Source of the DNA: Nitrososphaerota archaeon
Lineage (GTDB): Archaea > Thermoproteota > Nitrososphaeria > Nitrososphaerales > Nitrososphaeraceae
Assembly (NCBI GenBank): GCA_005877075.1
Contig: VBPX01000032.1
Coordinates: 22,480 to 86,479 of the forward strand
Reading direction: 5' to 3'
Length of the DNA: 64,000 nucleotides
A program made the position numbers and the translations under genes. Shown in pieces: positions 1 to 64,000 of this stretch. Position 1 is the first letter of the stretch; each line of letters opens with the position of its first letter. The notes under the pieces are model-generated. The model had not been told where the DNA came from. It did not search any database and saw nothing but the letters and a program-made list of their open reading frames with translations.

Positions 1-1022
1 TCATAAGGCTCTAGAGTTTCAATAACGGCCTGACCTAGAACTTTATCTATTTGCTTATATATTTTTGACTCTCCGCGCGTTACTAATACGTCTTCATAGA
101 GAGTTAGATTGGGTATGACCGTATCAGTTATGAATTTTTTCATAACGCTTGAAAATTTTTCAAATTCTTTATCCTCTATGATCGCAGATTTGTCAGCAAA
201 TCTAGAAGTTAATGAATCACATCTTATAAATCCTGTCACTCTATGTAATTTGGTATCAAAACCAAATAGGGTTCTCATAACAATGTGACTTCCCACCATA
301 ACTGCAATCCCTCTCTCGTCTTCTGTTAATGGTCTGCGAGCAACAGTTATTTCGCCAACTATGTTTCCTCTATCAAGATTTACTGGTATTTTATGACCCT
401 GTATTTCTGGATACCTTATTAGTTGAGCATCAGAAAAATTCCATTCTGTAAATTTATTTGACTTCTTGATATATACCTCAAACATGGGTTGTCTTAGAAC
501 TGCCAATTTTCTAATTTCTTTTATCAATCTTAATTCATCCACAAGTGCCTTGGCATCACTAACAATTATCTCGCTTCCATCTCTAGACAACTGAGGTTCT
601 CTTGTTTCTCTTAAATCAGACTTGCCTGTAAATAGTGCATCGAGTGATTTTGTATCAATCAAAAATGACTTGTTGAAGTTATCCTTTCGAGTCCTAATCT
701 TCATATTTTCAAATGATGTTAGAAATGAAAGCCTACCTGTTCCATATCGGCCAGTTCTGACCCTTTTTAATTTGGGTGAAATAGAATCAACTTTCTTGTG
801 TGGTGAACCAAGTAACAAAAACTTTTGAATTGCGTCCTCATCCATTCCTGCATTATCTTCAATCGAAATGGAATTATTGCTATGTATAGTAATTAGAACC
901 CTCGTCGCATCTTCATCAAAGGCATTTTCAATCAATTCCTTGATGACATCAGCCGGAGAAACCCACGTTTTAGTTGCAAATTCCCTGAAGAAGGATGGAT
1001 GCACCTTTAATGCAATTGTCAT
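1..1022 (-). CDS. GHKL (HSP90/MutL-type) ATPase, 3' end cut by window edge
   Basis: Reading the minus strand from the ATG at 1022 gives about 340 codons open to the window edge. Near residue 30 is ELIENAFDEDAT, the N-box of the GHKL fold. DNAGM near residue 57 is the G1 box, and GRYGTGRLSF near residue 93 fits the G2 region. These place it among ATPases of the HSP90, histidine kinase and MutL superfamily. After about residue 130 I recognise no known domain, and there is no sign of a transmembrane segment. Stand-alone GHKL ATPases of this sort occur in DNA-repair, MORC-like or defence-type proteins, but nothing here decides which. The family call is firm; the function is open because the C-terminus is missing. 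Confidence 0.75.
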   Translation of the reverse strand, partial: MTIALKVHPSFFREFATKTWVSPADVIKELIENAFDEDATRVLITIHSNNSISIEDNAGMDEDAIQKFLLLGSPHKKVDSISPKLKRVRTGRYGTGRLSFLTSFENMKIRTRKDNFNKSFLIDTKSLDALFTGKSDLRETREPQLSRDGSEIIVSDAKALVDELRLIKEIRKLAVLRQPMFEVYIKKSNKFTEWNFSDAQLIRYPEIQGHKIPVNLDRGNIVGEITVARRPLTEDERGIAVMVGSHIVMRTLFGFDTKLHRVTGFIRCDSLTSRFADKSAIIEDKEFEKFSSVMKKFITDTVIPNLTLYEDVLVTRGESKIYKQIDKVLGQAVIETLEPY

Positions 1023-1150
1023 AATTACTATGTTTTAATCCCTCACCTTTATCTATTACTCGTTTAAATTTTCATAACAAATAGCAATACAATCTCTACA
1101 TTTTAATTAGTAATTATTGGAAAGTTGTGAGAAACATTAATAACAATATT

Positions 1151-1318
1151 TCAAAAGCCAAAAAAGTTATTTCCAAATGGAATATGAGTGATTCCATATA
1201 GCAGATGAGGTTGTGACGAAGTGGGTGTTGTGGTCAACCATATCATAATAGCAGGTACCGCAGCACATGCAATTATGGTCAAAATGATAAGCCATACTGC
1301 AGTCATTTTTTCAGCCAT
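1151..1318 (-). CDS. Small single-pass membrane protein (55 aa)
   Basis: A short reading frame starts at ATG 1318 and ends at TGA 1151-1153. The product begins MAEKMTAVW, continues with a hydrophobic stretch of about 20 residues ending near IMIWL, and closes with a polar, aromatic tail (HIPFGNNFFGF). It looks like a one-pass membrane protein with a short exposed tail. A TATA-like box on the minus strand lies about 27 bases before the ATG, consistent with a leaderless transcript. It diverges from sucC. The function is unknown. The sharp hydrophobicity profile and promoter placement support it, but the short length leaves doubt. Confidence 0.55.
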   Translation of the reverse strand: MAEKMTAVWLIILTIIACAAVPAIMIWLTTTPTSSQPHLLYGITHIPFGNNFFGF

Positions 1319-1339
1319 AAAATACGAATTTAGGAGTAG

Positions 1340-1351
1340 ATATATAAATTT
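1340..1351 (-). promoter_or_regulatory. TATA-like box for the 55-aa membrane protein
   Basis: On the minus strand this reads AATTTATATA, centred about 27 bases before the ATG at 1318. Archaeal TATA boxes sit about 25-30 bases before the transcription start, so this would give a leaderless mRNA. Confidence 0.4.
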
Positions 1352-1368
1352 TCAAGATTGACTATTTA

Positions 1369-1379
1369 CTTAAATAGGA
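1369..1379 (+). promoter_or_regulatory. TATA-like box for sucCD
   Basis: CTTAAATAGG lies about 42 bases before the sucC ATG, giving a predicted leader of about 15 bases. It is divergent from the promoter of the small membrane protein. Confidence 0.35.
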
Positions 1380-1415
1380 TTATAAGTCACCCCATAGGCT
1401 TCAGATTCTTGCTGA

Positions 1416-2528
1416 ATGAAATTATTAGAATACCAGGGAAAAGAATTGTTTTCTGAATACAATATTGATGTTCCAAAATCATATCTTGCAAAAAATCAGT
1501 CAGAATTGAATCAAATTGTAGACAAACTGGAATTCCCTGTAGTCCTTAAATCACAGTTAACTGTTGGAGGGCGGGGAAAGGCAGGCGCCATATTAAAGTG
1601 CACGAAAAAGGAAGAGCTTGCACCAAAATTTACAGAGCTATTAAACAAAGTAGTAAAGGGAGAACGCCCAAAAATTATCTTGATTGAAGAGGTCGTAGAT
1701 ATTGACAAGGAACTTTATCTGTCATTGTTCCTGAACAGAGGAAAAAGAACCTACTCATTAATTTCTTCAAGTCAGGGAGGAATGGATATTGAAAGTGTAG
1801 AAAACAAGGTAATCCAAGATGTTTCTATTAACGGACTATCACAATCAGTCGCAGAAAATATTGCAAAAAACCTAGGTCTAAGTGGTGTAACAGCTACTAC
1901 CTTCGCAGAGTTAGTAACAAAGTTGGCTAAACTTGTCAAGGAAAAAGAGGCTGAATTAGCAGAAATAAATCCTGTTGCCATACTAAAAAATGGGACTTGT
2001 CTCGCCCTGGATTCAAAAATTATAATTGACGATAATTCACTTTTTAGGCATTCTGAGTTAAGAAAATATATCCAAATTTCTGAATTGCAGGAACAAGCAG
2101 AAAAAAATGGCTTTTCCTTTGTAGAATTAGATGGAAACATTGCAATAATAGGCAATGGCGCGGGTCTTGTAATGTCCACCCTGGATGTCGTTAATGACGC
2201 TGGTGGAAAATCGGGCGCCTTTTTGGATTTTGGAGGAAGGGCCACAACTGAAACAATCTACAAAGCAATAGAGGTGATAAGCAAATTATCAAAGGTCAAG
2301 GCGATTTTGGTAAATTTGTTCGGCGGTATTGTAAGGACTGACCTGGTCGCTCAAGCTATCCTTGATGCATATAAGAATGGTATGATTAGCGTTCCAATTT
2401 ATGCTAGAATCTCAGGTGCGGAATCAGAAAAGTCTAGACAAATGCTTTCTAATAGCAATGCAAAACTTTATGATACAGTCGAAGAAGCAATTTCATCATT
2501 AGTCCACTATATTGGGTTGAGTAAATAA
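1416..2528 (+). CDS. sucC: Succinyl-CoA synthetase, beta subunit
   Basis: The 370-residue product matches the ATP-grasp beta subunit of succinate-CoA ligase, which joins succinate and CoA using a nucleoside triphosphate. The N-terminus (MKLLEYQGKELF) is the classic start of the family. An ATP-grasp region follows (VVLKSQLTVGGRGKAG near residues 42-57; AEINPVAI near 182-189 in the metal-binding part). The C-terminal ligase domain contains NLFGGIVRTD. Length is normal for the family (about 370-390). The stop codon is immediately followed by the ATG of sucD, so the two subunits should be co-translated. The enzyme belongs to the TCA cycle and to succinyl-CoA supply. Confidence 0.95.
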   Translation: MKLLEYQGKELFSEYNIDVPKSYLAKNQSELNQIVDKLEFPVVLKSQLTVGGRGKAGAILKCTKKEELAPKFTELLNKVVKGERPKIILIEEVVDIDKELYLSLFLNRGKRTYSLISSSQGGMDIESVENKVIQDVSINGLSQSVAENIAKNLGLSGVTATTFAELVTKLAKLVKEKEAELAEINPVAILKNGTCLALDSKIIIDDNSLFRHSELRKYIQISELQEQAEKNGFSFVELDGNIAIIGNGAGLVMSTLDVVNDAGGKSGAFLDFGGRATTETIYKAIEVISKLSKVKAILVNLFGGIVRTDLVAQAILDAYKNGMISVPIYARISGAESEKSRQMLSNSNAKLYDTVEEAISSLVHYIGLSK

Positions 2529-3443
2529 ATGTCTGAAAAATTTGATATTTTCGATATTCTCGTAGGCAAACCTAATGATATTGATTATGGTAAGAAACCA
2601 GTTTTAATCCAGGGCATGACGGGTAATTTTGGTTCTGTCCACACTAGATTAATGAGAGAATATGGTACAAATATTGTGGCAGGTGTAACTCCGAAAAAGG
2701 GAGGTCAATCATTTGAGGGAATACCTGTTTTTGATTCCGTTAAGGATGCTAGCAAGAATTTTGATGTAAAGATATCAGGAATATTTGTTCCTGCCCCATT
2801 CTTCCTAGCTGCCGTAAAAGAGGCAGTGGACAATGGGATAAAATTACTTGTAGCAATTCCAGAACATGTTCCAATACGTGACGCCATCGAGGCGTTGGAA
2901 TATGCCCAAACTAATGGTGCCAAGATAATAGGACCAAATACTCCTGGAGTAATATTACCAACAATAATGAAAGTTGGAATAATGCCATCACAACCATTTC
3001 AGAAGGGAAATACTGCAGTCTTTTCCAGGAGTGGAACTTTAATGTATGAAGTTTCATTCCATTTATCAAAAGCTGGGATAGGACAAAAAATCGCACTAGG
3101 TATTGGCGGTGATCCGATTAATGGTACAAACCTGATAGAAGCATTTGATCTAATAAGTGACAAAGATGAAGTAAAATCAGTTGTTGTGGTTGGCGAGATA
3201 GGAGGAGACGCTGAGGAATCCCTTGTTGAGTATATTGAAAAAACGAAATTCAATAAACCAGTTGTAGCATATGTTGCAGGAAGGTCTGCGCCCAAGGAAA
3301 AAAGGATGGGACACGCAGGGGCAATCATTTATGGAAATTATGGTTCTGCGGAATCAAAAATTTTAAGTTTCTCAAGAGTAAACATTCCTGTGGCGAAGAG
3401 ACCTGCTGAAATTCCAAGTATTCTACAAAACTTGATGAAGTGA
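2529..3443 (+). CDS. sucD: Succinyl-CoA synthetase, alpha subunit
   Basis: The 304-residue alpha subunit has an N-terminal CoA-binding Rossmann domain ([12 protein letters not shown] near residue 28) and a C-terminal ligase domain. The phosphorylated active-site histidine is His262, in [19 protein letters not shown] and [11 protein letters not shown] are family signatures. The usual GPNCPG is GPNTPG here, so the cysteine is replaced by threonine. It starts directly after the sucC stop with no spacer, which supports a two-gene operon producing the alpha-beta complex. Confidence 0.95.
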
Positions 3444-3691
3444 ATATGGTTTATCTATCAGGTTAAATTCAGCAGCCATCTAATATATGTCCAATTTTAT
3501 TCGAATTTTATAAAAACTAAAGCAACTATCAAAAGATTGTACAAAATTGATTATAAAATTCTGGGCTAAAATGGATTAATTGAAATTCTACCCGCAAACT
3601 GTGACCAATCAGATAGGACAAGTACTGGAAGTTATTATGATACGTGGTAATTTCAGTTACTTTATTAACGATATCTTGATGTGAAAATTAA

Positions 3692-4509
3692 TTGGATCAT
3701 AGGTATTTGGCACAGTATTTGCTTAATCTCAAGAACAAATACATTGATGAGTTTCCAACCTTCAATCATATTAGAGAACTTATCCCTGTATCAAATCATC
3801 AAGACGTATTTGATAAATCACTTGCTGAAAAATTGCATACGTTTTTAAATACAACAGGATATATTATAAAAAACGGGATCTTACAGTTTCTAATATTCCA
3901 TGCATATCATTTGAAGGAGATATAAATCATTTTTGGCTAAGCTCTAAAAATATGACACAAGTAATCAACCATTTTCTTCCAACATGGGGGTCTCTCTGCT
4001 CTTATCATGATTCTTGTCGCAAAAGATCTAGTTTTGAGAACATTATAGATATCAGATCGGGTGATGGAAGATTGATATATTGTGGTAGTATACTTGGTCT
4101 TCATTCTGTGGGGATAGAGATTGACAAAGATCTATGCGATCTACAAAATGAAATATCTATTTCTAGTAACGTAAAGTATGAAATAATTAATAGCGACTCA
4201 AATTCAATTGACTATATGCGGTTAGGATTGGGAAATACTATGATCTTTATATCGGCCCTACCAGAATTAGGAGAAATGTTAGCATATGGAATTATGAATC
4301 AATTTATCAAGAACAAAGAAAAATTGAGTAAAGTGGGCATTACTTTGATGGGAAGTCATACCCATAGAAAGTATTCCCGAGGTAAATCCAAGTGGGGATG
4401 GGGAAAATTTATTGATGATTTTGAATTGAAAATAGTGGAATGTCTAAGACTGCCAAGCTCCCGGACGCTTGATGAAAAAAGAAACACCAAATTTGTTCAC
4501 GATCCTTAA
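3692..4509 (+). pseudogene. SAM methyltransferase-like gene, frameshifted
   Basis: Two adjacent frames look like one broken protein. The first (3692-3925, TTG start right after an in-frame stop) ends in an unrelated-looking tail. The second frame can be read upstream of its ATG at 3952 as ISFEGDINHFWLSSKN and joins naturally to the first near 3870-3885. The total length, 818 bases, is one short of a multiple of three, so one base appears deleted. The downstream part has IIDIRSGDGR followed about 20 residues later by VGIEID. This resembles the SAM-binding motif I of class I methyltransferases (usually DxGSGDGR), with Gly replaced by Arg. No neighbour hints at a substrate. It may be a decayed gene or a sequencing error in an intact one. 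Confidence 0.55.
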
Positions 4510-4737
4510 GAATTAATCACCTAGAATTTAGTTGAATAATCCCAAATATCAGACCGGATCTAAAATTATTATTAATTTATATTTAATAATTCATGTTGAA
4601 ATTCTAGTTAGAATACAAATTTATTTTATGTCATACGCAATCCAACAGGAAATCAATCAATATACTATTAAATTACCTCTTGCATCCCAATAAATGTGGT
4701 GTGTAGAAACGCCATGAATATGTTGTGAAAGGATTTG

Positions 4738-5310
4738 GTGAATAAACTATTAAGATACATGGTATATCTTCGGAACAAAAAATATTTTCCCCAGGACGCA
4801 AGTTCAATCCTTTCGTTATCTAGAAAAACCTTACAGGAAGACAAAATTATCATTAGAGATGTAAGGATCGCAAATCATTTTCTTGAACTAGATATTAGTA
4901 TAGCTAGTTTTTCCGAACTTGAAAAAATAAAATCCCAACTTTCCATGATAGCTCCGGTTATAGAAATTGATCGCATTGTTGAAAAGGATATAGACAAGGA
5001 AGAGTCAATAAAATTGGCTCGGGAACTTTTCAACAATGAAAAATATTGGAAAACCCATGAAGTTCTTGAAGGAACATGGAAGCACACACGGGGGAATGAA
5101 AAAGAATTACTAAACGGAATTATACTCGTTGCCGCCGCTTTAGTACATTACCAAAAAGGAGAACAAGTGATATGTATCTCTATTCTGAAAAGGGCATTGA
5201 ATAAGTTGAATAATTCACGTGGCAAATACTTTGGTATAAATATTGATTCTTTAAAAAACGAAATTACAAATATAATTGGATCAACTAAGGTTTCAAAGTT
5301 TAGGATTTAA
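4738..5310 (+). CDS. DUF309-domain protein
   Basis: The product is about 190 residues. The C-terminal part carries ARELFNNEKYWKTHEVLEG and a following helix with NGIILVAAALVHYQKG, which together are the signature of the DUF309 helical family, whose function is not known. The N-terminal half (about 85 residues) is a separate thaumarchaeal-type domain I do not recognise. The start is uncertain: TTG 4735, GTG 4738 and ATG 4759 are all in frame. GTG 4738 is preceded by AAAGGA, a plausible ribosome-binding site, so I chose it. It stands alone between the decayed methyltransferase-like locus and gatE. Confidence 0.75.
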   Translation: MNKLLRYMVYLRNKKYFPQDASSILSLSRKTLQEDKIIIRDVRIANHFLELDISIASFSELEKIKSQLSMIAPVIEIDRIVEKDIDKEESIKLARELFNNEKYWKTHEVLEGTWKHTRGNEKELLNGIILVAAALVHYQKGEQVICISILKRALNKLNNSRGKYFGINIDSLKNEITNIIGSTKVSKFRI

Positions 5311-5390
5311 GATAGATACAATTTACAAAATTAACTGCTGTCTAACTATCAGAAAATGAGAATTGAGAATTTTCACAATCTTAAATTGGG

Positions 5391-5546
5391 TCATTGCGGT
5401 TGTCTATTTCTTCGCCTTCTCATTACATATGCTGCTATAACTAAAGCAACTAAAATTGAAACCAGTATGAAAAAGGTGGTCTCATCTCTTACCGTACCTT
5501 TTGGCAAAATTGATAATACTAAGATGGTGAGATGATTTATTATCAT
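5391..5546 (-). CDS. Small membrane protein with Arg-rich tail (51 aa)
   Basis: On the minus strand, ATG 5546 opens a 51-residue frame ending at TGA 5391-5393. The product has a short hydrophobic N-terminus (MIINHLTILVLSIL), a polar linker (PKGTVRDET), a strong transmembrane helix (FFILVSILVALVIAAYV) and a basic tail (MRRRRNRQPQ). That order is typical of small secreted or membrane proteins with a C-terminal anchor and cytoplasmic positive charges. It lies in a 335-base gap between the DUF309 gene and gatE. The function is unknown. Confidence 0.55.
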   Translation of the reverse strand: MIINHLTILVLSILPKGTVRDETTFFILVSILVALVIAAYVMRRRRNRQPQ

Positions 5547-5599
5547 GAATCATTGGTATAGATAAAACCGGGGAATTAAAGATTTCTTAACAAATTGTA

Positions 5600-5622
5600 A
5601 ATAATAATAATAATAATAATAA
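5600..5622. repeat. AAT trinucleotide microsatellite
   Basis: Seven consecutive AAT units lie 24 bases before the gatE start. They also fall upstream of the divergent 51-aa gene, so length change here could alter promoter spacing. Confidence 0.7.
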
Positions 5623-5645
5623 GGTTCTGTTCTAATATTCGTATA

Positions 5646-7598
5646 TTGGTTAAAAATGAGCTCTTGGTTAATCCTAAACTAAAGGTTGGTCTGGAAATTC
5701 ATCAACAATTAGATTCAAAAAACAAATTATTCTGTAACTGCAAAATAATTGATTCTACTGAATATGATTTTACTTTTAAAAGGAACTTACGTCCGACTCA
5801 AAGTGAAATGGGATCTTATGACCAAGCAGCACTTTTTGAATCAAAGAAAATTAAGACTGTAAAATATCAATCGTCTAAATATTCTAACTGCTTGGTAGAA
5901 TCGGATGATGAGCCTCCACACATGATTAACAAGGAAGCGCTCGATATAGTATTAACAATTGCTCTTGCTCTTCACTGTGCCATTGAAGATGAATTACACG
6001 TAATGAGGAAAATCGTAATTGATGGCTCAAATACCACTGGATTTCAAAGAACAATACTAGTTGGTAGAAACGGTTTTCTTGATGTTGATGGAATTAGAGT
6101 AGGCGTACAGAGTATATGCTTAGAAGAGGATGCCGCTAGAATAATAAACGGGAGTAATACTGGCAAGCATAATTCGAATAATAAGGACAACAAGGTATAT
6201 TCATTAGATAGACTAGGAATACCTCTTATTGAGATAGCCCTAGCTCCTATCTCCAATTCTCCAACATTCATAGCAAATGTAGCTCAGACTATTGGACGAT
6301 TGCTAAGAACCACCAAAAAAGTCGCACGAGGAGTGGGAAGTATCCGACAAGATGTTAACATTTCGGTGGATAATGGACCTGTTGTAGAAGTGAAAGGTGT
6401 ACAACAGCTCTCACAGCTTGCACTAGTTATTGAATACGAAACAAAAAGACAAGATGGACTAAATCAGATCGCAAAAGAGTTAAGAAAACATGTGATTAAT
6501 GACACAAAAATCATGGATAGTGTTACGGATGTTACAGAATCATTAAAAAAATCATCTTCAAAGGTAGTAAAGAAAATCCTTGGTGATGATAATTCAAGAT
6601 TCATAGTATTTGTTTTGCGAGGTTTTAAAGGTATGTTATCTTTTGAACCATATTCAGGAATTAGATTGGGCAAAGAATTAGGCGAGCTTGTAAAAACTTA
6701 TGGAATAGGAGGAATTTTTCACTCAGACGAATTACCAAACTATGGAATCAGTAGCGAAGATGTCAATTCAATATCCTCAATTCTTAAAATGGACAAAAAT
6801 GACGCTTTTGTATTGGTAGGTGGATCGGCAGTACTACTCAATATTGTGGTATTTGAATTGGCCAATAGAATTAAAAAATGTTTCTCCGGCGTTGTTCCTG
6901 AAACTCGTTCTGTTAGATTCGACGGCAATACTGTATTTAGCAGGCCCAGACCAGGATCCTCTAGGATGTATCCGGAAACGGATATTCCATACATTTCAAT
7001 TGATAGTATCAAATTAAAAGAGTTATCTAAAAATATTCCTCAACCATGGAACGTAGTTATACAACAAATCTGTGACAAATACAGCATTAACAAGACGCTG
7101 GCAGAAAATATTTTTGACTCTCAATATTTTTCTCTTTTTGAAAAGATAGTATCACAAACGTCAATCAGCCCATCTTTCATAATATCTAAACTTACAGAGG
7201 ATTTAGTTAGTTTGGAAAGAGAGGGATATGATAGTTCAATTCTTACTCAAGAATTGTTATTTTACCTCTTTATGCAGCTAAATAACTCAAAGATATCAAA
7301 GGAATCGATTTCAATAATACTAGAAAAATTATTAAAACGAGAGATTAACACTATTGATGAAGCCATAAAATCATTTGGAACTGAAAGTATAACAGAAGAT
7401 TTTGTCGATGATACCATAAATATAATAATAAACGAAAACAAGCTGATAATTTCTCAAAAAGGATTTGATGCTGTTGGTCTTTTAATGGGAAGATGTATGG
7501 CAGTCCTTAGAGGAAAAATTGATGGTGAAAAGGTTAGTAAAATACTCCAGACAAAATTGATGGAACACATCAAAACATCTAAAGATAAAAACATGTAA
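5646..7598 (+). CDS. gatE: Glu-tRNA(Gln) amidotransferase subunit E
   Basis: The 650-residue product matches GatE, the tRNA-binding and kinase subunit of the archaeal GatDE enzyme that converts Glu-tRNA(Gln) to Gln-tRNA(Gln). The N-terminus has KVGLEIHQQL and a conserved FCNC cysteine pair. SDDEPPHMIN, DGSNTTGFQRT and EEDAARII follow. An AspRS-like insert lies in the middle, and a GatB/YqeY-type helical tail ends the protein (VGLLMGRCMAVLRGKIDGEKV). The most upstream reasonable start is TTG 5646, which leaves a normal N-terminus about 14 residues before the conserved core. The partner gatD is not in the window. Confidence 0.95.
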   Translation: MVKNELLVNPKLKVGLEIHQQLDSKNKLFCNCKIIDSTEYDFTFKRNLRPTQSEMGSYDQAALFESKKIKTVKYQSSKYSNCLVESDDEPPHMINKEALDIVLTIALALHCAIEDELHVMRKIVIDGSNTTGFQRTILVGRNGFLDVDGIRVGVQSICLEEDAARIINGSNTGKHNSNNKDNKVYSLDRLGIPLIEIALAPISNSPTFIANVAQTIGRLLRTTKKVARGVGSIRQDVNISVDNGPVVEVKGVQQLSQLALVIEYETKRQDGLNQIAKELRKHVINDTKIMDSVTDVTESLKKSSSKVVKKILGDDNSRFIVFVLRGFKGMLSFEPYSGIRLGKELGELVKTYGIGGIFHSDELPNYGISSEDVNSISSILKMDKNDAFVLVGGSAVLLNIVVFELANRIKKCFSGVVPETRSVRFDGNTVFSRPRPGSSRMYPETDIPYISIDSIKLKELSKNIPQPWNVVIQQICDKYSINKTLAENIFDSQYFSLFEKIVSQTSISPSFIISKLTEDLVSLEREGYDSSILTQELLFYLFMQLNNSKISKESISIILEKLLKREINTIDEAIKSFGTESITEDFVDDTINIIINENKLIISQKGFDAVGLLMGRCMAVLRGKIDGEKVSKILQTKLMEHIKTSKDKNM

Positions 7599-7799
7599 TA
7601 GATTTGATATGACGAAATTTATTATCTATCGTGATTCACCCTTTATTTCAGATCTACCGTGATTAAAATTTTGAATCTCCTACGCTATGTATTGATCGTT
7701 GCAAAGTTAATACTATAATCATCGTACGATTGAAAGCGCAATTTGCTTTGTGCCATCCGCTCGAATTAAATAACTGCTATGGAACGCACCTAACTCATG

Positions 7800-8342
7800 T
7801 CAAGATAGTTGTTTGTATCTTGTTTTCGTTCTTAACATCTCAAAAAATTTTAGAGTTATCCAAATAATACAAATTGCAATACCAATCAGGAAAATAATTA
7901 CTCCACTGAATATAGTGTAAATTTCAAATTTTGGATGTTTATTACTATCAAAAAGGATCGAATTTCCAAACATACTATTCGTGTAAATATCCTGATTATT
8001 GAGATTAAATAGGACTGCCGAATAGTTACCACTAATTGTAGGAGCTAGTGTAGAAAAGAATTCTTGTGAAGAATTCTGATCAAACATTAATGTTCCTTTT
8101 GGGTTTATTATTTTTATATTAATTAAGTCAAAAGAATTGTATGGAATTATGGATAAAGATATGTTTTTTCCTTTTTGAACATCGTTAAGAACTAAGATCG
8201 TCCTACTTTTATTATCTATTATACCCTTAAACATAGTACTTGTAGAGTGAAGAGGATCAGGCACGCGTATTGAAGAAATTGAAATTATCGTTACTCCAAT
8301 TAATAAAGTTATGAGTCCGATAGCTAAAACGTTCCGCCTCAA
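7800..8342 (-). CDS. Hypothetical two-pass membrane protein
   Basis: The 180-residue product has an N-terminal hydrophobic segment (about residues 5-24) that could be a signal anchor. A predicted extracytoplasmic beta-rich domain of about 110 residues follows, then a C-terminal transmembrane helix (IFSGVIIFLIGIAICIIWI) and a basic cytoplasmic tail. The middle (NISLSIIPYNSFDLINIKI ... SGNYSAVLFNL) resembles small beta-sandwich (GOLD/emp24-like) domains, but the similarity is weak. TTG 8342 is the likely start, with GGTGAT a few bases upstream. It is divergent from the GH5 gene. No function can be assigned. Confidence 0.6.
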   Translation of the reverse strand: MRRNVLAIGLITLLIGVTIISISSIRVPDPLHSTSTMFKGIIDNKSRTILVLNDVQKGKNISLSIIPYNSFDLINIKIINPKGTLMFDQNSSQEFFSTLAPTISGNYSAVLFNLNNQDIYTNSMFGNSILFDSNKHPKFEIYTIFSGVIIFLIGIAICIIWITLKFFEMLRTKTRYKQLS

Positions 8343-8515
8343 TAATTATCACCCATCAGGACTGACATATTGTTAATTAACTCCAATTAATAAATTACAA
8401 AGGTATGTATTTTTTGGCATATGACTCGACTCCCAAATAATAATTTTAGGAATTAGTTAGCTATAAAATACTTTGGTTAATGCGTCATAACCACCTAAGA
8501 GGAAGCACAATTCAT

Positions 8516-8530
8516 AATATATATATAAAC
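8516..8530 (+). promoter_or_regulatory. TATA box of the GH5 gene
   Basis: A run of alternating AT ending in ATATAAAC is centred about 28 bases before ATG 8551, giving a leaderless or near-leaderless transcript. Confidence 0.5.
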
Positions 8531-8550
8531 TCAATTAGGTTATAATTGCC

Positions 8551-9732
8551 ATGGTCAATTCCAAACACACAAAATCAGTCTTATTTGGTTTTACTTTTGT
8601 GTTGATCTTATTTATGACAAATGGGGCAATCTTTGCTTTTGCACAGTCATCTGCTCCTGACAATACGCTGGTTGGTGTAGTAATGAAAGGTGCGAATGTA
8701 AATCAAAAACAAGCTAGAGAGGCTACTCCGCTACCTCCAGCAAATTATTTCGATGAGAGTTTTAAGCTCATATCAGAGGCGGGGCTAAACCATGTAAGGT
8801 TCTTGTTCTATTGGGAAGCTTATGAGAAAAATCCTGAGTTATTCATGAAAGAATTAGATGCAGTAGCAAATGCAGCGGACAAGTATGGTATTAAAGTTAT
8901 TTATGATAATCACCAATGGCATACCTCCTCATGGCTTGAAAAGAGGGGAACTGGATTTCCAGTAGCTCTATTTGAGAATAATTCTCTATATCCCAAAGAC
9001 GGGGGTGGCAATGTAGAGAAACCAGCAAAGACATGGTGGAGTAATTTTTGGGATAGATCAATTAAGGACGTACAAGGAAACGATGCATGGAAATTACAAT
9101 CAGACTTTCTGAAAAAAGTAGTTACAAAACTCGACAGACACGCTAGTACTTTCGGATACGAAATCTTGAGCGAGCCTCATGTAGATACTGTAGATGAATG
9201 GGCGAAAATTGGAAAGTTCAATTCATTCATGAGTGATGAACTAAGGACGGTAACTCAAAAATCAATTCTTTATAGTATGAATGTTCCTGTAGACCTTAAA
9301 GGACCAATAAACTTGTCACCAGAGAATCTTGCTAAAATGGCTCCTACAAACAAGGAAAACGTCATGTTTAAAATAAGTGTTTATGGAATTCCAGACAGGG
9401 ATCAGTACCAGAAACAAAGATTTGACATCTTCTTGAAAACTCGTGCATTGACCGGTATTCCGCTTTATATCGGTGAGTGGAACAATGTAGTAAGAACTCA
9501 AGTTAATGGCCTATTTACACTTGATCCCACAAAGAGCGGTCTAAACCAGGATAATACAGTTGCCATGCTGCAATCATTTAAGAAGGAAAACGTAAGTGGC
9601 TCCGCATTTTGGAAATGGGATTATAATGATGCACCTACCGCCAGCTTCAATATAGTATTACTTCAAAATGGAACATTAAAGCCGACGCAATATTATACCA
9701 TACTCAAGAATGCAGTAGCCGCAGTTTACTGA
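8551..9732 (+). CDS. Secreted glycoside hydrolase family 5-like protein
   Basis: The 393-residue protein begins with a signal peptide (hydrophobic core near residues 10-28, cleavage likely after AFA at 29-31). The rest is a TIM barrel of the GH5 cellulase/mannanase type. It has NHVRFLFYWEAYE near 80-92 and YDNHQWH near 118-124. The acid/base glutamate is probably E208 in LSEPH and the nucleophile E309 in IGEWNN. The classic GH5 acid/base motif is NEP; here the Asn is Ser. It should act outside the cell on a beta-linked glucan or mannan, perhaps from biofilm or soil polymers (inference). It stands alone with its own promoter. Confidence 0.8.
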   Translation: MVNSKHTKSVLFGFTFVLILFMTNGAIFAFAQSSAPDNTLVGVVMKGANVNQKQAREATPLPPANYFDESFKLISEAGLNHVRFLFYWEAYEKNPELFMKELDAVANAADKYGIKVIYDNHQWHTSSWLEKRGTGFPVALFENNSLYPKDGGGNVEKPAKTWWSNFWDRSIKDVQGNDAWKLQSDFLKKVVTKLDRHASTFGYEILSEPHVDTVDEWAKIGKFNSFMSDELRTVTQKSILYSMNVPVDLKGPINLSPENLAKMAPTNKENVMFKISVYGIPDRDQYQKQRFDIFLKTRALTGIPLYIGEWNNVVRTQVNGLFTLDPTKSGLNQDNTVAMLQSFKKENVSGSAFWKWDYNDAPTASFNIVLLQNGTLKPTQYYTILKNAVAAVY

Positions 9733-9757
9733 AATACTAGTAATTCCGATCTGAATC

Positions 9758-10681
9758 CTAATCGGAATCGGAATTATTAGGTTCGGTCCCTACAAGAGAT
9801 ACAAACACATCGTCCAATGTAATGGGGGATACTTTAAAAAAAAGATTTCTCTTAATTGCAATGCCTGATAATTCCTGGATGTTGGATTCAAATGTGAATA
9901 ATCTTAGTGTATCGGCACCTGTATCAACTACGGAGCCATATGATTTTAATGTCTCCACATCCATGCCTGATTTCGAAATCTCTATCTTGATATTTTCTTT
10001 AATATTCTTCCGAATGTCTGAAAGCGTACCTTGTTCAACAACAATACCCTTATCTATGATAACTATGTCATCGGACAGTATTTCTGCCTCATCCATATAA
10101 TGAGTGGTTAGCATGATGGTTGTTCCACTCTCTTTTTTCTCCTTAATCGCTTTCCAAATTTGACGTCTAGACACAGGATCAAGTCCAATTGTGGGTTCAT
10201 CAAGAAAAAGTAACTTTGAATCTGTAGCCATGGCCATCGCTACTAGTATTTTTTGCTTCATTCCTCCAGAAAGATACATGGCAAGTTTATTTCTTACATC
10301 ATATAATTCAAAATCCAGAAGAATCTTTTTTGTTCTCTTTGCCGCTTCAACTTTATCCATTCCTCTGATTCTCAGCCAATAATACACATGATCCCATGGT
10401 GTAAGAGCGCGAAGGGGTCTTCCTTCTTGCGGAACAATAGAAATATAATTTCTTATTTTTTCTGTATCTCTAATAAGATCATGATTAAATATCGTAATGG
10501 TTCCTGAAGTTGGTAATAATTGTGTTGCACAAATTCTTACGAATGTAGTCTTCCCTGCACCATTTCTGCCAAGTAATGTGAAAATTCTTCCTGATTTGAT
10601 ATTTAACGAGATATTGCTTATGGCAAACGATAATGATCGTTTATATTTTTTAGTTACTTCAACGGCTTCTACTGCGTTCAT
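9758..10681 (-). CDS. ABC transporter ATP-binding protein (DrrA-like)
   Basis: The 307-residue ATPase has Walker A GRNGAGKTT near residue 38, the signature motif LSGGMKQK near 138 and Walker B LLFLDEPTIGLDP near 159-171. An H-loop TTHYMDEAE follows. The about 80-residue C-terminal extension (EISKSGMDVETLKSYG ... SPITLDDVFVSLVG) is typical of DrrA/NodI-type ATPases that pair with ABC-2 permeases for export of lipophilic compounds or polysaccharides. No ABC-2 permease is adjacent on either side, so the partner must be elsewhere. ATG 10681 is the clear start. Confidence 0.85.
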   Translation of the reverse strand: MNAVEAVEVTKKYKRSLSFAISNISLNIKSGRIFTLLGRNGAGKTTFVRICATQLLPTSGTITIFNHDLIRDTEKIRNYISIVPQEGRPLRALTPWDHVYYWLRIRGMDKVEAAKRTKKILLDFELYDVRNKLAMYLSGGMKQKILVAMAMATDSKLLFLDEPTIGLDPVSRRQIWKAIKEKKESGTTIMLTTHYMDEAEILSDDIVIIDKGIVVEQGTLSDIRKNIKENIKIEISKSGMDVETLKSYGSVVDTGADTLRLFTFESNIQELSGIAIKRNLFFKVSPITLDDVFVSLVGTEPNNSDSD

Positions 10682-10778
10682 GAATAAATAATTTCAATAA
10701 TACAAATTAAGTTGTACGCTACAAAATCAATTTTTAAATAACAAATTATATTGATATTGGCAACAAAAATAAGTGAAC

Positions 10779-11363
10779 CTATTCCACATTGATCGAAACA
10801 CCGTAGTCTTTTGAGTTCTTTAACTTGAATATTACTTCTAAAATTCCATTCTTGTAAGTTGATTTACCTGAAGACGGATCAATCTGATCAGGTAGCTCTA
10901 TTTTCTTGCTGTATTTTCTCTCACCTGAAACCGATTCTATAGTCAAAGAATTTTCATTAGCAGTGATCCTTACATCCCCCTTACTAACACCGGGTAATTC
11001 TGCAATAACTTTCAATTTATCAACATCTTTTATTATATCCACTACCGGTTCTCTCTGTTCATTAACTGAAAACCTGCCACTCAAAGAACTCGGGAAAGTA
11101 TTCAGGTTTCCAAATTTGCGGACAACTGGCTTGCCATCCTCACCAATTTTAAAAGAATATCCATATACTATTGGACCCATTTCACGTACAATAGATCCAT
11201 CATCAAGTTTGCGTTCCCTTATGAGGTTCTTTGGAAGATTTTGATCCATGTTTTTGACAGCTTCTTGCATTAGTTTTTCCATTTCTTTCATCATGGAGTC
11301 TACATCGGGAAACCATGAATTTGTTCTTCTTCGTCCAAACCATTCATCAAATGGAGTCGACAT
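10779..11363 (-). CDS. Hsp20/alpha-crystallin small heat-shock protein
   Basis: The 194-residue chaperone has a C-terminal alpha-crystallin domain (about residues 100-190). Its core is VIAELPGVSKGDVRI, followed by the beta-strands LTIESVSG and YKNGILEVIFKLK, the last resembling the conserved GxLxV motif. The N-terminal half is long and charged (EWFGRRRTNSWFPDVD, then KMEKLMQE-like helices) and is probably the oligomerisation arm. It lies 49 bases after dnaJ on the same strand but has its own TATA-like box, so it can be transcribed separately within the heat-shock locus. Confidence 0.92.
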   Translation of the reverse strand: MSTPFDEWFGRRRTNSWFPDVDSMMKEMEKLMQEAVKNMDQNLPKNLIRERKLDDGSIVREMGPIVYGYSFKIGEDGKPVVRKFGNLNTFPSSLSGRFSVNEQREPVVDIIKDVDKLKVIAELPGVSKGDVRITANENSLTIESVSGERKYSKKIELPDQIDPSSGKSTYKNGILEVIFKLKNSKDYGVSINVE

Positions 11364-11380
11364 ATGTATTATCCTACCTT

Positions 11381-11394
11381 ATTAAAATATAAAT
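11381..11394 (-). promoter_or_regulatory. TATA box of hsp20
   Basis: On the minus strand this reads ATTTATATTTTAAT, centred 24 bases before ATG 11363. It lies in the 49-base gap after dnaJ, indicating an independent promoter. Confidence 0.45.
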
Positions 11395-11412
11395 ATTACA
11401 GGCGAAAATTTA

Positions 11413-12515
11413 CTACATATTTTTTCTATCATCCAATTCTTTAATTAGCCATCTTTGTCGTTCCGTTAGTTTTGTCGGTATGTCGAGTTTTATCCTCACA
11501 ATTTGATCCCCTTTAGAACGCTGATTGTGCATTGGTATCCCTTTTCCTCTTAATTTGAAAATGGAATCTATTTGAGTTCCAGCAGGGATTTTGAACTTTT
11601 CACTCCCATACAGCGTGGGTATTACTACCTCTGTGCCCAATGCTAGCTCTGTGAATTTGAGTTTTAGAGAATAAAGTATATTGCCGTTTTCAAGCCTCTG
11701 AAATATTTGATGAGGTTTAATATGAATTCGGATAAACAAATCTCCTGGATACTCATTTTCATAAGAAATTCCTCTACCAGTTAACTGCAGTGTCATTCCA
11801 TCTTCGATCCCTGGCGGTATCTCGATTTGTATTTTTTTTTGCCTGATGCTTTACAATTTCGACATGGTCTTTCAATGATCTCTCCCACCCCTCTACACAT
11901 TCTGCACGTTTCGACAGTAACAAAAGTCGAAAATCTATTTTCATTAACTACTCTTTTGGTTTGTCCAAGACCATTACACGATGTACATTTCTTAGTTTTT
12001 GTCCCAGGGGAACAACCACTTCCATTGCATACTGAACATTTTTCTAAAGACGGAACTTCAATAGTCTCATTCTTTCCACTAATAACTTCCTCGAGAGAGA
12101 GTGACAAATCAACTACTGTGTCTTCACCCTTGTTTGTTCTTCCAAAATTAAATCCAAATCCAAAGGGATCACTTCTATTCCTAGCAGAAAAACCACCTCC
12201 AAAAAATTGTTCAAAAATATCTCTGATTCCACCAAACCCAATATCTTTGAAAATTTCGTCAAAATTTGATTCTGATCCTCTGAAGACTTCTTCAGACCCC
12301 ACATGGCCATATTTATCATATTTTTTTCTTTTTTCATCATCTGACAAAACAGCATAAGCTTCTGAAATTTCCTTGAATTTTTCCTCTGCTCCTAGACTCT
12401 TATTTCTGTCAGGATGATATTGAAGGGCTAATTTCCTATACTTATTTTTGATTTCTTCTTTCGTAGCATTCCTCTCCACATTAAGAACTTCGTAATAGTC
12501 ACGCTTTGCAGACAT
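11413..12515 (-). CDS. dnaJ: DnaJ (Hsp40) co-chaperone, split by a frameshift in an A9 run
   Basis: From ATG 12515 the product has a J domain (YYEVLNVE at the start, YHPDRNK containing HPD near residue 34), then a Gly/Phe-rich linker. Four zinc-finger repeats follow ([32 protein letters not shown]). The frame then runs off after SGKKK into a 12-residue nonsense tail. The other frame continues without a break as [18 protein letters not shown] and the full C-terminal substrate-binding domain, to the TAA at 11413. The switch lies in nine consecutive A residues (minus strand, 11832-11840). Total length is 1103 bases, one short of a multiple of three. It may be a sequencing or assembly slip, real mutation, or productive slippage. 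It lies 55 bases downstream of dnaK. Confidence 0.85.
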
Positions 12516-12570
12516 TGTTAAAAACCATTAGTTGAAAATACGGGATTCAATTCAGGATTGCTCTTGTATA

Positions 12571-14463
12571 TCAATCAGGCCCTGGTGGAGCGTTAGGTGG
12601 ATTTGCACTGTCTGACGTTGGATTTGCACTGTCTGACGTTGGATTTGCACTGTCTGACGTTGGATTTGCACTGTCTGAATTCTGAGATGAAGTAGTTTGC
12701 TGGGATCCTGCAGCTCTATAGGCTTCTGTACTTATTTCACCGACGATATTTTTTAGACTCTCTATTTTCTTTTTAATTTCTTCGATATTATTTGATGAGA
12801 TAGATTCTCTTAATTCCTTTACTGCGCTATTCACTTTTTCTGTTTGTTCAGGCCTAATTTTATCTTTCAAGTCCTGTTGCGTTAATTTTTCTGCAGTGTA
12901 AATTAGATTATCTGCTTCATTTCTTATTTCTGCATCTTCCTTCTTCTTTTTATCCTGTTCGGCAAATTGCTCCGACTCTTTCTTCAGTCTTTCAATATCC
13001 TCTTTAGATAATTTGGTATTTGCAGAAATTGTTATTTTTGCTTCCTTGGAAGTAGCTAAATCTTTAGCAGTAACATTTAGAATGCCATTTGCATCGATGT
13101 CAAAAGTAACCTCTACCTGGGGTATTCCTCTAGGAGCTGGAGGAATTCCTGACAAATTAAACATGCCTAACGAAACACAATCAGATGCCATAGATCTTTC
13201 CCCCTGCACTACATGCACTGTTACTGCATTTTGATAATCTGCAGCAGTGGTAAAGATTTTGCTTTTCTTAGTTGGGATAGTAGTGTTTCTTTCGATAAGT
13301 GGTTCCTTTAAACCTCCAAGCACTTCAACTCCTAATGTGAGCGGAGTGACATCTACTAAGAGAATGTCTGTAGTTACATCTCCTGCGATGATAGCCCCTT
13401 GGATAGCTGCTCCCATAGCAACGGCTTCCATAGGATCTATACCCCTTTCAGGCTCCTTATTCAATAGACTAGTAATAAATTGTCTCACAATCGGCATACG
13501 TGTAGGTCCTCCTATCAAAATTATCTTGTCAATGTCAACAGGCTTTAGTTTTGAGTCTTCGATTGCTTGTAGCATAGGAGTTCTACATCTTTCAATTATA
13601 GGCCTTAGTAATTCTTCCAATTTTGATCTGGAAAGGGTCATAACTAAATTTTTGGGACCAGTTGATGCATCATAAGTCAAAAATGGTAAGTTTACTTCTG
13701 TGGTCATAACATTAGATAACTCAATTTTTGCCTTTTCAGCTGCTTCTTTTATTCTCATCATTGCCGCTTTGTCATTATGGATATCAATAGAACTTTGATT
13801 CTTAAATTCCTGGATAATATATTCTACAATCGAATTATCCATATCTGTACCACCTAACTGTGTATCTCCAGAAGTACTCTTTACCTGAAATACACCACCT
13901 CCCATTTCCATTATGGTAACATCTAAAGTTCCTCCACCTAAATCAAATACCATAATCTTCAAGTCCTTGTTTACTTTATCCAGTCCGTAAGCAAGGGATG
14001 CCGCAGTAGGCTCATTGATGATTCTTACAACTTCTAGACCTGCAATTTCACCAGCATCTTTTGTTGCTTGTCGCTGATTATCGTTAAAATAAGCTGGAAC
14101 GGTTATCACTGCTTTGTCTACAGTTTCGCCTATGTATGATTCTGAATCTCTTTTGATTTTCTGTAATATGAAAGAGGATATTTGCTGGGGTGTGTACTCT
14201 TTGTCATACACTTTAAATTTGAAATCGGTTCCCATTTTGCGTTTTGCTGCTATTACGGTACCCTCTGGATTGGTTACCATTTGCCTTCTTGCAGGTTCGC
14301 CAACCAGCAATTGGCCATCCTTTATAAATGCTACATATGATGGAAAAGCCTTTCCACCAATTGATGTACCTTCTGCAGCCTGTATTATTGTTGGTTTTCC
14401 TCCAATCATGACCGAAGCTGCGGAATTACTTGTTCCAAGATCTATTCCAATAATTTTACCCAT
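12571..14463 (-). CDS. dnaK: Hsp70 chaperone DnaK
   Basis: The 630-residue Hsp70 starts [16 protein letters not shown], the phosphate-1 loop. The other actin-fold motifs follow ([38 protein letters not shown]). The substrate-binding domain ([13 protein letters not shown] onwards) and helical lid are complete. The C-terminus ends in a Ser/Asn/Pro-rich tail with repeated SANPTSD units and a final PNAPPGPD. It lies 12 bases after grpE and 55 bases before dnaJ, the bacterial-type gene order grpE-dnaK-dnaJ. In mesophilic archaea this module is generally thought to have been acquired from bacteria. Confidence 0.97.
12599..12678 (-). repeat. 21-bp tandem repeat in the dnaK 3' end
   Basis: Three identical 21-base units and a partial fourth encode SANPTSD repeats at the DnaK C-terminus. 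Perfect DNA identity, including third codon positions, points to recent expansion. Confidence 0.9.
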
Positions 14464-14475
14464 AATCTATTTTCC

Positions 14476-15192
14476 CTACTCCTTATCTTTTACATTGATA
14501 TCTTTATTTGTAACTGTTCTTTTAGATAAAATGATGGAAGATGGTCTTAAAACTTTATTGTTTAGTAAGTATCCCTTCCTTATCACTTCCATTATTGTGT
14601 TATCGGGAACCAATTCATTAAATACAAAACCAATTGCATCGTGAATGTTTGGATCAAAGGGGGTACCCATAGTTTCAATTTCCACCAAACCCTCATCCTT
14701 CATAAATCTTTCAAAGTTTGTGATAATCCCCTTTATACCTCCTATAACCGTAGAATCATATTTACCATTTTTTAGAGTTTCAAGAGCTAATATACAATCA
14801 TCATAAATGTTGAGTATCTTTATGAAAAGTTGACCCCTTTTTTCTTCAATTTTTGCTTCCATCTGTTTTTCAATTTGTTTCCGATAATTGTCAAAATCTG
14901 CCATGAGATATCGAAGTTTTGATAAATTCCTTTCAGAGAATTCCTTTTCCTTTGCAAGTTCCTCCTTCAAAAATTCAACTTCTCTACTCATTACCTCATT
15001 ATCCGTAATTTCGGAATTGGTTCTTACATCATCACCATCATCATTGCTGTCCTTATTTAATACCTCATTATCCGTAATTTCGGAATTGGTTCTTACATCA
15101 TCACCATCATCATTGCTGTCCTTATTTAATACCTCATTATCCGTAATTTCGGAATTGGTTCTATCATCATGATTATTCGTTTTTCCACACAA
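14476..15192 (-). CDS. grpE: GrpE nucleotide exchange factor with repeated acidic N-terminus
   Basis: The 238-residue product carries a normal GrpE core from about residue 75. A long coiled coil (FLKEELAKEKEF, then LMADFDNYRKQIEKQME) is followed by the beta-wing domain (NPNIHDAIGFV-like and MEVIRKGYLLNNKVLRPSSI). GrpE releases ADP from DnaK. The first 70 residues are unusual: a 23-residue acidic unit (RTNSEITDNEV ... DDGDDV) occurs two and a half times. TTG 15192 is the most upstream start; the Met in DNEVMSREV would give a shorter form lacking the repeats. It is the first gene of the grpE-dnaK-dnaJ set. Confidence 0.9.
   Translation of the reverse strand: MCGKTNNHDDRTNSEITDNEVLNKDSNDDGDDVRTNSEITDNEVLNKDSNDDGDDVRTNSEITDNEVMSREVEFLKEELAKEKEFSERNLSKLRYLMADFDNYRKQIEKQMEAKIEEKRGQLFIKILNIYDDCILALETLKNGKYDSTVIGGIKGIITNFERFMKDEGLVEIETMGTPFDPNIHDAIGFVFNELVPDNTIMEVIRKGYLLNNKVLRPSSIILSKRTVTNKDINVKDKE
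14992..15162 (-). repeat. 69-bp tandem repeat in the grpE 5' region
   Basis: Units begin at 14992, 15061 and 15130. The first two are essentially identical over 69 bases and the third covers 33 bases. They encode the repeated acidic segment of GrpE. Confidence 0.9.
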
Positions 15193-15305
15193 GATTGAAA
15201 ATGTTTTGAATCATCTCGGATAATTAGATATCGTTAGTTTCTTTGAATTAACAAATCAAAAAATATAATAAACGAAGTCAAGGCTCATTGTAAATATATC
15301 ATAAA

Positions 15306-15716
15306 TTGGAAGATGAAGAACTTAAGCTAATTAACGAAAAGAAGATGAAAGAGCTACAACAATTAGTAAACGAAAAGGAACTTTTGAAAACTATTAAAGA
15401 ACCAATAACTCTATCCGACAGCACATTCTTTGAAACAATCAATAAATTTCCACTAATGTTGGTTGATTTCTGGGCTCCATGGTGTGGCCCCTGCAGAATG
15501 ATGTCTCCAATTGTCGATCAGATTGGTAGAGATTATCCAGGTAAATTAGCTTTAGGGAAAATAAATGTTGATAAAAATCAATTAATTGCTAGACAATTTA
15601 GTGTATCTAGTATCCCAACATTAATCTTGTTTAAGAGAGGTAAATTATTAAACAAGATTATAGGGGCCGTATCCAAGAATAGAATTAATGAAATGGTAAA
15701 AATGCATCTAGATTAG
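15306..15716 (+). CDS. trxA: Thioredoxin
   Basis: The 136-residue product has the thioredoxin fold with the active site FWAPWCGPCRMM near residues 57-68, including the WCGPC dithiol, and the conserved cis-proline segment SIPTLILF near residue 100. It is somewhat longer than the usual 105-110 residues because of a charged N-terminal helix of about 30 residues (ELKLINEKKMKELQQLV). TTG 15306 is the available start. It is divergent from grpE, so a shared stress-response promoter region is plausible (inference). Confidence 0.93.
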   Translation: MEDEELKLINEKKMKELQQLVNEKELLKTIKEPITLSDSTFFETINKFPLMLVDFWAPWCGPCRMMSPIVDQIGRDYPGKLALGKINVDKNQLIARQFSVSSIPTLILFKRGKLLNKIIGAVSKNRINEMVKMHLD

Positions 15717-15875
15717 TTTTGCAATTTTAGGATTTCAAGATATCCTTGTTTCGCTTATTAGTAAATCTAAAACAATTGACATAGGACGACATTAATTAAA
15801 ATTTAAGACTTAATTTTACTCAAATAGTAACGGTGTTGAATGGGAGCTAATTGTCAATTGTACGTCTGTTAGATA

Positions 15876-16136
15876 TTATATATCGATATTGAATAATTGC
15901 GGGGCATATATCGAGCCTTCTCTCACTTTCTTTACTTTTGCCACCGATAGGTAATGCGGCCATATTGTAATAATAATTGAGCCTTCTGGAACTCCTTCCG
16001 GAGACTCAATAATTATTATATCATCAGGATTTACGCCATGTTCATTCAAAACAGTTATACTTTTTTCTACCAGCTCTGAAGACATTCCACTACTATAGAG
16101 ATAAACTTTGTCAACGTAATCTATCTTAGGGTCCAT
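15876..16136 (-). CDS. Conserved-looking hypothetical protein (86 aa)
   Basis: The 86-residue soluble protein starts at ATG 16136 (MDPKIDYVDKVYLYSSGMS). It has a predicted alpha/beta pattern, a helix ELVEKSITVLNEHG, a strand IIIIESPEG and a basic segment VAKVKKVREG. I see no catalytic motif. It is followed upstream by the small Zn-ribbon gene on the same strand with a 55-base gap, so they may be co-transcribed. The function is unknown. Confidence 0.65.
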   Translation of the reverse strand: MDPKIDYVDKVYLYSSGMSSELVEKSITVLNEHGVNPDDIIIIESPEGVPEGSIIITIWPHYLSVAKVKKVREGSIYAPQLFNIDI

Positions 16137-16191
16137 TTCTATTTATCGAGGGATTTATATGTGCTAAATCCTTATCTAAATACGACTTGCT

Positions 16192-16359
16192 CTATAATTC
16201 ATCAATAGGGAATTTGGACCTACATCCTATGCATTCATAAATCTCATTTCCGACGGATCCACTTACATTAAACCTCACAATTGTGGTACACTTGGGACAT
16301 CTCCCTTCTACTGTTCTTCTCGTCTTATGCGGTCTTGATGTACTTTTTCTTCTTCCCAT
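16192..16359 (-). CDS. Small zinc-ribbon protein (55 aa)
   Basis: A 55-residue frame starts at ATG 16359. The N-terminus is very basic (MGRRKSTSRPHKTRRTVEGR) and is followed by a compact ribbon with CPKC near residue 21 and CIGC near residue 43. Two such knuckles about 18 residues apart are a standard four-cysteine zinc ribbon. Basic mini-ribbons of this size in archaea are often ribosome- or RNA-polymerase-associated, but I cannot name this one. Confidence 0.65.
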   Translation of the reverse strand: MGRRKSTSRPHKTRRTVEGRCPKCTTIVRFNVSGSVGNEIYECIGCRSKFPIDEL

Positions 16360-16413
16360 TATCCGCATTGATTAATAACTAACTGATTTATAAATCACAT
16401 CGAATATTGTAAG

Positions 16414-16513
16414 TTATAGGCCGGCATTTATTCTAGCCATCTTAAGTCTTAAGGCTTTCATTGACACAAGGTCTTTTGATTTTCAAATCTTTAGGAATTC
16501 TGTGTTCTGGCAT
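16414..16513 (-). pseudogene. Possible tiny protein gene with a one-base insertion
   Basis: On the minus strand, ATG 16513 opens MPEHRIPKDLK. If one A of the following AAAA run is dropped, the frame continues as SKDLVSMKALRLKMARINAGL and ends at a stop, giving a neat 32-residue basic protein. As read, the first frame stops after 23 codons. The span is 100 bases, one more than 33 codons. It lies alone in a 600-base gap before the heme O synthase gene. The rest of 16360-16961 shows no other coding or RNA signal that I can support. Confidence 0.25.
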
Positions 16514-16961
16514 AGGAAATTAGTAAGCTTGATAACTTGTATTCTAATACGAATATCATCCGCTAAAATGCTAAAATCAAGTTATATTTTCAGTACTTCA
16601 ATTTTGTTCATAGTAAATAGATTCTGAAGACTGTGATCCAATGCCATAGTTGTTTATTGGAATAAATTTAGTATTGATTGAACCAATTACTTTGCTTATA
16701 TTACTATGCGACAATAGTTTTACATTTCAATATTGGCAAATTTTCTTTTCTATTATTCCCAATTCTGTTAAAATTTCCATATAATCGGACCCAGAAATTA
16801 GGGTCATGAATAATAGATTATGAACCATTTATTTCATTTCCGACACACAATACACCAATACTGGTACCAAATTCAACTTGTGGAGTCGAACTGATTTAGC
16901 TGACGTGAATCGAATAGCGAATAAGTTAAATGCTACAAATAAGACATTACACTAGCTGTGA

Positions 16962-17846
16962 ATGTTATCTGACTACATAGAAGTATCAAAACCAAGAATC
17001 GTAGTTGTACTGGTTGTTACAGCAATAACAAGCTCCCTAGCTGCAACCAGATTTGATTCAACCCCATTAACTTCATGGGATATTTCGCTCTATCACCTTC
17101 TATTTCTGGGAATATGTGGATCGTTAGCTTCAATGGGTTCTAGCGCTCTAAATCATTATCTGGATCGCGATATTGATAAAATCATGTCTAGAACAATTAA
17201 GAGACCAATACCGTCCGGAAGATTAAATCCTAGAAATGTGTTTATTTATGGTAACATATTATGCGCAAGCTCGATAATAATCTCCTTTTTGACTTTAAAT
17301 CTAATAGCTACAGGAATGATTGCCCTTGGGATATTTTTTTACATAATTGTATACACTTTATGGCTTAAACGCTCAAATGTTTCAAATATTGTTGTAGGAG
17401 GCTTTGCAGGGAGCGCTGCTTCAATGGCCGGATGGGCAACAACAACTGGATCTATAGATGTCTTGGGCTTCCTGATAGGATGGTTGGTATTTTTATGGAC
17501 ACCTCCACACTTTTGGTCATTTGCAATTAAGACAAGAGAGGAATACGAAAGTGTAAAAGTACCCATGCTACCCGTACTCATAGGTAACGAAAAGACAGCA
17601 GGATATATCTTTGCAAACACCGCAATTCTGTTACCATATTCATTATCACTATATTTTCTTGGTTTAGGTGCACTATATTTTATTACTGCGGCAATTTCAG
17701 GATCATTAATGCTGGTGTATCATTATAGATTAACAAAATTCCCAAACCCGAACTTTGCATGGAAAGCGTATAAAATTACAGCGCCATATCTTGTCATTAT
17801 TTTTATTTCGCTTGCATTTGATTCATTATTTTATTATAGGTTTTAG
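16962..17846 (+). CDS. ctaB: Protoheme IX farnesyltransferase (heme O synthase)
   Basis: The 294-residue UbiA-family membrane enzyme adds a farnesyl group to heme B, giving heme O for heme-copper oxidases. It has about eight to nine transmembrane segments. The allylic diphosphate-binding motif is NHYLDRDIDKIMSRT near residues 65-79, with KRPIPSG after it. The second conserved region includes LWTPPHFWSFAIKTREEYE. ATG 16962 follows a stretch with no other in-frame start. No oxidase genes are adjacent. Confidence 0.95.
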   Translation: MLSDYIEVSKPRIVVVLVVTAITSSLAATRFDSTPLTSWDISLYHLLFLGICGSLASMGSSALNHYLDRDIDKIMSRTIKRPIPSGRLNPRNVFIYGNILCASSIIISFLTLNLIATGMIALGIFFYIIVYTLWLKRSNVSNIVVGGFAGSAASMAGWATTTGSIDVLGFLIGWLVFLWTPPHFWSFAIKTREEYESVKVPMLPVLIGNEKTAGYIFANTAILLPYSLSLYFLGLGALYFITAAISGSLMLVYHYRLTKFPNPNFAWKAYKITAPYLVIIFISLAFDSLFYYRF

Positions 17847-17908
17847 ATCAACATATCAAATAATAAGTTTAAAAATTAAAATTTCTACGCTAAAAAGGGC
17901 TACTTTGG

Positions 17909-18190
17909 TTATTTTATATTAACCGATTGTCTGCTGACATTAACCACTTCAATTTGACCAACGCCTTTTATTTTTTTTATTGATTCTTCTAACAATTCCA
18001 TCTGGCCCTCTGAATCATTTAATGTAAAATCTGCTAAAATGGAGTACAGTCCAAAAGCAATTGGTTCTTTTGTATGGGCTATCATTTTTAATTCCTCTGG
18101 AAGTGATTCACCTAGAGATTTGGGAATTGACATTATATCTGTGTCGGATTCAGAAGGTAGAATGTTAATCCTGGCAACTAACTTAGTCAT
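17909..18190 (-). CDS. ef1B: Translation elongation factor 1-beta (aEF-1B)
   Basis: The 93-residue protein matches the archaeal nucleotide-exchange factor for EF-1A. It starts MTKLVARINILPSESDTD, then KEPIAFGLYSILADF (the conserved aromatic strand), and ends with GVGQIEVVNVSRQ. Length is normal (about 88-93). It lies 2 bases downstream of a small zinc-finger gene on the same strand. That pairing of Zn-ribbon and EF-1beta genes is common in archaea. Confidence 0.92.
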   Translation of the reverse strand: MTKLVARINILPSESDTDIMSIPKSLGESLPEELKMIAHTKEPIAFGLYSILADFTLNDSEGQMELLEESIKKIKGVGQIEVVNVSRQSVNIK

Positions 18191-18192
18191 GA

Positions 18193-18372
18193 TTATGGAC
18201 CTTCAAACCCACAGCCGATACACTTGTACGTCCTGGCAAATTGTCTACAACTTTGACATCTCCAAATCAAAACGTAACCGCAATTAGGACAATAATATTT
18301 CACACATTCATCATTTGCTATAATTGGTCGATTGCAAGATGTACAAACTGGCAATTGTAATGATTTTGACAT
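18193..18372 (-). CDS. HVO_2753-type zinc-finger protein
   Basis: A 59-residue protein from ATG 18372 has four CxxC knuckles: CTSC, CPNC, CQSC and CIGC. That makes two zinc ribbons, as in the HVO_2753 family of archaeal mini zinc-finger proteins found next to EF-1beta. A longer form from TTG 18387 is possible, but the ATG gives the usual short N-terminus. Its role is not well known; the location suggests translation. Confidence 0.85.
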   Translation of the reverse strand: MSKSLQLPVCTSCNRPIIANDECVKYYCPNCGYVLIWRCQSCRQFARTYKCIGCGFEGP

Positions 18373-18500
18373 AAAAACCACATTCAATTAATCCGAATTT
18401 ATATTTTGCTTGAATGTTCTCATAACTTTGATAAATCATCTTTGCATGTAAATAGCTCTATAGTAAATTCAAGCATTTTTTTACTACTCAAATTTGATCT

Positions 18501-19664
18501 TTAACTACTGAAAATCCTACGCAATTCGTTTCCAATCAGTATTTTTGTCAAATTCGTAGCTATTTTTGTTTTAAGAAAAAGATCCAGTGCACTTGAATGA
18601 AAGTCAAAATCAGAAAAATTAGATACATCTTTGATGGTCTTTCTTGATAACGAAGAGAAAATTTCATCAATAGATTTATTGTCCAATCTCTCTAATACTT
18701 TCCTTGCAAATAGCATAGAGTTGAATTCTTTTTGAAACATTGATTTCCAATTTTTTTCGTATTCGTGTAATAATTGGTCATCATTTTTTTCGATTGCCTT
18801 AGAAATTGCTTTACCCGCCAGAATGCCTGCCATTCCACAACTAAAAATACCTCCTGCAGTTGTTGGCTTTGTCTGCCCTGCAGCGTCACCTACCACCAAT
18901 GTTCTGTCAGCTATGAAAGATGGCCTTGGTCCACCAATCCATATCGGAGCAAAAATTTTCCTTATTATTGAATATTTTTTGCCCCTAGATTTTATGAATT
19001 CATTTAATGCCAGTGATGTGTTTATACCCTTTCCTGCAACACCAATCTTGCCTTTTCCCTCCCCAGATGGGATTATCCAAACAAAAAAACCAGGATATTT
19101 TTCAGAGTCAAAAAATATCTCTACGGTTTGGCCTTCAATCCATGTTGCATATATTTCAAATTGAGCAGATGCCAATATCCCATCTTTGGTCGCATCTCTC
19201 AAAGAACTTAACCCTTTTGCGTCAACAAAGTATTTGCATTCAATTTCTCCTTCTGAGGTTTTTACGATATATCTATCTTGATTCTTAGAAAAGGATTTGA
19301 ATGAACATTTTGCACGAATTTCGGCACCTGCTTTTTCTGCTTGATTGGCAATTTGTTTGTCCAGCCCTCTACGATCCACAACTATGACATTTTGTTTTTC
19401 TGCATTTAATTCAAAACTAGTAGATTTGGAAAAAATTCTTGCATAGGAAATCGCATTTTGAAAATTGTTTGAATCAGGCAAGACGCCTAGCTTTTGTAGT
19501 CCACCTAGACTAACCATCCCTCCACAATGTTCAGGAGTACCAATTTCATGATCTTCTTCTATTACAATTGTAGACGTTCCATTAGAGGAACATTCCCTAG
19601 CAGTTGCGAGTCCCGCGATGCTTCCTCCCGCTATCAAGACATCATAATATTCAGTAGGCAACAA
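18501..19664 (-). CDS. Geranylgeranyl reductase family FAD protein
   Basis: The product has an N-terminal FAD-binding Rossmann motif (DVLIAGGSIAGLATA, a GxGxxG variant) and a conserved VVDRRGLDKQIANQA. Later comes LVVGDAAGQTKPTTAGGIF, the second FAD motif of the geranylgeranyl reductase family. Archaeal members hydrogenate the isoprenoid chains of membrane lipids. I chose TTG 19664 (just before LPTEYYDVLI) because the frame can extend to TTG 19718, but that would overlap the divergent pth2 start. The length of about 387 residues is normal. Confidence 0.88.
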   Translation of the reverse strand: MLPTEYYDVLIAGGSIAGLATARECSSNGTSTIVIEEDHEIGTPEHCGGMVSLGGLQKLGVLPDSNNFQNAISYARIFSKSTSFELNAEKQNVIVVDRRGLDKQIANQAEKAGAEIRAKCSFKSFSKNQDRYIVKTSEGEIECKYFVDAKGLSSLRDATKDGILASAQFEIYATWIEGQTVEIFFDSEKYPGFFVWIIPSGEGKGKIGVAGKGINTSLALNEFIKSRGKKYSIIRKIFAPIWIGGPRPSFIADRTLVVGDAAGQTKPTTAGGIFSCGMAGILAGKAISKAIEKNDDQLLHEYEKNWKSMFQKEFNSMLFARKVLERLDNKSIDEIFSSLSRKTIKDVSNFSDFDFHSSALDLFLKTKIATNLTKILIGNELRRIFSS

Positions 19665-19703
19665 GGAAACAGTTAATTCATCATTTTTATTAACTAAACT
19701 ATA

Positions 19704-20057
19704 GTGGAATTTAAACAAGTCATTGTTGTAAGAAAAGATCTACGTATGGGAGTAGGCAAAATAGCAGCTCAGGTTGGTCACGCCGCAGTACTTGGAGTTG
19801 AGCAGTCTAGAAAATCAAATAAATTCTGGTTAAATAATTGGTTCAATGAAGGGCAACCCAAGATAGTTGTAAAAGTAAACAGTTTAGAAGAACTGCTTAA
19901 ACTACAATTTGACGCCGAAAAACTCTTGATTCCTCTTGTTATAGTGCAGGATAGGGGGCTAACACAGATTCCAACAGGGACTGTAACATGTATTGGGATT
20001 GGTCCTGCCCCATCAGTAATAATAGATAAGATAACTTCAGAACTTAAATTGCTATAG
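19704..20057 (+). CDS. pth2: Peptidyl-tRNA hydrolase Pth2
   Basis: The 117-residue protein frees tRNA from stalled peptidyl-tRNA. It matches the archaeal/eukaryotic Pth2 fold: FKQVIVVRKDLRMGVGKIAAQVGHAA, with the conserved Lys-Ala-Gln-His face, then IVQDRGLTQIPTGTVT and GIGPAP. The start is GTG 19704. It diverges from the geranylgeranyl reductase gene. Confidence 0.95.
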   Translation: MEFKQVIVVRKDLRMGVGKIAAQVGHAAVLGVEQSRKSNKFWLNNWFNEGQPKIVVKVNSLEELLKLQFDAEKLLIPLVIVQDRGLTQIPTGTVTCIGIGPAPSVIIDKITSELKLL

Positions 20058-20146
20058 TATTCTGTACGAGGGATTCACAATTCATTGGACTCTCCTTGTT
20101 ATCAAATTATGGCAATAAAACAGCAATTTGTGATGGTTCCAAACAT

Positions 20147-20156
20147 GTATATATAC
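20147..20156 (+). promoter_or_regulatory. TATA box of tbp
   Basis: GTATATATAC is centred about 29 bases before ATG 20181, giving a leaderless transcript of the TBP gene. A second A/T-rich box (TTTATAAAG) lies closer and could also be used. Confidence 0.45.
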
Positions 20157-20180
20157 TGCCATTTATAAAGCCAAGCTAGT

Positions 20181-20744
20181 ATGCCTGAGACCAAGCCCAT
20201 TGTTAGCATTGAGAATGTTGTTGCTTCTGCGACTGTCAATCAAACTGTAAATCTTAATCTAATAACTCAAATATTTCCAGATGTGGAATACCACCCAGAT
20301 CAATTTCCAGGACTTGTGTTTAGACTAAAATCACCAAAAACTGCAACTTTGATTTTCAGTTCTGGAAAAATGGTATGTACTGGAGCAAAATCTGAAGAAC
20401 AGGCAATTAAGGCAGTAAAAAATGTAGTCCAAAAACTAAGGAAGGGCAGTATCCCTATCGAAAATGAACCACAAATAGAAATTCAAAATATCGTAGCTTC
20501 AGCAAGTTTGGGTGGCAAAATTCATTTAGAATTGGCTGCAAGAGTCTTACCTCGCAGTATGTATGAACCAGAACAATTTCCAGGTTTAATTCACAGAATG
20601 CTCGATCCAAAGACCGTTATTCTCCTTTTTGCGAGTGGAAAATTGGTTTGTACAGGTGCCAAGAAAGAATCAGAAGTATACAGAGCAGTGCACAATCTGC
20701 ATGATTTGCTTGAAGAAAAGAATTTAATGATTTATGAAGGCTAG
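20181..20744 (+). CDS. tbp: TATA-box-binding protein
   Basis: The 187-residue basal transcription factor shows the internal two-fold repeat of TBP. FPGLVFRLKSPKTATLIFSS with KMVCTGAKSEEQA in the first half matches FPGLIHRMLDPKTVILLFAS with KLVCTGAKKESEV in the second. Each half begins with a VASA motif. The four phenylalanines that kink DNA lie in these strands. Length is typical for archaea. Confidence 0.98.
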   Translation: MPETKPIVSIENVVASATVNQTVNLNLITQIFPDVEYHPDQFPGLVFRLKSPKTATLIFSSGKMVCTGAKSEEQAIKAVKNVVQKLRKGSIPIENEPQIEIQNIVASASLGGKIHLELAARVLPRSMYEPEQFPGLIHRMLDPKTVILLFASGKLVCTGAKKESEVYRAVHNLHDLLEEKNLMIYEG

Positions 20745-20787
20745 TTTGTTTTTCTGTATTTTTATGTCTCGATAATCTGATTCGAAC

Positions 20788-21900
20788 ATGCCAGAACTGT
20801 GGCTAAATTATGGGAGTACCGATGTTATATTAGATCTCAAAGTAGAGAATCTTTCACTTATTGAAAATTCACAATTTGACATACTTAGCAATGAAATTTT
20901 AGATCAACAGATTGAATCTATCCCCATCGCTGAAAACACAACTCTCGTTCCTCTAGACACTTCCAATTCTACAGTTCAAATTATCTCTAAATTGGTTTCT
21001 TCAGCAGCAGGAAGTAAAGATGTTAAATTATCGATTGAATCTAGTGCAAGATCACGGAAAATATTATCAAACAAAATACAAAGTCAAAATATTGGTTTAT
21101 TTGAAAAAAATAATGGTAATTCCCTTAATCACACAAAAGAGAAAAATACTATCTTTATTTCAAAAGCAAACGTGGATCCTTTTTTTGGATATGGTGGCAC
21201 ACCCACAAATCTCTTGCGTGAATTTGAGCAAGAAAAAATGAATGAAGCTTTCCATTCAAGACAAGACGACCTGCCTCATCCTGGGGAAAAGGGACCCCCA
21301 TATGAAATTGCTGAGAAGTTTTCTAAAAATATGGAAGCAAAAGCTATTGAAATTATTTCAAATAATTACGGTATAAACAACCTTTTTTATGGAGACATAA
21401 TTCAATCACACCAGAGTGCCATTGAAAATCTAAATCAACTCTCTATAAGAAATCCTCAGGAATTAAAATCTCTAATAATAGGCACAAATATCGACACGCA
21501 TTCAAGTTTAACTTTATCAACTACACTGGATCAATTATGGAATTCAATTCATGTTCTCAAGAAAAATGGGATAGTTGTACTCATTTCTGAAAATGCTAAG
21601 GGTTTTGGAAGTAGAGGCATAGAAAAATTTGCATATGGCGAACTAAAATTGGAAGATTACAAGGAATCTATCTATATTGATGGAATGGAGCATAATATGT
21701 TTATTCATGAATTGAAAGAAAAGTATAACATGGCAATTCTTTCTTCATTACCGAAGTATTACTTGAAGGATATATTTGGATTTAAGATATTTTCAAATAT
21801 TCAAGAAGCAGTTGAAAATATTCTTGATATCAATGGCAAAAGTCATAGGATATCCATCATTCAAGATCCAAACGTGGCAATATTCAAGAATGATGATTAG
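20788..21900 (+). CDS. LarA/DUF2088-like hypothetical protein
   Basis: The 370-residue product begins MPELWLNYGSTDVILDL, then VENL. The N-terminus resembles lactate-racemase (LarA)-type proteins, and the C-terminal region also fits (LKKNGIVVLISENAKGFGSRG, then MFIHELKEKYNMAILSSLP). The middle (residues about 85-160) is Asn/Ser/Lys-rich and not like LarA. I do not see the Lys and His residues needed to anchor a nickel-pincer cofactor, so catalytic activity is doubtful. It follows tbp by 43 bases and could be co-transcribed. The family assignment is tentative. Confidence 0.5.
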   Translation: MPELWLNYGSTDVILDLKVENLSLIENSQFDILSNEILDQQIESIPIAENTTLVPLDTSNSTVQIISKLVSSAAGSKDVKLSIESSARSRKILSNKIQSQNIGLFEKNNGNSLNHTKEKNTIFISKANVDPFFGYGGTPTNLLREFEQEKMNEAFHSRQDDLPHPGEKGPPYEIAEKFSKNMEAKAIEIISNNYGINNLFYGDIIQSHQSAIENLNQLSIRNPQELKSLIIGTNIDTHSSLTLSTTLDQLWNSIHVLKKNGIVVLISENAKGFGSRGIEKFAYGELKLEDYKESIYIDGMEHNMFIHELKEKYNMAILSSLPKYYLKDIFGFKIFSNIQEAVENILDINGKSHRISIIQDPNVAIFKNDD

Positions 21901-21974
21901 GTTGACTGGTAATAATAAATGATGAACCACGTAAACCTAAAGTTAAAATAATTAAATATCATCTATTTGATAAT

Positions 21975-22469
21975 TTGCAAAGCTGCTTACGAAAAAATGG
22001 AGATTATTTTTTCTATAGGTGTGGCCAAGAACACCTAAATTCAGTTATACAAATAAACTTGAATTCACTTCCTGAACATTACACCGAGTATTTTTTTGAG
22101 TCAATTCTCAAGGAATTACCTGAAGCATTTATTGTTGCAGAATGTGAGGGGAAAATAATTGGATATGTTATGTGCAAGATTGAATTCGGATTTTCAAATT
22201 TTAGAAAGTTGGGATTTGTTAAGAAAGGACATGTTGTATCTATTGCCATATTGGAAGAGCACAGGAGTAAGAAAGTAGGGACTATCCTAATGGAAGAAGC
22301 AATAAATGGGCTTGTATCAAGAAGGAACGAAGAGATCTACTTGGAGGTAAGGGTAAGCAATTCTCCAGCAATAAAGATGTACGAAAAATTGAATTTTAAA
22401 GTAAGGTCAAGATTGAAATCATATTATAGAGATGGTGAAGATGCTTACCTCATGGCATTAGAATTATAA
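21975..22469 (+). CDS. rimI: RimI-like N-alpha-acetyltransferase
   Basis: The 164-residue GNAT protein matches archaeal N-alpha-acetyltransferases (Ard1/RimI type). It has FIVAECEGKIIGYVMCKIE, VSIAILEEHRSKKVGTILM (motif A, acetyl-CoA binding; the usual R/QxxGxG is SKKVGT), LEVRVSNSPAIKMYEKLNF and a C-terminal YYRDGEDAYLM, which fits substrate recognition of N-termini. The start is TTG 21975, the most upstream reasonable codon. It overlaps the next small gene by one base (TAATG). Confidence 0.88.
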   Translation: MQSCLRKNGDYFFYRCGQEHLNSVIQINLNSLPEHYTEYFFESILKELPEAFIVAECEGKIIGYVMCKIEFGFSNFRKLGFVKKGHVVSIAILEEHRSKKVGTILMEEAINGLVSRRNEEIYLEVRVSNSPAIKMYEKLNFKVRSRLKSYYRDGEDAYLMALEL

Positions 22470-22699
22470 TGAGCAGAGTTAATAATAGTGCGACAAATGG
22501 TATGAGACAAAATAAACTAATTGGATTAATTTTACTTGTAGTTCCATCAGTTTTTTTCATACTCTTTTCATATTTGTTATTATTTACCGGATGGGATATT
22601 CTTGTGATAAAAATAACTTTAATAGTTATTGTAGGAATTCTGATGACAGTACTCGTATGGATGGGTTACACAATAGCTACTGCACCTCGCGATAAATGA
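22469..22699 (+). CDS. Small two-pass membrane protein
   Basis: The 76-residue product has two clear transmembrane helices (about residues 17-40 and 45-67), joined by a tight turn at GWDI, with short polar ends. Its ATG overlaps the stop of the acetyltransferase gene, so translational coupling is likely. The function is unknown. Confidence 0.7.
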   Translation: MSRVNNSATNGMRQNKLIGLILLVVPSVFFILFSYLLLFTGWDILVIKITLIVIVGILMTVLVWMGYTIATAPRDK

Positions 22700-22706
22700 A
22701 CAAATA

Positions 22707-23549
22707 CTAAATTATTTCAACGTCAGATACTATTTGATAAAATCGAGGACCTACCTCTCTTACTACCGTGATATTGTTAATTATGTGATTGAATTTACTG
22801 AACGCCTCAGATGTGTCCTTAATTCCATTCTGTTTTGCTGTTTTCTTATTGTCTGCTCTCACATGCGCAAAATAATGTACATCTCCTTTATTATTTGCAA
22901 GTGAACTTACAGCCGTATCTACAAATTCTCTTGCTATTTCTGGTAACGGCATTAGGACCCTTGTGGCTATTCCTTTAAGTTTGTTAGTTATTTCCAATTT
23001 TGCATCACCTAAAATCGGTATAACGTTTCTGTTTAATTTGTTGATCTCGATGTTTTCTTTACATAACTCATAAGCAACCGGATTGGAATCAATTGAATAA
23101 ATTTTAGAGGTTTTGTTATAATGCGATATTATAATTGAAAATGTTCCTACTCCTGCGAACATATTTATGATTACTTCATTTGGTTTAATCAATTTCGAAA
23201 TCCTCAGTCTTTCAGTAGATAATCTGGGTGAAAAATATGTATTTATTACATCTACCTTAAAAGTACAAGCATGTTCCTTATATACAGTAATCGCAGTATT
23301 TTCTCCAGATAACCATTCCAATTTGCGCAATCTATAATCACCTTCTATTCCTGATACTTGGCCGTATACTGTTTTTATTACTTTAACTTCTTCAATTAAT
23401 GTATCGGCAATTAGTTTCTTTTTTGAAGATAATGTTTCTGGTATTTTGATAATAGCAATGTTACCTATGATATCAAAAGAGGAACATAGCTTATCATGCT
23501 CCGAAACCTCGAGTTTTTTTTCCAATACAGTTTTTAACATTTTTGTCAT
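22707..23549 (-). CDS. trm5: tRNA (guanine-N1-)-methyltransferase Trm5
   Basis: The 280-residue class I SAM methyltransferase matches the archaeal Trm5 family that makes m1G37 (or the wyosine precursor) in tRNA. It contains FSPRLSTERLRI, the SAM motif VIINMFAGVGTFSI near residue 130, then YSIDSNPVAYELCKENI and a catalytic RVLMPLPEIA. It lacks the N-terminal D1 domain of the longest Trm5 forms. It is 16 bases after the end of the ABCE1 gene on the same strand, giving a plausible translation operon. Confidence 0.93.
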   Translation of the reverse strand: MTKMLKTVLEKKLEVSEHDKLCSSFDIIGNIAIIKIPETLSSKKKLIADTLIEEVKVIKTVYGQVSGIEGDYRLRKLEWLSGENTAITVYKEHACTFKVDVINTYFSPRLSTERLRISKLIKPNEVIINMFAGVGTFSIIISHYNKTSKIYSIDSNPVAYELCKENIEINKLNRNVIPILGDAKLEITNKLKGIATRVLMPLPEIAREFVDTAVSSLANNKGDVHYFAHVRADNKKTAKQNGIKDTSEAFSKFNHIINNITVVREVGPRFYQIVSDVEII

Positions 23550-23565
23550 ATTTTTGATTAATCAT

Positions 23566-25374
23566 TCAAGCTCTCTTATAATAATCTCCAGAATCTTTTT
23601 GAGCTCTGTCCAACCTTCCCCCAACTTTATTTATTCTAGGACGCCCTGTATTTTCATCGCGTCTGTATGTTATTGATAGAGTCTCAAGAAACTGATTCAT
23701 TCCAATATCTTTCTTTACCGGGGAGCCAACAAATCCTTCTTCCCCTGGACTTCCTGAAAAGATCATTAATGAATCCGCAACCAAATCTATTAGTTGCATA
23801 TCATGATCCACTATTATTGCAGATTTGCCTTGTGATTTAACAAATCTGTGAAGAAATTTTGCAATATTGATCCTGTCTTCCACATCTAAGAAAGCAGAAG
23901 GTTCATCCAGAGCATAAATGTCTGCAGGTCTTATGAGTGCGCAACAAACGGCTACTTTTTGTAACTCTCCGCCACTCAATGTACCGACCTTCTTGTCATA
24001 AAGTTTTTTGATGCCCATAGGGACAATAATTTGTTGTTCTATTGTAGAATCTTCAACTGGTCCGTGATATGCCGTACTTAAAAGGGATCCAATGCTACCA
24101 TCATACTCATTTTGCAGATATTGTGGTTTATACGATAGGGTAGTTTGAATATCTATTTGTCCACTGTCCGGCTTTTCTATACCCGCAATCATTTTCATAA
24201 GCGTTGTCTTTCCTAATGCATTAGCTCCCACCAATCCGACTATTTCTCCTTCTCTGATCTGTCCAGAAGAAACATTTAATTTAAAAGAAGGAAATGACTT
24301 TGTTAAATTAGAAAACTTAGTCAGGGGTCTATCTAATATTAGCTCTTCATTTACATTCGAGCCATCAAATTTAAATGATTTTTCTCTGAACCTTAGATTT
24401 TCTGCCGGAATAAAGCCATCCAAGAAGGCATTTATTCCCACCCTCGTTCCTTGTATTGGAGCAACAATTCCATATGCACTTGGCTCACCATATAATATAT
24501 GGATATAATCCGAAAGATAATCAAGAAGTGTCAAATCATGTTCAACAACCATCACACTTTTGCCATCACTTGCGAGTTGATTTATAGTTCTTGCAACAGC
24601 CAGACGCTGATAAATATCATTATAAGACGATGGTTCATCAAAGAAATAATAATCTGCGTCTTTATTGACTGCAACAGCTACTGCCAATCTTTGTAATTCT
24701 CCACCACTCAGTTCTGATAGAGAGTGGTCTAATGAATTGCCTAGAGATAATTGGTCGACAACTGAATCAAGTAATCCTCTTTCGTCATACTTTTTCAACA
24801 GCTCTCGTGCGGTACCTTTAAACGCCTTAGGAATCATTTGAACCATTTGAGGTTTGATTGATGTTCTTAAAGTACCCGAAGAAATTTTATCAAAATGGGG
24901 CTTTAATTCTGTTCCCTGAAAATTTTTTATAATTTCATCCCATTCTACTTCAGAGTCATAATTTCCAAGATTTGGTTTGATATTTCCAGATAATATGTTT
25001 AAAAGTGTGGATTTTCCGATTCCATTTCTTCCCAAAAGTCCTACTACTGCACCTTTCTTAAGTAATGGAATGTGATAAAGTCTGAATGAATTAATACCAT
25101 ATTGGTGTATTTTATGCTCTCCAATTTCTTTGGCCAGGTTAACTATTACTATCGCATCAAATGGACACTTTTTGATACAAATTCCACAACCTGTGCATAG
25201 TTCTTCGGAAATAACCGCCTTTCCATCTTCCGGTCTTTGAACTATACACTCCCCATCAGTCTTGTTAACGGGGCAATATACTATACATTCCAAGCCACAT
25301 TTCTTTGGTTGACATAATTCTTCGTCCAATACTGCCACTCTGTGAGTCGAATTAGAGCTCATACGTAATTTCAT
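23566..25374 (-). CDS. abce1: Ribosome-recycling ATPase ABCE1/RLI
   Basis: The 602-residue protein splits terminated ribosomes. The N-terminal iron-sulfur domain shows CQPKKCGLECIVYCPVN and CTGCGICIKKCPFDAI. Two ABC domains follow: GRNGIGKST, LSGGELQRLAVAVA and YFFDEPSSYND in the first; GANALGKTT, LSGGELQKVAVCCAL and YALDEPSAFLD in the second. A hinge follows each. ATG 25374 gives the longest form; ATG 25362 (MSSNSTHRVAV) matches the usual N-terminus better. It is one of the strongest calls in the window. Confidence 0.97.
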   Translation of the reverse strand: MKLRMSSNSTHRVAVLDEELCQPKKCGLECIVYCPVNKTDGECIVQRPEDGKAVISEELCTGCGICIKKCPFDAIVIVNLAKEIGEHKIHQYGINSFRLYHIPLLKKGAVVGLLGRNGIGKSTLLNILSGNIKPNLGNYDSEVEWDEIIKNFQGTELKPHFDKISSGTLRTSIKPQMVQMIPKAFKGTARELLKKYDERGLLDSVVDQLSLGNSLDHSLSELSGGELQRLAVAVAVNKDADYYFFDEPSSYNDIYQRLAVARTINQLASDGKSVMVVEHDLTLLDYLSDYIHILYGEPSAYGIVAPIQGTRVGINAFLDGFIPAENLRFREKSFKFDGSNVNEELILDRPLTKFSNLTKSFPSFKLNVSSGQIREGEIVGLVGANALGKTTLMKMIAGIEKPDSGQIDIQTTLSYKPQYLQNEYDGSIGSLLSTAYHGPVEDSTIEQQIIVPMGIKKLYDKKVGTLSGGELQKVAVCCALIRPADIYALDEPSAFLDVEDRINIAKFLHRFVKSQGKSAIIVDHDMQLIDLVADSLMIFSGSPGEEGFVGSPVKKDIGMNQFLETLSITYRRDENTGRPRINKVGGRLDRAQKDSGDYYKRA

Positions 25375-25489
25375 TAATAAATATAAAAGAATCTATTATA
25401 ATTGTTAAGGAGCAAAATTTACAGCACTGACCTCTTTTTAATCAATTTTTCGTAAAGTTAAATTATCCCTTAGTGTTTAGTATTCCTAA

Positions 25490-25602
25490 GCCGGCCATAG
25501 TAACAGGGTGCGACCCGGTCCCATTCCGAACCCGGAAGTCAAACCTGTTATCGCTGTTGTGTTACTGATCTACGTGAGTGGTTGGGAAGCAGCAGTGCTG
25601 GC
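25490..25602 (+). rRNA. rrf: 5S ribosomal RNA
   Basis: The segment from GCCGGCCATAG to GTGCTGGC folds with its ends (GCCGGC against GCTGGC, one G-U) as helix I. The interior carries the conserved GGGTGCGACCCGGTCCCATTCC-like loop B/C and CCGAACCCGGAAGTCAAACC. It is about 113 bases, slightly under 120, so the mature ends may extend a few bases. It stands alone, away from 16S-23S, as is normal in this phylum. Confidence 0.9.
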
Positions 25603-25624
25603 ATTTTTATACTTTACAATTTTT
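25603..25624 (+). terminator. T-rich terminator after 5S rRNA
   Basis: ATTTTTATAC followed by further T-rich sequence directly follows the last helix of the 5S RNA. Runs of T are the normal archaeal termination signal. Confidence 0.45.
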
Positions 25625-25653
25625 AAGAGTAGGTATGTCATTAGTCCAGTATA

Positions 25654-26241
25654 TCAGCGATTGATGTTTTCTCCGACATGTATGTCTTTGAGTAGATCTC
25701 TAATGTCCATCGCTATATTGTCCAAAATTCCATAGAGAAACGCAAATTCTTTAGGGTGCCATATTCTACATTCTATAAGGCATGCAAAATCAACTACTCG
25801 AACAGATATTGATCGTGACACTTCGGACAATAAATTCCGAATTAAGAAATTATTAATTTGCTGGTCTCTCGTTAATCTAGCAGCCAAAATGCTACCACTC
25901 CAACCTACTTCATTGACGACTCCATTTGTTAATGTATAGTATAACCTGGAATTCAGAAGATTTTGATGATTTATATCATTTTCAATCAAATGCTGATTTT
26001 GGACAAGACAATAAACATTATGGAACGGTCCCATTCTTACAATATCTTCAGAGCCAACAAAGTCAATGTTTCCAGATAACATACAAATAAATCCATCTCT
26101 ATTCGCCAACCATTTCTCATAGTAAGGCTTGTATCGAGGAGGTACATCAAACTCAAAGCGTCCAATTCTACATTTGATATCCTCTGAATTAAGTAGATCA
26201 ATTATTTCTTTGGTTCGAAGAACAGGCAATGATATCACCAA
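25654..26241 (-). CDS. Hypothetical protein (195 aa)
   Basis: The soluble 195-residue product (TTG start at 26241) has no motif I recognise. It has an N-terminal helix-rich section (LRTKEIIDLLNSEDI), an aromatic segment (PPRYKPYYEKWLANRDGF) and a C-terminal helix (AFLYGILDNIAMDIRDLLKDI). It could be a thaumarchaeal lineage-specific protein. It precedes the aminopeptidase gene by 26 bases on the same strand when the strand's direction is followed, so the two may share a transcript. Confidence 0.6.
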   Translation of the reverse strand: MVISLPVLRTKEIIDLLNSEDIKCRIGRFEFDVPPRYKPYYEKWLANRDGFICMLSGNIDFVGSEDIVRMGPFHNVYCLVQNQHLIENDINHQNLLNSRLYYTLTNGVVNEVGWSGSILAARLTRDQQINNFLIRNLLSEVSRSISVRVVDFACLIECRIWHPKEFAFLYGILDNIAMDIRDLLKDIHVGENINR

Positions 26242-26267
26242 TATTGGCTACATGAAAATGTCCTATC

Positions 26268-27770
26268 TTACTTTTTCAAATTATTATTCCTAATGTATTT
26301 TACAATTGTTCTAATGCCAAAACCTGTAGCCCCTTTAGGGTTGTATGTTTTTTCCTGAGTCCCTTCTTGATTCCATGCTGTACCTGCAATGTCCAAGTGT
26401 ACCCAAGGAGTTTCATCGACAAAGTTAGATAAGAATGCTCCAGCAGTAATAGCTCCTGCCGATCTACCTCCAATGTTTTTCATATCTGCATTTGAACTTT
26501 TCAATTGTTCCTTGTATTCGTCATATAGCGGAAGTTCCCATATTTTTTCCCCAGTTTGATTTGAATATTCAATAATTTTCGTTACCAGTTCTTTATCATT
26601 CCCCATCATGGCCGCTACATTTGTACCCAGCGCAATTATTGCAGCCCCTGTTAAAGTTGCCATATCAATGATAGCTTTGGGCTGAAAAGTTTTTACGGCA
26701 AAGGCAAGTGCATCTGCAAGGATAATTCTACCCTCTGCATCAGTGTTTAACACCTCTACAGTTTTTCTGTTATACATCTTAATTATGTCACCAGGTCTGT
26801 ATGAACTTCCAGAAGGCATGTTCTCTACCGAAGGGATAATCCCAATTACGTTATTATCCAAATTTAGACCTGATACGGCTTTCATGATTCCCAATACATT
26901 ACATCCTCCACATTTGTCAAATTTCATTTCATCCATTTTTTCAGAAGGTTTGATTGAAATTCCTCCTGTATCAAAAGTAACTGCCTTTCCAACAATTACT
27001 ATTGGTTTTTCGTTTTTTGTTGAGCCTGAATATTCTATTATTATTAATTTTGGTGAGCTCGAACTTCCTTTCCCCACTGCCAAAATACCTCCTAATCCAT
27101 ATGATTCCATCTCTCCATTCTCAATGATTCTCACCTTCACCTTTTGATTGTTTGATAGCTTCACTGAAAAATTTGCAAGATCTTTAGGCGAACAATCATT
27201 TGGTGGCAAATTGCTTAAATTGCGACAAAATATTACTGCATCAGATACTATTGTAGAATCATGGATTATATTCTGATTTTTTTCTAAATCATTTTTTATT
27301 AATATTCTAACCTGATTTAAATCCGTTTTATCTTCATCAGTTTTATAATTATTAAACGAATAGTCTGACAACTTGATTCCCTCTACCGTAGCTGAAAGAT
27401 GATCTTGATCCATATTTTTAAATGGGATTAATGCGAATTCGTTTATTCCTAATTCTTTTGATTTATTGACAACTTTGCCAATCAAATTCCTCATTTTTTC
27501 TGGATTAAAATTCTTCTTATCACCAAGTCCTAATAGTAAAGCCCTTTTTATATTGGAGCCAGCATTATTATGAATGAGGCATATTGAACCACTTTTAGCG
27601 TTAAATTCTTTTGAGGCGATAATCTCTCGAATTAATGGATCAAAGTCAAGCGTAATTCCTGACAGCGATAAGGATGAAACTTCATCTGTAAAGACACAAT
27701 CTACCAATAACTGAGTTTTCAAGGAAGAAACATTATTCTCAACTTCAATAACTACCATGTCCAATTTCAC
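26268..27770 (-). CDS. pepA: Leucyl aminopeptidase (M17)
   Basis: The 500-residue cytosolic peptidase removes N-terminal residues using two metal ions. The C-terminal catalytic domain carries IVGKAVTFDTGGISIKP, MKFDKCGG, then NTDAEGRIILADAL (the M17 signature) and MATLTGAAIIALG. Lys and Arg catalytic residues are in GKAVTFDTGG and DAEGR. The N-terminal regulatory domain is complete. The start is GTG 27770, with an alternative ATG 27758. Confidence 0.95.
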   Translation of the reverse strand: MKLDMVVIEVENNVSSLKTQLLVDCVFTDEVSSLSLSGITLDFDPLIREIIASKEFNAKSGSICLIHNNAGSNIKRALLLGLGDKKNFNPEKMRNLIGKVVNKSKELGINEFALIPFKNMDQDHLSATVEGIKLSDYSFNNYKTDEDKTDLNQVRILIKNDLEKNQNIIHDSTIVSDAVIFCRNLSNLPPNDCSPKDLANFSVKLSNNQKVKVRIIENGEMESYGLGGILAVGKGSSSSPKLIIIEYSGSTKNEKPIVIVGKAVTFDTGGISIKPSEKMDEMKFDKCGGCNVLGIMKAVSGLNLDNNVIGIIPSVENMPSGSSYRPGDIIKMYNRKTVEVLNTDAEGRIILADALAFAVKTFQPKAIIDMATLTGAAIIALGTNVAAMMGNDKELVTKIIEYSNQTGEKIWELPLYDEYKEQLKSSNADMKNIGGRSAGAITAGAFLSNFVDETPWVHLDIAGTAWNQEGTQEKTYNPKGATGFGIRTIVKYIRNNNLKK

Positions 27771-28024
27771 CAGTATACTTTATTTTAAAGTATTGAAGAA
27801 TTTGAAAAATTCTTTGTAGTTCACATTTAAAAATTATATGAAATTGCAAAAAAAAATTATAGTTGCAAGGGTTCCAAAAATCTATCAGAAAATTTGAATC
27901 AAATACTGCCGTGATTAATAATTTATAATCATCATTGAAATAATTTGACTTAGATATCACTTCGATAAATGTGTAAACTAAATCAAGAATAACATTCTAG
28001 GAAATTTATTAAATATCTGTAAGT

Positions 28025-29434
28025 GTGAATAATGTCAAATCAATGAAAAACAAAATGGAGAATATAGTTAATTATAAATCAAATCATAAATTTCTTGATA
28101 TTCCCTATGAACTTCGAGAATTTATGAAAAATGACACTTATTCATTACTTATCAAGGGCAAGCCGGGAAGTGGAAAGACTACACTTTCGCTTAGTATATT
28201 ACGTTCCTTGAAAGTAAAGAATAATTTTTTCTATATTTCTACCAGGTCATCCCCGAAACAATTAGTTGAACACTATCCATGGCTTCAAAAATTCACTAAA
28301 GATACGAAAGATATTGATAACGAGGAGGTTAGTCCAAATCTTTCCTCTTTTGAAGATGCGCGCCTCGACGAACCTGAATCGCTTTTTGAGAGGGTAACAA
28401 ATCAATTGATGGATGTTAAGAACCCTATGATAATAATCGATAGTTGGGATTCGGTCGCTTCTTTGATGGATAGAGAAGCACGACTAAACAATGAAAGAGT
28501 ACTCCAGACTTGGAGGGAAAGAGCCCAGGCAAAATTGATATTTACTAGTGAAGAATCAGTAGAATCAAGTCTAGAATCTATAGTAGACGGAGTTCTGGAG
28601 CTGAATTACCAATATATGGACGAAATCCGACTTAGAAGCCTATTTCTTAGAAAATTGAGAGGAATTCCAATTAAGAGGTCCCTCTATTTCTTTTCCCTGA
28701 AAAATAGAATATTGAGATGCTTTGACAGCTATGATCCAAGAGAATTTAAGATAAATAAACTTGAAAAAATCCCAAAGGAAAAAAATTATTCAAAACAAAT
28801 ATTGCAAACAGGATATGATGATCTTGATAAATACTTGGGGAGTGCCTTACCACATAATGGATTAGTAACAGTTGAAAAGGATAATGTTTTGTCTAATGAT
28901 ATAGTACTCTTATTTCTAAACGATCTGTTATATAATTTTGCAAGAAAACATTACAATTTACTTTTAGACTCAACAATCAGAGATAAATTAATACTTGAAT
29001 ACAAATCTAATATTCACAATTATTCAAAGTTATTTGCCTCAGTTCAACTTTACGGATCACACGAAATTCGAATGCAAGGTCAATTAAAACAAAAAGACGG
29101 TTTTTACAAGCATATAAGTAAAACAGTTGCAAAACTTGAAGGAAAAGGAAAAACAGTTTGTATGGTGGAATCAAATTCTTTGGATAGTTTCATCTCAACT
29201 TATTCTGATCTTGAAGATTATTGTAAATTCATTAAGAAAAAATTTGAGCTTTCGTTTTTGATTCTAAATTCAAATGACAATGTAGAAAAATATTATTCAG
29301 CAGCAGATATTCAATTAAAATTTATCCTAAATTGTGGAACTCTTTTTTTCAAATGCTCAATTCCTGCTTCAGCATTATTTGGAGTACATGTTGTGAATTC
29401 AATGCCCCAGATCCAGTTGTATCATGTTTTATAG
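28025..29434 (+). CDS. KaiC/GvpD-like RecA-fold ATPase
   Basis: The 469-residue protein has a first RecA-like domain with Walker A GKPGSGKTT at residues 45-53, FYISTRSSP at the next strand and Walker B MIIIDSWDS near 135-143. A second RecA-like half begins near TGYDDLDKYLG (about residue 260), a KaiC-type entry motif, but its P-loop is lost (NGLVTVEKD). This layout matches archaeal GvpD/KaiC-related proteins that act as ATP-dependent regulators. It starts at GTG 28025 and ends overlapping a convergent winged-helix gene by 13 bases. Confidence 0.75.
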   Translation: MNNVKSMKNKMENIVNYKSNHKFLDIPYELREFMKNDTYSLLIKGKPGSGKTTLSLSILRSLKVKNNFFYISTRSSPKQLVEHYPWLQKFTKDTKDIDNEEVSPNLSSFEDARLDEPESLFERVTNQLMDVKNPMIIIDSWDSVASLMDREARLNNERVLQTWRERAQAKLIFTSEESVESSLESIVDGVLELNYQYMDEIRLRSLFLRKLRGIPIKRSLYFFSLKNRILRCFDSYDPREFKINKLEKIPKEKNYSKQILQTGYDDLDKYLGSALPHNGLVTVEKDNVLSNDIVLLFLNDLLYNFARKHYNLLLDSTIRDKLILEYKSNIHNYSKLFASVQLYGSHEIRMQGQLKQKDGFYKHISKTVAKLEGKGKTVCMVESNSLDSFISTYSDLEDYCKFIKKKFELSFLILNSNDNVEKYYSAADIQLKFILNCGTLFFKCSIPASALFGVHVVNSMPQIQLYHVL

Positions 29435-29727
29435 CTTACTATCTTGTAGTATCCTTCTTCAGAATTCTCGTCCAAAGACATTGGCAAGAGATGCATCATT
29501 TGATCATAATAATCTAAAAATGCAGTTCCTTTATTTGTAACTTTATAAACCATCTTTGTTCCATTATTTTGTTCCATGATTAGACCAAAATTCAACAGGG
29601 AATCTATATAGTTTCTACATTGGTCGTTACTTAGCATTGCTTTATACATGATTTTAGTCTTCGTCTCCTCTCTTATCGCAGATTTCAATATAGCGGCTAT
29701 GACTCCGTATTTACTCCTATTTTTCAT
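29422..29727 (-). CDS. Winged-helix transcriptional regulator (HTH_45 type)
   Basis: The 101-residue protein is a stand-alone archaeal winged helix. It begins KNRSKYGVIAAILKSA and continues TKTKIMYKAMLSNDQCRNYI for the helix-turn-helix. The wing is KMVYKVTNKGTAFLDYY, with the TxKG motif common in this family. ATG 29727 is preferred over TTG 29733. It is convergent with the KaiC-like gene, which it overlaps slightly. The target is unknown. Confidence 0.85.
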   Translation of the reverse strand: MKNRSKYGVIAAILKSAIREETKTKIMYKAMLSNDQCRNYIDSLLNFGLIMEQNNGTKMVYKVTNKGTAFLDYYDQMMHLLPMSLDENSEEGYYKIVSYKT

Positions 29728-29939
29728 TGCCAATTAGATGAAACTATGCAATATAACTGGAATGAAAGTATTAAATAGAAACTTAAATGACAACATTCAA
29801 CTACAAAAATTAGAAAAACTTTTTATATTATTTTTCTAGTTGAATTTTTGTTTTATAAAAAAAGATTAACTAATGTTTGATTAAATTTTACTTTAAAAAA
29901 ATATATGATTCTTATACTTGTAAACACGATTGTTAATTC

Positions 29940-30185
29940 CTATTTTTTTAGATTAAGAACACAATCCGTCATTACCGGTTTTATTTTTTGGAAATTTATT
30001 TTTCCGTTGGTTATTTTTCCCAATTTCTGCAATGAAATTGCCTTCTGTTTCATCAATAAAATGTGTTTGCTGCAAACCAGACCTATCATATACTCTTCCT
30101 TTTCTAATTGTACGGAAACAATGTGTGAAGGAGGATAGGGACAAACTTTTCCATTTACCATTATCGAACATCTTTCGAGAACCAT
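29940..30185 (-). CDS. Hypothetical Cys/His protein (81 aa)
   Basis: The 81-residue product starts at ATG 30185 with RCSIMVNGKVCPYPPSH, then GLVCSKH about 20 residues later. Two Cys pairs with nearby His suggest a metal-binding knuckle. A basic C-terminal half follows. I do not recognise the family. The gap 29734-29939 is A/T-rich and shows no other feature. Confidence 0.5.
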   Translation of the reverse strand: MVLERCSIMVNGKVCPYPPSHIVSVQLEKEEYMIGLVCSKHILLMKQKAISLQKLGKITNGKINFQKIKPVMTDCVLNLKK

Positions 30186-30325
30186 TTTATTTATAATTTC
30201 TATCAGACAAAGGCATTATAACATTTTTGTTTGTTGGCTGAGGAGCCTTACATTGAAGGATTTTATTTTAAAAAATAATAAAAATCATAAATATGCAAAA
30301 ATAATTAATAATTTTTCAGAATATC

Positions 30326-31275
30326 TCATTGTTGACCATCTAAAATTGTTTTTATTTCTTTACATCTTTTCCTTAAAGAAACTGTAGAAATATCCGCTAC
30401 CTGACAGACTTCAACCTGTCGCAAAAATTCATTGCAATCCTGTGACGCAATGTATATGATTGCTCCTGCAAAAGCGCGTGGATTTTTTCCGATTGAAATC
30501 CTGCTATGTTGTACTAGTGAAAAGATTCTTAGCGCTTCTCTTTTTGTTTTTTCAGTAAGTCTCAACCTATTTGAAATAAGTGTTACATAATCAATTCCTT
30601 GAATAACAGGAATCTTTAAGGAAAGTTCTTTCAAGATCAATTTGTAATGTGACATAATTTCCTTACTTGGGATATTGCATACATACGAAATGTCTGATAT
30701 TGTTTTTGGTATTGCAATCTCTCTACATGCTGCATATATCGCTGCCGCAACGAGCGCTACTGTAGATCTGCCTTTCGCTAACTTTCGTATTGCAGCTTTA
30801 CGATAAATATATGCTGCATTTTCCATAACTGCCTGACTTAGATAGAGCTTGTCACCAAAATTATTCAAATATTTCAGGGCTTTATCAAGATTCCTTGAAA
30901 TCGAATCATTAAGTTGAGATCTATTATTCCATGTTCTTAATCTCTGAATCGTTTCCTTTTGTGCTGGATCTAACATTTTGCCTCTTCCATCGGTGTCGTT
31001 TAATCCAATTAATGTGGACAAACCCTTATGACTAACTGTTAAAGATTCTGGCATACCGATACGAGATTTATCCTTATATTCACCTTTTTCAGAATATGCT
31101 AAATCATTGTTGTAGATTTTTTCGTTAGAAACACATCCACAGGAACTACACACATATTCGAAAGTACGTCTAAAACCAACGTATAATTTTCACATTGATT
31201 GCATTGAATTCTATCAGTCACTTGTGATTTTCCGGATTCATCATTTTGAATCTGTTTTCCATTTTCTAAAGCCAT
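30326..31275 (-). CDS. tfb: Transcription factor B (TFB), frameshifted in the zinc ribbon
   Basis: From about 31150 downward the frame encodes a complete TFB core. It has a zinc-ribbon half (CSSCGCV), a B-reader/linker and two cyclin repeats (first with LYLSQAVMENAAYIYRKA and RSTVALVAAAIYAACRE; second with FAGAIIYIASQDC). The first half of the ribbon lies in another frame starting at ATG 31275 (MALENGKQIQ ... RIQCNQCENYTLVLD). Joining them gives Cx2C-x15-Cx2C, a normal ribbon. The total of 950 bases is one short of a multiple of three, so one base seems missing near 31165-31180. Without the ribbon, TFB could bind TBP-DNA but not recruit RNA polymerase properly. The GTG at 31153 would start a ribbonless form. 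Confidence 0.85.
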
Positions 31276-31927
31276 TGTTAGTTCCTAGTTAGCAGAATCT
31301 TTTATTATCAATAGTTTTTCTAGAATTCAGAGAATCGTTATAAAATAAGGATTTAATTAGAAAATAAAATAAAATATAAGATATAAGTATATTTCCTAGG
31401 AAAAATCGTATTTTTATTTTTTAAATAAGAATCTTTAAATGTTTTGTTTTATAACATGACTAAATTTTGGAACTACTAAATCGAACAGTTAATCACCAAT
31501 GGAAACAGGGAAATAACTTTACCGATTTTTTAGTAAAATCCAATTTGATTATTTTTTCAATGCCTGGATTCAAAATTTGAAGCAAAAAAATTTAGTCAGA
31601 ATAACATTTCCCTACTACTATCTTTGCAGATAGTTTCTATCATTTAATTTTTTTTAATACTAAACAATTCAACAAATTAATTGCATCGATTTATCGAAAA
31701 CTGCAAGATTCCTATTGTTTGTTTTAAGTTACCTATTTTGCTCATTAACTGACTTTACCTACAATATAAACGTATGATAAAATAGAACGTTATGGACTTT
31801 AAAAGAGGGAATTTCTCTATATATCCTTAACTAGATACTATATGACCTATTTTGATGTCAAAATTATTAAAATTTGTATCTACTAATGTATAACGATTAT
31901 ATAATTAGGGATATTTACTAATATGCG
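31276..31927. other. 650-base A/T-rich gap without a gene
   Basis: I see no frame, tRNA or stable hairpin of note here. A short GATAG/CTATC inverted repeat occurs near 31628. The stretch just before 31928 serves as promoter for the winged-helix gene; the part next to 31275 should hold the tfb promoter. Confidence 0.5.
31897..31906 (+). promoter_or_regulatory. TATA box for the 86-aa winged-helix gene
   Basis: TTATATAATT is centred about 27 bases before ATG 31928, fitting a leaderless transcript. Confidence 0.45.
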
Positions 31928-32188
31928 ATGAAAGACACAAGACTTTTAAAAATCCTTGTTGAGGAAAAGGCACTAGTAAAGTTACTGAAGACAATCGGTT
32001 CCGGAAAGGAATATCCAACTAGAGAACTATTAACAAAGTTGGGCGCCTATGGATATGGACACAAGTTGCTCCTTAAGGCAGAAAAGCGTGGATTAGTAGA
32101 TAGAAAGACCGTCAAGAACAAAGTGTTTAACAGACTAACTACCGACGGTAAAAAAATCGTAAAAATAGCCAAGGAAATTGGTGTTTAA
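31928..32188 (+). CDS. Small basic winged-helix-like protein
   Basis: The 86-residue basic protein begins MKDTRLLKILVEEKALVKLL. It continues with a helix-turn-helix-like stretch (YPTRELLTKLGAYGYGHKLLLKAEKRGLV) and a wing-like hairpin (KNKVFNRLTTDGKKIV). This is a compact winged-helix architecture typical of small archaeal regulators or chromatin-type proteins. A strong TATA-like box and a long A/T-rich upstream region suggest good expression. The target is unknown. Confidence 0.75.
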   Translation: MKDTRLLKILVEEKALVKLLKTIGSGKEYPTRELLTKLGAYGYGHKLLLKAEKRGLVDRKTVKNKVFNRLTTDGKKIVKIAKEIGV

Positions 32189-32224
32189 AGCTCCAATTCT
32201 TCCAAAATTTATTTCCTAATTTAT

Positions 32225-32899
32225 TTATTTTAACACTGAAGCTAACTCCAGTATTTTATCATACCATGATGAGGATTTCACGATTCCACTAGAAATTAAG
32301 ATACCTTCTGCTCCAAGTTCAATCGCTTTTTCAACATCATATTTATCAACGATACCCGCCCCACAAATGACCTTAACTGCCGGGGAAACTCTCTTTACTA
32401 CTTTTACTGAATTCCTAACTATTGAAGGATTTGCTTTAGAAACAGCGACACCTTTTCCGATAAGCTCAGGTGGTTCTATGGCCAAGAAATCCGGAGATAG
32501 TCGTGATGTTTTCTCTACTTCATCTAAATCAGCTGCACATACAATCGATACCATTTCCAAATCACGGAGGCGTTTGACTAGACTCTTGATCTGCAAATAC
32601 TCTATCTTGTGCTCACTATGATTAATTATCGAACCTACTGCGCCATAGGATTTTACAATTTCGGGTACAATAAAGCCAGTTGTTGCACCAATAGCTGCGT
32701 CATCTACATGCTGACTTACAATTGGTATGGCAATTTTTGACAAGGCCAAGATGCTTGACGGTGGCGGTGCAACAACAATATCTGCATGATTCATCAGTCT
32801 TGCATTCTTTGCATCTTCTACAATTCTTATTGAATTATCTCCAGATATTTCAGAATAATTTTTGAGATTTATTATTAAGGGCTTATTGAAAGTAATCAT
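32225..32899 (-). CDS. tpiA: Triosephosphate isomerase
   Basis: The 224-residue archaeal-type TIM has INLKNYSE at the start (catalytic Asn-Lys), SQHVDDAAIGATTGF, IINHSEHKI with the catalytic His, and FLAIEPPELIGKG with the catalytic Glu. The phosphate loop CGAGIVDKYDVEKAIELGAEGILISSG follows. Archaeal TIMs are shorter than bacterial ones, matching this length. It is 9 bases after the FBP aldolase/phosphatase gene on the same strand, forming a gluconeogenesis pair. Confidence 0.95.
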   Translation of the reverse strand: MITFNKPLIINLKNYSEISGDNSIRIVEDAKNARLMNHADIVVAPPPSSILALSKIAIPIVSQHVDDAAIGATTGFIVPEIVKSYGAVGSIINHSEHKIEYLQIKSLVKRLRDLEMVSIVCAADLDEVEKTSRLSPDFLAIEPPELIGKGVAVSKANPSIVRNSVKVVKRVSPAVKVICGAGIVDKYDVEKAIELGAEGILISSGIVKSSSWYDKILELASVLK

Positions 32900-32908
32900 A
32901 ACAAAATT

Positions 32909-33997
32909 TTAGGTAAGATCTTGAAACTTACTGTTCAGTTTTTTTAGTCTAGCTTCATAACCTTTGTTGTACTCGAGCTCTTCTGGGACGAGAGTTGCGG
33001 GGTGTATAAATCCCTGATTGCGCATTATCATTGCTCTTTCCGATGCCCACATCCTTTGAAGGTCCCAATCTGCTGTTCCAAAACCATCATGGGGACCTGT
33101 AAGAAGACCATTGTGCATACTGAATACAAGGCATGACACTATTGGTATTGCATAATTCAAACTGGCTGCTGAATTGAGCTTAACTGGCATTAATGGCATA
33201 TGGTGACTGCCCCTTGTATTGCCTGCAACATAATGAGGATCATTGAATGCACTTCCTGCTTCTTCGGTTGCGGGAAAATTTTTCTGGGTTCTTACGATAG
33301 TAATCGGATCATCTTTACCCACATACGTTCCTGCAATGTTATGTAGTCTGTCAGTAGATGCAGAAACGATCTGTTCCCCATCAGATGAAAGAATTGAATG
33401 TACTACGTATCGACCAGGATACATTAAAGCTGCTTCTAATTCTGGTTTATCTTCCCATAATTTTAGACCTGCAACTTTTCCTGTCATAACATCCATTATC
33501 CTAAATTTAACACCCTCAGCTAAACTTTCGTTTATCAAAAGGCCTGTGCTGCTCCTTGCGTCTACAAACATTCTCCAGAGAGGGAAATTAAAGGCACCTG
33601 GTTCTGTTTTGTCTGCGGCAAAAACACAAAATACCTCACTGGGTCTTTCTTCTATATCCAGCTCAGCTACTCCTGGACCCATCCCTCTTACATTCCCAGA
33701 AAAGGCATCTTTCAGCAAATCCTGTCCAGCGCCATACAAACCTTGTTCCTTTGCAATTTTGGTACCTTCTGTGAAAGCATCCCATGCCATTTTGTGAATT
33801 TCTTTACTATCTGTTCCTTTTGTATGAGTCATAATAATATGTATATCGTCACCAGTATATCCTATGTAATAGTCAAGTAATAATTTTGAGTTTTCCTTTA
33901 CTACTTTGTTAACTGCTTCTATCAATTTATCACTAGGTCTAGTGTGGCCACCAATGGCACCAATATCCGCTTTTATTGCAGAAACTGTTATTTTCAT
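32909..33997 (-). CDS. fbp: Fructose-1,6-bisphosphate aldolase/phosphatase
   Basis: The 362-residue protein matches the bifunctional archaeal FBPA/P, which joins triose phosphates and then dephosphorylates FBP, making gluconeogenesis one-directional. It begins MKITVSAIKADIGAIGGHTRPS with metal ligands. It contains YYIGYTGDDIHIIMTH, FAADKTEPGAFNFPLWRMF with the Schiff-base Lys region, RSTGLLINESLAEGVKFRIMD, and a C-terminal GPHDGFGTADWD. Its neighbour tpiA supplies the substrates. Confidence 0.97.
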   Translation of the reverse strand: MKITVSAIKADIGAIGGHTRPSDKLIEAVNKVVKENSKLLLDYYIGYTGDDIHIIMTHTKGTDSKEIHKMAWDAFTEGTKIAKEQGLYGAGQDLLKDAFSGNVRGMGPGVAELDIEERPSEVFCVFAADKTEPGAFNFPLWRMFVDARSSTGLLINESLAEGVKFRIMDVMTGKVAGLKLWEDKPELEAALMYPGRYVVHSILSSDGEQIVSASTDRLHNIAGTYVGKDDPITIVRTQKNFPATEEAGSAFNDPHYVAGNTRGSHHMPLMPVKLNSAASLNYAIPIVSCLVFSMHNGLLTGPHDGFGTADWDLQRMWASERAMIMRNQGFIHPATLVPEELEYNKGYEARLKKLNSKFQDLT

Positions 33998-34125
33998 AAT
34001 CCGTAATCTATTAAATTAATGGAGTTTAAAATTCTTATGATTCGGGTTTTAGCAGGAGTCTTGAATAGCAAAAAGGCTTAGGTGGATAAAACAGGTATTA
34101 ATTTATCTTAAAGATAAGTTAAATC

Positions 34126-35073
34126 CTATTCATATAACCAACAGCGAACAAAACCATCTCGATATTTTATTACCGGTGGATCATTAAGACATTTTTCTTT
34201 TGCATAAGGGCAACTGTCATAGAATTTGCATCCTGATTCTTTTCTTGTTGGATCTGTTGTTTTTTCGGTCAAAATTTCAAGTTTACTGTGCTTATTTTTC
34301 ATACTGGGAATTGATGATACAAGTTTTTCAGTATACGGATGTTTTGGATTTTTATATATTTGATATGCTTTTCCCATTTCAACCACTTGCCCTCTATACA
34401 TAACAGCTATAGTTTCTGATACTTCTGAGATAACTCCTAGATCATGGGAAATGAAAATTATTGACATATCACGATCTTTTTTTAGTTTTTTCAGAAGATT
34501 AATAATTTGAGACTGAACCATAACGTCCAAAGAAGTGGTGGGCTCATCTGCAACCAATATCTTGGGCTTCAATAACAATGACATTGCTATTGAAACTCTC
34601 TGTTTCATACCCCCACTCAATTCGTGTGGATATTTTTTTACGATACTAGGTTCCAATAGTACATTGCTCAAAGATTCTTCTATTATTTCAGAATAGTCAT
34701 TCGAATACCCATGTTGTTGCAAAATTTCCTTCATTTGTGATCCAATAGTAAAGACTGGATCAAGACAATTGAGCGCTCCCTGAAAGATCATTGAAATTTT
34801 TTTCCATCTTACCTTCTTATCAAATTCATCATCTGACATTTTTGAAATGTTTTTACCATTCAGGATAATTTGGCCGCTAACTATTTTGCCAGGATATGGA
34901 ACTGATCGTAGGAGAGCTGTTCCTAGCGTACTTTTTCCACAACCAGACTCACCGACAATTCCGACTGATTCATTTTTTCCAATTCCAAAACTAACATCAT
35001 CTACTGCTCTTATTGTACCAAATTCTGAGAAATAGTAAACTTTCAAATTCTCTGCAGATAGAGTAAGATCCAA
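34126..35073 (-). CDS. Oligopeptide/dipeptide ABC transporter ATPase (DppD/OppD type)
   Basis: The 315-residue ATPase carries Walker A GESGCGKST near residue 38, LSGGMKQRVSIAMSL and Walker B ILVADEPTTSLDV. The C-terminal oligopeptide-type extension HPYTEKLVSSIP is followed by four spaced cysteines (CKFYDSCPYAKEKC ... RCWLYE), as in DppD/OppD proteins where they can bind an iron-sulfur cluster. TTG 35073 is the start. No permease or binding protein is adjacent, so it is an orphan subunit here. Confidence 0.85.
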   Translation of the reverse strand: MDLTLSAENLKVYYFSEFGTIRAVDDVSFGIGKNESVGIVGESGCGKSTLGTALLRSVPYPGKIVSGQIILNGKNISKMSDDEFDKKVRWKKISMIFQGALNCLDPVFTIGSQMKEILQQHGYSNDYSEIIEESLSNVLLEPSIVKKYPHELSGGMKQRVSIAMSLLLKPKILVADEPTTSLDVMVQSQIINLLKKLKKDRDMSIIFISHDLGVISEVSETIAVMYRGQVVEMGKAYQIYKNPKHPYTEKLVSSIPSMKNKHSKLEILTEKTTDPTRKESGCKFYDSCPYAKEKCLNDPPVIKYRDGFVRCWLYE

Positions 35074-35192
35074 ATACGTATTTATTGGTCATAACCGTAT
35101 AAGTATCTATTTCATCTAAAGTTATTTTCTAATAATAATCAAGACCTCTTGGACATATATATGGTAGAAATGTTAGAAAATCTGATGATTAG

Positions 35193-35702
35193 TTGAAAGT
35201 ACCCATTTGCATTTTTGACGCAAAGACCGGTGTTTTGTGCCCAAAATGTGAAAGCAGATTGAAAAATGGGGAGCTAACTAAGATTGACGTAGAATGTTCC
35301 ATCAAACTTATCAAACTTTCCCATAAGAATCAAGATATAGATAAATTTACTTTAATTAGTTCACAAAAGATAGATGAGGATTATGTACTAATTTTAAAGG
35401 ATTCAAATGTAAGTCACATAAACGCTAATGACAATTTAATCAACTCGTTTGAAAAAGAATTTAACGGAAAAGTATGGTTTGTGGAAGCAAACAGCTCGAT
35501 AAGAAGATTCCTAGAAAATCTTTTCTTTCCTACAAGAATTTTAAAGACTAACATGATTTGGTTACCAGATGGCAACCCGGTAACACAGGTTACTATAGAA
35601 AGAAAAGATTATGAAAAATTCTTTAATACAATAGAAAAAATAAAGAAAATCGTTAATGTGGTAAGAAACATGGAACTTGTCGTTAAAATTTCTGGAAAGT
35701 GA
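35193..35702 (+). CDS. Zn-knuckle archaeal protein upstream of aspS
   Basis: The 169-residue product begins with FDAKTGVLCPKCESRLKNGE, a zinc-knuckle half, then an alpha/beta region. It ends with a segment that looks like a KH-type or related fold (VWFVEANSSIRRFLENLFFPTRIL ... WLPDGNPVTQVTI). It resembles archaeal proteins sometimes annotated as transcription elongation or NusA-like factors, but I am not certain. The start is TTG 35193. It ends four bases before the ATG I favour for aspS, so co-translation is likely. Confidence 0.6.
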   Translation: MKVPICIFDAKTGVLCPKCESRLKNGELTKIDVECSIKLIKLSHKNQDIDKFTLISSQKIDEDYVLILKDSNVSHINANDNLINSFEKEFNGKVWFVEANSSIRRFLENLFFPTRILKTNMIWLPDGNPVTQVTIERKDYEKFFNTIEKIKKIVNVVRNMELVVKISGK

Positions 35703-35706
35703 AAAT

Positions 35707-37002
35707 ATGCAAAATGAAAATATCATGAACAGAACTTTTGCTTCATTTGTCAACAAAGAGAATATTGGCCAAAATTTAACACTAATTGGATGGCTTGAGG
35801 ATTTTAGAGATATGGGAAAAATTGGTTTCATAACACTGAGGGATATGACAGGAAATTTTCAAGGTGTTCTTGCTGGAGAAATATTATCTAATTTTAGAGA
35901 AATACCAAGACAAAGTGTTATCATGGTCATAGGAAGTATTCAAGATACTAGAGCAGCAAGTTTTCAGACTGAAGTCAAAGTACAAAGTGTAAAACTTTTA
36001 TCTAGAGCTGTAAATCCACTCCCGATTGATCCTACGGGAAGGGTCAAATCCTCAATGGACAAGAGACTAGATTCCAGAGCTCTCGATTTGAGGGATCATC
36101 ATATTTCTAGTATTTTTAAAATTAGATCTCTTGTACTTAATTTGATTCGCAATTTCTTGTGCTCTAGAATGTTTGTTGAGGTCAATACCCCCAAGATAAT
36201 AGGAAGTGCCACTGAAGGAGGTGCGGATCTTTTTGGTTTTGAATATTTTTCAAAGAAGGCATACCTTGCTCAGAGTCCACAGTTATACAAGGAACAACTT
36301 ACATTAGCTCTTGAAAGAGTATTTGAAATTTCATCATATTTTAGAGCCGAACCATCCCACACGGTAAGACATCTCTCAGAATTTGTGAGTGTTGATTTAG
36401 AAGCTGCATTTCTTGATTATGGCGAAATTATGGATATTGTACAAGATTTAGTTATCTCTATCATAAACGATCTTTTTGCTCATCGTGAAAAAGATATGGC
36501 ACTATTTTACAATAAACAAGAAATCAAGATTGATAGGATTCCAAGGATTAGCTATGAAAAATGTTTAGAGGATTTAAAAGGTTTAAGTGAAAAACTAGAA
36601 TTTGGAGACGACCTTTCAGATCCCGCATTAAAAAAACTTGGCGAGATTTATCCAAGTTTTTATTTCATAGTTGATTGGCCGACTAAACTAAAACCATTCT
36701 ACATACTTGAACATGAAAAAAAATCTGAACTTTCAAGGTCATTTGACTTACAGTATGGCAATTTAGAAATTGTTTCTGGTGGAACCAGAGAACACGATGT
36801 CCAAAGGCTACGAAATAAATTAGTTGAAAAAGGACTTGACCCAAAAAGTTTTTCCGATCATTTGCAGACATTTGAATGGGGAATGCCACCTCATTCTGGA
36901 TTTGGTCTTGGCTTTGACAGATTTATGATGATAATTACTAATTCCACAAACATTCGGGAAGTTGTCCTCTATCCGCGGGATACTGACAGACTTACACCGT
37001 AG
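35707..37002 (+). CDS. aspS: Aspartyl-tRNA synthetase
   Basis: This archaeal/eukaryotic-type class IIb synthetase charges Asp (and perhaps Asn) onto tRNA. It has an N-terminal anticodon-binding OB fold (LIGWLEDFRDMGKIGFITLRD). Motif 1 follows (NTPKIIGSATEGGA), then motif 2 (FEISSYFRAEPSHTVRHLSEF) and motif 3 (GFGLGFDRFMM). ATG 35707 gives the best N-terminus, four bases after the previous stop; an upstream TTG at 35677 is also in frame. It converges with and overlaps the JAMM gene by 11 bases. Confidence 0.97.
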   Translation: MQNENIMNRTFASFVNKENIGQNLTLIGWLEDFRDMGKIGFITLRDMTGNFQGVLAGEILSNFREIPRQSVIMVIGSIQDTRAASFQTEVKVQSVKLLSRAVNPLPIDPTGRVKSSMDKRLDSRALDLRDHHISSIFKIRSLVLNLIRNFLCSRMFVEVNTPKIIGSATEGGADLFGFEYFSKKAYLAQSPQLYKEQLTLALERVFEISSYFRAEPSHTVRHLSEFVSVDLEAAFLDYGEIMDIVQDLVISIINDLFAHREKDMALFYNKQEIKIDRIPRISYEKCLEDLKGLSEKLEFGDDLSDPALKKLGEIYPSFYFIVDWPTKLKPFYILEHEKKSELSRSFDLQYGNLEIVSGGTREHDVQRLRNKLVEKGLDPKSFSDHLQTFEWGMPPHSGFGLGFDRFMMIITNSTNIREVVLYPRDTDRLTP

Positions 37003-37408
37003 AAACCTTGATCTTTACCTCTTTCAGGTTATCATCTATTAACATGTACGCTTTGAATCTTGAATTGGATAATTCGTAAATTAGCCATATTACAGGATTA
37101 ATTCGCATATAACTCAAGTCAGTCGATGAAGGCCTTGACCCTACTAAATGGGAATGGTATATCCCTATAATGTCCAGCCCTTCTTTAGATGCTGATTGAT
37201 AGACTTTCATAAGTTCATCTGGATCTATATTAAACGAGTATTGCGAATTGGCGATATTGCTCATTTTTTTTAACACTTTTACATTATATTCATCACCAAC
37301 CATCTTTCCTAAAAGAAGGGAACAAGACTCATTGGGAAGGTCTTCTCTAGTGGAACAGACTATAGAATTAATTTGGGTCTCAGTCATTAGTAATGTTATT
37401 TCAGTCAT
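36992..37408 (-). CDS. JAMM/MPN-type metalloprotease
   Basis: The 138-residue protein carries the JAMM zinc site: Glu27 in NESCSLLLG, His85 and His87 in YHSHL, Ser94 and Asp97 in SSTD. The loop between HxH and SxxD is one residue shorter than the usual seven. JAMM enzymes act as deubiquitinases or desampylases, or in sulfur-carrier processing. The ATG is 37408. No sampylation gene is next to it, so the substrate is unknown. Confidence 0.85.
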   Translation of the reverse strand: MTEITLLMTETQINSIVCSTREDLPNESCSLLLGKMVGDEYNVKVLKKMSNIANSQYSFNIDPDELMKVYQSASKEGLDIIGIYHSHLVGSRPSSTDLSYMRINPVIWLIYELSNSRFKAYMLIDDNLKEVKIKVSTV

Positions 37409-37514
37409 TTATTGATCAATTTTCCCACGCAATCATTGACATTACTGTACCTATGTATAACTTAATATTATATTTTTTTGGGAATGAATTTGGTAAGTTA
37501 GATCTGGGTGTGGT

Positions 37515-38321
37515 TTAGCCTACTGTTATCTTTCCTTTCATGTATGGATGTATAGTACAGAAATAGTCATAATTGGGTTCCTTAAGTTTCGAGGCATCGA
37601 GAATGAAAGTACCTTTCGGCTTTATGATCTTTGAATCAAAAGTTTTACCATCATCTATTGAACTCGTTATCGTATGAGGAACATTGTCATTATTACTCCA
37701 TATAATTCCTCCATCCTTTGGAACTTTTATATCGTTTGGTTCAAAACTCGGATTACCTTGGGCAGAGGCACCAGGAAGAATACTAGCTTTCACCGGATTT
37801 GTAATATTTCTAACAGAAGTGGTTTCATTCCTTTTTGTTGCTGTATTTTCTATATTTTCTTCTTGTTGGGCTTTTGGGGCAACTAGCCCAAATACATAAA
37901 AAGTAGACCCTCCAACAACTGCTGCAATTACAAATATTACTGCTATTGCTTTGAAGTAAGGCGTCCTCTTGTATGAGGCAACAGTAAGTATTGTAGCAGG
38001 TATTGAAATTATTAACATAAGTCCAATATAAGCAAAGATACTTGGTATTCTGGTGCTAATAGTAATTGCAGCCGCAAAACCAAATGTGACAAGGAAACCT
38101 AATGTAATAAAAGTTGCAGATTTTGCCCTCCCTGATGTCGGGAATCCGTCTTTGAAGATTCCAGAAGCCAGAAATATCAACCCTATAAACATAGTAAGAA
38201 GGCTAACAGCATGCATTCCTTCTGTAAATGTATGCGCAATGCCAGAAAGTGATATACCAACCCCAACGATACCAATGGATGTAAGTCCTATTCCTGGAGT
38301 AATAAGATCCCAATCAGTCAT
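37515..38321 (-). CDS. Membrane-anchored blue copper (cupredoxin) protein
   Basis: The 268-residue protein has about five transmembrane helices in the first 150 residues. A Gln/Asn/Thr-rich linker follows, then a C-terminal plastocyanin-like domain. The likely copper ligands are His216 (NVPHTIT), Cys255, His258 and Met261 in YFCTIHPYMKG, the standard type-1 copper set. It should face the outside of the cell and carry electrons. Ammonia oxidisers of this phylum rely on many such copper proteins in place of cytochromes. It has a palindrome upstream of its ATG 38321. Confidence 0.88.
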   Translation of the reverse strand: MTDWDLITPGIGLTSIGIVGVGISLSGIAHTFTEGMHAVSLLTMFIGLIFLASGIFKDGFPTSGRAKSATFITLGFLVTFGFAAAITISTRIPSIFAYIGLMLIISIPATILTVASYKRTPYFKAIAVIFVIAAVVGGSTFYVFGLVAPKAQQEENIENTATKRNETTSVRNITNPVKASILPGASAQGNPSFEPNDIKVPKDGGIIWSNNDNVPHTITSSIDDGKTFDSKIIKPKGTFILDASKLKEPNYDYFCTIHPYMKGKITVG

Positions 38322-38331
38322 ACTTTAGTAC

Positions 38332-38347
38332 GTGAACTCTAGTTCAC
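38332..38347. promoter_or_regulatory. Palindromic operator candidate before the cupredoxin gene
   Basis: GTGAACT-CT-AGTTCAC is an inverted repeat of two seven-base arms, 11 bases before the cupredoxin ATG. It lies where a repressor would block transcription start. The regulator is unknown. Confidence 0.4.
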
Positions 38348-38627
38348 ATAATTAATCTTTTCTTGGAATGTAGGTTTATTATTTCATAATTTTTGAGACA
38401 GATTATCCAACAGGCAAAGTTTTCGTCTAGTATGACTGAATTGACTAATAATAATTATTAAAGAACTGGTCAAATATTTTTCTCAGTTGTAAGGAGAATG
38501 GCATATTTTTAGACATAAACCAATTTGGGTTAACACCATAAAACACACCAAAATTTATTTCCTGACATGTCAAAGCACTTATATTCAAGCTAGATAAGCT
38601 TACCATCGTATTTACAAATATGAGGGT

Positions 38628-39863
38628 TTGAAATTGCCTAATACTGGTATAGTAAAATATCATGTTAAACTTAAATTTGAAGTTGATGGGATCGTAGAAA
38701 AGGCCGATATAATTGGCGCAATATTTGGCCAGACTGAGGGATTACTAGGTCCTGAGATGAATCTGAACGAGTTGCAGAAAGTGTCAAAGGTTGGTAGAAT
38801 TGAGGTAAATGTTGATACCAAATCGAATACAACCAAAGGTGACGCCTTGCTTCCTATGAGTACTGACATTTCTACTGCTGCGCTTATATCCGCCGCTATC
38901 GAAAGCATAGATAAAGTTGGACCATTTCAGGGTAAGTTCCTGTTGGTCGGAATAGATGATATAAGAGCTATTAAGAAAAAAATTATTGTAGACAGAGCTA
39001 AGAAAATAATTCAAGAATGGGCAACAAAGACAATTAGTGAAGGAGAAGAAATGTTGCGCGATGTATATGATGCGAGCAAACCTGGAAAACTAACCACGTT
39101 TGGAAAAGCTCAACTAGCATGTGGTACTGGCGTGTTCGATTCACCATACATTATACTTGTTGAAGGAAGGGCTGATGTGATTAACCTTTTACGCGCAGGT
39201 TTTGATAATTCTATTGCTATCGAAGGAGCTAAAATTGATGAAACTATTACGAACTTAACATCGGGAAAGAAAGTTATCGCATTTCTAGATGGAGATAGGG
39301 CGGCTGACTTGATTTTAAAAGAATTGCAAGGACTGGTTAAGATTGATAAAGTCTTGAGAGCTCCGACTGGAAAAGAAGTTGAAGAATGTACTCCATTGGA
39401 GATTTCTGATATCCTTAAGGATGTAGTTGAACCTACGAGCGAGCAGTATGAGGCACCTGTTCAGCATCAAAAGAGCATTAAAAAATCAAAAATCTATGAG
39501 AACAATAATTCATCATATCAAGATAATTCTAATTTTAATAATGGTGAGAAAGTAAAAGATGATCCACAAATAACTACAGCTGTTAAAGAAGTGTATCCAC
39601 AAATCAACGAAACACTGGAGGCTATGATATTAGATAACTCTATGCAAGTGTTGTTAAAGATTCCAGTCTCAGAAATAATCAAAAGATTAGATTCTTTAGA
39701 AGGTGCTAGATTTCTGGTTATGGATGGCATAATTACGCAACGACTAATTGATGCCGCATACCGGGCAGGTATCGAGTACGTAGTTGGACATAGGATGGCC
39801 GAGTTAAAAAAATCACCAGAAATCACAGTAAGAACTTTTGATGAGATAGGTATTGGCAACTAA
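38628..39863 (+). CDS. dnaG: Archaeal DnaG-type protein (primase/exosome-associated)
   Basis: The 411-residue protein matches archaeal DnaG. It has an N-terminal helix domain (KYHVKLKFEVDGIVEKADIIGAIFGQTEGLLG) and a TOPRIM domain with ILVEGRADVINLLRAGFDN and the acidic FLDGDRAADLILKEL. A C-terminal domain follows a poorly conserved Ser/Asn-rich linker. In archaea the protein is also an exosome component. It starts at TTG 38628 and ends 8 bases before the riboflavin kinase gene. Confidence 0.93.
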   Translation: MKLPNTGIVKYHVKLKFEVDGIVEKADIIGAIFGQTEGLLGPEMNLNELQKVSKVGRIEVNVDTKSNTTKGDALLPMSTDISTAALISAAIESIDKVGPFQGKFLLVGIDDIRAIKKKIIVDRAKKIIQEWATKTISEGEEMLRDVYDASKPGKLTTFGKAQLACGTGVFDSPYIILVEGRADVINLLRAGFDNSIAIEGAKIDETITNLTSGKKVIAFLDGDRAADLILKELQGLVKIDKVLRAPTGKEVEECTPLEISDILKDVVEPTSEQYEAPVQHQKSIKKSKIYENNNSSYQDNSNFNNGEKVKDDPQITTAVKEVYPQINETLEAMILDNSMQVLLKIPVSEIIKRLDSLEGARFLVMDGIITQRLIDAAYRAGIEYVVGHRMAELKKSPEITVRTFDEIGIGN

Positions 39864-39871
39864 GGAATAAG

Positions 39872-40588
39872 ATGCAAGAAATAAAGTCTGAATACATAAT
39901 AATATTAGCTAAACTATTGGTCAAGGGTGCGAAGGATAATTTTATTGAGTTTACTAGTACCGATATTGGAATAGAGATAAACAAGTCCCAACAAGCAGCT
40001 TCAAAAGTGATTTTGGAGTTGGAAGAGCTGAAATATGTAGAACGTATCAAAAAAGGACACGGTTATATGATCAGAGTAACAAACGAAGGTCTTTCGTCTG
40101 TTAAAAAAATGTCAGATTTTCTCGATATGGCAATAAATTTATCGCCGGGAAATGTTCATTTTAATGGTATTTTGGTATCTGGAATGGGAGAAGGCAAGTA
40201 CTATATGAGTCTAGAAGGATATCGCAAGCAATTTGAAAAAAAAATTGGCTATATCCCTTATCCTGGTACACTTAACATTAGAATAGTTGATCCACTGTCG
40301 TTAGAAAATAGAGAAAAAATTGAAGGATTTGGTTATCAATTTATTGATGGCTTTAGCGATTCTAAAAGAACTTACGGCTGGGTCAAGTGTTACCCTGTAG
40401 CTGTCAATGGCAGAGTAGATATTCAATCCGACTTGCTGATTCTTGAACGAACTCATCATGATAAGGACATGTTAGAAATCATAGCCCCAATCAATGTCAA
40501 AGAAGTTATGAATTTGAAAAATGGTGACAATGTTAAGGTAACATTACAGACGTCCAAGAATAGAACTGAATCATATATCATAAATTGA
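39872..40588 (+). CDS. ribK: CTP-dependent riboflavin kinase with N-terminal winged helix
   Basis: The 238-residue protein has an N-terminal HTH domain (about residues 1-75, with TSTDIGIEINKSQQAASKVI as the recognition region). A C-terminal archaeal CTP-dependent riboflavin kinase domain follows (GILVSGMGEGKYYMSLEGY, then PYPGTLNIRIV). This is the RbkR architecture: the enzyme makes FMN, and the HTH can regulate riboflavin genes. It lies 8 bases after dnaG and overlaps the convergent ribL by 18 bases. Confidence 0.93.
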   Translation: MQEIKSEYIIILAKLLVKGAKDNFIEFTSTDIGIEINKSQQAASKVILELEELKYVERIKKGHGYMIRVTNEGLSSVKKMSDFLDMAINLSPGNVHFNGILVSGMGEGKYYMSLEGYRKQFEKKIGYIPYPGTLNIRIVDPLSLENREKIEGFGYQFIDGFSDSKRTYGWVKCYPVAVNGRVDIQSDLLILERTHHDKDMLEIIAPINVKEVMNLKNGDNVKVTLQTSKNRTESYIIN

Positions 40589-41200
40589 ATGGCCTAACTC
40601 TTCTTTAATTTGGGCACTTTTAGATCCTGGAAATGGAGTGTTCAGCCGAATTATCCTTGTACTTATGCCTCTCTTTGAGCAATTTACAGCAATTTCTTTT
40701 TCAGTATGTATCTGATCATATCCTAATGCGATAATATCAGGCTTTACAAATTCTACAGTATCATACAATGTTCCCTCCCTCCCAATGATTGCATAATCTA
40801 CATATCTAATTGATGAAACTAATTCTCTTCTAAGATATTCATCATGGTATATTTTTCTATTTTTGTTTATTTTAAGTGCCGTTGAACTCCTTGCAACTAC
40901 TACGATCAATATATCACCTTGATTTTTTGCATCTTTTAATGTATGAATGTGGCCGGGATGCACTATATCAAACACCCCGCCAATCAATACAATTTTTAGT
41001 AAACCTCTTCCAAGGAAAGTTAACTTAAGTGAATCAGATTTTTCTACAAAACCATTTTCTATCAATTCGTCAATTTTTAACTTAAAAGAATCTTCTGAAA
41101 TTGTAATTCTATCCTTTAGATACTCAAATGGCAAAATTTCTGAATCAAGTGATGAAACATAAACTGCTGTTAGAATAGCTTTGTCGAGAGGTTCTATCAT
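40571..41200 (-). CDS. ribL: FAD synthetase RibL with N-terminal winged-helix-like domain
   Basis: The 209-residue protein has the HxGH nucleotidyltransferase motif in VLIGGVFDIVHPGHIHTL near residue 75, and a C-terminal INKNRKIYHDEYLRRELVSSI-type region, as in archaeal RibL that makes FAD from FMN with ATP or CTP. The first about 65 residues form an extra helical domain that looks like a winged helix (ITISEDSFKLKIDELIENGFVEK, then LKLTFLGRGLLK). It converges with ribK, so two successive steps of flavin synthesis sit back to back. Confidence 0.9.
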   Translation of the reverse strand: MIEPLDKAILTAVYVSSLDSEILPFEYLKDRITISEDSFKLKIDELIENGFVEKSDSLKLTFLGRGLLKIVLIGGVFDIVHPGHIHTLKDAKNQGDILIVVVARSSTALKINKNRKIYHDEYLRRELVSSIRYVDYAIIGREGTLYDTVEFVKPDIIALGYDQIHTEKEIAVNCSKRGISTRIIRLNTPFPGSKSAQIKEELGHSIYDI

Positions 41201-41429
41201 AAATTCGACACTAATTAAGAATCAGTGTCTATTTAGTTCTATTCTCTATTTATACTGTATATGTTCTTTAAACAAGATACTCGTTGTCTCACTCAACCCA
41301 ATTTTTAACTTAATCATTTAGAGTAATTACGCTTGGCCAAATTCAGGAGTATTGGTCGTTTCAGAGCTTTTTAGACAAAGTCAAAATGGAGTAAATCCGA
41401 CACGTCTTGATTTTACAGCAAAACTAATA

Positions 41430-41439
41430 CCTAAATAAT
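41430..41439 (+). promoter_or_regulatory. TATA box of pdxST
   Basis: CCTAAATAAT is centred about 27 bases before ATG 41461. Confidence 0.4.
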
Positions 41440-41460
41440 GCAGATTTGAAAAAATAGTAG

Positions 41461-42432
41461 ATGACAATATCGCAAGTGGGTTCATATTCAGCATCAAAGG
41501 GAATCAAGGTTTCAACAGTTAACAGCAAAGAAATTTTGTCTGGTACAACATTAATAAAACGTGGCTTTGCTCACATGCAGAAACATGGCGTAATTATGGA
41601 TGTAACTAATGTAGAGCAGGCCCAGATAGCCGAAGACGCTGGAGCAGTAGCAGTCATGGTCTTGGATAAGCTTCCTTATGACGTAAGACATGCTGGTGGA
41701 GTTGCTAGAACTGCTAGCGTAAAGGTGATTGAAGCAGTATTGGATTCTGTGAGTATACCAATTATGGCAAAGTGCCGAATTGGACATTCGTCTGAAGCCA
41801 GTATACTAGTTGAGATAGGGGTCGATATGGTGGATGAAAGCGAAGTACTTAGCCCTGCTGATGAAAGTAGACACATATGGAAGTGGAATTACACTACACC
41901 ATTTGTTAATGGTGCCAAGAATTTAGGAGACGCACTAAGAAGAATAGAAGAGGGTGCTGCAATGATTAGAACAAAAGGTGAACCCGGAACAGGAGATGTT
42001 TCAGAGGCCGTGACTCATATAAGAATGATAAATAATGAAATGAAAAAATTAAAAGGAATTCATGACAATGGCGATAATCAAGAATTAATTAAAATTGCAA
42101 GGGAGATAAGATCTTCTTTTGAGATAGTTAAAGAAACAGCTAGGCTTGGAAGATTGCCGGTCGTAAATTTTGCTGCTGGCGGAATATCTACTCCCGCAGA
42201 TGCTGCATTACTAATGAGCTTAGGATGTGATGGAATTTTCGTAGGTTCAGGCATATTCAAAGCTGAAGATCCCCTGGAAAGAGCAAAAGCTGTTGTTATA
42301 GCAACCACTTATTTCGATGATCCTAAAACAGTTTTAGAGGCACAAAAAATGATTGATGAAAGAAAATCTATGCTTGGTCTTGATATTAAGAATTTAGATT
42401 TAAAGATGCAAGAAAGAGGTCCCACGATATGA
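41461..42432 (+). CDS. pdxS: Pyridoxal 5'-phosphate synthase subunit PdxS
   Basis: The 323-residue protein makes PLP from ribose-5-phosphate, glyceraldehyde-3-phosphate and ammonia. It carries [29 protein letters not shown] (with the catalytic Lys), [41 protein letters not shown] and [16 protein letters not shown]. The length is slightly greater than usual (about 295) because of an N-terminal extension. It overlaps pdxT by four bases (ATGA), indicating coupled translation. Confidence 0.97.
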
Positions 42433-43058
42433 ATGATGAATTACTAATCGGAGTACTAGGTCTTCAAGGTGATATTGAAGAGAATATCAAGGCTACAAAT
42501 AATGCATTTAAAGAAATGAATTTGAAAGGAAAGATAATTTCTGTTCGCTATCCAGAAGAATTATTGAAACTTGATGGTTTGATTATCCCGGGGGGCGAAA
42601 GTACTGTAATGGGGTTGCTAATTGCACTTAAGAATGGATTATTGGACTCCATAAGAAAAATCCTCCAAGAAGGAATACCTGTAATGGGAACATGTGCTGG
42701 AATGATTGTTTTGGCAAAAAAATCCTATGATAAGGTTGTGGGCAATAAGAATCAGTTATTATTGGGAGCATTAGATATTGAAGTAGAGAGGAATTCCTTT
42801 GGAAGACAGCATGATTCATTTGAATCGAATTTGAATATATCGGGTATAGGGAGTGATTTTAGAGGAATTTTTATACGAGCACCCTCTGTAATCTCGGCAG
42901 GTCCAGGAGTTCAGATACTCAGCAAGTTTGACGAGAAAATAGTAGCCGTAAAACAAGAAAACATTATTGGCACTTCATTTCATCCTGAATTATCTGGAGA
43001 CTCTAGGATGCATAGATTGTTTATCGAGCTGGTTAGTAAACGGAAGGCAAATAGATGA
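42429..43058 (+). CDS. pdxT: PLP synthase glutaminase subunit PdxT
   Basis: The 209-residue class I glutaminase supplies ammonia to PdxS. It contains [39 protein letters not shown] with the nucleophile Cys, FGRQHDSFE and the catalytic [12 protein letters not shown] (His-x-Glu). It begins within the end of pdxS. Confidence 0.97.
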
Positions 43059-43086
43059 GTCAAGATTTCTCCTATGCTAACAATAG

Positions 43087-45378
43087 TTACTTCGTACGGA
43101 TCAAATTAAGCGCTGAACCAGCTTTAAACCATTTTATCTGTGATAAATTATACGAATGCCTGAGCAAGATTTCATCTTCAGTACCGTTACCATGTTGTAT
43201 AACACATTTAATATGTTTATTTTCCTGAAAGTTCTTAAGGTCTAATGTGCTCAACCTATCATCTTCTAATATCTTGTCATAGTCTGTAGGGTTTGTAAAA
43301 GTAAGAGCAAGTATTCCTTGTTTCTTTAGATTTGTTTCATGTATCCTTGCAAAGCTTTTGGCAATTACTACACAGCAACCTAGATAGCGTGGGGTCATTG
43401 CGGCATGTTCTCGACTACTTCCTTCGCCATAGTTATTATCTCCTATTATTATCCATTTCATTTTTCTTGATTTGTATTCACGTGCTATGTGCGCAAGTAA
43501 TTCTATCTTACTATTGAAAATGTTTTTGCCCTTTCCAATCTCCTCTTGGTGAAACGCATTGATTGCACCGAGAAGAAGATTATCGCTTATCTTATCCAGA
43601 TGACCTCTATACATTAACCACGGACCAGCAGGAGATATGTGATCTGTTGTACACTTTCCTTTGATTTTTACTAGAATCAGTATCTTTTTAAAATCATTTC
43701 CATCCCATTGACAAAAAGGTTCCAATTTTTGTAGTCTGGAACTATTAGGATCGATTATTACATCACCACCGTCAGACTCATGAGAAGGTGCTAGGTAAAC
43801 TTCCCTATTATGGACAAAGCCATTCTGTGGAATCTCCGGGGCTTTTTTTGGGGGAGTTAGTTTGAATTTTATTCCATCGCTGGCTACCAATTCATCAATT
43901 AAAGGATTAAATGAAAGCCTTCCGCCCAATGCTAATGCTATTACTAATTCCGGACTTCCAATAAAGTTCATTGTTTCTCTTCTGCCATCATTACGTCCAG
44001 GAAAATTTCTGTTATAAGATGTCACAATGGTGTTAGGTTCTCCCTTCTTCAGCTCTGATCTTTTCCATTGGCCAATACACGGCCCACATGCATTCGCTAA
44101 TACATTTGCTCCTATATCTTTTAGCGCTTTCATTTGACCATCCCTTTCTATCGTACCGCGAATCATTTCAGATCCCGGAGTAACTTGGAGAGGAACCTTT
44201 ACTTTTATTCCCTTTGACTTTGCTTGTTCAGCAATATCAGTTGCTCTTGACATATCCTCATATGATGAATTTGTACAACTTCCAATAAGTGCTACGGAAA
44301 TGGTATCAAGATAGTTTTCCTTCTCAACGTCATTGGCCATTTTTGATATGGGCCTTGCTAAATCTGGAGTATGAGGTCCAACAAGATAAGGTTCAAGTTT
44401 AGAGAGATCTATCTCAATTAATTGATCAAAATAGTCATGCGCTTTTTCTCTGTCTTCGGAGATCTCAGCTTCTATTTCTTGATCTATTGTAAATAAATTT
44501 CTGTAATTATTTGCAAGATCGGCAATCTCTTCACGTCCTGTAGCTCGAAGATATATATCCATTTTCTTATCATATGAAAATATTGAACAAGTAGCCCCTA
44601 TTTCTGCACCCATGTTAGTAATAGTAGCTTTCCCTGTGCAACTTATGGTACTCGCTCCAGGACCAAAGTATTCTATTATTGCATTTGTTCCCCCATACAC
44701 TGTGAGTTTTGAAGCAACGTAGAGTATAATGTCCTTTGGTGAAGCCCATCCATTGAGTTCCCCTGTCAGGAATACACCGATGCGTTTTGGATATAAAAGC
44801 TCCCAGGACATTCCTGCCATTACCTCCGCTGCATCAAGACCTCCCACACCTATTGCAATCATACCAAGACCACCTGCATTAGGCGTATGCGAATCAGTAC
44901 CTATCATCATGCCTCCTGGAAATGCGTAATTTTCAAGCACTACTTGATGAATAATTCCAGAACCCGGTTTCCAAAATCCGATCCCGTATTTTCTTGAAGC
45001 TGATTCGAGAAACTTGTATACTTCATTGTTTTCGTAGAGCGCCTGTTTGGTATCCGATTCACCACCAATCCTAGCTTGAATTAGATGATCACAATGAACG
45101 GTAGTGGGGACAGTTACCCTCTCAAGACCTGTCTGCATAAATTGTAAAAGTGTCATTTGACCTGTTACGTCCTGCAGCGCAACTCTATCGGGATCTAAAA
45201 AGATATAATCCAAGCCAAATTGAATTTCTCTCTTCATATCTAAATCATGAATATGACCCACAAGAATTTTTTCAGAAGCAGTAAGCGGTCTGTCTATGAT
45301 TTCTTTATACTTGTTAACATTAATTTGTAATTTCCCATAGGTTGCAGAAATCATGTCAATTGATGGTTTAATATCCAT
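43087..45378 (-). CDS. acnA: Aconitate hydratase
   Basis: The 763-residue enzyme isomerises citrate to isocitrate. It holds the 4Fe-4S site cysteines in SCTNSSYED and ANACGPCIGQW. Other motifs are HCDHLIQA, IGTDSHTPNAGGLG, GRNDGRRETMNFI near the cluster and the swivel-domain DNNYGEGSSREHAAM. Compared with the ~890-residue IRP/AcnA type it is shorter, closer to the mitochondrial type. ATG 45378 is the clear start. Together with sucCD it supports an operating TCA pathway. Confidence 0.96.
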   Translation of the reverse strand: MDIKPSIDMISATYGKLQINVNKYKEIIDRPLTASEKILVGHIHDLDMKREIQFGLDYIFLDPDRVALQDVTGQMTLLQFMQTGLERVTVPTTVHCDHLIQARIGGESDTKQALYENNEVYKFLESASRKYGIGFWKPGSGIIHQVVLENYAFPGGMMIGTDSHTPNAGGLGMIAIGVGGLDAAEVMAGMSWELLYPKRIGVFLTGELNGWASPKDIILYVASKLTVYGGTNAIIEYFGPGASTISCTGKATITNMGAEIGATCSIFSYDKKMDIYLRATGREEIADLANNYRNLFTIDQEIEAEISEDREKAHDYFDQLIEIDLSKLEPYLVGPHTPDLARPISKMANDVEKENYLDTISVALIGSCTNSSYEDMSRATDIAEQAKSKGIKVKVPLQVTPGSEMIRGTIERDGQMKALKDIGANVLANACGPCIGQWKRSELKKGEPNTIVTSYNRNFPGRNDGRRETMNFIGSPELVIALALGGRLSFNPLIDELVASDGIKFKLTPPKKAPEIPQNGFVHNREVYLAPSHESDGGDVIIDPNSSRLQKLEPFCQWDGNDFKKILILVKIKGKCTTDHISPAGPWLMYRGHLDKISDNLLLGAINAFHQEEIGKGKNIFNSKIELLAHIAREYKSRKMKWIIIGDNNYGEGSSREHAAMTPRYLGCCVVIAKSFARIHETNLKKQGILALTFTNPTDYDKILEDDRLSTLDLKNFQENKHIKCVIQHGNGTEDEILLRHSYNLSQIKWFKAGSALNLIRTK

Positions 45379-45718
45379 AGTTTATGGAATACTTTTTCAT
45401 ATATAATTATTCATAAAGTTTCCCTTTAGAATTCGCAAGATGCGCTAAATCATTATCTTGAAATTATGCGTGTACAATAATATTACGATTATTCTCAATC
45501 TAAAATGTATTGCGATGAACCTTGATCTATTTTATTAATTCCAAGTAAAAGAATCATGTTTTTCCACTTGTGGATACCAACTAGAAGAACATGGACAAAT
45601 TAGAAAAATGGTGATAAAGTTAAAATGCTAATTTACTAGTAACATAATTAATTTTTAAATGAACTGGTCGATGAATACATAATACAGTAACCTTGTGAAG
45701 CGCCTTTCAAACTGTGGA
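45379..45718. other. 340-base gap between aconitase and tRNA-Leu
   Basis: It contains no reading frame or RNA that I can support. The region next to 45378 should hold the aconitase promoter (A/T-rich ATATATAATTATT). Confidence 0.4.
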
Positions 45719-45834
45719 TGCGGGAGGTGGGATTCGAACCCACGAACCCCTGAAGGACAGGATCCCCCATTTATAAGATCTTAAGTCCTGCGTATCCAAA
45801 CTTTTGTTATTTGGCCAGGCTCTACAACCCCCGC
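45719..45834 (-). tRNA. tRNA-Leu(UAA) with two probable introns
   Basis: The minus-strand transcript begins GCGGGGGUU and ends CUCCCGCA, so the acceptor stem pairs (one G-U). The T arm is GUGGG-UUCGAAU-CCCAC and the variable arm is long (class II). The anticodon stem CAGGA/UCCUG encloses CUUAAG, then a 16-base intron (45764-45779) after position 37. The D-loop holds about 17 extra bases (roughly 45796-45812) flanked by CCAAA and UUUGG, which looks like a second intron. Removing both gives an 83-base mature tRNA. Confidence 0.85.
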
Positions 45835-45947
45835 GATAATTCAATCAGATTTGATAAATAGATGGTAATTAAACGTTATAGATAATATTAATCCTATTAG
45901 ATATCTTAATGAAACCCTAGTTTTGTTCTATCTGTTGTTTTTAAGAT

Positions 45948-46021
45948 GCCTTGGTAGCTCAGCCTGGTAGAGCGTTGCCTTGGTAAGGCAAAGGTCCCGG
46001 GTCCAAATCCCGGCCAAGGCT
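45948..46021 (+). tRNA. tRNA-Thr(GGU)
   Basis: The 74-base tRNA pairs GCCUUGG with CCAAGGC and has discriminator U. The anticodon stem is UUGCC/GGCAA around UUGGUAA, so the anticodon is GGU. D arm GCUC...GAGC and T arm CCCGG-GUCCAAAU-CCGGG-like are intact. No intron is visible. CCA is not encoded. Confidence 0.93.
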
Positions 46022-46100
46022 TCTAAATGGCAATTTACGATTTGAAAACTTGATTCTTAATTACATTATTCCTCAATTTTGTAAATTAACACGAGTTAAC

Positions 46101-47921
46101 TTAGTCTGCATTTTCTTTTTTATGTGAATGCAATCCTCTTAATTTTTCATGTAATTGATCTATTGACAAAGTAATTCCGATTTCCTTTGCATGTGGTTGA
46201 CCTCTAGTAAATGATTTTGCAATATTTCTAACAAATTCCATGCTTAATTTTGGGGGCAGCGGAGCTTCAAATGGATCTACATGAGCATCAACTATAACGG
46301 GGACTTCATTTTCCACCATGGCTTCTTGGAGAACGGGCTTTATTTCTTCAATTTTTTTTATCGAAAATCCCTTTCCACCGCATGCTTCAGCAAATTTGAC
46401 AAAATCAATAGGAGAAAATTCTATTCCATATTCTGGATTTCCAAGAAAGGCGATTTGTTCCCATCTTATCATCCCCAAAATTTGGTTGTTAATTATTATC
46501 ACCTTAATAGGAAGATCATATTGAACAGCAGTTGCAAACTCGCTCATTAACATTGTAAATCCCCCATCTCCAACAAACGCAATGCTTTGCCTTTCTGGAT
46601 ATGCAAACTTGGCAGCGATAGCATATGGTACTGCACATCCCATGGTTGCTAGGGATCCAGAACCTGAAAACTTCATACCATTTTTTATATTCAAAAATCT
46701 AGCAGCCCAGCAAGTATTTATTCCGCTATCCACTGATATTATCGCATTATCATCCAATACATCTGATACTGCAGCAGCGATAACTTGAGGCTTAATCGGT
46801 TCATTAACTCGACTGCTCTGTTCATCTAGTTTCTCATTCCATTTTTTCATGGCATTCTGTTTTGATTTTAAAAATTGCACACTTTGCTCATTATCATTCT
46901 CTTTTGTTCTATCACGCAGTAATGGGAGTAGCTCTGACAACACTTTCTTAGAATCTCCTATCAGACCAATTCTAACCGGATACCTGAGTCCAATTTTTTC
47001 CGGTTTAATATCAATCTGAATTCCTATAGCTTGTCCGGGTTTAGGAAGATATTCAATATAAGGGAAAGATGTTCCAATCATAAATAACGTATCACATTCT
47101 GCCATGGCGTCGCTTGAAGGTTCAGTTCCCAAAATACCAATGCCCCCCAAACTATAAGGATGGTCGTCAGGGATAACGGCCTTGCCCAACATTGCCTTTA
47201 CTATCGGAGCGTTCAGTTTTTCAGCCGCAGCGATGACTTCGTCTGAGGAAAGGAGTGCGCCCTGGCCCACAAGGATTACAATTTTTTTCCCATCATTCAG
47301 AATTTCAGCAGTTTTTTCAATCAATTTTATATCAGGAGATGTTGGCGAGACAGAAATATCAGATGTATGGCCTGGAACCTTGTGTCTTGAATAATGCCCC
47401 TCTAGCTTCTGTTCTTGGACATCTATCGGAATATTGAGATGACTAACTCCTTTACGAACATGTGCAGTCCTACATGCTATATCTACTGCCATTTCTGCCT
47501 GTTGTGGCGATCCTATCATACTGTTGTAAACTGAAACATCAGAGAATAGTTGCATTAAATTCACATCTTGTTGAAAACTTGAATTCATTAAATCAGTGGA
47601 TGTTCCTCCTGTAATAACGACTACTGGAGTGTTATCCGCCTTAGCATCATACAACCCATTCAAAAGATGAATTGCACCTGGACCTGCTGTTGCCGTACAT
47701 ACTCCTAGTTTCCCGGTATATTTTGCGTAACCACATGCCATCAAAGCTGCAGATTCTTCATGTCTTACAAGAACAAATTTGATTTTGTCTTTTCTTACCC
47801 TTAAAGCTTCTATAAATCCATTGATGCTATCTCCAGGAATTCCAAATACCAGATCAACGTTCCAATCAATGAGTGCCTCAGCTATAATATCTCCAGTCTT
47901 TAAGTCCTCATATTCACTCAT
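46101..47921 (-). CDS. ThDP-dependent enzyme, pyruvate oxidase/acetolactate synthase-like
   Basis: The 606-residue protein has the three-domain POX/ALS layout. LVFGIPGDSINGFIEAL near residue 25 and VRHEESAALMACGYA hold the catalytic Glu of the ThDP pair. TATAGPGAIHLLNGLYDAKADNTPVV follows. The C-terminal ThDP motif begins FVGDGGFTMLMSEF and ends with IINNQILG (GDG...NN). FAD-linked pyruvate oxidase (PoxB-like) is the best fit, but acetolactate synthase or other family members cannot be excluded. It sits alone, with no small ALS subunit. Confidence 0.85.
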   Translation of the reverse strand: MSEYEDLKTGDIIAEALIDWNVDLVFGIPGDSINGFIEALRVRKDKIKFVLVRHEESAALMACGYAKYTGKLGVCTATAGPGAIHLLNGLYDAKADNTPVVVITGGTSTDLMNSSFQQDVNLMQLFSDVSVYNSMIGSPQQAEMAVDIACRTAHVRKGVSHLNIPIDVQEQKLEGHYSRHKVPGHTSDISVSPTSPDIKLIEKTAEILNDGKKIVILVGQGALLSSDEVIAAAEKLNAPIVKAMLGKAVIPDDHPYSLGGIGILGTEPSSDAMAECDTLFMIGTSFPYIEYLPKPGQAIGIQIDIKPEKIGLRYPVRIGLIGDSKKVLSELLPLLRDRTKENDNEQSVQFLKSKQNAMKKWNEKLDEQSSRVNEPIKPQVIAAAVSDVLDDNAIISVDSGINTCWAARFLNIKNGMKFSGSGSLATMGCAVPYAIAAKFAYPERQSIAFVGDGGFTMLMSEFATAVQYDLPIKVIIINNQILGMIRWEQIAFLGNPEYGIEFSPIDFVKFAEACGGKGFSIKKIEEIKPVLQEAMVENEVPVIVDAHVDPFEAPLPPKLSMEFVRNIAKSFTRGQPHAKEIGITLSIDQLHEKLRGLHSHKKENAD

Positions 47922-48180
47922 GGTATTATTTGTGCCTTATTTCTAATAAATCTAGATACTTACAAAATTCATTCAGCTCTGAGAAACTTTTTTTGAGAAT
48001 ATAATTGATTTTGATTGCTTTTAGACAAAAAGGCTATCAAATAAGATCTAAATATATCTTACAAGTTGGTAAAAGTTAATTAGAATATTCAAAGTCATAA
48101 TTACATATGTTTTTATCGTACAATTTTAATACAATAAACATCCAATGATGGTGATCTTGGATTCTATTTGGGGTATCTAA

Positions 48181-49821
48181 ATGGCTCTAAAAATGAGATA
48201 TCTTGAGCTCAATCGTAAGGTAAGAGATGCGAGAATGTTGGCGATTCAAGGAATTGCTGAAGCAGGGTCAGGACATCCAGGAGCATCTTTTTCCGCTGCA
48301 GAAATTATGGGAGTGCTTTATTTTCATAAAATGAAACACAGACCTAGCGATCCTTTATGGGAAGAAAGAGATTATTTCATAAATTCAAAAGCCCATTCTG
48401 CACCGGGATTCTATGCAGTATTATCTATTGCTGGATATATTGATTCTAAGGAAATAAAAACACTGAGAAAGCTTGGCTCACGGCTTCAAGGCCATCCAGT
48501 TAGATACTCTGAACGGCAAAAAAATCACAGCTTTCCAGGTATAGAATATTCTGGAGGATCTGAAGGAATTGGTTTATCAGTATCAATAGGAATTGCACTT
48601 GCAAAGAAACGAGATGGGGAAAAAAATAGAGTATATACTTTGATCGGTGATGGAGAATCAAATGAGGGCCAAATTTGGGAAGCAGCAATGGCTGCTTCAA
48701 AGTTCAGGCTAGACAATCTTGTGGCTATTCTGGATAGAAACATGATACAACAGGATGGATTTACAGAAGAGATAATGCCTCTGGATCCTGTTAGGGACAA
48801 ATGGGCGGCATTTAATTGGAATGTAGTAGAAGTAAATGGACATAAAATCGAACAAATAATAGATGCTTTGAGTAGAATCGAAAAAGTAGAAGATAAGCCA
48901 TCGATAATTATTGCAAATACCACCAAGGGGAAGGGTATTAAGCATATGGCAAATAATCCACAATGGCATGGTAAAGCTCCTCCAAAAAAACACGTTCCTA
49001 TATTATTGGAAGAACTTCAAAGTGAGATTTTGATAGCACCCTCTATAATTGCAGGTGAGCCTGAAAATTACGAAGAAAAAGTAAGAAGAGCTGAACGTGC
49101 TGGCGCAGATCTTATTCACTTGGATATAATGGATGGTAAATTTGTGCCGACTACCTCATTTTTTGCAGATACTATTAAACACTTGAGAAAAATTTCGAGC
49201 ATTCCTTTCGATGCTCATTTAATGATCGAAAAACCAGTTAATCACGTGGAAGATTATATTGATGCAGGTTGTGATATTGTTACAGTTCATGTTGAAGCAT
49301 GCAATGAAATGGAATTTGTGGAAATTAATAAAATGCTACTGAAAGCTGGTATCAGTCCTGGTATTGCTATAAACCCTGGAACTCCATTTCCATCTTGGTT
49401 AATTGAACATCTTGACAATATTGATGTTATGATAATTATGTCAGTAAATCCTGGCTTTGCCGGTCAAAAATTCATTCCAGAATCACTTGATAAGATGGCT
49501 GGAACAGTAAAGATTTTGAAAAGCAATAACTATAAAGGATTCATAGAAGCCGATGGAGGTATTGATGCGACAACTCTTCAGCAGGTCTTTGATGCAGGCG
49601 CCAGAATAATGGTAGCAGGCAACGCAGTATATGGATCGCCAGATATCAATTCGAATATCATACAACTGAAACATAAAGCGAATGTGGCGATCGAAACAAA
49701 ATTGTTAGAATTGGCAACTATAAATGATATGAGATCTGATTGGATAAAATCACGCAAGAACATGCTTATCCCACTGGCAAGAGAGCTTGGAATCGAGGAG
49801 GATCTTCATGCAATTAAGTGA
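48181..49821 (+). CDS. Transketolase N-terminal half fused to ribulose-phosphate 3-epimerase
   Basis: The 546-residue product joins two enzymes. Residues about 1-275 are the ThDP-binding half of transketolase (AGSGHPGASFSAAEIMG, then LIGDGESNEGQIWEAAM, GDG...N). Residues about 282-500 are ribulose-phosphate 3-epimerase (ILIAPSIIAG, LIHLDIMDGKFVP with metal ligands His313 and Asp315, DAHLMIEKP with His346, MSVNPGFAGQKFIPE, and EADGGID with Asp458). A tail of about 45 residues follows. Both active sites look complete. It overlaps the next gene, which encodes the transketolase C half, by 14 bases. Confidence 0.93.
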   Translation: MALKMRYLELNRKVRDARMLAIQGIAEAGSGHPGASFSAAEIMGVLYFHKMKHRPSDPLWEERDYFINSKAHSAPGFYAVLSIAGYIDSKEIKTLRKLGSRLQGHPVRYSERQKNHSFPGIEYSGGSEGIGLSVSIGIALAKKRDGEKNRVYTLIGDGESNEGQIWEAAMAASKFRLDNLVAILDRNMIQQDGFTEEIMPLDPVRDKWAAFNWNVVEVNGHKIEQIIDALSRIEKVEDKPSIIIANTTKGKGIKHMANNPQWHGKAPPKKHVPILLEELQSEILIAPSIIAGEPENYEEKVRRAERAGADLIHLDIMDGKFVPTTSFFADTIKHLRKISSIPFDAHLMIEKPVNHVEDYIDAGCDIVTVHVEACNEMEFVEINKMLLKAGISPGIAINPGTPFPSWLIEHLDNIDVMIIMSVNPGFAGQKFIPESLDKMAGTVKILKSNNYKGFIEADGGIDATTLQQVFDAGARIMVAGNAVYGSPDINSNIIQLKHKANVAIETKLLELATINDMRSDWIKSRKNMLIPLARELGIEEDLHAIK

Positions 49822-50779
49822 TAAGAACGTTATTTCTGACATGCGCTCAGCCTATGGGAAAGCGTTGGTCGAACTAGGTTCAGATTCAAACATTGTCTGT
49901 GTTGGAGCTGATACTACTGATTCCCTTAAAACAAAGCTATTTGGAGATAAATTCCCTAATAGACTGTATAATGTTGGAATTGCAGAAGCAAATCTTGTTT
50001 CCATAGCTGCTGGGCTGGCTATTGCAGGAAAAGTAGTCTTCGCAAGTACGTACGCTGCATTTTTACCTGGAAGATGTCTTGATCAGATTAGAAATGCAAT
50101 CTGTTATCCATTTCTCGATGTTAAACTTGTAGTATCACATGCAGGACTTACAGTTGGTCCCGACGGTGCATCCCATCAACAAATAGAGGACATATCTACA
50201 ATGCGAACTATTCCAAACATGAGAGTACTTGTTCCCTCAGATTCGATAGCTGTAAAAAATTTGATTCCCCTTATGAGGCATACTCCCGGGCCATTTTTCA
50301 TGCGTCTTGCACGTCCATCAAATTCCAATATATACGAAGATAACTTCGATCAGTTCGATATTGGCAAGAGTAACGTTATAAAAGATGGGTCCGATATAAC
50401 TATAATCGCATGCGGTCTGATGGTTTCAAAAGGCATCGATGCGGCACAAACACTTGAAAAGGAATACGGTGTTTCTTGCAGAGTGATAGATATGTATTCT
50501 ATTAAACCAATCGATGTTGAGCTGGTATATCGTGCGGCAATAGATACCGGAGCCATTGTTACTATTGAAGAACACAGCATCATAGGAGGACTTGGAAGCG
50601 CTGTGTGTGAAGTAACAGCTGAAAATCATCCTGTTCCTGTAAATAGAATGGGTGTAACAGATATTTTTGGCGAATCAGCTCGGGAAACGGAGATAGACGC
50701 CCTTTTAAGTAAATATGGTTTAAGTTCGGATCATATTGTAGAATCTGTTCTTAAGACTAGGAAGAAGATAAAGAAATGA
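49808..50779 (+). CDS. Transketolase, C-terminal half
   Basis: The product (about 323 residues from ATG 49808) contains the Pyr and C-terminal domains of transketolase: YNVGIAEANLVSIAAGLAIAGKVVFASTYAAF with the catalytic Glu, and VSHAGLTVGPDGASHQQIEDISTMRTIP. The C domain has DMYSIKPID and IGGLGSAVCEV. ATG 49808 has a strong Shine-Dalgarno (GAGGAGG) about 7 bases upstream, though an upstream TTG at 49787 is in frame. It overlaps the upstream fusion gene and the downstream transaldolase gene, so the operon is tightly coupled. Confidence 0.95.
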   Translation: MQLSDKNVISDMRSAYGKALVELGSDSNIVCVGADTTDSLKTKLFGDKFPNRLYNVGIAEANLVSIAAGLAIAGKVVFASTYAAFLPGRCLDQIRNAICYPFLDVKLVVSHAGLTVGPDGASHQQIEDISTMRTIPNMRVLVPSDSIAVKNLIPLMRHTPGPFFMRLARPSNSNIYEDNFDQFDIGKSNVIKDGSDITIIACGLMVSKGIDAAQTLEKEYGVSCRVIDMYSIKPIDVELVYRAAIDTGAIVTIEEHSIIGGLGSAVCEVTAENHPVPVNRMGVTDIFGESARETEIDALLSKYGLSSDHIVESVLKTRKKIKK

Positions 50780-51438
50780 AAATTTTTCTTGATACAGCAA
50801 GTATTGATTCCATCAAGAAATTTAATGATATGGGCGTAGTTGATGGAATCACAACAAATCCTACACTCATTTCAAAAGAAAAAGGGCACCCTGAAGATAT
50901 AATGCGAGAGATTGTAAAAATTGTGAAAGGTCCAGTTAATTTGGAAGTTGTAGGAATAAAAACTGAAGAAATGGTCGAAGAGGGTTTACGATTAAAAAGA
51001 TTTGGGGATAATGTTGTTGTAAAAGTCCCCATGACAATGGAAGGCCTCAAAGCAGTCAAAAAACTTAGTGAAGATAAAATTAAGACAAATGTGACACTGA
51101 TCTTTTCTTCAAATCAAGCATTATTGGCCGCAAAGGCTGGAGCATCCTATGTTAGTCCCTTCATAGGACGACTTGATGATGGTGGTCAGGAAGGAATGAC
51201 TGTCATCAAAGAAATAGTTCAGATCTTTAACAATTATGATTTTCAAACGGAAGTTTTGGTCGCTAGTGTACGACATCCTATTCATGTTATTGAGGCAGGA
51301 AAGATAGGTGCACATATTGTTACACTTCCTCCTGATATATTGGGAAAAATGCTAACTCATCCCCTGACTGATAAAGGGCTGTCTTTATTTCTTTCCGATT
51401 GGGAAAAGGTTAAGAAAGAACACAAATACACAATCTAA
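50776..51438 (+). CDS. tal: Transaldolase (TalC/MipB type)
   Basis: The 220-residue TIM-barrel protein matches the short transaldolase/fructose-6-phosphate aldolase class. It contains MKIFLDTASIDSIKKF, GITTNPTLISKEKG, VVVKVPMTMEGLKAVK with the Schiff-base Lys, VTLIFSSNQALLAAKAGASYVSPFIGRLDD and VASVRHPIHVIEAGKIGAHIVTLPP. The ATG overlaps the transketolase stop by four bases. It completes a non-oxidative pentose-phosphate operon. Confidence 0.95.
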   Translation: MKIFLDTASIDSIKKFNDMGVVDGITTNPTLISKEKGHPEDIMREIVKIVKGPVNLEVVGIKTEEMVEEGLRLKRFGDNVVVKVPMTMEGLKAVKKLSEDKIKTNVTLIFSSNQALLAAKAGASYVSPFIGRLDDGGQEGMTVIKEIVQIFNNYDFQTEVLVASVRHPIHVIEAGKIGAHIVTLPPDILGKMLTHPLTDKGLSLFLSDWEKVKKEHKYTI

Positions 51439-51491
51439 AATTATTTTCTGAATAATTTAGAATGTATTCATCTGTGGTAACAAAAAAATGC

Positions 51492-53069
51492 TCAAACTTG
51501 CAAAAGTGAAAGAACTCTTTTTGGGATTTCATCAAGTTGGCTTACAACCAAAATCTTTTCATACTCTAGATATTTTAAATTTAAACCAATATTAATGGCA
51601 TTATTTACATTTTTTCCAACACCCACAGCAACCATATGAATTCCATTCATCTTGTAAGTTTTGATTGTAGAACGAACTGCGTGATAATCAGAAGGTTCAC
51701 CATCAGTTAAAGTTATCATTATATCAGGTTTGTATATCTTCATCAATGGTAACAATAAATTATAAATTTCTGCAAGTGGCGTTCCTCCGCTAGCCTTTAT
51801 CTGAACCAAGTTCCGCGCATTTATCGAGGTCCATTTAACTTCTGGATGTTTGATTACCCAACATGTAACTTTATTATTTTTTGTACTAAATGCGTATGCA
51901 GAAAATTTTACGTCCAAAAATTTCAAAGCTTCGCAAAGTGCAACGGTCGCCTTTTTATACTCCAGTTCATATTCATCTATGCTACTAGAGTGATCTAATA
52001 ACAATGCAATTTTCGTGTTTATGGAAAGTTTAAAATCCGTGAGGAATGGTTTTGCTTGTGATTCTATTATTGATTCTATATCTAACTCATCGCCAGTGAT
52101 TTCATGTATTTCTCTCCATCCTCTTTTCCAAGATCTGATAGCTGATTTTAACTTTGTAATCAAGTCATTATCGTAAATTATGCTTTCATCTAAATCTACA
52201 TTATCTGGAACGGCTAATCCAAATTGTTCCATGGTTGAGTAACCCTTGATATCTGTTTTTTTACTTTCCTTTACAAGGCTTTGATATTCTCTTATAATCT
52301 GGTCACCTTCCAAAATGTCATTTGAGAATTTTTCATTTTCTTTATTTCGAATTTTTATAACTCTTTCTATTTCTTTTATTAAATTTTTTTGTGTCATTGA
52401 CAATCCGATCTTGCTTCTAAGAGTAACAATCGGAACAGTAAAAAGAGAATCAATTTGAAGAATTTTGATTATTTTAGGAACTTGATGCTCTATCCACTCA
52501 GTTTTGTGATTTTTTTCAATAGCTTCATTGATCAACTCTCTAGCAAAGGTAACTGCATCGCGAATTCGATCTGATTCTGAACCAAATAATTCTCCCTTCA
52601 CATAACCAGTAATAAGGTATTGTGAGAAGGCTTCTACAATCTTGTGCTTTCCATATAGTGAATTCAACAAAGGCCGTGATAACCATGATATTCCTTCATT
52701 AAATATTACTTCATTTTCCATACCTCTCCATTCTCTTAATCCTAAAATCTCAATCCTCTTCAATTCTATGGAATTCAAAATATATCCGAATGCATGATCA
52801 CTGCTCAGTGCTTTTGTTGAAAATGCTAGTTTCATCGATTCATACCATAAAGAGACACGCCATTGCCGGTATTTTTGAAATTCTGTTCCGCTATAATATC
52901 TTAATGAAGGTATAGAAATAGTACTTTTTTCCAAATTTGTAGATGGTGGTTTATCTTCTATCAACAATATGATTGCCTTGTTATTTCCAGACCATCTTCT
53001 TGAAAGAAACGTTCCTAAATTTATTAGTATATCATTTCGAATTGTAAAATTTTGGAAAGAAAAGGACAT
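51492..53069 (-). CDS. VWA-domain protein (CbbO/NorD-like)
   Basis: The 525-residue protein is mostly helical in its first 340 residues and ends with a von Willebrand A domain. The MIDAS metal site is complete: Asp359, Ser361 and Ser363 in DHSSS, Thr430 in SGGTP, and Asp456 in LTDGEP. This layout matches NorD/CbbO-type partners of MoxR AAA ATPases. It starts 4 bases after the AAA gene (53074-53883) on the same strand, so they are a co-transcribed pair. Confidence 0.85.
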   Translation of the reverse strand: MSFSFQNFTIRNDILINLGTFLSRRWSGNNKAIILLIEDKPPSTNLEKSTISIPSLRYYSGTEFQKYRQWRVSLWYESMKLAFSTKALSSDHAFGYILNSIELKRIEILGLREWRGMENEVIFNEGISWLSRPLLNSLYGKHKIVEAFSQYLITGYVKGELFGSESDRIRDAVTFARELINEAIEKNHKTEWIEHQVPKIIKILQIDSLFTVPIVTLRSKIGLSMTQKNLIKEIERVIKIRNKENEKFSNDILEGDQIIREYQSLVKESKKTDIKGYSTMEQFGLAVPDNVDLDESIIYDNDLITKLKSAIRSWKRGWREIHEITGDELDIESIIESQAKPFLTDFKLSINTKIALLLDHSSSIDEYELEYKKATVALCEALKFLDVKFSAYAFSTKNNKVTCWVIKHPEVKWTSINARNLVQIKASGGTPLAEIYNLLLPLMKIYKPDIMITLTDGEPSDYHAVRSTIKTYKMNGIHMVAVGVGKNVNNAINIGLNLKYLEYEKILVVSQLDEIPKRVLSLLQV

Positions 53070-53073
53070 CTTA

Positions 53074-53883
53074 TTATCCGAAAATGGAAGTAATCATATC
53101 CATTACCTTTCTATATTCCACCTCTCCCCACTGATCGTAAACATTGGCGTAGACCACTTCGGCAGCTTTCTTAGGCGATACTGAATTTCTTAGCAATTTT
53201 GCGAATGCTATTGATTCTCTTATGCTGGGACTATAGTAAAGCTCTTCTAAAGACGCAGCTTCCCTTAAACTATTTGCTAACTTTAGTGCGTTTTGCATCT
53301 CGGTTTCATTTGAAGCATCAATATTTACATGGCGCTTTATTATCTGCATTTCAATTTCTTTTGGCGGATACTCAAGCCTTATTCTTACTGGAAATCTACT
53401 CAATAATTGTGGAGGTAATTCTTTGGTTCCTTCATGAGAAAGTGGGTTGATTGTAGCAAATACAAACCAGTTACCTGAGGCTTTTATTACTTGACCCTCG
53501 GCTTCCTTCAGTACAATCTGCCGTCTATCATCAAGTGCTTCATCTAGACGTAAAAGTACATCGGCTTCTGCTGCATTAAGCTCATCCAAATAAAGAATCC
53601 CGCCATCTCTCATAGATTTAATCAAAATACCCTCCACAAATGTAACTTCTCCTTGATTCAAGGTTTTTGTTCCAACTAAATGCGATTCACGTGTTCTTAA
53701 ACTGAAGTTAATCGAATAAAGCATTTTTCCCATTTCGGAAGCAAATTTCCTAACTAGGCTAGTTTTACCCGTCCCTTTTGGTCCTATTATAAGTACAAAA
53801 AGTGAAGAATCATATGCTTTTTTTATTACGTTAAATGAATTATTCCAATCAAAATAATTTGAGTCGGAAATTTCTGTCGTCAT
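53074..53883 (-). CDS. MoxR-family AAA ATPase (CbbQ/NorQ/GvpN-like)
   Basis: The 269-residue AAA+ protein has Walker A GPKGTGKTS at residues 34-42, GILYLDELNAAEADVLLRLDEALDDRR with Walker B and the MoxR-type PS1-like insert, then VFATINPLSHEG as sensor 1 and LLSRFPVRIRLEYPP. This matches the CbbQ/NorQ/GvpN branch, which remodels or loads metal enzymes in partnership with VWA proteins. It lies 48 bases after the first VWA gene. Confidence 0.9.
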   Translation of the reverse strand: MTTEISDSNYFDWNNSFNVIKKAYDSSLFVLIIGPKGTGKTSLVRKFASEMGKMLYSINFSLRTRESHLVGTKTLNQGEVTFVEGILIKSMRDGGILYLDELNAAEADVLLRLDEALDDRRQIVLKEAEGQVIKASGNWFVFATINPLSHEGTKELPPQLLSRFPVRIRLEYPPKEIEMQIIKRHVNIDASNETEMQNALKLANSLREAASLEELYYSPSIRESIAFAKLLRNSVSPKKAAEVVYANVYDQWGEVEYRKVMDMITSIFG

Positions 53884-53930
53884 TCATTATCTATTTTTAG
53901 AACATGTAAATAAAAACTAATGGTTGAAAT

Positions 53931-55277
53931 TCATCTAGATCTTAATGTCAATTTTTTGTCATTTAAATAATCGGTGATGAGAATCTTGTCTATTTCGGCC
54001 GGATTGATGTAATAAGATCTACCCTTGACAAATTTTTCCAATTCATTTACATAACTCAACAGTGAGTCTTCTTCGCTAACCATAATTGTATCAATTTCTA
54101 TCCCAGATTTATGACATTTTTTTGCTTCTAATATCGTTTTTTCACCGATATATTGATCAACCTGTCTATACCTATAACAAAGATAAACGATTTTCCCTGA
54201 TTTAGTATCAAGCGATAATTCCTGTTTTTCCTTTATTGAATCCAGCGCCTGTTTTTCTGGAACATAAAATTGGGAATAAGGTCTTTCACCTAAAATTTTA
54301 TTTCGTTCTTCTTCTGTGTCAATGAAACAGGCACTTGGATGACCATCTGTTACTAGAACAATTTTTTTATTGGCGGTAGTTTCATTTTTAAGAATTTTTT
54401 TTGCTAATCTAAAAGCCGCTTGGTAATTTGTGTAGTGCAGAAAACCTACGCCAGATTCAAATGTTTTCAAATACGGGATATCATAGGGTGACACCTTCGA
54501 AGCTAATGCTCCAAAACCTACTATGTAAATTGAGTCTGAAGGAAAAAATTTTTGATTCAACAAAAACAAACTCCATAATGCCTTTTTTGCTGCTTCAATT
54601 CTACTCATATCTCCAAACATAGTGGAATATTTCATCGTAGAACTCAAATCTATGCAATAAACAACAGCAACACTTACGTCTTTCTTCGTTTCATATACTT
54701 CCAAATCATCCGGTTGTAAGTCAATTGGTAATTGAAGTGATGATTTGGAACCGGATCTTCTCTCAATGGCATTTAATAATGATCTTGGAACATTAATTAA
54801 TCTTAAATCATCTCCTGGTTCGTATTTTTTTGAAGTGTCTAAATTTAAAGACCCAGTCCCACTAAATGTTGTCTCATGCAATCCAATAGGCCCCTTGTTT
54901 AGTGCTCTAATTACATCCTGTAATAACTTGCTGCCTACTGCAAAAAAGCCCTTTTTGCTTAACCATTTTCTTGAATCCTTAATGTATCCTGATTCCTGTA
55001 ATTGAACGATTATTGAAGAGGCACCACTGAAGGGCTTGGATTCATCTGACTGCCCTTGATCATTTTCTTTTTCTTTTTTTAAATTCTGTAATTCTTGTTC
55101 AATTTCTTCAAGTTTAGGTTGATCTTCCTTTAGAATTTCACGACCTAAGATATTAAGAAAATCCTGGAGTAAATTTTTCGGGATTCCTTTTGTTGGTGAC
55201 CTATCTTCTTTTTTTTCGGTAAAATCTACAATACCATGATACGTAAATTTCTTAATATTGTTACTGTGTGTAGACAT
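53931..55277 (-). CDS. VWA-domain protein (ChlD-like)
   Basis: The 448-residue protein has a charged N-terminal half with an acidic coiled segment (residues about 50-80). The C-terminal VWA domain begins about residue 200 (AVVYCIDLSSTM, MIDAS D210-S212-T214). It continues with an LVTDGHPSACF acid site. It resembles the ChlD-type VWA subunit that pairs with ChlI-like AAA proteins. Its start overlaps the end of the AAA gene at 55261 by 17 bases. Confidence 0.85.
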   Translation of the reverse strand: MSTHSNNIKKFTYHGIVDFTEKKEDRSPTKGIPKNLLQDFLNILGREILKEDQPKLEEIEQELQNLKKEKENDQGQSDESKPFSGASSIIVQLQESGYIKDSRKWLSKKGFFAVGSKLLQDVIRALNKGPIGLHETTFSGTGSLNLDTSKKYEPGDDLRLINVPRSLLNAIERRSGSKSSLQLPIDLQPDDLEVYETKKDVSVAVVYCIDLSSTMKYSTMFGDMSRIEAAKKALWSLFLLNQKFFPSDSIYIVGFGALASKVSPYDIPYLKTFESGVGFLHYTNYQAAFRLAKKILKNETTANKKIVLVTDGHPSACFIDTEEERNKILGERPYSQFYVPEKQALDSIKEKQELSLDTKSGKIVYLCYRYRQVDQYIGEKTILEAKKCHKSGIEIDTIMVSEEDSLLSYVNELEKFVKGRSYYINPAEIDKILITDYLNDKKLTLRSR

Positions 55278-56907
55278 AGTTTCCGTCCTTTCTACCTAGT
55301 ATAGGCGGATCAGTAAATCTGAGACCTTCTAGAACTAATTCAGTTACTGACGCAAGGACCTCAGGATCATCCATTTCGTTAGAATAAACATTATCTAGTC
55401 CAATCTCTTTTAATCTTTCTTCAAAATGGTTTTGATCTTTTATAATGTTATTTATAACAATGTCCATGATTTCCTTTAATGAATTGAATTTATTAATTTG
55501 TGACTGATAACTTTTAGAATTGTTCTTAGTACCTGTCATGTCTTGGGAAACAAAGAAAGTTTTATTTATTTTAAATTCGTTTTTTAAATTTATTAATTTA
55601 TCCAGGGGAACATCGATAATATATACAGCGCAGGTTTTCTTAATTGCATCTGATATTATACTATCAAGAATATTCATTCTATTTTCATAGCTATCATCTA
55701 TTTCTGACAATTCAAATTTTGCAGTTTGGTGAATACAATAAATGTCACTAAAGCGCGGAACAGCTTTTATATCATTAATGATGCTTCTTACCCTTTCTGC
55801 TTCTGAGATCAATAGTTCTAATGAATGTATTGACATTCTTACACTCACCCCCTTTTCGTGGTTTACTTCAGGGTGGTCACGTGCAATTCTTGTAATTTCG
55901 GCTATAGCTCTTAGAACAAAAATTGGCAATTGCACGTTTTCAGGAGTAGAAATATTTGCCTCTTGGATCATTATCATCATTTCGTCATAAACGTTTTTTG
56001 GATACCTGGTGATAACATGGCTCTTTAACCTATCGTAGAGTGGTTCTATTATCTTACCTGAGTGTGTATAGTCTATTGGGTTTGCCGTCGATATTATCCT
56101 TGTGTCTGGCTTGAATATTACCGGATATGAACCAGTGGTGTAAATTCCCTCTTGCAAGACACTTAATAGCGCTACTTGTTTTCTTGGATCAAGTACAGGC
56201 AATTCGTCAATACAAAATACGCCATGTCTCGCCAAGAGAAGCTGACCTGGCGAATATGATTCCATATTGTATATCTCAACTCCTCTCTTTGCTATTTTTA
56301 TGGCATCTATCTGCCCGACCAGATCTTTTACTGATATATCCGGGGTCGCAAGTAAGTACCTGAAACGGCTATATCCATCAAGCCAAACAATCTTAGTATC
56401 AAGTCTGTTATTTCTTATCTTGTCCTCAGTCTCTGTAGAGACAAAAAATTCTGGCTTGGAGCGAATTATTTCCTTATCAGTTAACAACGAAACTAATTGC
56501 TTTTCTGGAATTGAAGTTGGAATATCATTTGTAATAGTTCCTTCTACTACTGGTATAGGAGAAAGTAAATTCTTAGCTATTGTTTCGGCGATCTTTGTTT
56601 TTGCCTGTCCGATTTGACCTATAAGTAATATATCATGGGAAGATAATATTGCTCTATTAAGTGATGGTACTATATCATCATCATAACCAATGATACCTGA
56701 ATACGGAAACTCTTGCTTTTTCAATTTCATAATTAAATTTCCACGAAGTTGATCATTAACAGATACATGTTTGTAATTGATTGATAGCAATTTTTCAAGT
56801 GTCTTTATATCAGCATAATTTTCAGGTAAGCCTGGGATTGTTTCCAGATAATTGGCCTTTGAACTGTAACTCTTATGAACAAAATCCTTAAAATTTTCAG
56901 AAATCAA
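55261..56907 (-). CDS. ChlI-like AAA ATPase
   Basis: The 548-residue AAA protein resembles the magnesium-chelatase ChlI/BchI family. It has Walker A GQIGQAKT (97-104), a helical insert, VFCIDELPVLDPRKQVALLSVLQEG for Walker B, and ISTANPIDYTHSGKIIEPLYDRLKSHV for sensor 1 and the arginine region. An N-terminal domain of about 75 residues is unique. There is no ChlH or porphyrin pathway gene nearby, so it is unlikely to be a true chelatase. TTG 56907 is the start. It leads a four-gene AAA/VWA operon. Confidence 0.88.
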   Translation of the reverse strand: MISENFKDFVHKSYSSKANYLETIPGLPENYADIKTLEKLLSINYKHVSVNDQLRGNLIMKLKKQEFPYSGIIGYDDDIVPSLNRAILSSHDILLIGQIGQAKTKIAETIAKNLLSPIPVVEGTITNDIPTSIPEKQLVSLLTDKEIIRSKPEFFVSTETEDKIRNNRLDTKIVWLDGYSRFRYLLATPDISVKDLVGQIDAIKIAKRGVEIYNMESYSPGQLLLARHGVFCIDELPVLDPRKQVALLSVLQEGIYTTGSYPVIFKPDTRIISTANPIDYTHSGKIIEPLYDRLKSHVITRYPKNVYDEMMIMIQEANISTPENVQLPIFVLRAIAEITRIARDHPEVNHEKGVSVRMSIHSLELLISEAERVRSIINDIKAVPRFSDIYCIHQTAKFELSEIDDSYENRMNILDSIISDAIKKTCAVYIIDVPLDKLINLKNEFKINKTFFVSQDMTGTKNNSKSYQSQINKFNSLKEIMDIVINNIIKDQNHFEERLKEIGLDNVYSNEMDDPEVLASVTELVLEGLRFTDPPILGRKDGNYVYTQ

Positions 56908-56915
56908 TTATTCAT

Positions 56916-57017
56916 TCATCTCGTCCAATCAACAAATTTAAAGGTTTCAAGCATATTTTTGATTTCAGCGTAATAGTTTGATTCATTTTTTTTATTATGG
57001 TTGTTCTCTGTCAGCAT
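56916..57017 (-). CDS. Possible small leader ORF (33 aa) of the AAA/VWA operon
   Basis: A 33-residue frame (MLTENNHNKKNES ... FVDWTR) starts at ATG 57017 and ends 8 bases before the ChlI-like gene. Its composition looks coding, with a helix NYYAEIKNMLETF. However, it leaves only 30 bases to the divergent rpsM start, so its own promoter would be tight. It could equally be chance. Confidence 0.3.
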   Translation of the reverse strand: MLTENNHNKKNESNYYAEIKNMLETFKFVDWTR

Positions 57018-57047
57018 GGTTTTTATTTCGGAAAATGATGGACGAAT

Positions 57048-57626
57048 ATGTTGTCGATATCCGAGTACAGGCATATCTTAAGAATTGCAGGCAAAGATAT
57101 AGAGGGCAGTAAAAAAATCATAATCGCCCTAAGTCAGATTAAGGGTTTGGGATATAATTTGTCTCAAGTAATTTTACAATCATTGAATATCAATTCAGAC
57201 ATGAGAATAGGCCTTTTGACCGAAAAAGAGGTGAGCGATATTGAATCTGCAGTAAAAAATCCCTCTTTGATTGGAATTCCAAATTGGTATCTTAATAGGC
57301 GAAAAGACAATGATACAGGTACAGATAAACATCTGTTAACATCTGATCTTGATTTTACAATTTCAAATGACATAGAAAGAGAAAAAACTGTCTTTAGTTG
57401 GAGAGGCTATAGACATATGTTTGGCCTTAGAGTTAGAGGTCAATGCACAAGAACTACTGGAAGAAAAGGTGGTGCAGTTGGAGTCAAAAAGACTGCAATC
57501 AGACCAGCAGCTGGTGGAGGCGAAGCAAAAGAAGCCGGTACAACTGCATCCGCAACCGAATCTGCCGCCCCTGATACTTCTGCCGCAAAAACAGCCGCAC
57601 CTAAACCTTCAGAAACTAAAGAATAG
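57048..57626 (+). CDS. rpsM: 30S ribosomal protein S13 with long C-terminal tail
   Basis: The 192-residue protein begins YRHILRIAGKDIEGSKKI with the H2TH region, then IKGLGYNLSQ, GIPNWYLNRRKD and the conserved RGYRHMFGLRVRGQCTRTTGRKGGAVGV. The normal S13 ends about residue 145; an extra tail of about 45 residues (Ala, Thr, Pro, Lys rich) follows. Archaeal S13 contacts the 30S head. It is followed by rpsD 10 bases downstream. Confidence 0.95.
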   Translation: MLSISEYRHILRIAGKDIEGSKKIIIALSQIKGLGYNLSQVILQSLNINSDMRIGLLTEKEVSDIESAVKNPSLIGIPNWYLNRRKDNDTGTDKHLLTSDLDFTISNDIEREKTVFSWRGYRHMFGLRVRGQCTRTTGRKGGAVGVKKTAIRPAAGGGEAKEAGTTASATESAAPDTSAAKTAAPKPSETKE

Positions 57627-57636
57627 TGAGGATAGA

Positions 57637-58140
57637 ATGGGCGATCCGAGAAAATTAAGAAAAAGTTTCAGAAGACGAAGAAGAATTTGGAATTCTGACC
57701 AACTAAGTTCAGAACTATATATAATTGGATGTTATGGACTTAGAAATAAAAGAGAATTATGGAAGGCTCAAACAAAAGTAGCAAATTTTAGAAATCAAGC
57801 AAGAACATTGCTTGCACTGACATTGGAAGACAGACAAGAAAAGGAAACGCTTCTTTTGTCGTTCTTGAATAGACTGGGCTTAACCACGACTTCCTCTTTA
57901 GATGATATTTTGAATTTGAAGATTGAGGACATACTTGAAAGAAGACTGCAAACAATAGTGATGAGAAAAATGGGTATTAAATCCCCGTCACAGGCAAGGC
58001 AGGTAGTGGTTCATGGTCATGTATCAATTGGAAATAGAAAAGTGAATTTGCCGGGGTACTTGGTTAAAAAAGAGGATGAAAATAAGATTTTAGTACATAT
58101 ACAAGTTCCTGCTAAAACTACTGAAGTACCAGCCAGTTAA
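57637..58140 (+). CDS. rpsD: 30S ribosomal protein S4
   Basis: The 167-residue protein binds 16S rRNA. It starts MGDPRKLRKSFRRRRRIW, has LYIIGCYGLRNKRELWKAQ (archaeal S4 N-terminal domain) and the S4 RNA-binding fold SPSQARQVVVHGHVSIGNRKVNLPGYLVKK. The frame is open upstream into rpsM, but ATG 57637 is the natural start, matching archaeal S4. rpsK and rpoD, which often follow in archaea, do not follow here. Confidence 0.96.
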   Translation: MGDPRKLRKSFRRRRRIWNSDQLSSELYIIGCYGLRNKRELWKAQTKVANFRNQARTLLALTLEDRQEKETLLLSFLNRLGLTTTSSLDDILNLKIEDILERRLQTIVMRKMGIKSPSQARQVVVHGHVSIGNRKVNLPGYLVKKEDENKILVHIQVPAKTTEVPAS

Positions 58141-58157
58141 TAAGACATAAATCTAAT

Positions 58158-59126
58158 TCAAGAATTACCAATAGATATCTCATCTACAATATCTATGGTA
58201 TCTATTTTTCCGTCCGAATCCATATCAAAACCCTGGACAACAAGAGCCCACTCGTTGTTTTGACTGAATTTTTTTAATATTTCATTTCCGTGGTTTGTTA
58301 AAGCAATTATAGCTGATTTAGTACCTGCTGATCGCACTCCTGCAATTATTATAATATTTACCTTTTCAGAGAATGGATTCTTAATTTTTGCGATTAGTCC
58401 GTGGTTGTCAAGAGTGTGAGTTTTTCCATGGGGAGCTATTAATCCAGACCAGAAATTGGTCTCATCAAATCTTATTGGTAAATATCTGTTGAATTCTGAT
58501 GTAATGATGTTTGTTCCTGGACCGCCAATTGTTATGATGTTCTCTGTACGTGATATTTTTTCTGATTTCGCATCCACATCTAATTTTACAATAAAATTTT
58601 GAGGAAGACTGCAAAAGCTCCCTAAAAAAAAAGCGAGCTGTACTGCATAATGTCCGTCCCTGGCAGAGGATCTATATGGGCCATGTGGGTCTGGAGCACC
58701 TACAACAATTGTACCATTGAATAACCCATCATCGATAAACTCTCCAAAAAAAGTTTGAACACGGTTGTTAATTTTTCCATTGTTTTGATTTTCAGATTTC
58801 CTTTCACCCCAATTCATTTCTATGCCAAACGCAGCAAATCCAGTTTTGTAGAGCTTTGCTGTACCCCCTCGGACAAATGCTGTTTCAACTTGACTGATTG
58901 CTTTTATCGCGAGTAATTTCTTTATGTAATAATAAGCGCTCTGTTCATATATCTTGAGTTCTTTCGCAATTTGTGCCGGATACATTGGTCTACCAGATAG
59001 TAAATTTACGATTTTCCAGGCAATTGGATTTGACAATATACGCATTTCGCTTGTTTTTTCTAAGATTGAAATTTCCTTTGCAAAAGTATTTTCATTTGAA
59101 GTATAAACTAAATTTTTCTTGCGCAT
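58158..59126 (-). CDS. HTH regulator with C-terminal IGGP domain and EF-hand loop
   Basis: The N-terminal third (residues about 20-100) is an ArsR-like winged helix (NPIAWKIVNLLSGRPMYPAQIAKELKIYEQSAYYYIKKL). A larger domain follows with VVGAPDPHGPYRSSARDGHYA and NIITIGGPGTNIITSEFNRYLPIRF. This resembles the IGGP-type domain of archaeal S-layer-related proteins. The C-terminus ends with DMDSDGKIDTID, a perfect 12-residue EF-hand loop (301-312 from ATG 59126). ATG 59126 is preferred over TTG 59141. The role is unknown. Confidence 0.65.
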   Translation of the reverse strand: MRKKNLVYTSNENTFAKEISILEKTSEMRILSNPIAWKIVNLLSGRPMYPAQIAKELKIYEQSAYYYIKKLLAIKAISQVETAFVRGGTAKLYKTGFAAFGIEMNWGERKSENQNNGKINNRVQTFFGEFIDDGLFNGTIVVGAPDPHGPYRSSARDGHYAVQLAFFLGSFCSLPQNFIVKLDVDAKSEKISRTENIITIGGPGTNIITSEFNRYLPIRFDETNFWSGLIAPHGKTHTLDNHGLIAKIKNPFSEKVNIIIIAGVRSAGTKSAIIALTNHGNEILKKFSQNNEWALVVQGFDMDSDGKIDTIDIVDEISIGNS

Positions 59127-59265
59127 AAAATAATATAACAAATAACTATTATATATTAAGATTGTCCGGTGCGTAAAATCGCATACTATACTATCTATTT
59201 TTTGAATTTAAAGTGATAAAGAGCGTTATAATTTTTTTTATAGTGGTAATTTAGGATATTAAAAA

Positions 59266-59275
59266 TTAATTTAAA
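59266..59275 (+). promoter_or_regulatory. TATA box of glmS
   Basis: TAATTTAAAC-like sequence is centred about 29 bases before ATG 59301. Confidence 0.4.
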
Positions 59276-59300
59276 CGAAGTCAAATTGTAGAATAGTGTA

Positions 59301-61064
59301 ATGTGTTCAATCATAGGGTATAAGGGCAATGAACACGCATCTTCTATTCTAATTGAAGGTCTTAAAAAGATGGAATACAGGGGATACGACAGTGTAGGAA
59401 TTGCAACTATAAAATCAGGAAAACTTTTGACGCGGAAAGGAGTAGGCAAAGTTGCAGAAGTTAACAAATCCCTAGGTCTCGATGAGCTACCTGGTAATTT
59501 AGGCATTGGGCATACGAGATGGGCAACGCATGGAGGAATTGTTGATTCTAATGCACATCCGCATCTTGCATGTGACTCTACAATTGCCGTAGTGCACAAT
59601 GGAATAGTAGAAAATTATGATGAACTTAAGGATGAACTAACCAGGTCCGGTCATGTATTCAAGAGTGAGACTGACAGTGAAGTTATCGCTCACCTCTTGG
59701 AAGAATATTTCGAGATTACCCAAGATATTAGATTATCAATGATCTTTACATGTAAGCGATTAACCGGTTCTTTCGCGTTTGTAGCGATATTTAACTCCTC
59801 TACTATGTGTGGCGCCAGATACGACGAACCGCTAATAGTGGGTGTTGGTAACGATGATTATTTTTTATCTAGTGATATTCTAGGATTCTTAAACTATACA
59901 GATCGAGCAATTTTTCTGGATAATCGAGATATAGTTATAATAGATGATAGTGACATCTCTTTTTTTGATTTTAACGGAGATAGAATCTCAAGACGGATAA
60001 CACAAGTTGCTTGGGAATTGGGTGACGCAGATAAAGGGAAATACGCACACCATACATTAAAGGAAATTCACGAACAGCAAAATACTATTGTGAAGAGTAT
60101 GAAACAAAATAAGAAAACCTTAGAAAGATTTTGTGATATCATGACCCGTGCCAAAAATATTTATATCACCGGGAGTGGAACAAGCTATCATTCAGCATTA
60201 CTTGCAAAACAAATTTTTTCAAAATCAAAGATTCATGTGGAGACCATAATGTCAAGTGAATTTCAATATTCATCTGATTTATTGGATGAAAATTCAATTT
60301 TGCTAGCAATATCTCAAAGCGGTGAAACTGCCGATGTAATACAATCTGTAAAATCTGCAAAGGCCATGGGCGCTAAAATTCTTTCAATAGTTAATATTCC
60401 AACTTCATCCCTTGCAAGATTAAGCGATTCTTATCTTGAAGTAAACTGTGGACCTGAAATAGGTGTTGCTGCAACCAAGAGTTTTACGAGCCAACTTGCT
60501 TTACTGTATTACGTAACAGATATTATTGGTAGGAAGTCAAATGGAATTTCAACTAGTAAAGATATGCTGGTTAGGGCCATAAGCGAAGTATTAGAGTTAG
60601 ATTCAAAAATTGAAAGAATTGCAAATCAAATAAAAGGTTCAAGAGATGTGTATATACTTGGTCGTTCTCTCCATTTTCCAGTATGTCTTGAAGGAGCATT
60701 AAAAATCAAGGAATTGTCATATATACATGCTGAAGGAATGGCCGCAGGAGAATTAAAACATGGTCCCCTAGCACTAATAGACAATGGCAGCATAGTAATA
60801 GTCATACATCCAAATGATTCTACATATGTCGATACTTTATCAAACATTCATACCATAAAATCAAGGGGCGCAAAAATAGTTGGTATATCAAATAAGAAAA
60901 ATAGTATTTATGATTACCAAATAACTATTCCCACAATTAGTGAATTTCTTTACCCATTAATTGAAATAATACCATTACAACTTTTAGCTTACTATCTTGC
61001 AATAGGTAACAACGCAAATCCTGATTACCCGCGTAATCTTGCGAAGTCTGTTACGGTAAAATAA
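59301..61064 (+). CDS. glmS: Glucosamine-6-phosphate synthase
   Basis: The 587-residue enzyme makes glucosamine-6-P from fructose-6-P and glutamine. It starts MCSIIGYKG, with the N-terminal nucleophile Cys2 (most homologues have MCGIIGY, so Gly is Ser). The glutaminase part includes GIGHTRWATHGGI and NAHPH. Two SIS domains follow (ITGSGTSYHSALLAKQIF, SQSGETADVIQSV, then GRSLHFPVCLEGALKIKELSYIHAEGMAAGELKHGPLALI). It ends with the conserved NPDYPRNLAKSVTVK. It links central sugar metabolism to surface glycans. Confidence 0.97.
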   Translation: MCSIIGYKGNEHASSILIEGLKKMEYRGYDSVGIATIKSGKLLTRKGVGKVAEVNKSLGLDELPGNLGIGHTRWATHGGIVDSNAHPHLACDSTIAVVHNGIVENYDELKDELTRSGHVFKSETDSEVIAHLLEEYFEITQDIRLSMIFTCKRLTGSFAFVAIFNSSTMCGARYDEPLIVGVGNDDYFLSSDILGFLNYTDRAIFLDNRDIVIIDDSDISFFDFNGDRISRRITQVAWELGDADKGKYAHHTLKEIHEQQNTIVKSMKQNKKTLERFCDIMTRAKNIYITGSGTSYHSALLAKQIFSKSKIHVETIMSSEFQYSSDLLDENSILLAISQSGETADVIQSVKSAKAMGAKILSIVNIPTSSLARLSDSYLEVNCGPEIGVAATKSFTSQLALLYYVTDIIGRKSNGISTSKDMLVRAISEVLELDSKIERIANQIKGSRDVYILGRSLHFPVCLEGALKIKELSYIHAEGMAAGELKHGPLALIDNGSIVIVIHPNDSTYVDTLSNIHTIKSRGAKIVGISNKKNSIYDYQITIPTISEFLYPLIEIIPLQLLAYYLAIGNNANPDYPRNLAKSVTVK

Positions 61065-61103
61065 TTTCGACCCTCTTAACTATACATTATTTTGCGATAG
61101 ACA

Positions 61104-62198
61104 TCAGCCCATAACTTTTTCAATATTCCGCTCATATTCCTTTTCGATCTTTTTCAAGAAAGCGTTCTTATTAAGGGACCCATTTAATTTCAACAGTAAA
61201 GCAATTAAGGCACCACCGGCGCCAACTCCTTCTTTTACCACGCCCTTATCATACATTGTTAATCCACTTTTCGTTGACCTACCTAAACCAAGATTTACTG
61301 AGAGTATGGGAACCTTGGGAGAAATTGTTCTTACAAGAAATTCTATATCCGAATTTTCATCATCTGTGACATATGACGTTGTACCTAAACATACGTTACT
61401 CAATGATATCCTAAGGGAAGACATGAACGCAAGAACTGCTGCCATCTGTGTTCCTCCAGCGAGAATCACTCTTGAACCGGATAAAATAACGCCTGTAGCA
61501 ATTCCAGCAACTGCAGGTATCATTGGATCGCCTAACGATGATATAATTTTGAAAGGATCTTTCAAATTCGTAATATTTTGATTTTTCATGGCTTCCTTTA
61601 TAACGCGGATCTTTAATTCATGTGGATTTTTTGGCATGCTACTGCTCACTTTATATTTTGCATCAATTCCCAGACCCATTAATACACCCAGTGCGGTAGT
61701 TGTTCCTCCAGGAATGCTTTCGCCCAGGACAATTAGATCGTTTGACATAGATAATTGCTTTCCAAGTAATTTGCCAAATCTGAAGGCCTTCTGTGTTTCA
61801 AAAAGCTTCAATGCTGCTTCCTGTTTGATATTTCTACCATAACTAATTCCAAAGGAAACAAATGGAATTTTCGGATCAATTTTTGAACCAGAATTTACCA
61901 CCAAACATGGTATTTTTCCCATTGATAATGCAGTTCTCGTTAATAGTGCTGGGGTCGGTATTCCATCAGGTGTGGCAGGCACCCCAGAAATTGAAAAGCA
62001 TTTTCCGTAATACAGGAACTCGGCATCTGCTGCAGGTGTGTATGCAATTAGATCTGGATTTGCACCCGCAAAAGTGAGTCCTGGTATTTGACTAGTTTCT
62101 GTATATGAAATTACACATACAAAAATCGGATTTTTGGTCAGAAACGTTGCTATTACATTACTATTATGAGAGCATTTTATATCATATACTTCAGACAT
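61104..62198 (-). CDS. cobT: CobT-like phosphoribosyltransferase (UPF0284 type)
   Basis: The 364-residue protein matches the archaeal CobT-related UPF0284 family, homologous to nicotinate-nucleotide:dimethylbenzimidazole phosphoribosyltransferase. It includes SISGVPATPDGIPTPALLTRTAL, ESIPGGTTTALGVL, PMIPAVAGIATGVILSGSRVILAGGTQMAAVLAF and KEGVGAGGALIALLLKLNG. It probably acts in activation of the lower cobalamin ligand. ATG 62198 is the start. Confidence 0.88.
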   Translation of the reverse strand: MSEVYDIKCSHNSNVIATFLTKNPIFVCVISYTETSQIPGLTFAGANPDLIAYTPAADAEFLYYGKCFSISGVPATPDGIPTPALLTRTALSMGKIPCLVVNSGSKIDPKIPFVSFGISYGRNIKQEAALKLFETQKAFRFGKLLGKQLSMSNDLIVLGESIPGGTTTALGVLMGLGIDAKYKVSSSMPKNPHELKIRVIKEAMKNQNITNLKDPFKIISSLGDPMIPAVAGIATGVILSGSRVILAGGTQMAAVLAFMSSLRISLSNVCLGTTSYVTDDENSDIEFLVRTISPKVPILSVNLGLGRSTKSGLTMYDKGVVKEGVGAGGALIALLLKLNGSLNKNAFLKKIEKEYERNIEKVMG

Positions 62199-62413
62199 AA
62201 GTTAATCATCATTAAAGGGTTTAATTTAGTTAAGTTAAGATCCAAAAAAAGATATGTTTGAAATAAACCTGGAATTATTAAGGATAAATATAGTTTAAAA
62301 TTATAAGAGCTCAAAATAGCTGGAAGGAAAGCTAGAGTTAAGGTTTGTGAATTCTTTCTGATGGAATTTTTCGGGCCCGGAGGGATAAGATTATTCAATG
62401 TAATTTCATTGTA

Positions 62414-63802
62414 TTATTTTAGTGCCTTATTTGCATCTTCAATCCCTTGAACTATTAATGATTCTACACTTTTTGATGTTAGATCTTCCCATTTAGAGGA
62501 AATGTCGTTGGCATCATCAGTCCGTTCTATAGTCACCAGCGACCCTAAACTGAATCTTCCCTTAAGCATATCCTCATACGTTCTTGTTCTTCGCTTTTCC
62601 GGTTCTCGCTTTTCGCTTATAGCCGGTGTTTCCTTAATTTTGGCAAGTCGCCGTTTCAATTCTTTGTTTTTCTTAGTGTCGCTGACTTCAGTGATCGCAT
62701 CAGTTGTAAGGCTGATAAGATCCTTAACAAAGTTTACATAATCTGTCACAACGCTTGCAACCTTTTGATCGTATTCAGTCTTGTCATGATACGTTAAATC
62801 ATTTCTCCTATCATTGAGACCATCATTATCTGACGGAAGAGTCGTATTGCTTTCTTTTCTCGGCCACATGTTGACAATATACACTTGAAGATCTGGCACT
62901 TCCTGACCTTTATCCTTGTACCAATAATCCCGGTGTGCCTGTATTAGCTCCCTTAGTGGAGTATTGCTCAGTATCCCTCCATCCCAAAATTTATGCCCAT
63001 CAATCTCTTCATAATCATAGAATATTGGAATTGATGCACTTGCTATTACATGTGTAACATCAATTCCATCTTCGTAAAAAATTGCTTGTCTGTTTTCTTT
63101 GTCACCATAGACAGACCACCGAACAAAATTTCTTATATTTGCTCCATGTTTGCGGTTTACATGTTCAACCAATTTTTCTTTACCATATTCTTCTTCACAA
63201 ATCAAACATTTTTTTCCTTCGTACATATAGCTATCAAAGGTAACGGTCTCGCCCACAACTACATCAACAGCAACAGTAAGAAGACGCGGCTCACCTTCTC
63301 TCGTTGCTATTGGAAAGTAATTATTTATACTTTCTCGAAGTTCTCTATTGTTATAACGATAACGCGAGTTTACTGTCCCATTGGGGGAGAAATAAAAGTA
63401 AGGGAGATAGTCATAGAATCTGTAGTCTAAGATTGTGTTTGGGGGCGAATGCACTTTTTCCAATCCTCTTGAAAAAAACTCTTTTGCAGAATAGTATCTT
63501 CTACCAGCCTCGCCGAACCAAAACTCTCCATAAGCTCCACTGACTGGAGTTGGTGAAGCCAAGTATCGCCAAAAATCCAACAGAGTTTTATCGGCATTTT
63601 TCCAACTGTTATCATTTTTTATCACATGGCTCACCAGTATGGCAGCGTTTATTGCACCGCTGGAAGTACCGGCAACAATATCAAACAAGGGTTTGCCCGG
63701 CTCGTATAACCTGTCATATAATACTTTGAAGACTCCGGCCTCATATGCACCAAGTGCTCCACCACCTTGAAGTATAAGAGCTCTCTGCGTAGTACTAGCC
63801 AT
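62414..63802 (-). CDS. Patatin-like phospholipase with inserted C2H2 motif
   Basis: This is a 462-residue patatin-family lipid hydrolase. The oxyanion loop is GGGALGAYEAG, the nucleophile Ser47 is in GTSSG, and the catalytic Asp is in DGG (FWDGGILSNTP, about residue 274). Between these (about residues 199-219) lies CLICEEEYGKEKLVEHVNRKH, a C2H2 zinc-finger-like motif (Cx2C-x11-Hx4-H). A charged C-terminal tail ends the protein. I chose ATG 63802 over TTG 63811 because a GGAGGA site lies about 11 bases before the ATG. The substrate is unknown. Confidence 0.85.
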   Translation of the reverse strand: MASTTQRALILQGGGALGAYEAGVFKVLYDRLYEPGKPLFDIVAGTSSGAINAAILVSHVIKNDNSWKNADKTLLDFWRYLASPTPVSGAYGEFWFGEAGRRYYSAKEFFSRGLEKVHSPPNTILDYRFYDYLPYFYFSPNGTVNSRYRYNNRELRESINNYFPIATREGEPRLLTVAVDVVVGETVTFDSYMYEGKKCLICEEEYGKEKLVEHVNRKHGANIRNFVRWSVYGDKENRQAIFYEDGIDVTHVIASASIPIFYDYEEIDGHKFWDGGILSNTPLRELIQAHRDYWYKDKGQEVPDLQVYIVNMWPRKESNTTLPSDNDGLNDRRNDLTYHDKTEYDQKVASVVTDYVNFVKDLISLTTDAITEVSDTKKNKELKRRLAKIKETPAISEKREPEKRRTRTYEDMLKGRFSLGSLVTIERTDDANDISSKWEDLTSKSVESLIVQGIEDANKALK

Positions 63803-64000
63803 TAATACCAACGTCCTCCTCTTTTTGCAGTATGTTGATCACTTGTATAGACATTGTTATCGTGTATCTTTAATTCAACCTATTTATCTTTTGAAAATCC
63901 TTTTACCAGAGACGAATTTGAGACGGGCTTTCTTAGTACTCCATACTCTAAAGCTAAGAGATACAAGTAAATAATGGATAAATTTGGACGCCGGTTCATA

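Follow-up and report, generated by a model that had tools for sequence, protein, structure and literature searches.

The window, a 64,000-nucleotide stretch of DNA, carries on its minus strand a tRNA-Leu(UAA) gene with two extra segments, one in the D arm and one in the anticodon loop. Read on that strand, positions 45719-45834 consist of GCGGGGGTTGTAGAGCCTGGCCAAAT-AACAAAAGTTTGGAT-ACGCAGGACTTAAG-ATCTTATAAATGGGGG-ATCCTGTCCTTCAGGGGTTCGTGGGTTCGAATCCCACCTCCCGC-A, with the UAA anticodon, the long variable arm and the 7-bp acceptor stem of a class II tRNA-Leu(UAA). The features of the locus, and the evidence used for each, are as follows:

45719-45834, minus strand: tRNA-Leu(UAA) precursor gene, 116 nt including the discriminator A73, CCA not encoded (sequence, ARAGORN on the spliced form, orthologues)
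45809-45834, minus strand: exon 1, tRNA positions 1-23, GCGGGGGTTGTAGAGCCTGGCCAAAT (D-stem covariation)
45794-45808, minus strand: predicted D-arm intron at 23/24, 15 nt, AACAAAAGTTTGGAT (D-stem pairs in 41/41 orthologues, bulge-helix-bulge helix CCAA/TTGG, covarying inner hairpin, orthologue L161 lacking it)
45780-45793, minus strand: exon 2, tRNA positions 24-37, ACGCAGGACTTAAG, with the anticodon UAA at 45781-45783 (sequence, covariation, ARAGORN)
45764-45779, minus strand: predicted canonical intron at 37/38, 16 nt, ATCTTATAAATGGGGG (position, exon CTTA/intron TGGG as central bulge-helix-bulge helix, orthologue L162 lacking it)
45719-45763, minus strand: exon 3, tRNA positions 38-73, with the class II variable arm (ARAGORN on the spliced form)
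45948-46021, plus strand: tRNA-Thr(GGU), an uninterrupted, divergent neighbour, given for context only (ARAGORN, Rfam)
25487-25606, plus strand: 5S rRNA gene

In the window, and likewise at the loci L032, L033, L037 and L040, a divergent tRNA-Thr(GGU) gene lies immediately upstream of tRNA-Leu(UAA). This arrangement, which the window shares with at least two other families, is an old gene order.

The tRNA-Leu(UAA) gene was missed by both ARAGORN and the Rfam tRNA model, which reported tRNA-Thr(GGU) as the sole tRNA of the window, and it was not among the 39 matches of a whole-genome search with RF00005. ARAGORN found no tRNA in the precursor when anticodon introns were allowed, and none after the anticodon intron alone had been removed. 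Removal of both segments gave a tRNA-Leu(UAA) of 85 nt with the discriminator A73 (84 nt without it), so that excision restores a standard tRNA fold, as judged by ARAGORN and by the D stem. These results bear out the first-pass annotation in its description of a tRNA-Leu(UAA) with an extra D-arm segment and an anticodon intron, and in its expectation that a standard class II tRNA would be left once both are removed; the length it gave for that product, 83 bases, was too short.

Position and conservation of the D-arm segment

Orthologues were sought in 61 genomes, comprising the genome of origin and 60 relatives. About 30 genomes of the same family yielded full-length orthologues with 81-95% identity, and other families in the order yielded more distant ones. 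That the gene is a decayed pseudogene, or its D-arm insertion an assembly artefact, might be suspected from the failure of standard tRNA finders to report it; some 30 independently assembled genomes of the family conserve exons and insert at this level, which, together with the structural constraint on the insert, in effect refutes this explanation, whose probability we put close to nil. The gene is real, apparently functional and deeply conserved.

Forty-one orthologues, parsed by motif, were used to place the segment. With an intron at 23/24, the pairs 10-25, 11-24 and 12-23 are standard in 41/41, and the changes seen in them are compensatory: A12-U23 to C12-G23, U11-A24 to C11-G24 and, in L033, G10-C25 to A10-U25. 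The base that follows CCAAA in the parsed orthologues is U where position 12 is A, and G where position 12 is C. When the last base of the segment was taken as position 23, pair 12-23 formed in only 2 of the 41. Since the 23/24 placement alone restores the D-stem pairs, the segment comprises 15 nt (45794-45808) and interrupts the 3' strand of the D stem.

Orthologues with a single intron were taken from the matches listed in a class-wide pattern search, which matched 199 of 300 genomes. One of these, L161 in genome G060 (AGCCTGGCCAAAGGCGCGGGACTTAAG), is without the D-arm insert, and its D arm reads CCAAAGGCGCGGGACTTAAG, the exact spliced joint of its relatives; it retains an anticodon intron and contains an additional segment between variable arm and T arm. 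The reverse state occurs in L162 (genome G041), where the D-arm insert is present and the anticodon intron absent. The two insertions are thus independent, because each has a clean empty site that matches the predicted joint.

The first-pass annotation had rightly recognised an excess of bases in the D arm, but it estimated about 17 bases in the D loop and regarded CCAAA and UUUGG as the two borders of the segment, whereas CCAAA belongs to the exon and UUUGG to the intron. Under the boundaries so implied, about 17-19 nt of the CCAAA...UUUGG stretch would be excised to leave the joint CCAAAUACG. Spliced variants of 81 and 83 nt are likewise taken for tRNA-Leu(UAA) by ARAGORN; nevertheless, pair 12-23 then fails in 39 of the 41 orthologues and the intronless L161 retains CCAAAG, and these boundaries can be given practically no credence.

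Were the mature tRNA to keep the segment, as a structural variant of tRNA-Leu with an enlarged D loop, the presence of the segment in nearly all of the orthologues found would be accounted for. Such retention is nonetheless highly improbable, as the segment varies widely in sequence and in length (13-27 nt), the flanking exon pairs form only upon its removal (41/41 versus 2/41), ARAGORN does not recognise a tRNA that retains it, and L161 has a normal D arm. About 30 same-family orthologues have the insert, as do members of at least eight families in the order, and the changes seen are compensatory; this confirmed that it is more than a chance feature.

Bulge-helix-bulge structures and the splicing endonuclease

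The pairing between CCAAA and UUUGG that had been proposed as a bulge-helix-bulge (BHB) was upheld in its core, CCAA in the exon and UUGG in the intron forming the central helix. This helix is complete in 38 of the 41 orthologues and has one broken pair in the other 3; among 73 distinct sequences its four pairs are standard in 72, 73, 73 and 70. The 4-bp helix lies between two 3-nt bulges that contain the splice sites, of the forms A-U/G|N and A-N|A/G, and a cut after the second bulge base therefore falls exactly at 23/24. The minimum free energy fold of the precursor also shows CCAAA and UUUGG paired, and the conclusion does not rest on it.

Further evidence was obtained from the inner helix of the D-arm intron. 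Of 73 sequences, 69 have a standard first pair, with A-T, G-C, T-A and C-G types all occurring; the second, third and fourth pairs are standard in 59/72, 48/65 and 45/56. In controls in which the register was slid, the fourth pair dropped to 9-16; the first pair stayed high at +1 and +2 (64 and 61, of A-T and G-T types only) because of a T run. The inner helix (HBh' form) thus covaries across the order, while in the window itself it comprises only 2 bp and in the closest relatives of the window just 1-3 bp.

An outer helix, in which positions 16-19 pair with 25 and 27-30, is formed in 69-73 of the 73 sequences; it was not counted as evidence, since its bases are constrained by the tRNA itself. 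It seems rather unlikely that the D-arm intron serves as a folding switch. Under such a switch, bases 16-19 would pair with position 25 and anticodon-stem positions 27-30 as long as the D-arm intron is present, the anticodon stem of the canonical BHB would be blocked, and the D-arm intron would therefore leave first in a strictly ordered splicing.

The 16-base insertion after position 37, previously called canonical, is so by its 37/38 position, by its CTTA/TGGG helix and by its absence from L162. Exon CTTA pairs with intron TGGG in the window, and 27 of the 40 orthologues scored, the window included, have the complete helix; the changes among TGGG, TGAG, TAAG and TAGG preserve the pairing.

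The earlier suggestion to check the subunit type of the splicing endonuclease was followed up in the genome of origin, which encodes two PF01974 proteins, each with PF02778 as well; exactly two PF01974 proteins are present in most of the 61 genomes. The alpha subunit (199 aa) is most like Aeropyrum pernix 3p1z_B and has Tyr136, His144 and Lys174, the last being Lys or Arg in relatives. Its Lys54, conserved in 30/30 alpha subunits, aligns with Lys44 in the crenarchaea-specific loop of the A. pernix subunit, and this loop lysine enables A. pernix EndA to cut non-standard sites (PMC6379350). The second subunit (241 aa) most resembles the M. jannaschii enzyme, and its catalytic histidine is lost in 12/12 relatives compared and kept in the copy of this genome. 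That copy (L043) was seen to have a full Tyr-His-Lys triad, and the 12 relatives without the histidine include one of the same genus; the triad possibly represents a reversion, or both subunits may be active in this species. The two predicted subunits, one with the loop lysine for noncanonical sites, fit an endonuclease of the (alpha-beta)2 type, which has been reported for Thaumarchaeota (PMC4090602, PMC3218864).

Taken from the sequence, the boundaries set by covariation, the single-intron orthologues, the conserved BHB and the endonuclease subunits, our reading is that this is, very probably, the tRNA-Leu(UAA) gene of an archaeon of the Nitrososphaeraceae type, with two archaeal BHB introns, at 23/24 and 37/38, which would be spliced by an (alpha-beta)2-type endonuclease. 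In the precursor, exon CCAA, just before positions 22-23, would pair with the UUGG that lies towards the 3' end of the D-arm intron to give two bulges, and cleavage would probably follow the second base of each (AU|A and AU|A). The canonical intron would be cut likewise, with exon CUUA paired to intron UGGG; the (alpha-beta)2-type enzyme would cleave both sites, and an RtcB-type ligase would presumably join the exons.

Occurrence in relatives and significance

The orthologues came from Nitrososphaera, Nitrosocosmicus, Nitrosopolaris and other Nitrososphaeraceae, with a few assigned otherwise, and the same site bears a D-arm insert in eight or more families of the order (f1, f2, f3, f6, f7, f9, f10 and f11). 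In six genomes of the same genus or family (G007, G011, G014, G020, G027 and G031) the search gave no recognisable tRNA-Leu(UAA), returning unrelated matches or other tRNAs, probably owing to assembly gaps or divergent introns. In G014, which is 99% complete, no gene of the usual form was found, and a gap, heavy interruption of the gene or its splitting may be responsible.

At L036, L039 and L041, from other families of the order, an apparent third insertion was observed in the T arm (for example, ...GTTCGAAACCCACCCAGTAGGTGGGCGAGTATCCCAC...). By eye, other leucine tRNAs of the family also look doubly interrupted. The tRNA-Leu genes L072 (in the genome of origin), L085, L087-L093 and L096, with anticodons resembling CAG and UAG, have insertions around the anticodon arm that are long or double, and ARAGORN misnames them.

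The first-pass annotation, sound in its structural inference, had called two introns in one tRNA uncommon, which does not hold for this clade. The pair recurs across the Nitrososphaeraceae and families related to them; among the relatives two interruptions are the norm, and such genes are already well known in the group. 'Uncommon' is inapplicable here because D-arm inserts are widespread and both a Caldiarchaeum case and a Thaumarchaeota catalogue are known. In the tRNAscan-SE 2.0 paper, 107 noncanonical introns were counted in Thaumarchaeota and a clade-specific model was built (PMC8450103); they resemble the D-arm intron in being short BHB introns outside 37/38 in a Nitrososphaeria-type genome, with no categorical difference. 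The tRNA-Leu[UAA] of Caldiarchaeum subterraneum is listed as multi-intronic, in a genome with introns in D, V and T arms (PMC3293823); it belongs to a related lineage, and the likeness is one of tRNA species and of having more than one intron. The multi-intron tRNAs of Thermoproteales (Pyrobaculum, Thermofilum) likewise contain two or three BHB introns each, and the endonuclease there is heterotetrameric (PMC3218864, PMC4090602), but Thermoproteales genomes have a much higher intron load, averaging 0.84 per tRNA gene (PMC8450103).

The D-arm intron provides a clean noncanonical case kept in at least eight families of one order. As it is conserved and either intron is rarely, and naturally, absent, the gene is usable for the study of intron gain, intron loss and splicing order. 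The main import concerns annotation: the UAA leucine tRNA of this genome is overlooked by ordinary tRNA finders, and the genome would therefore appear to be without a tRNA that reads UUA.
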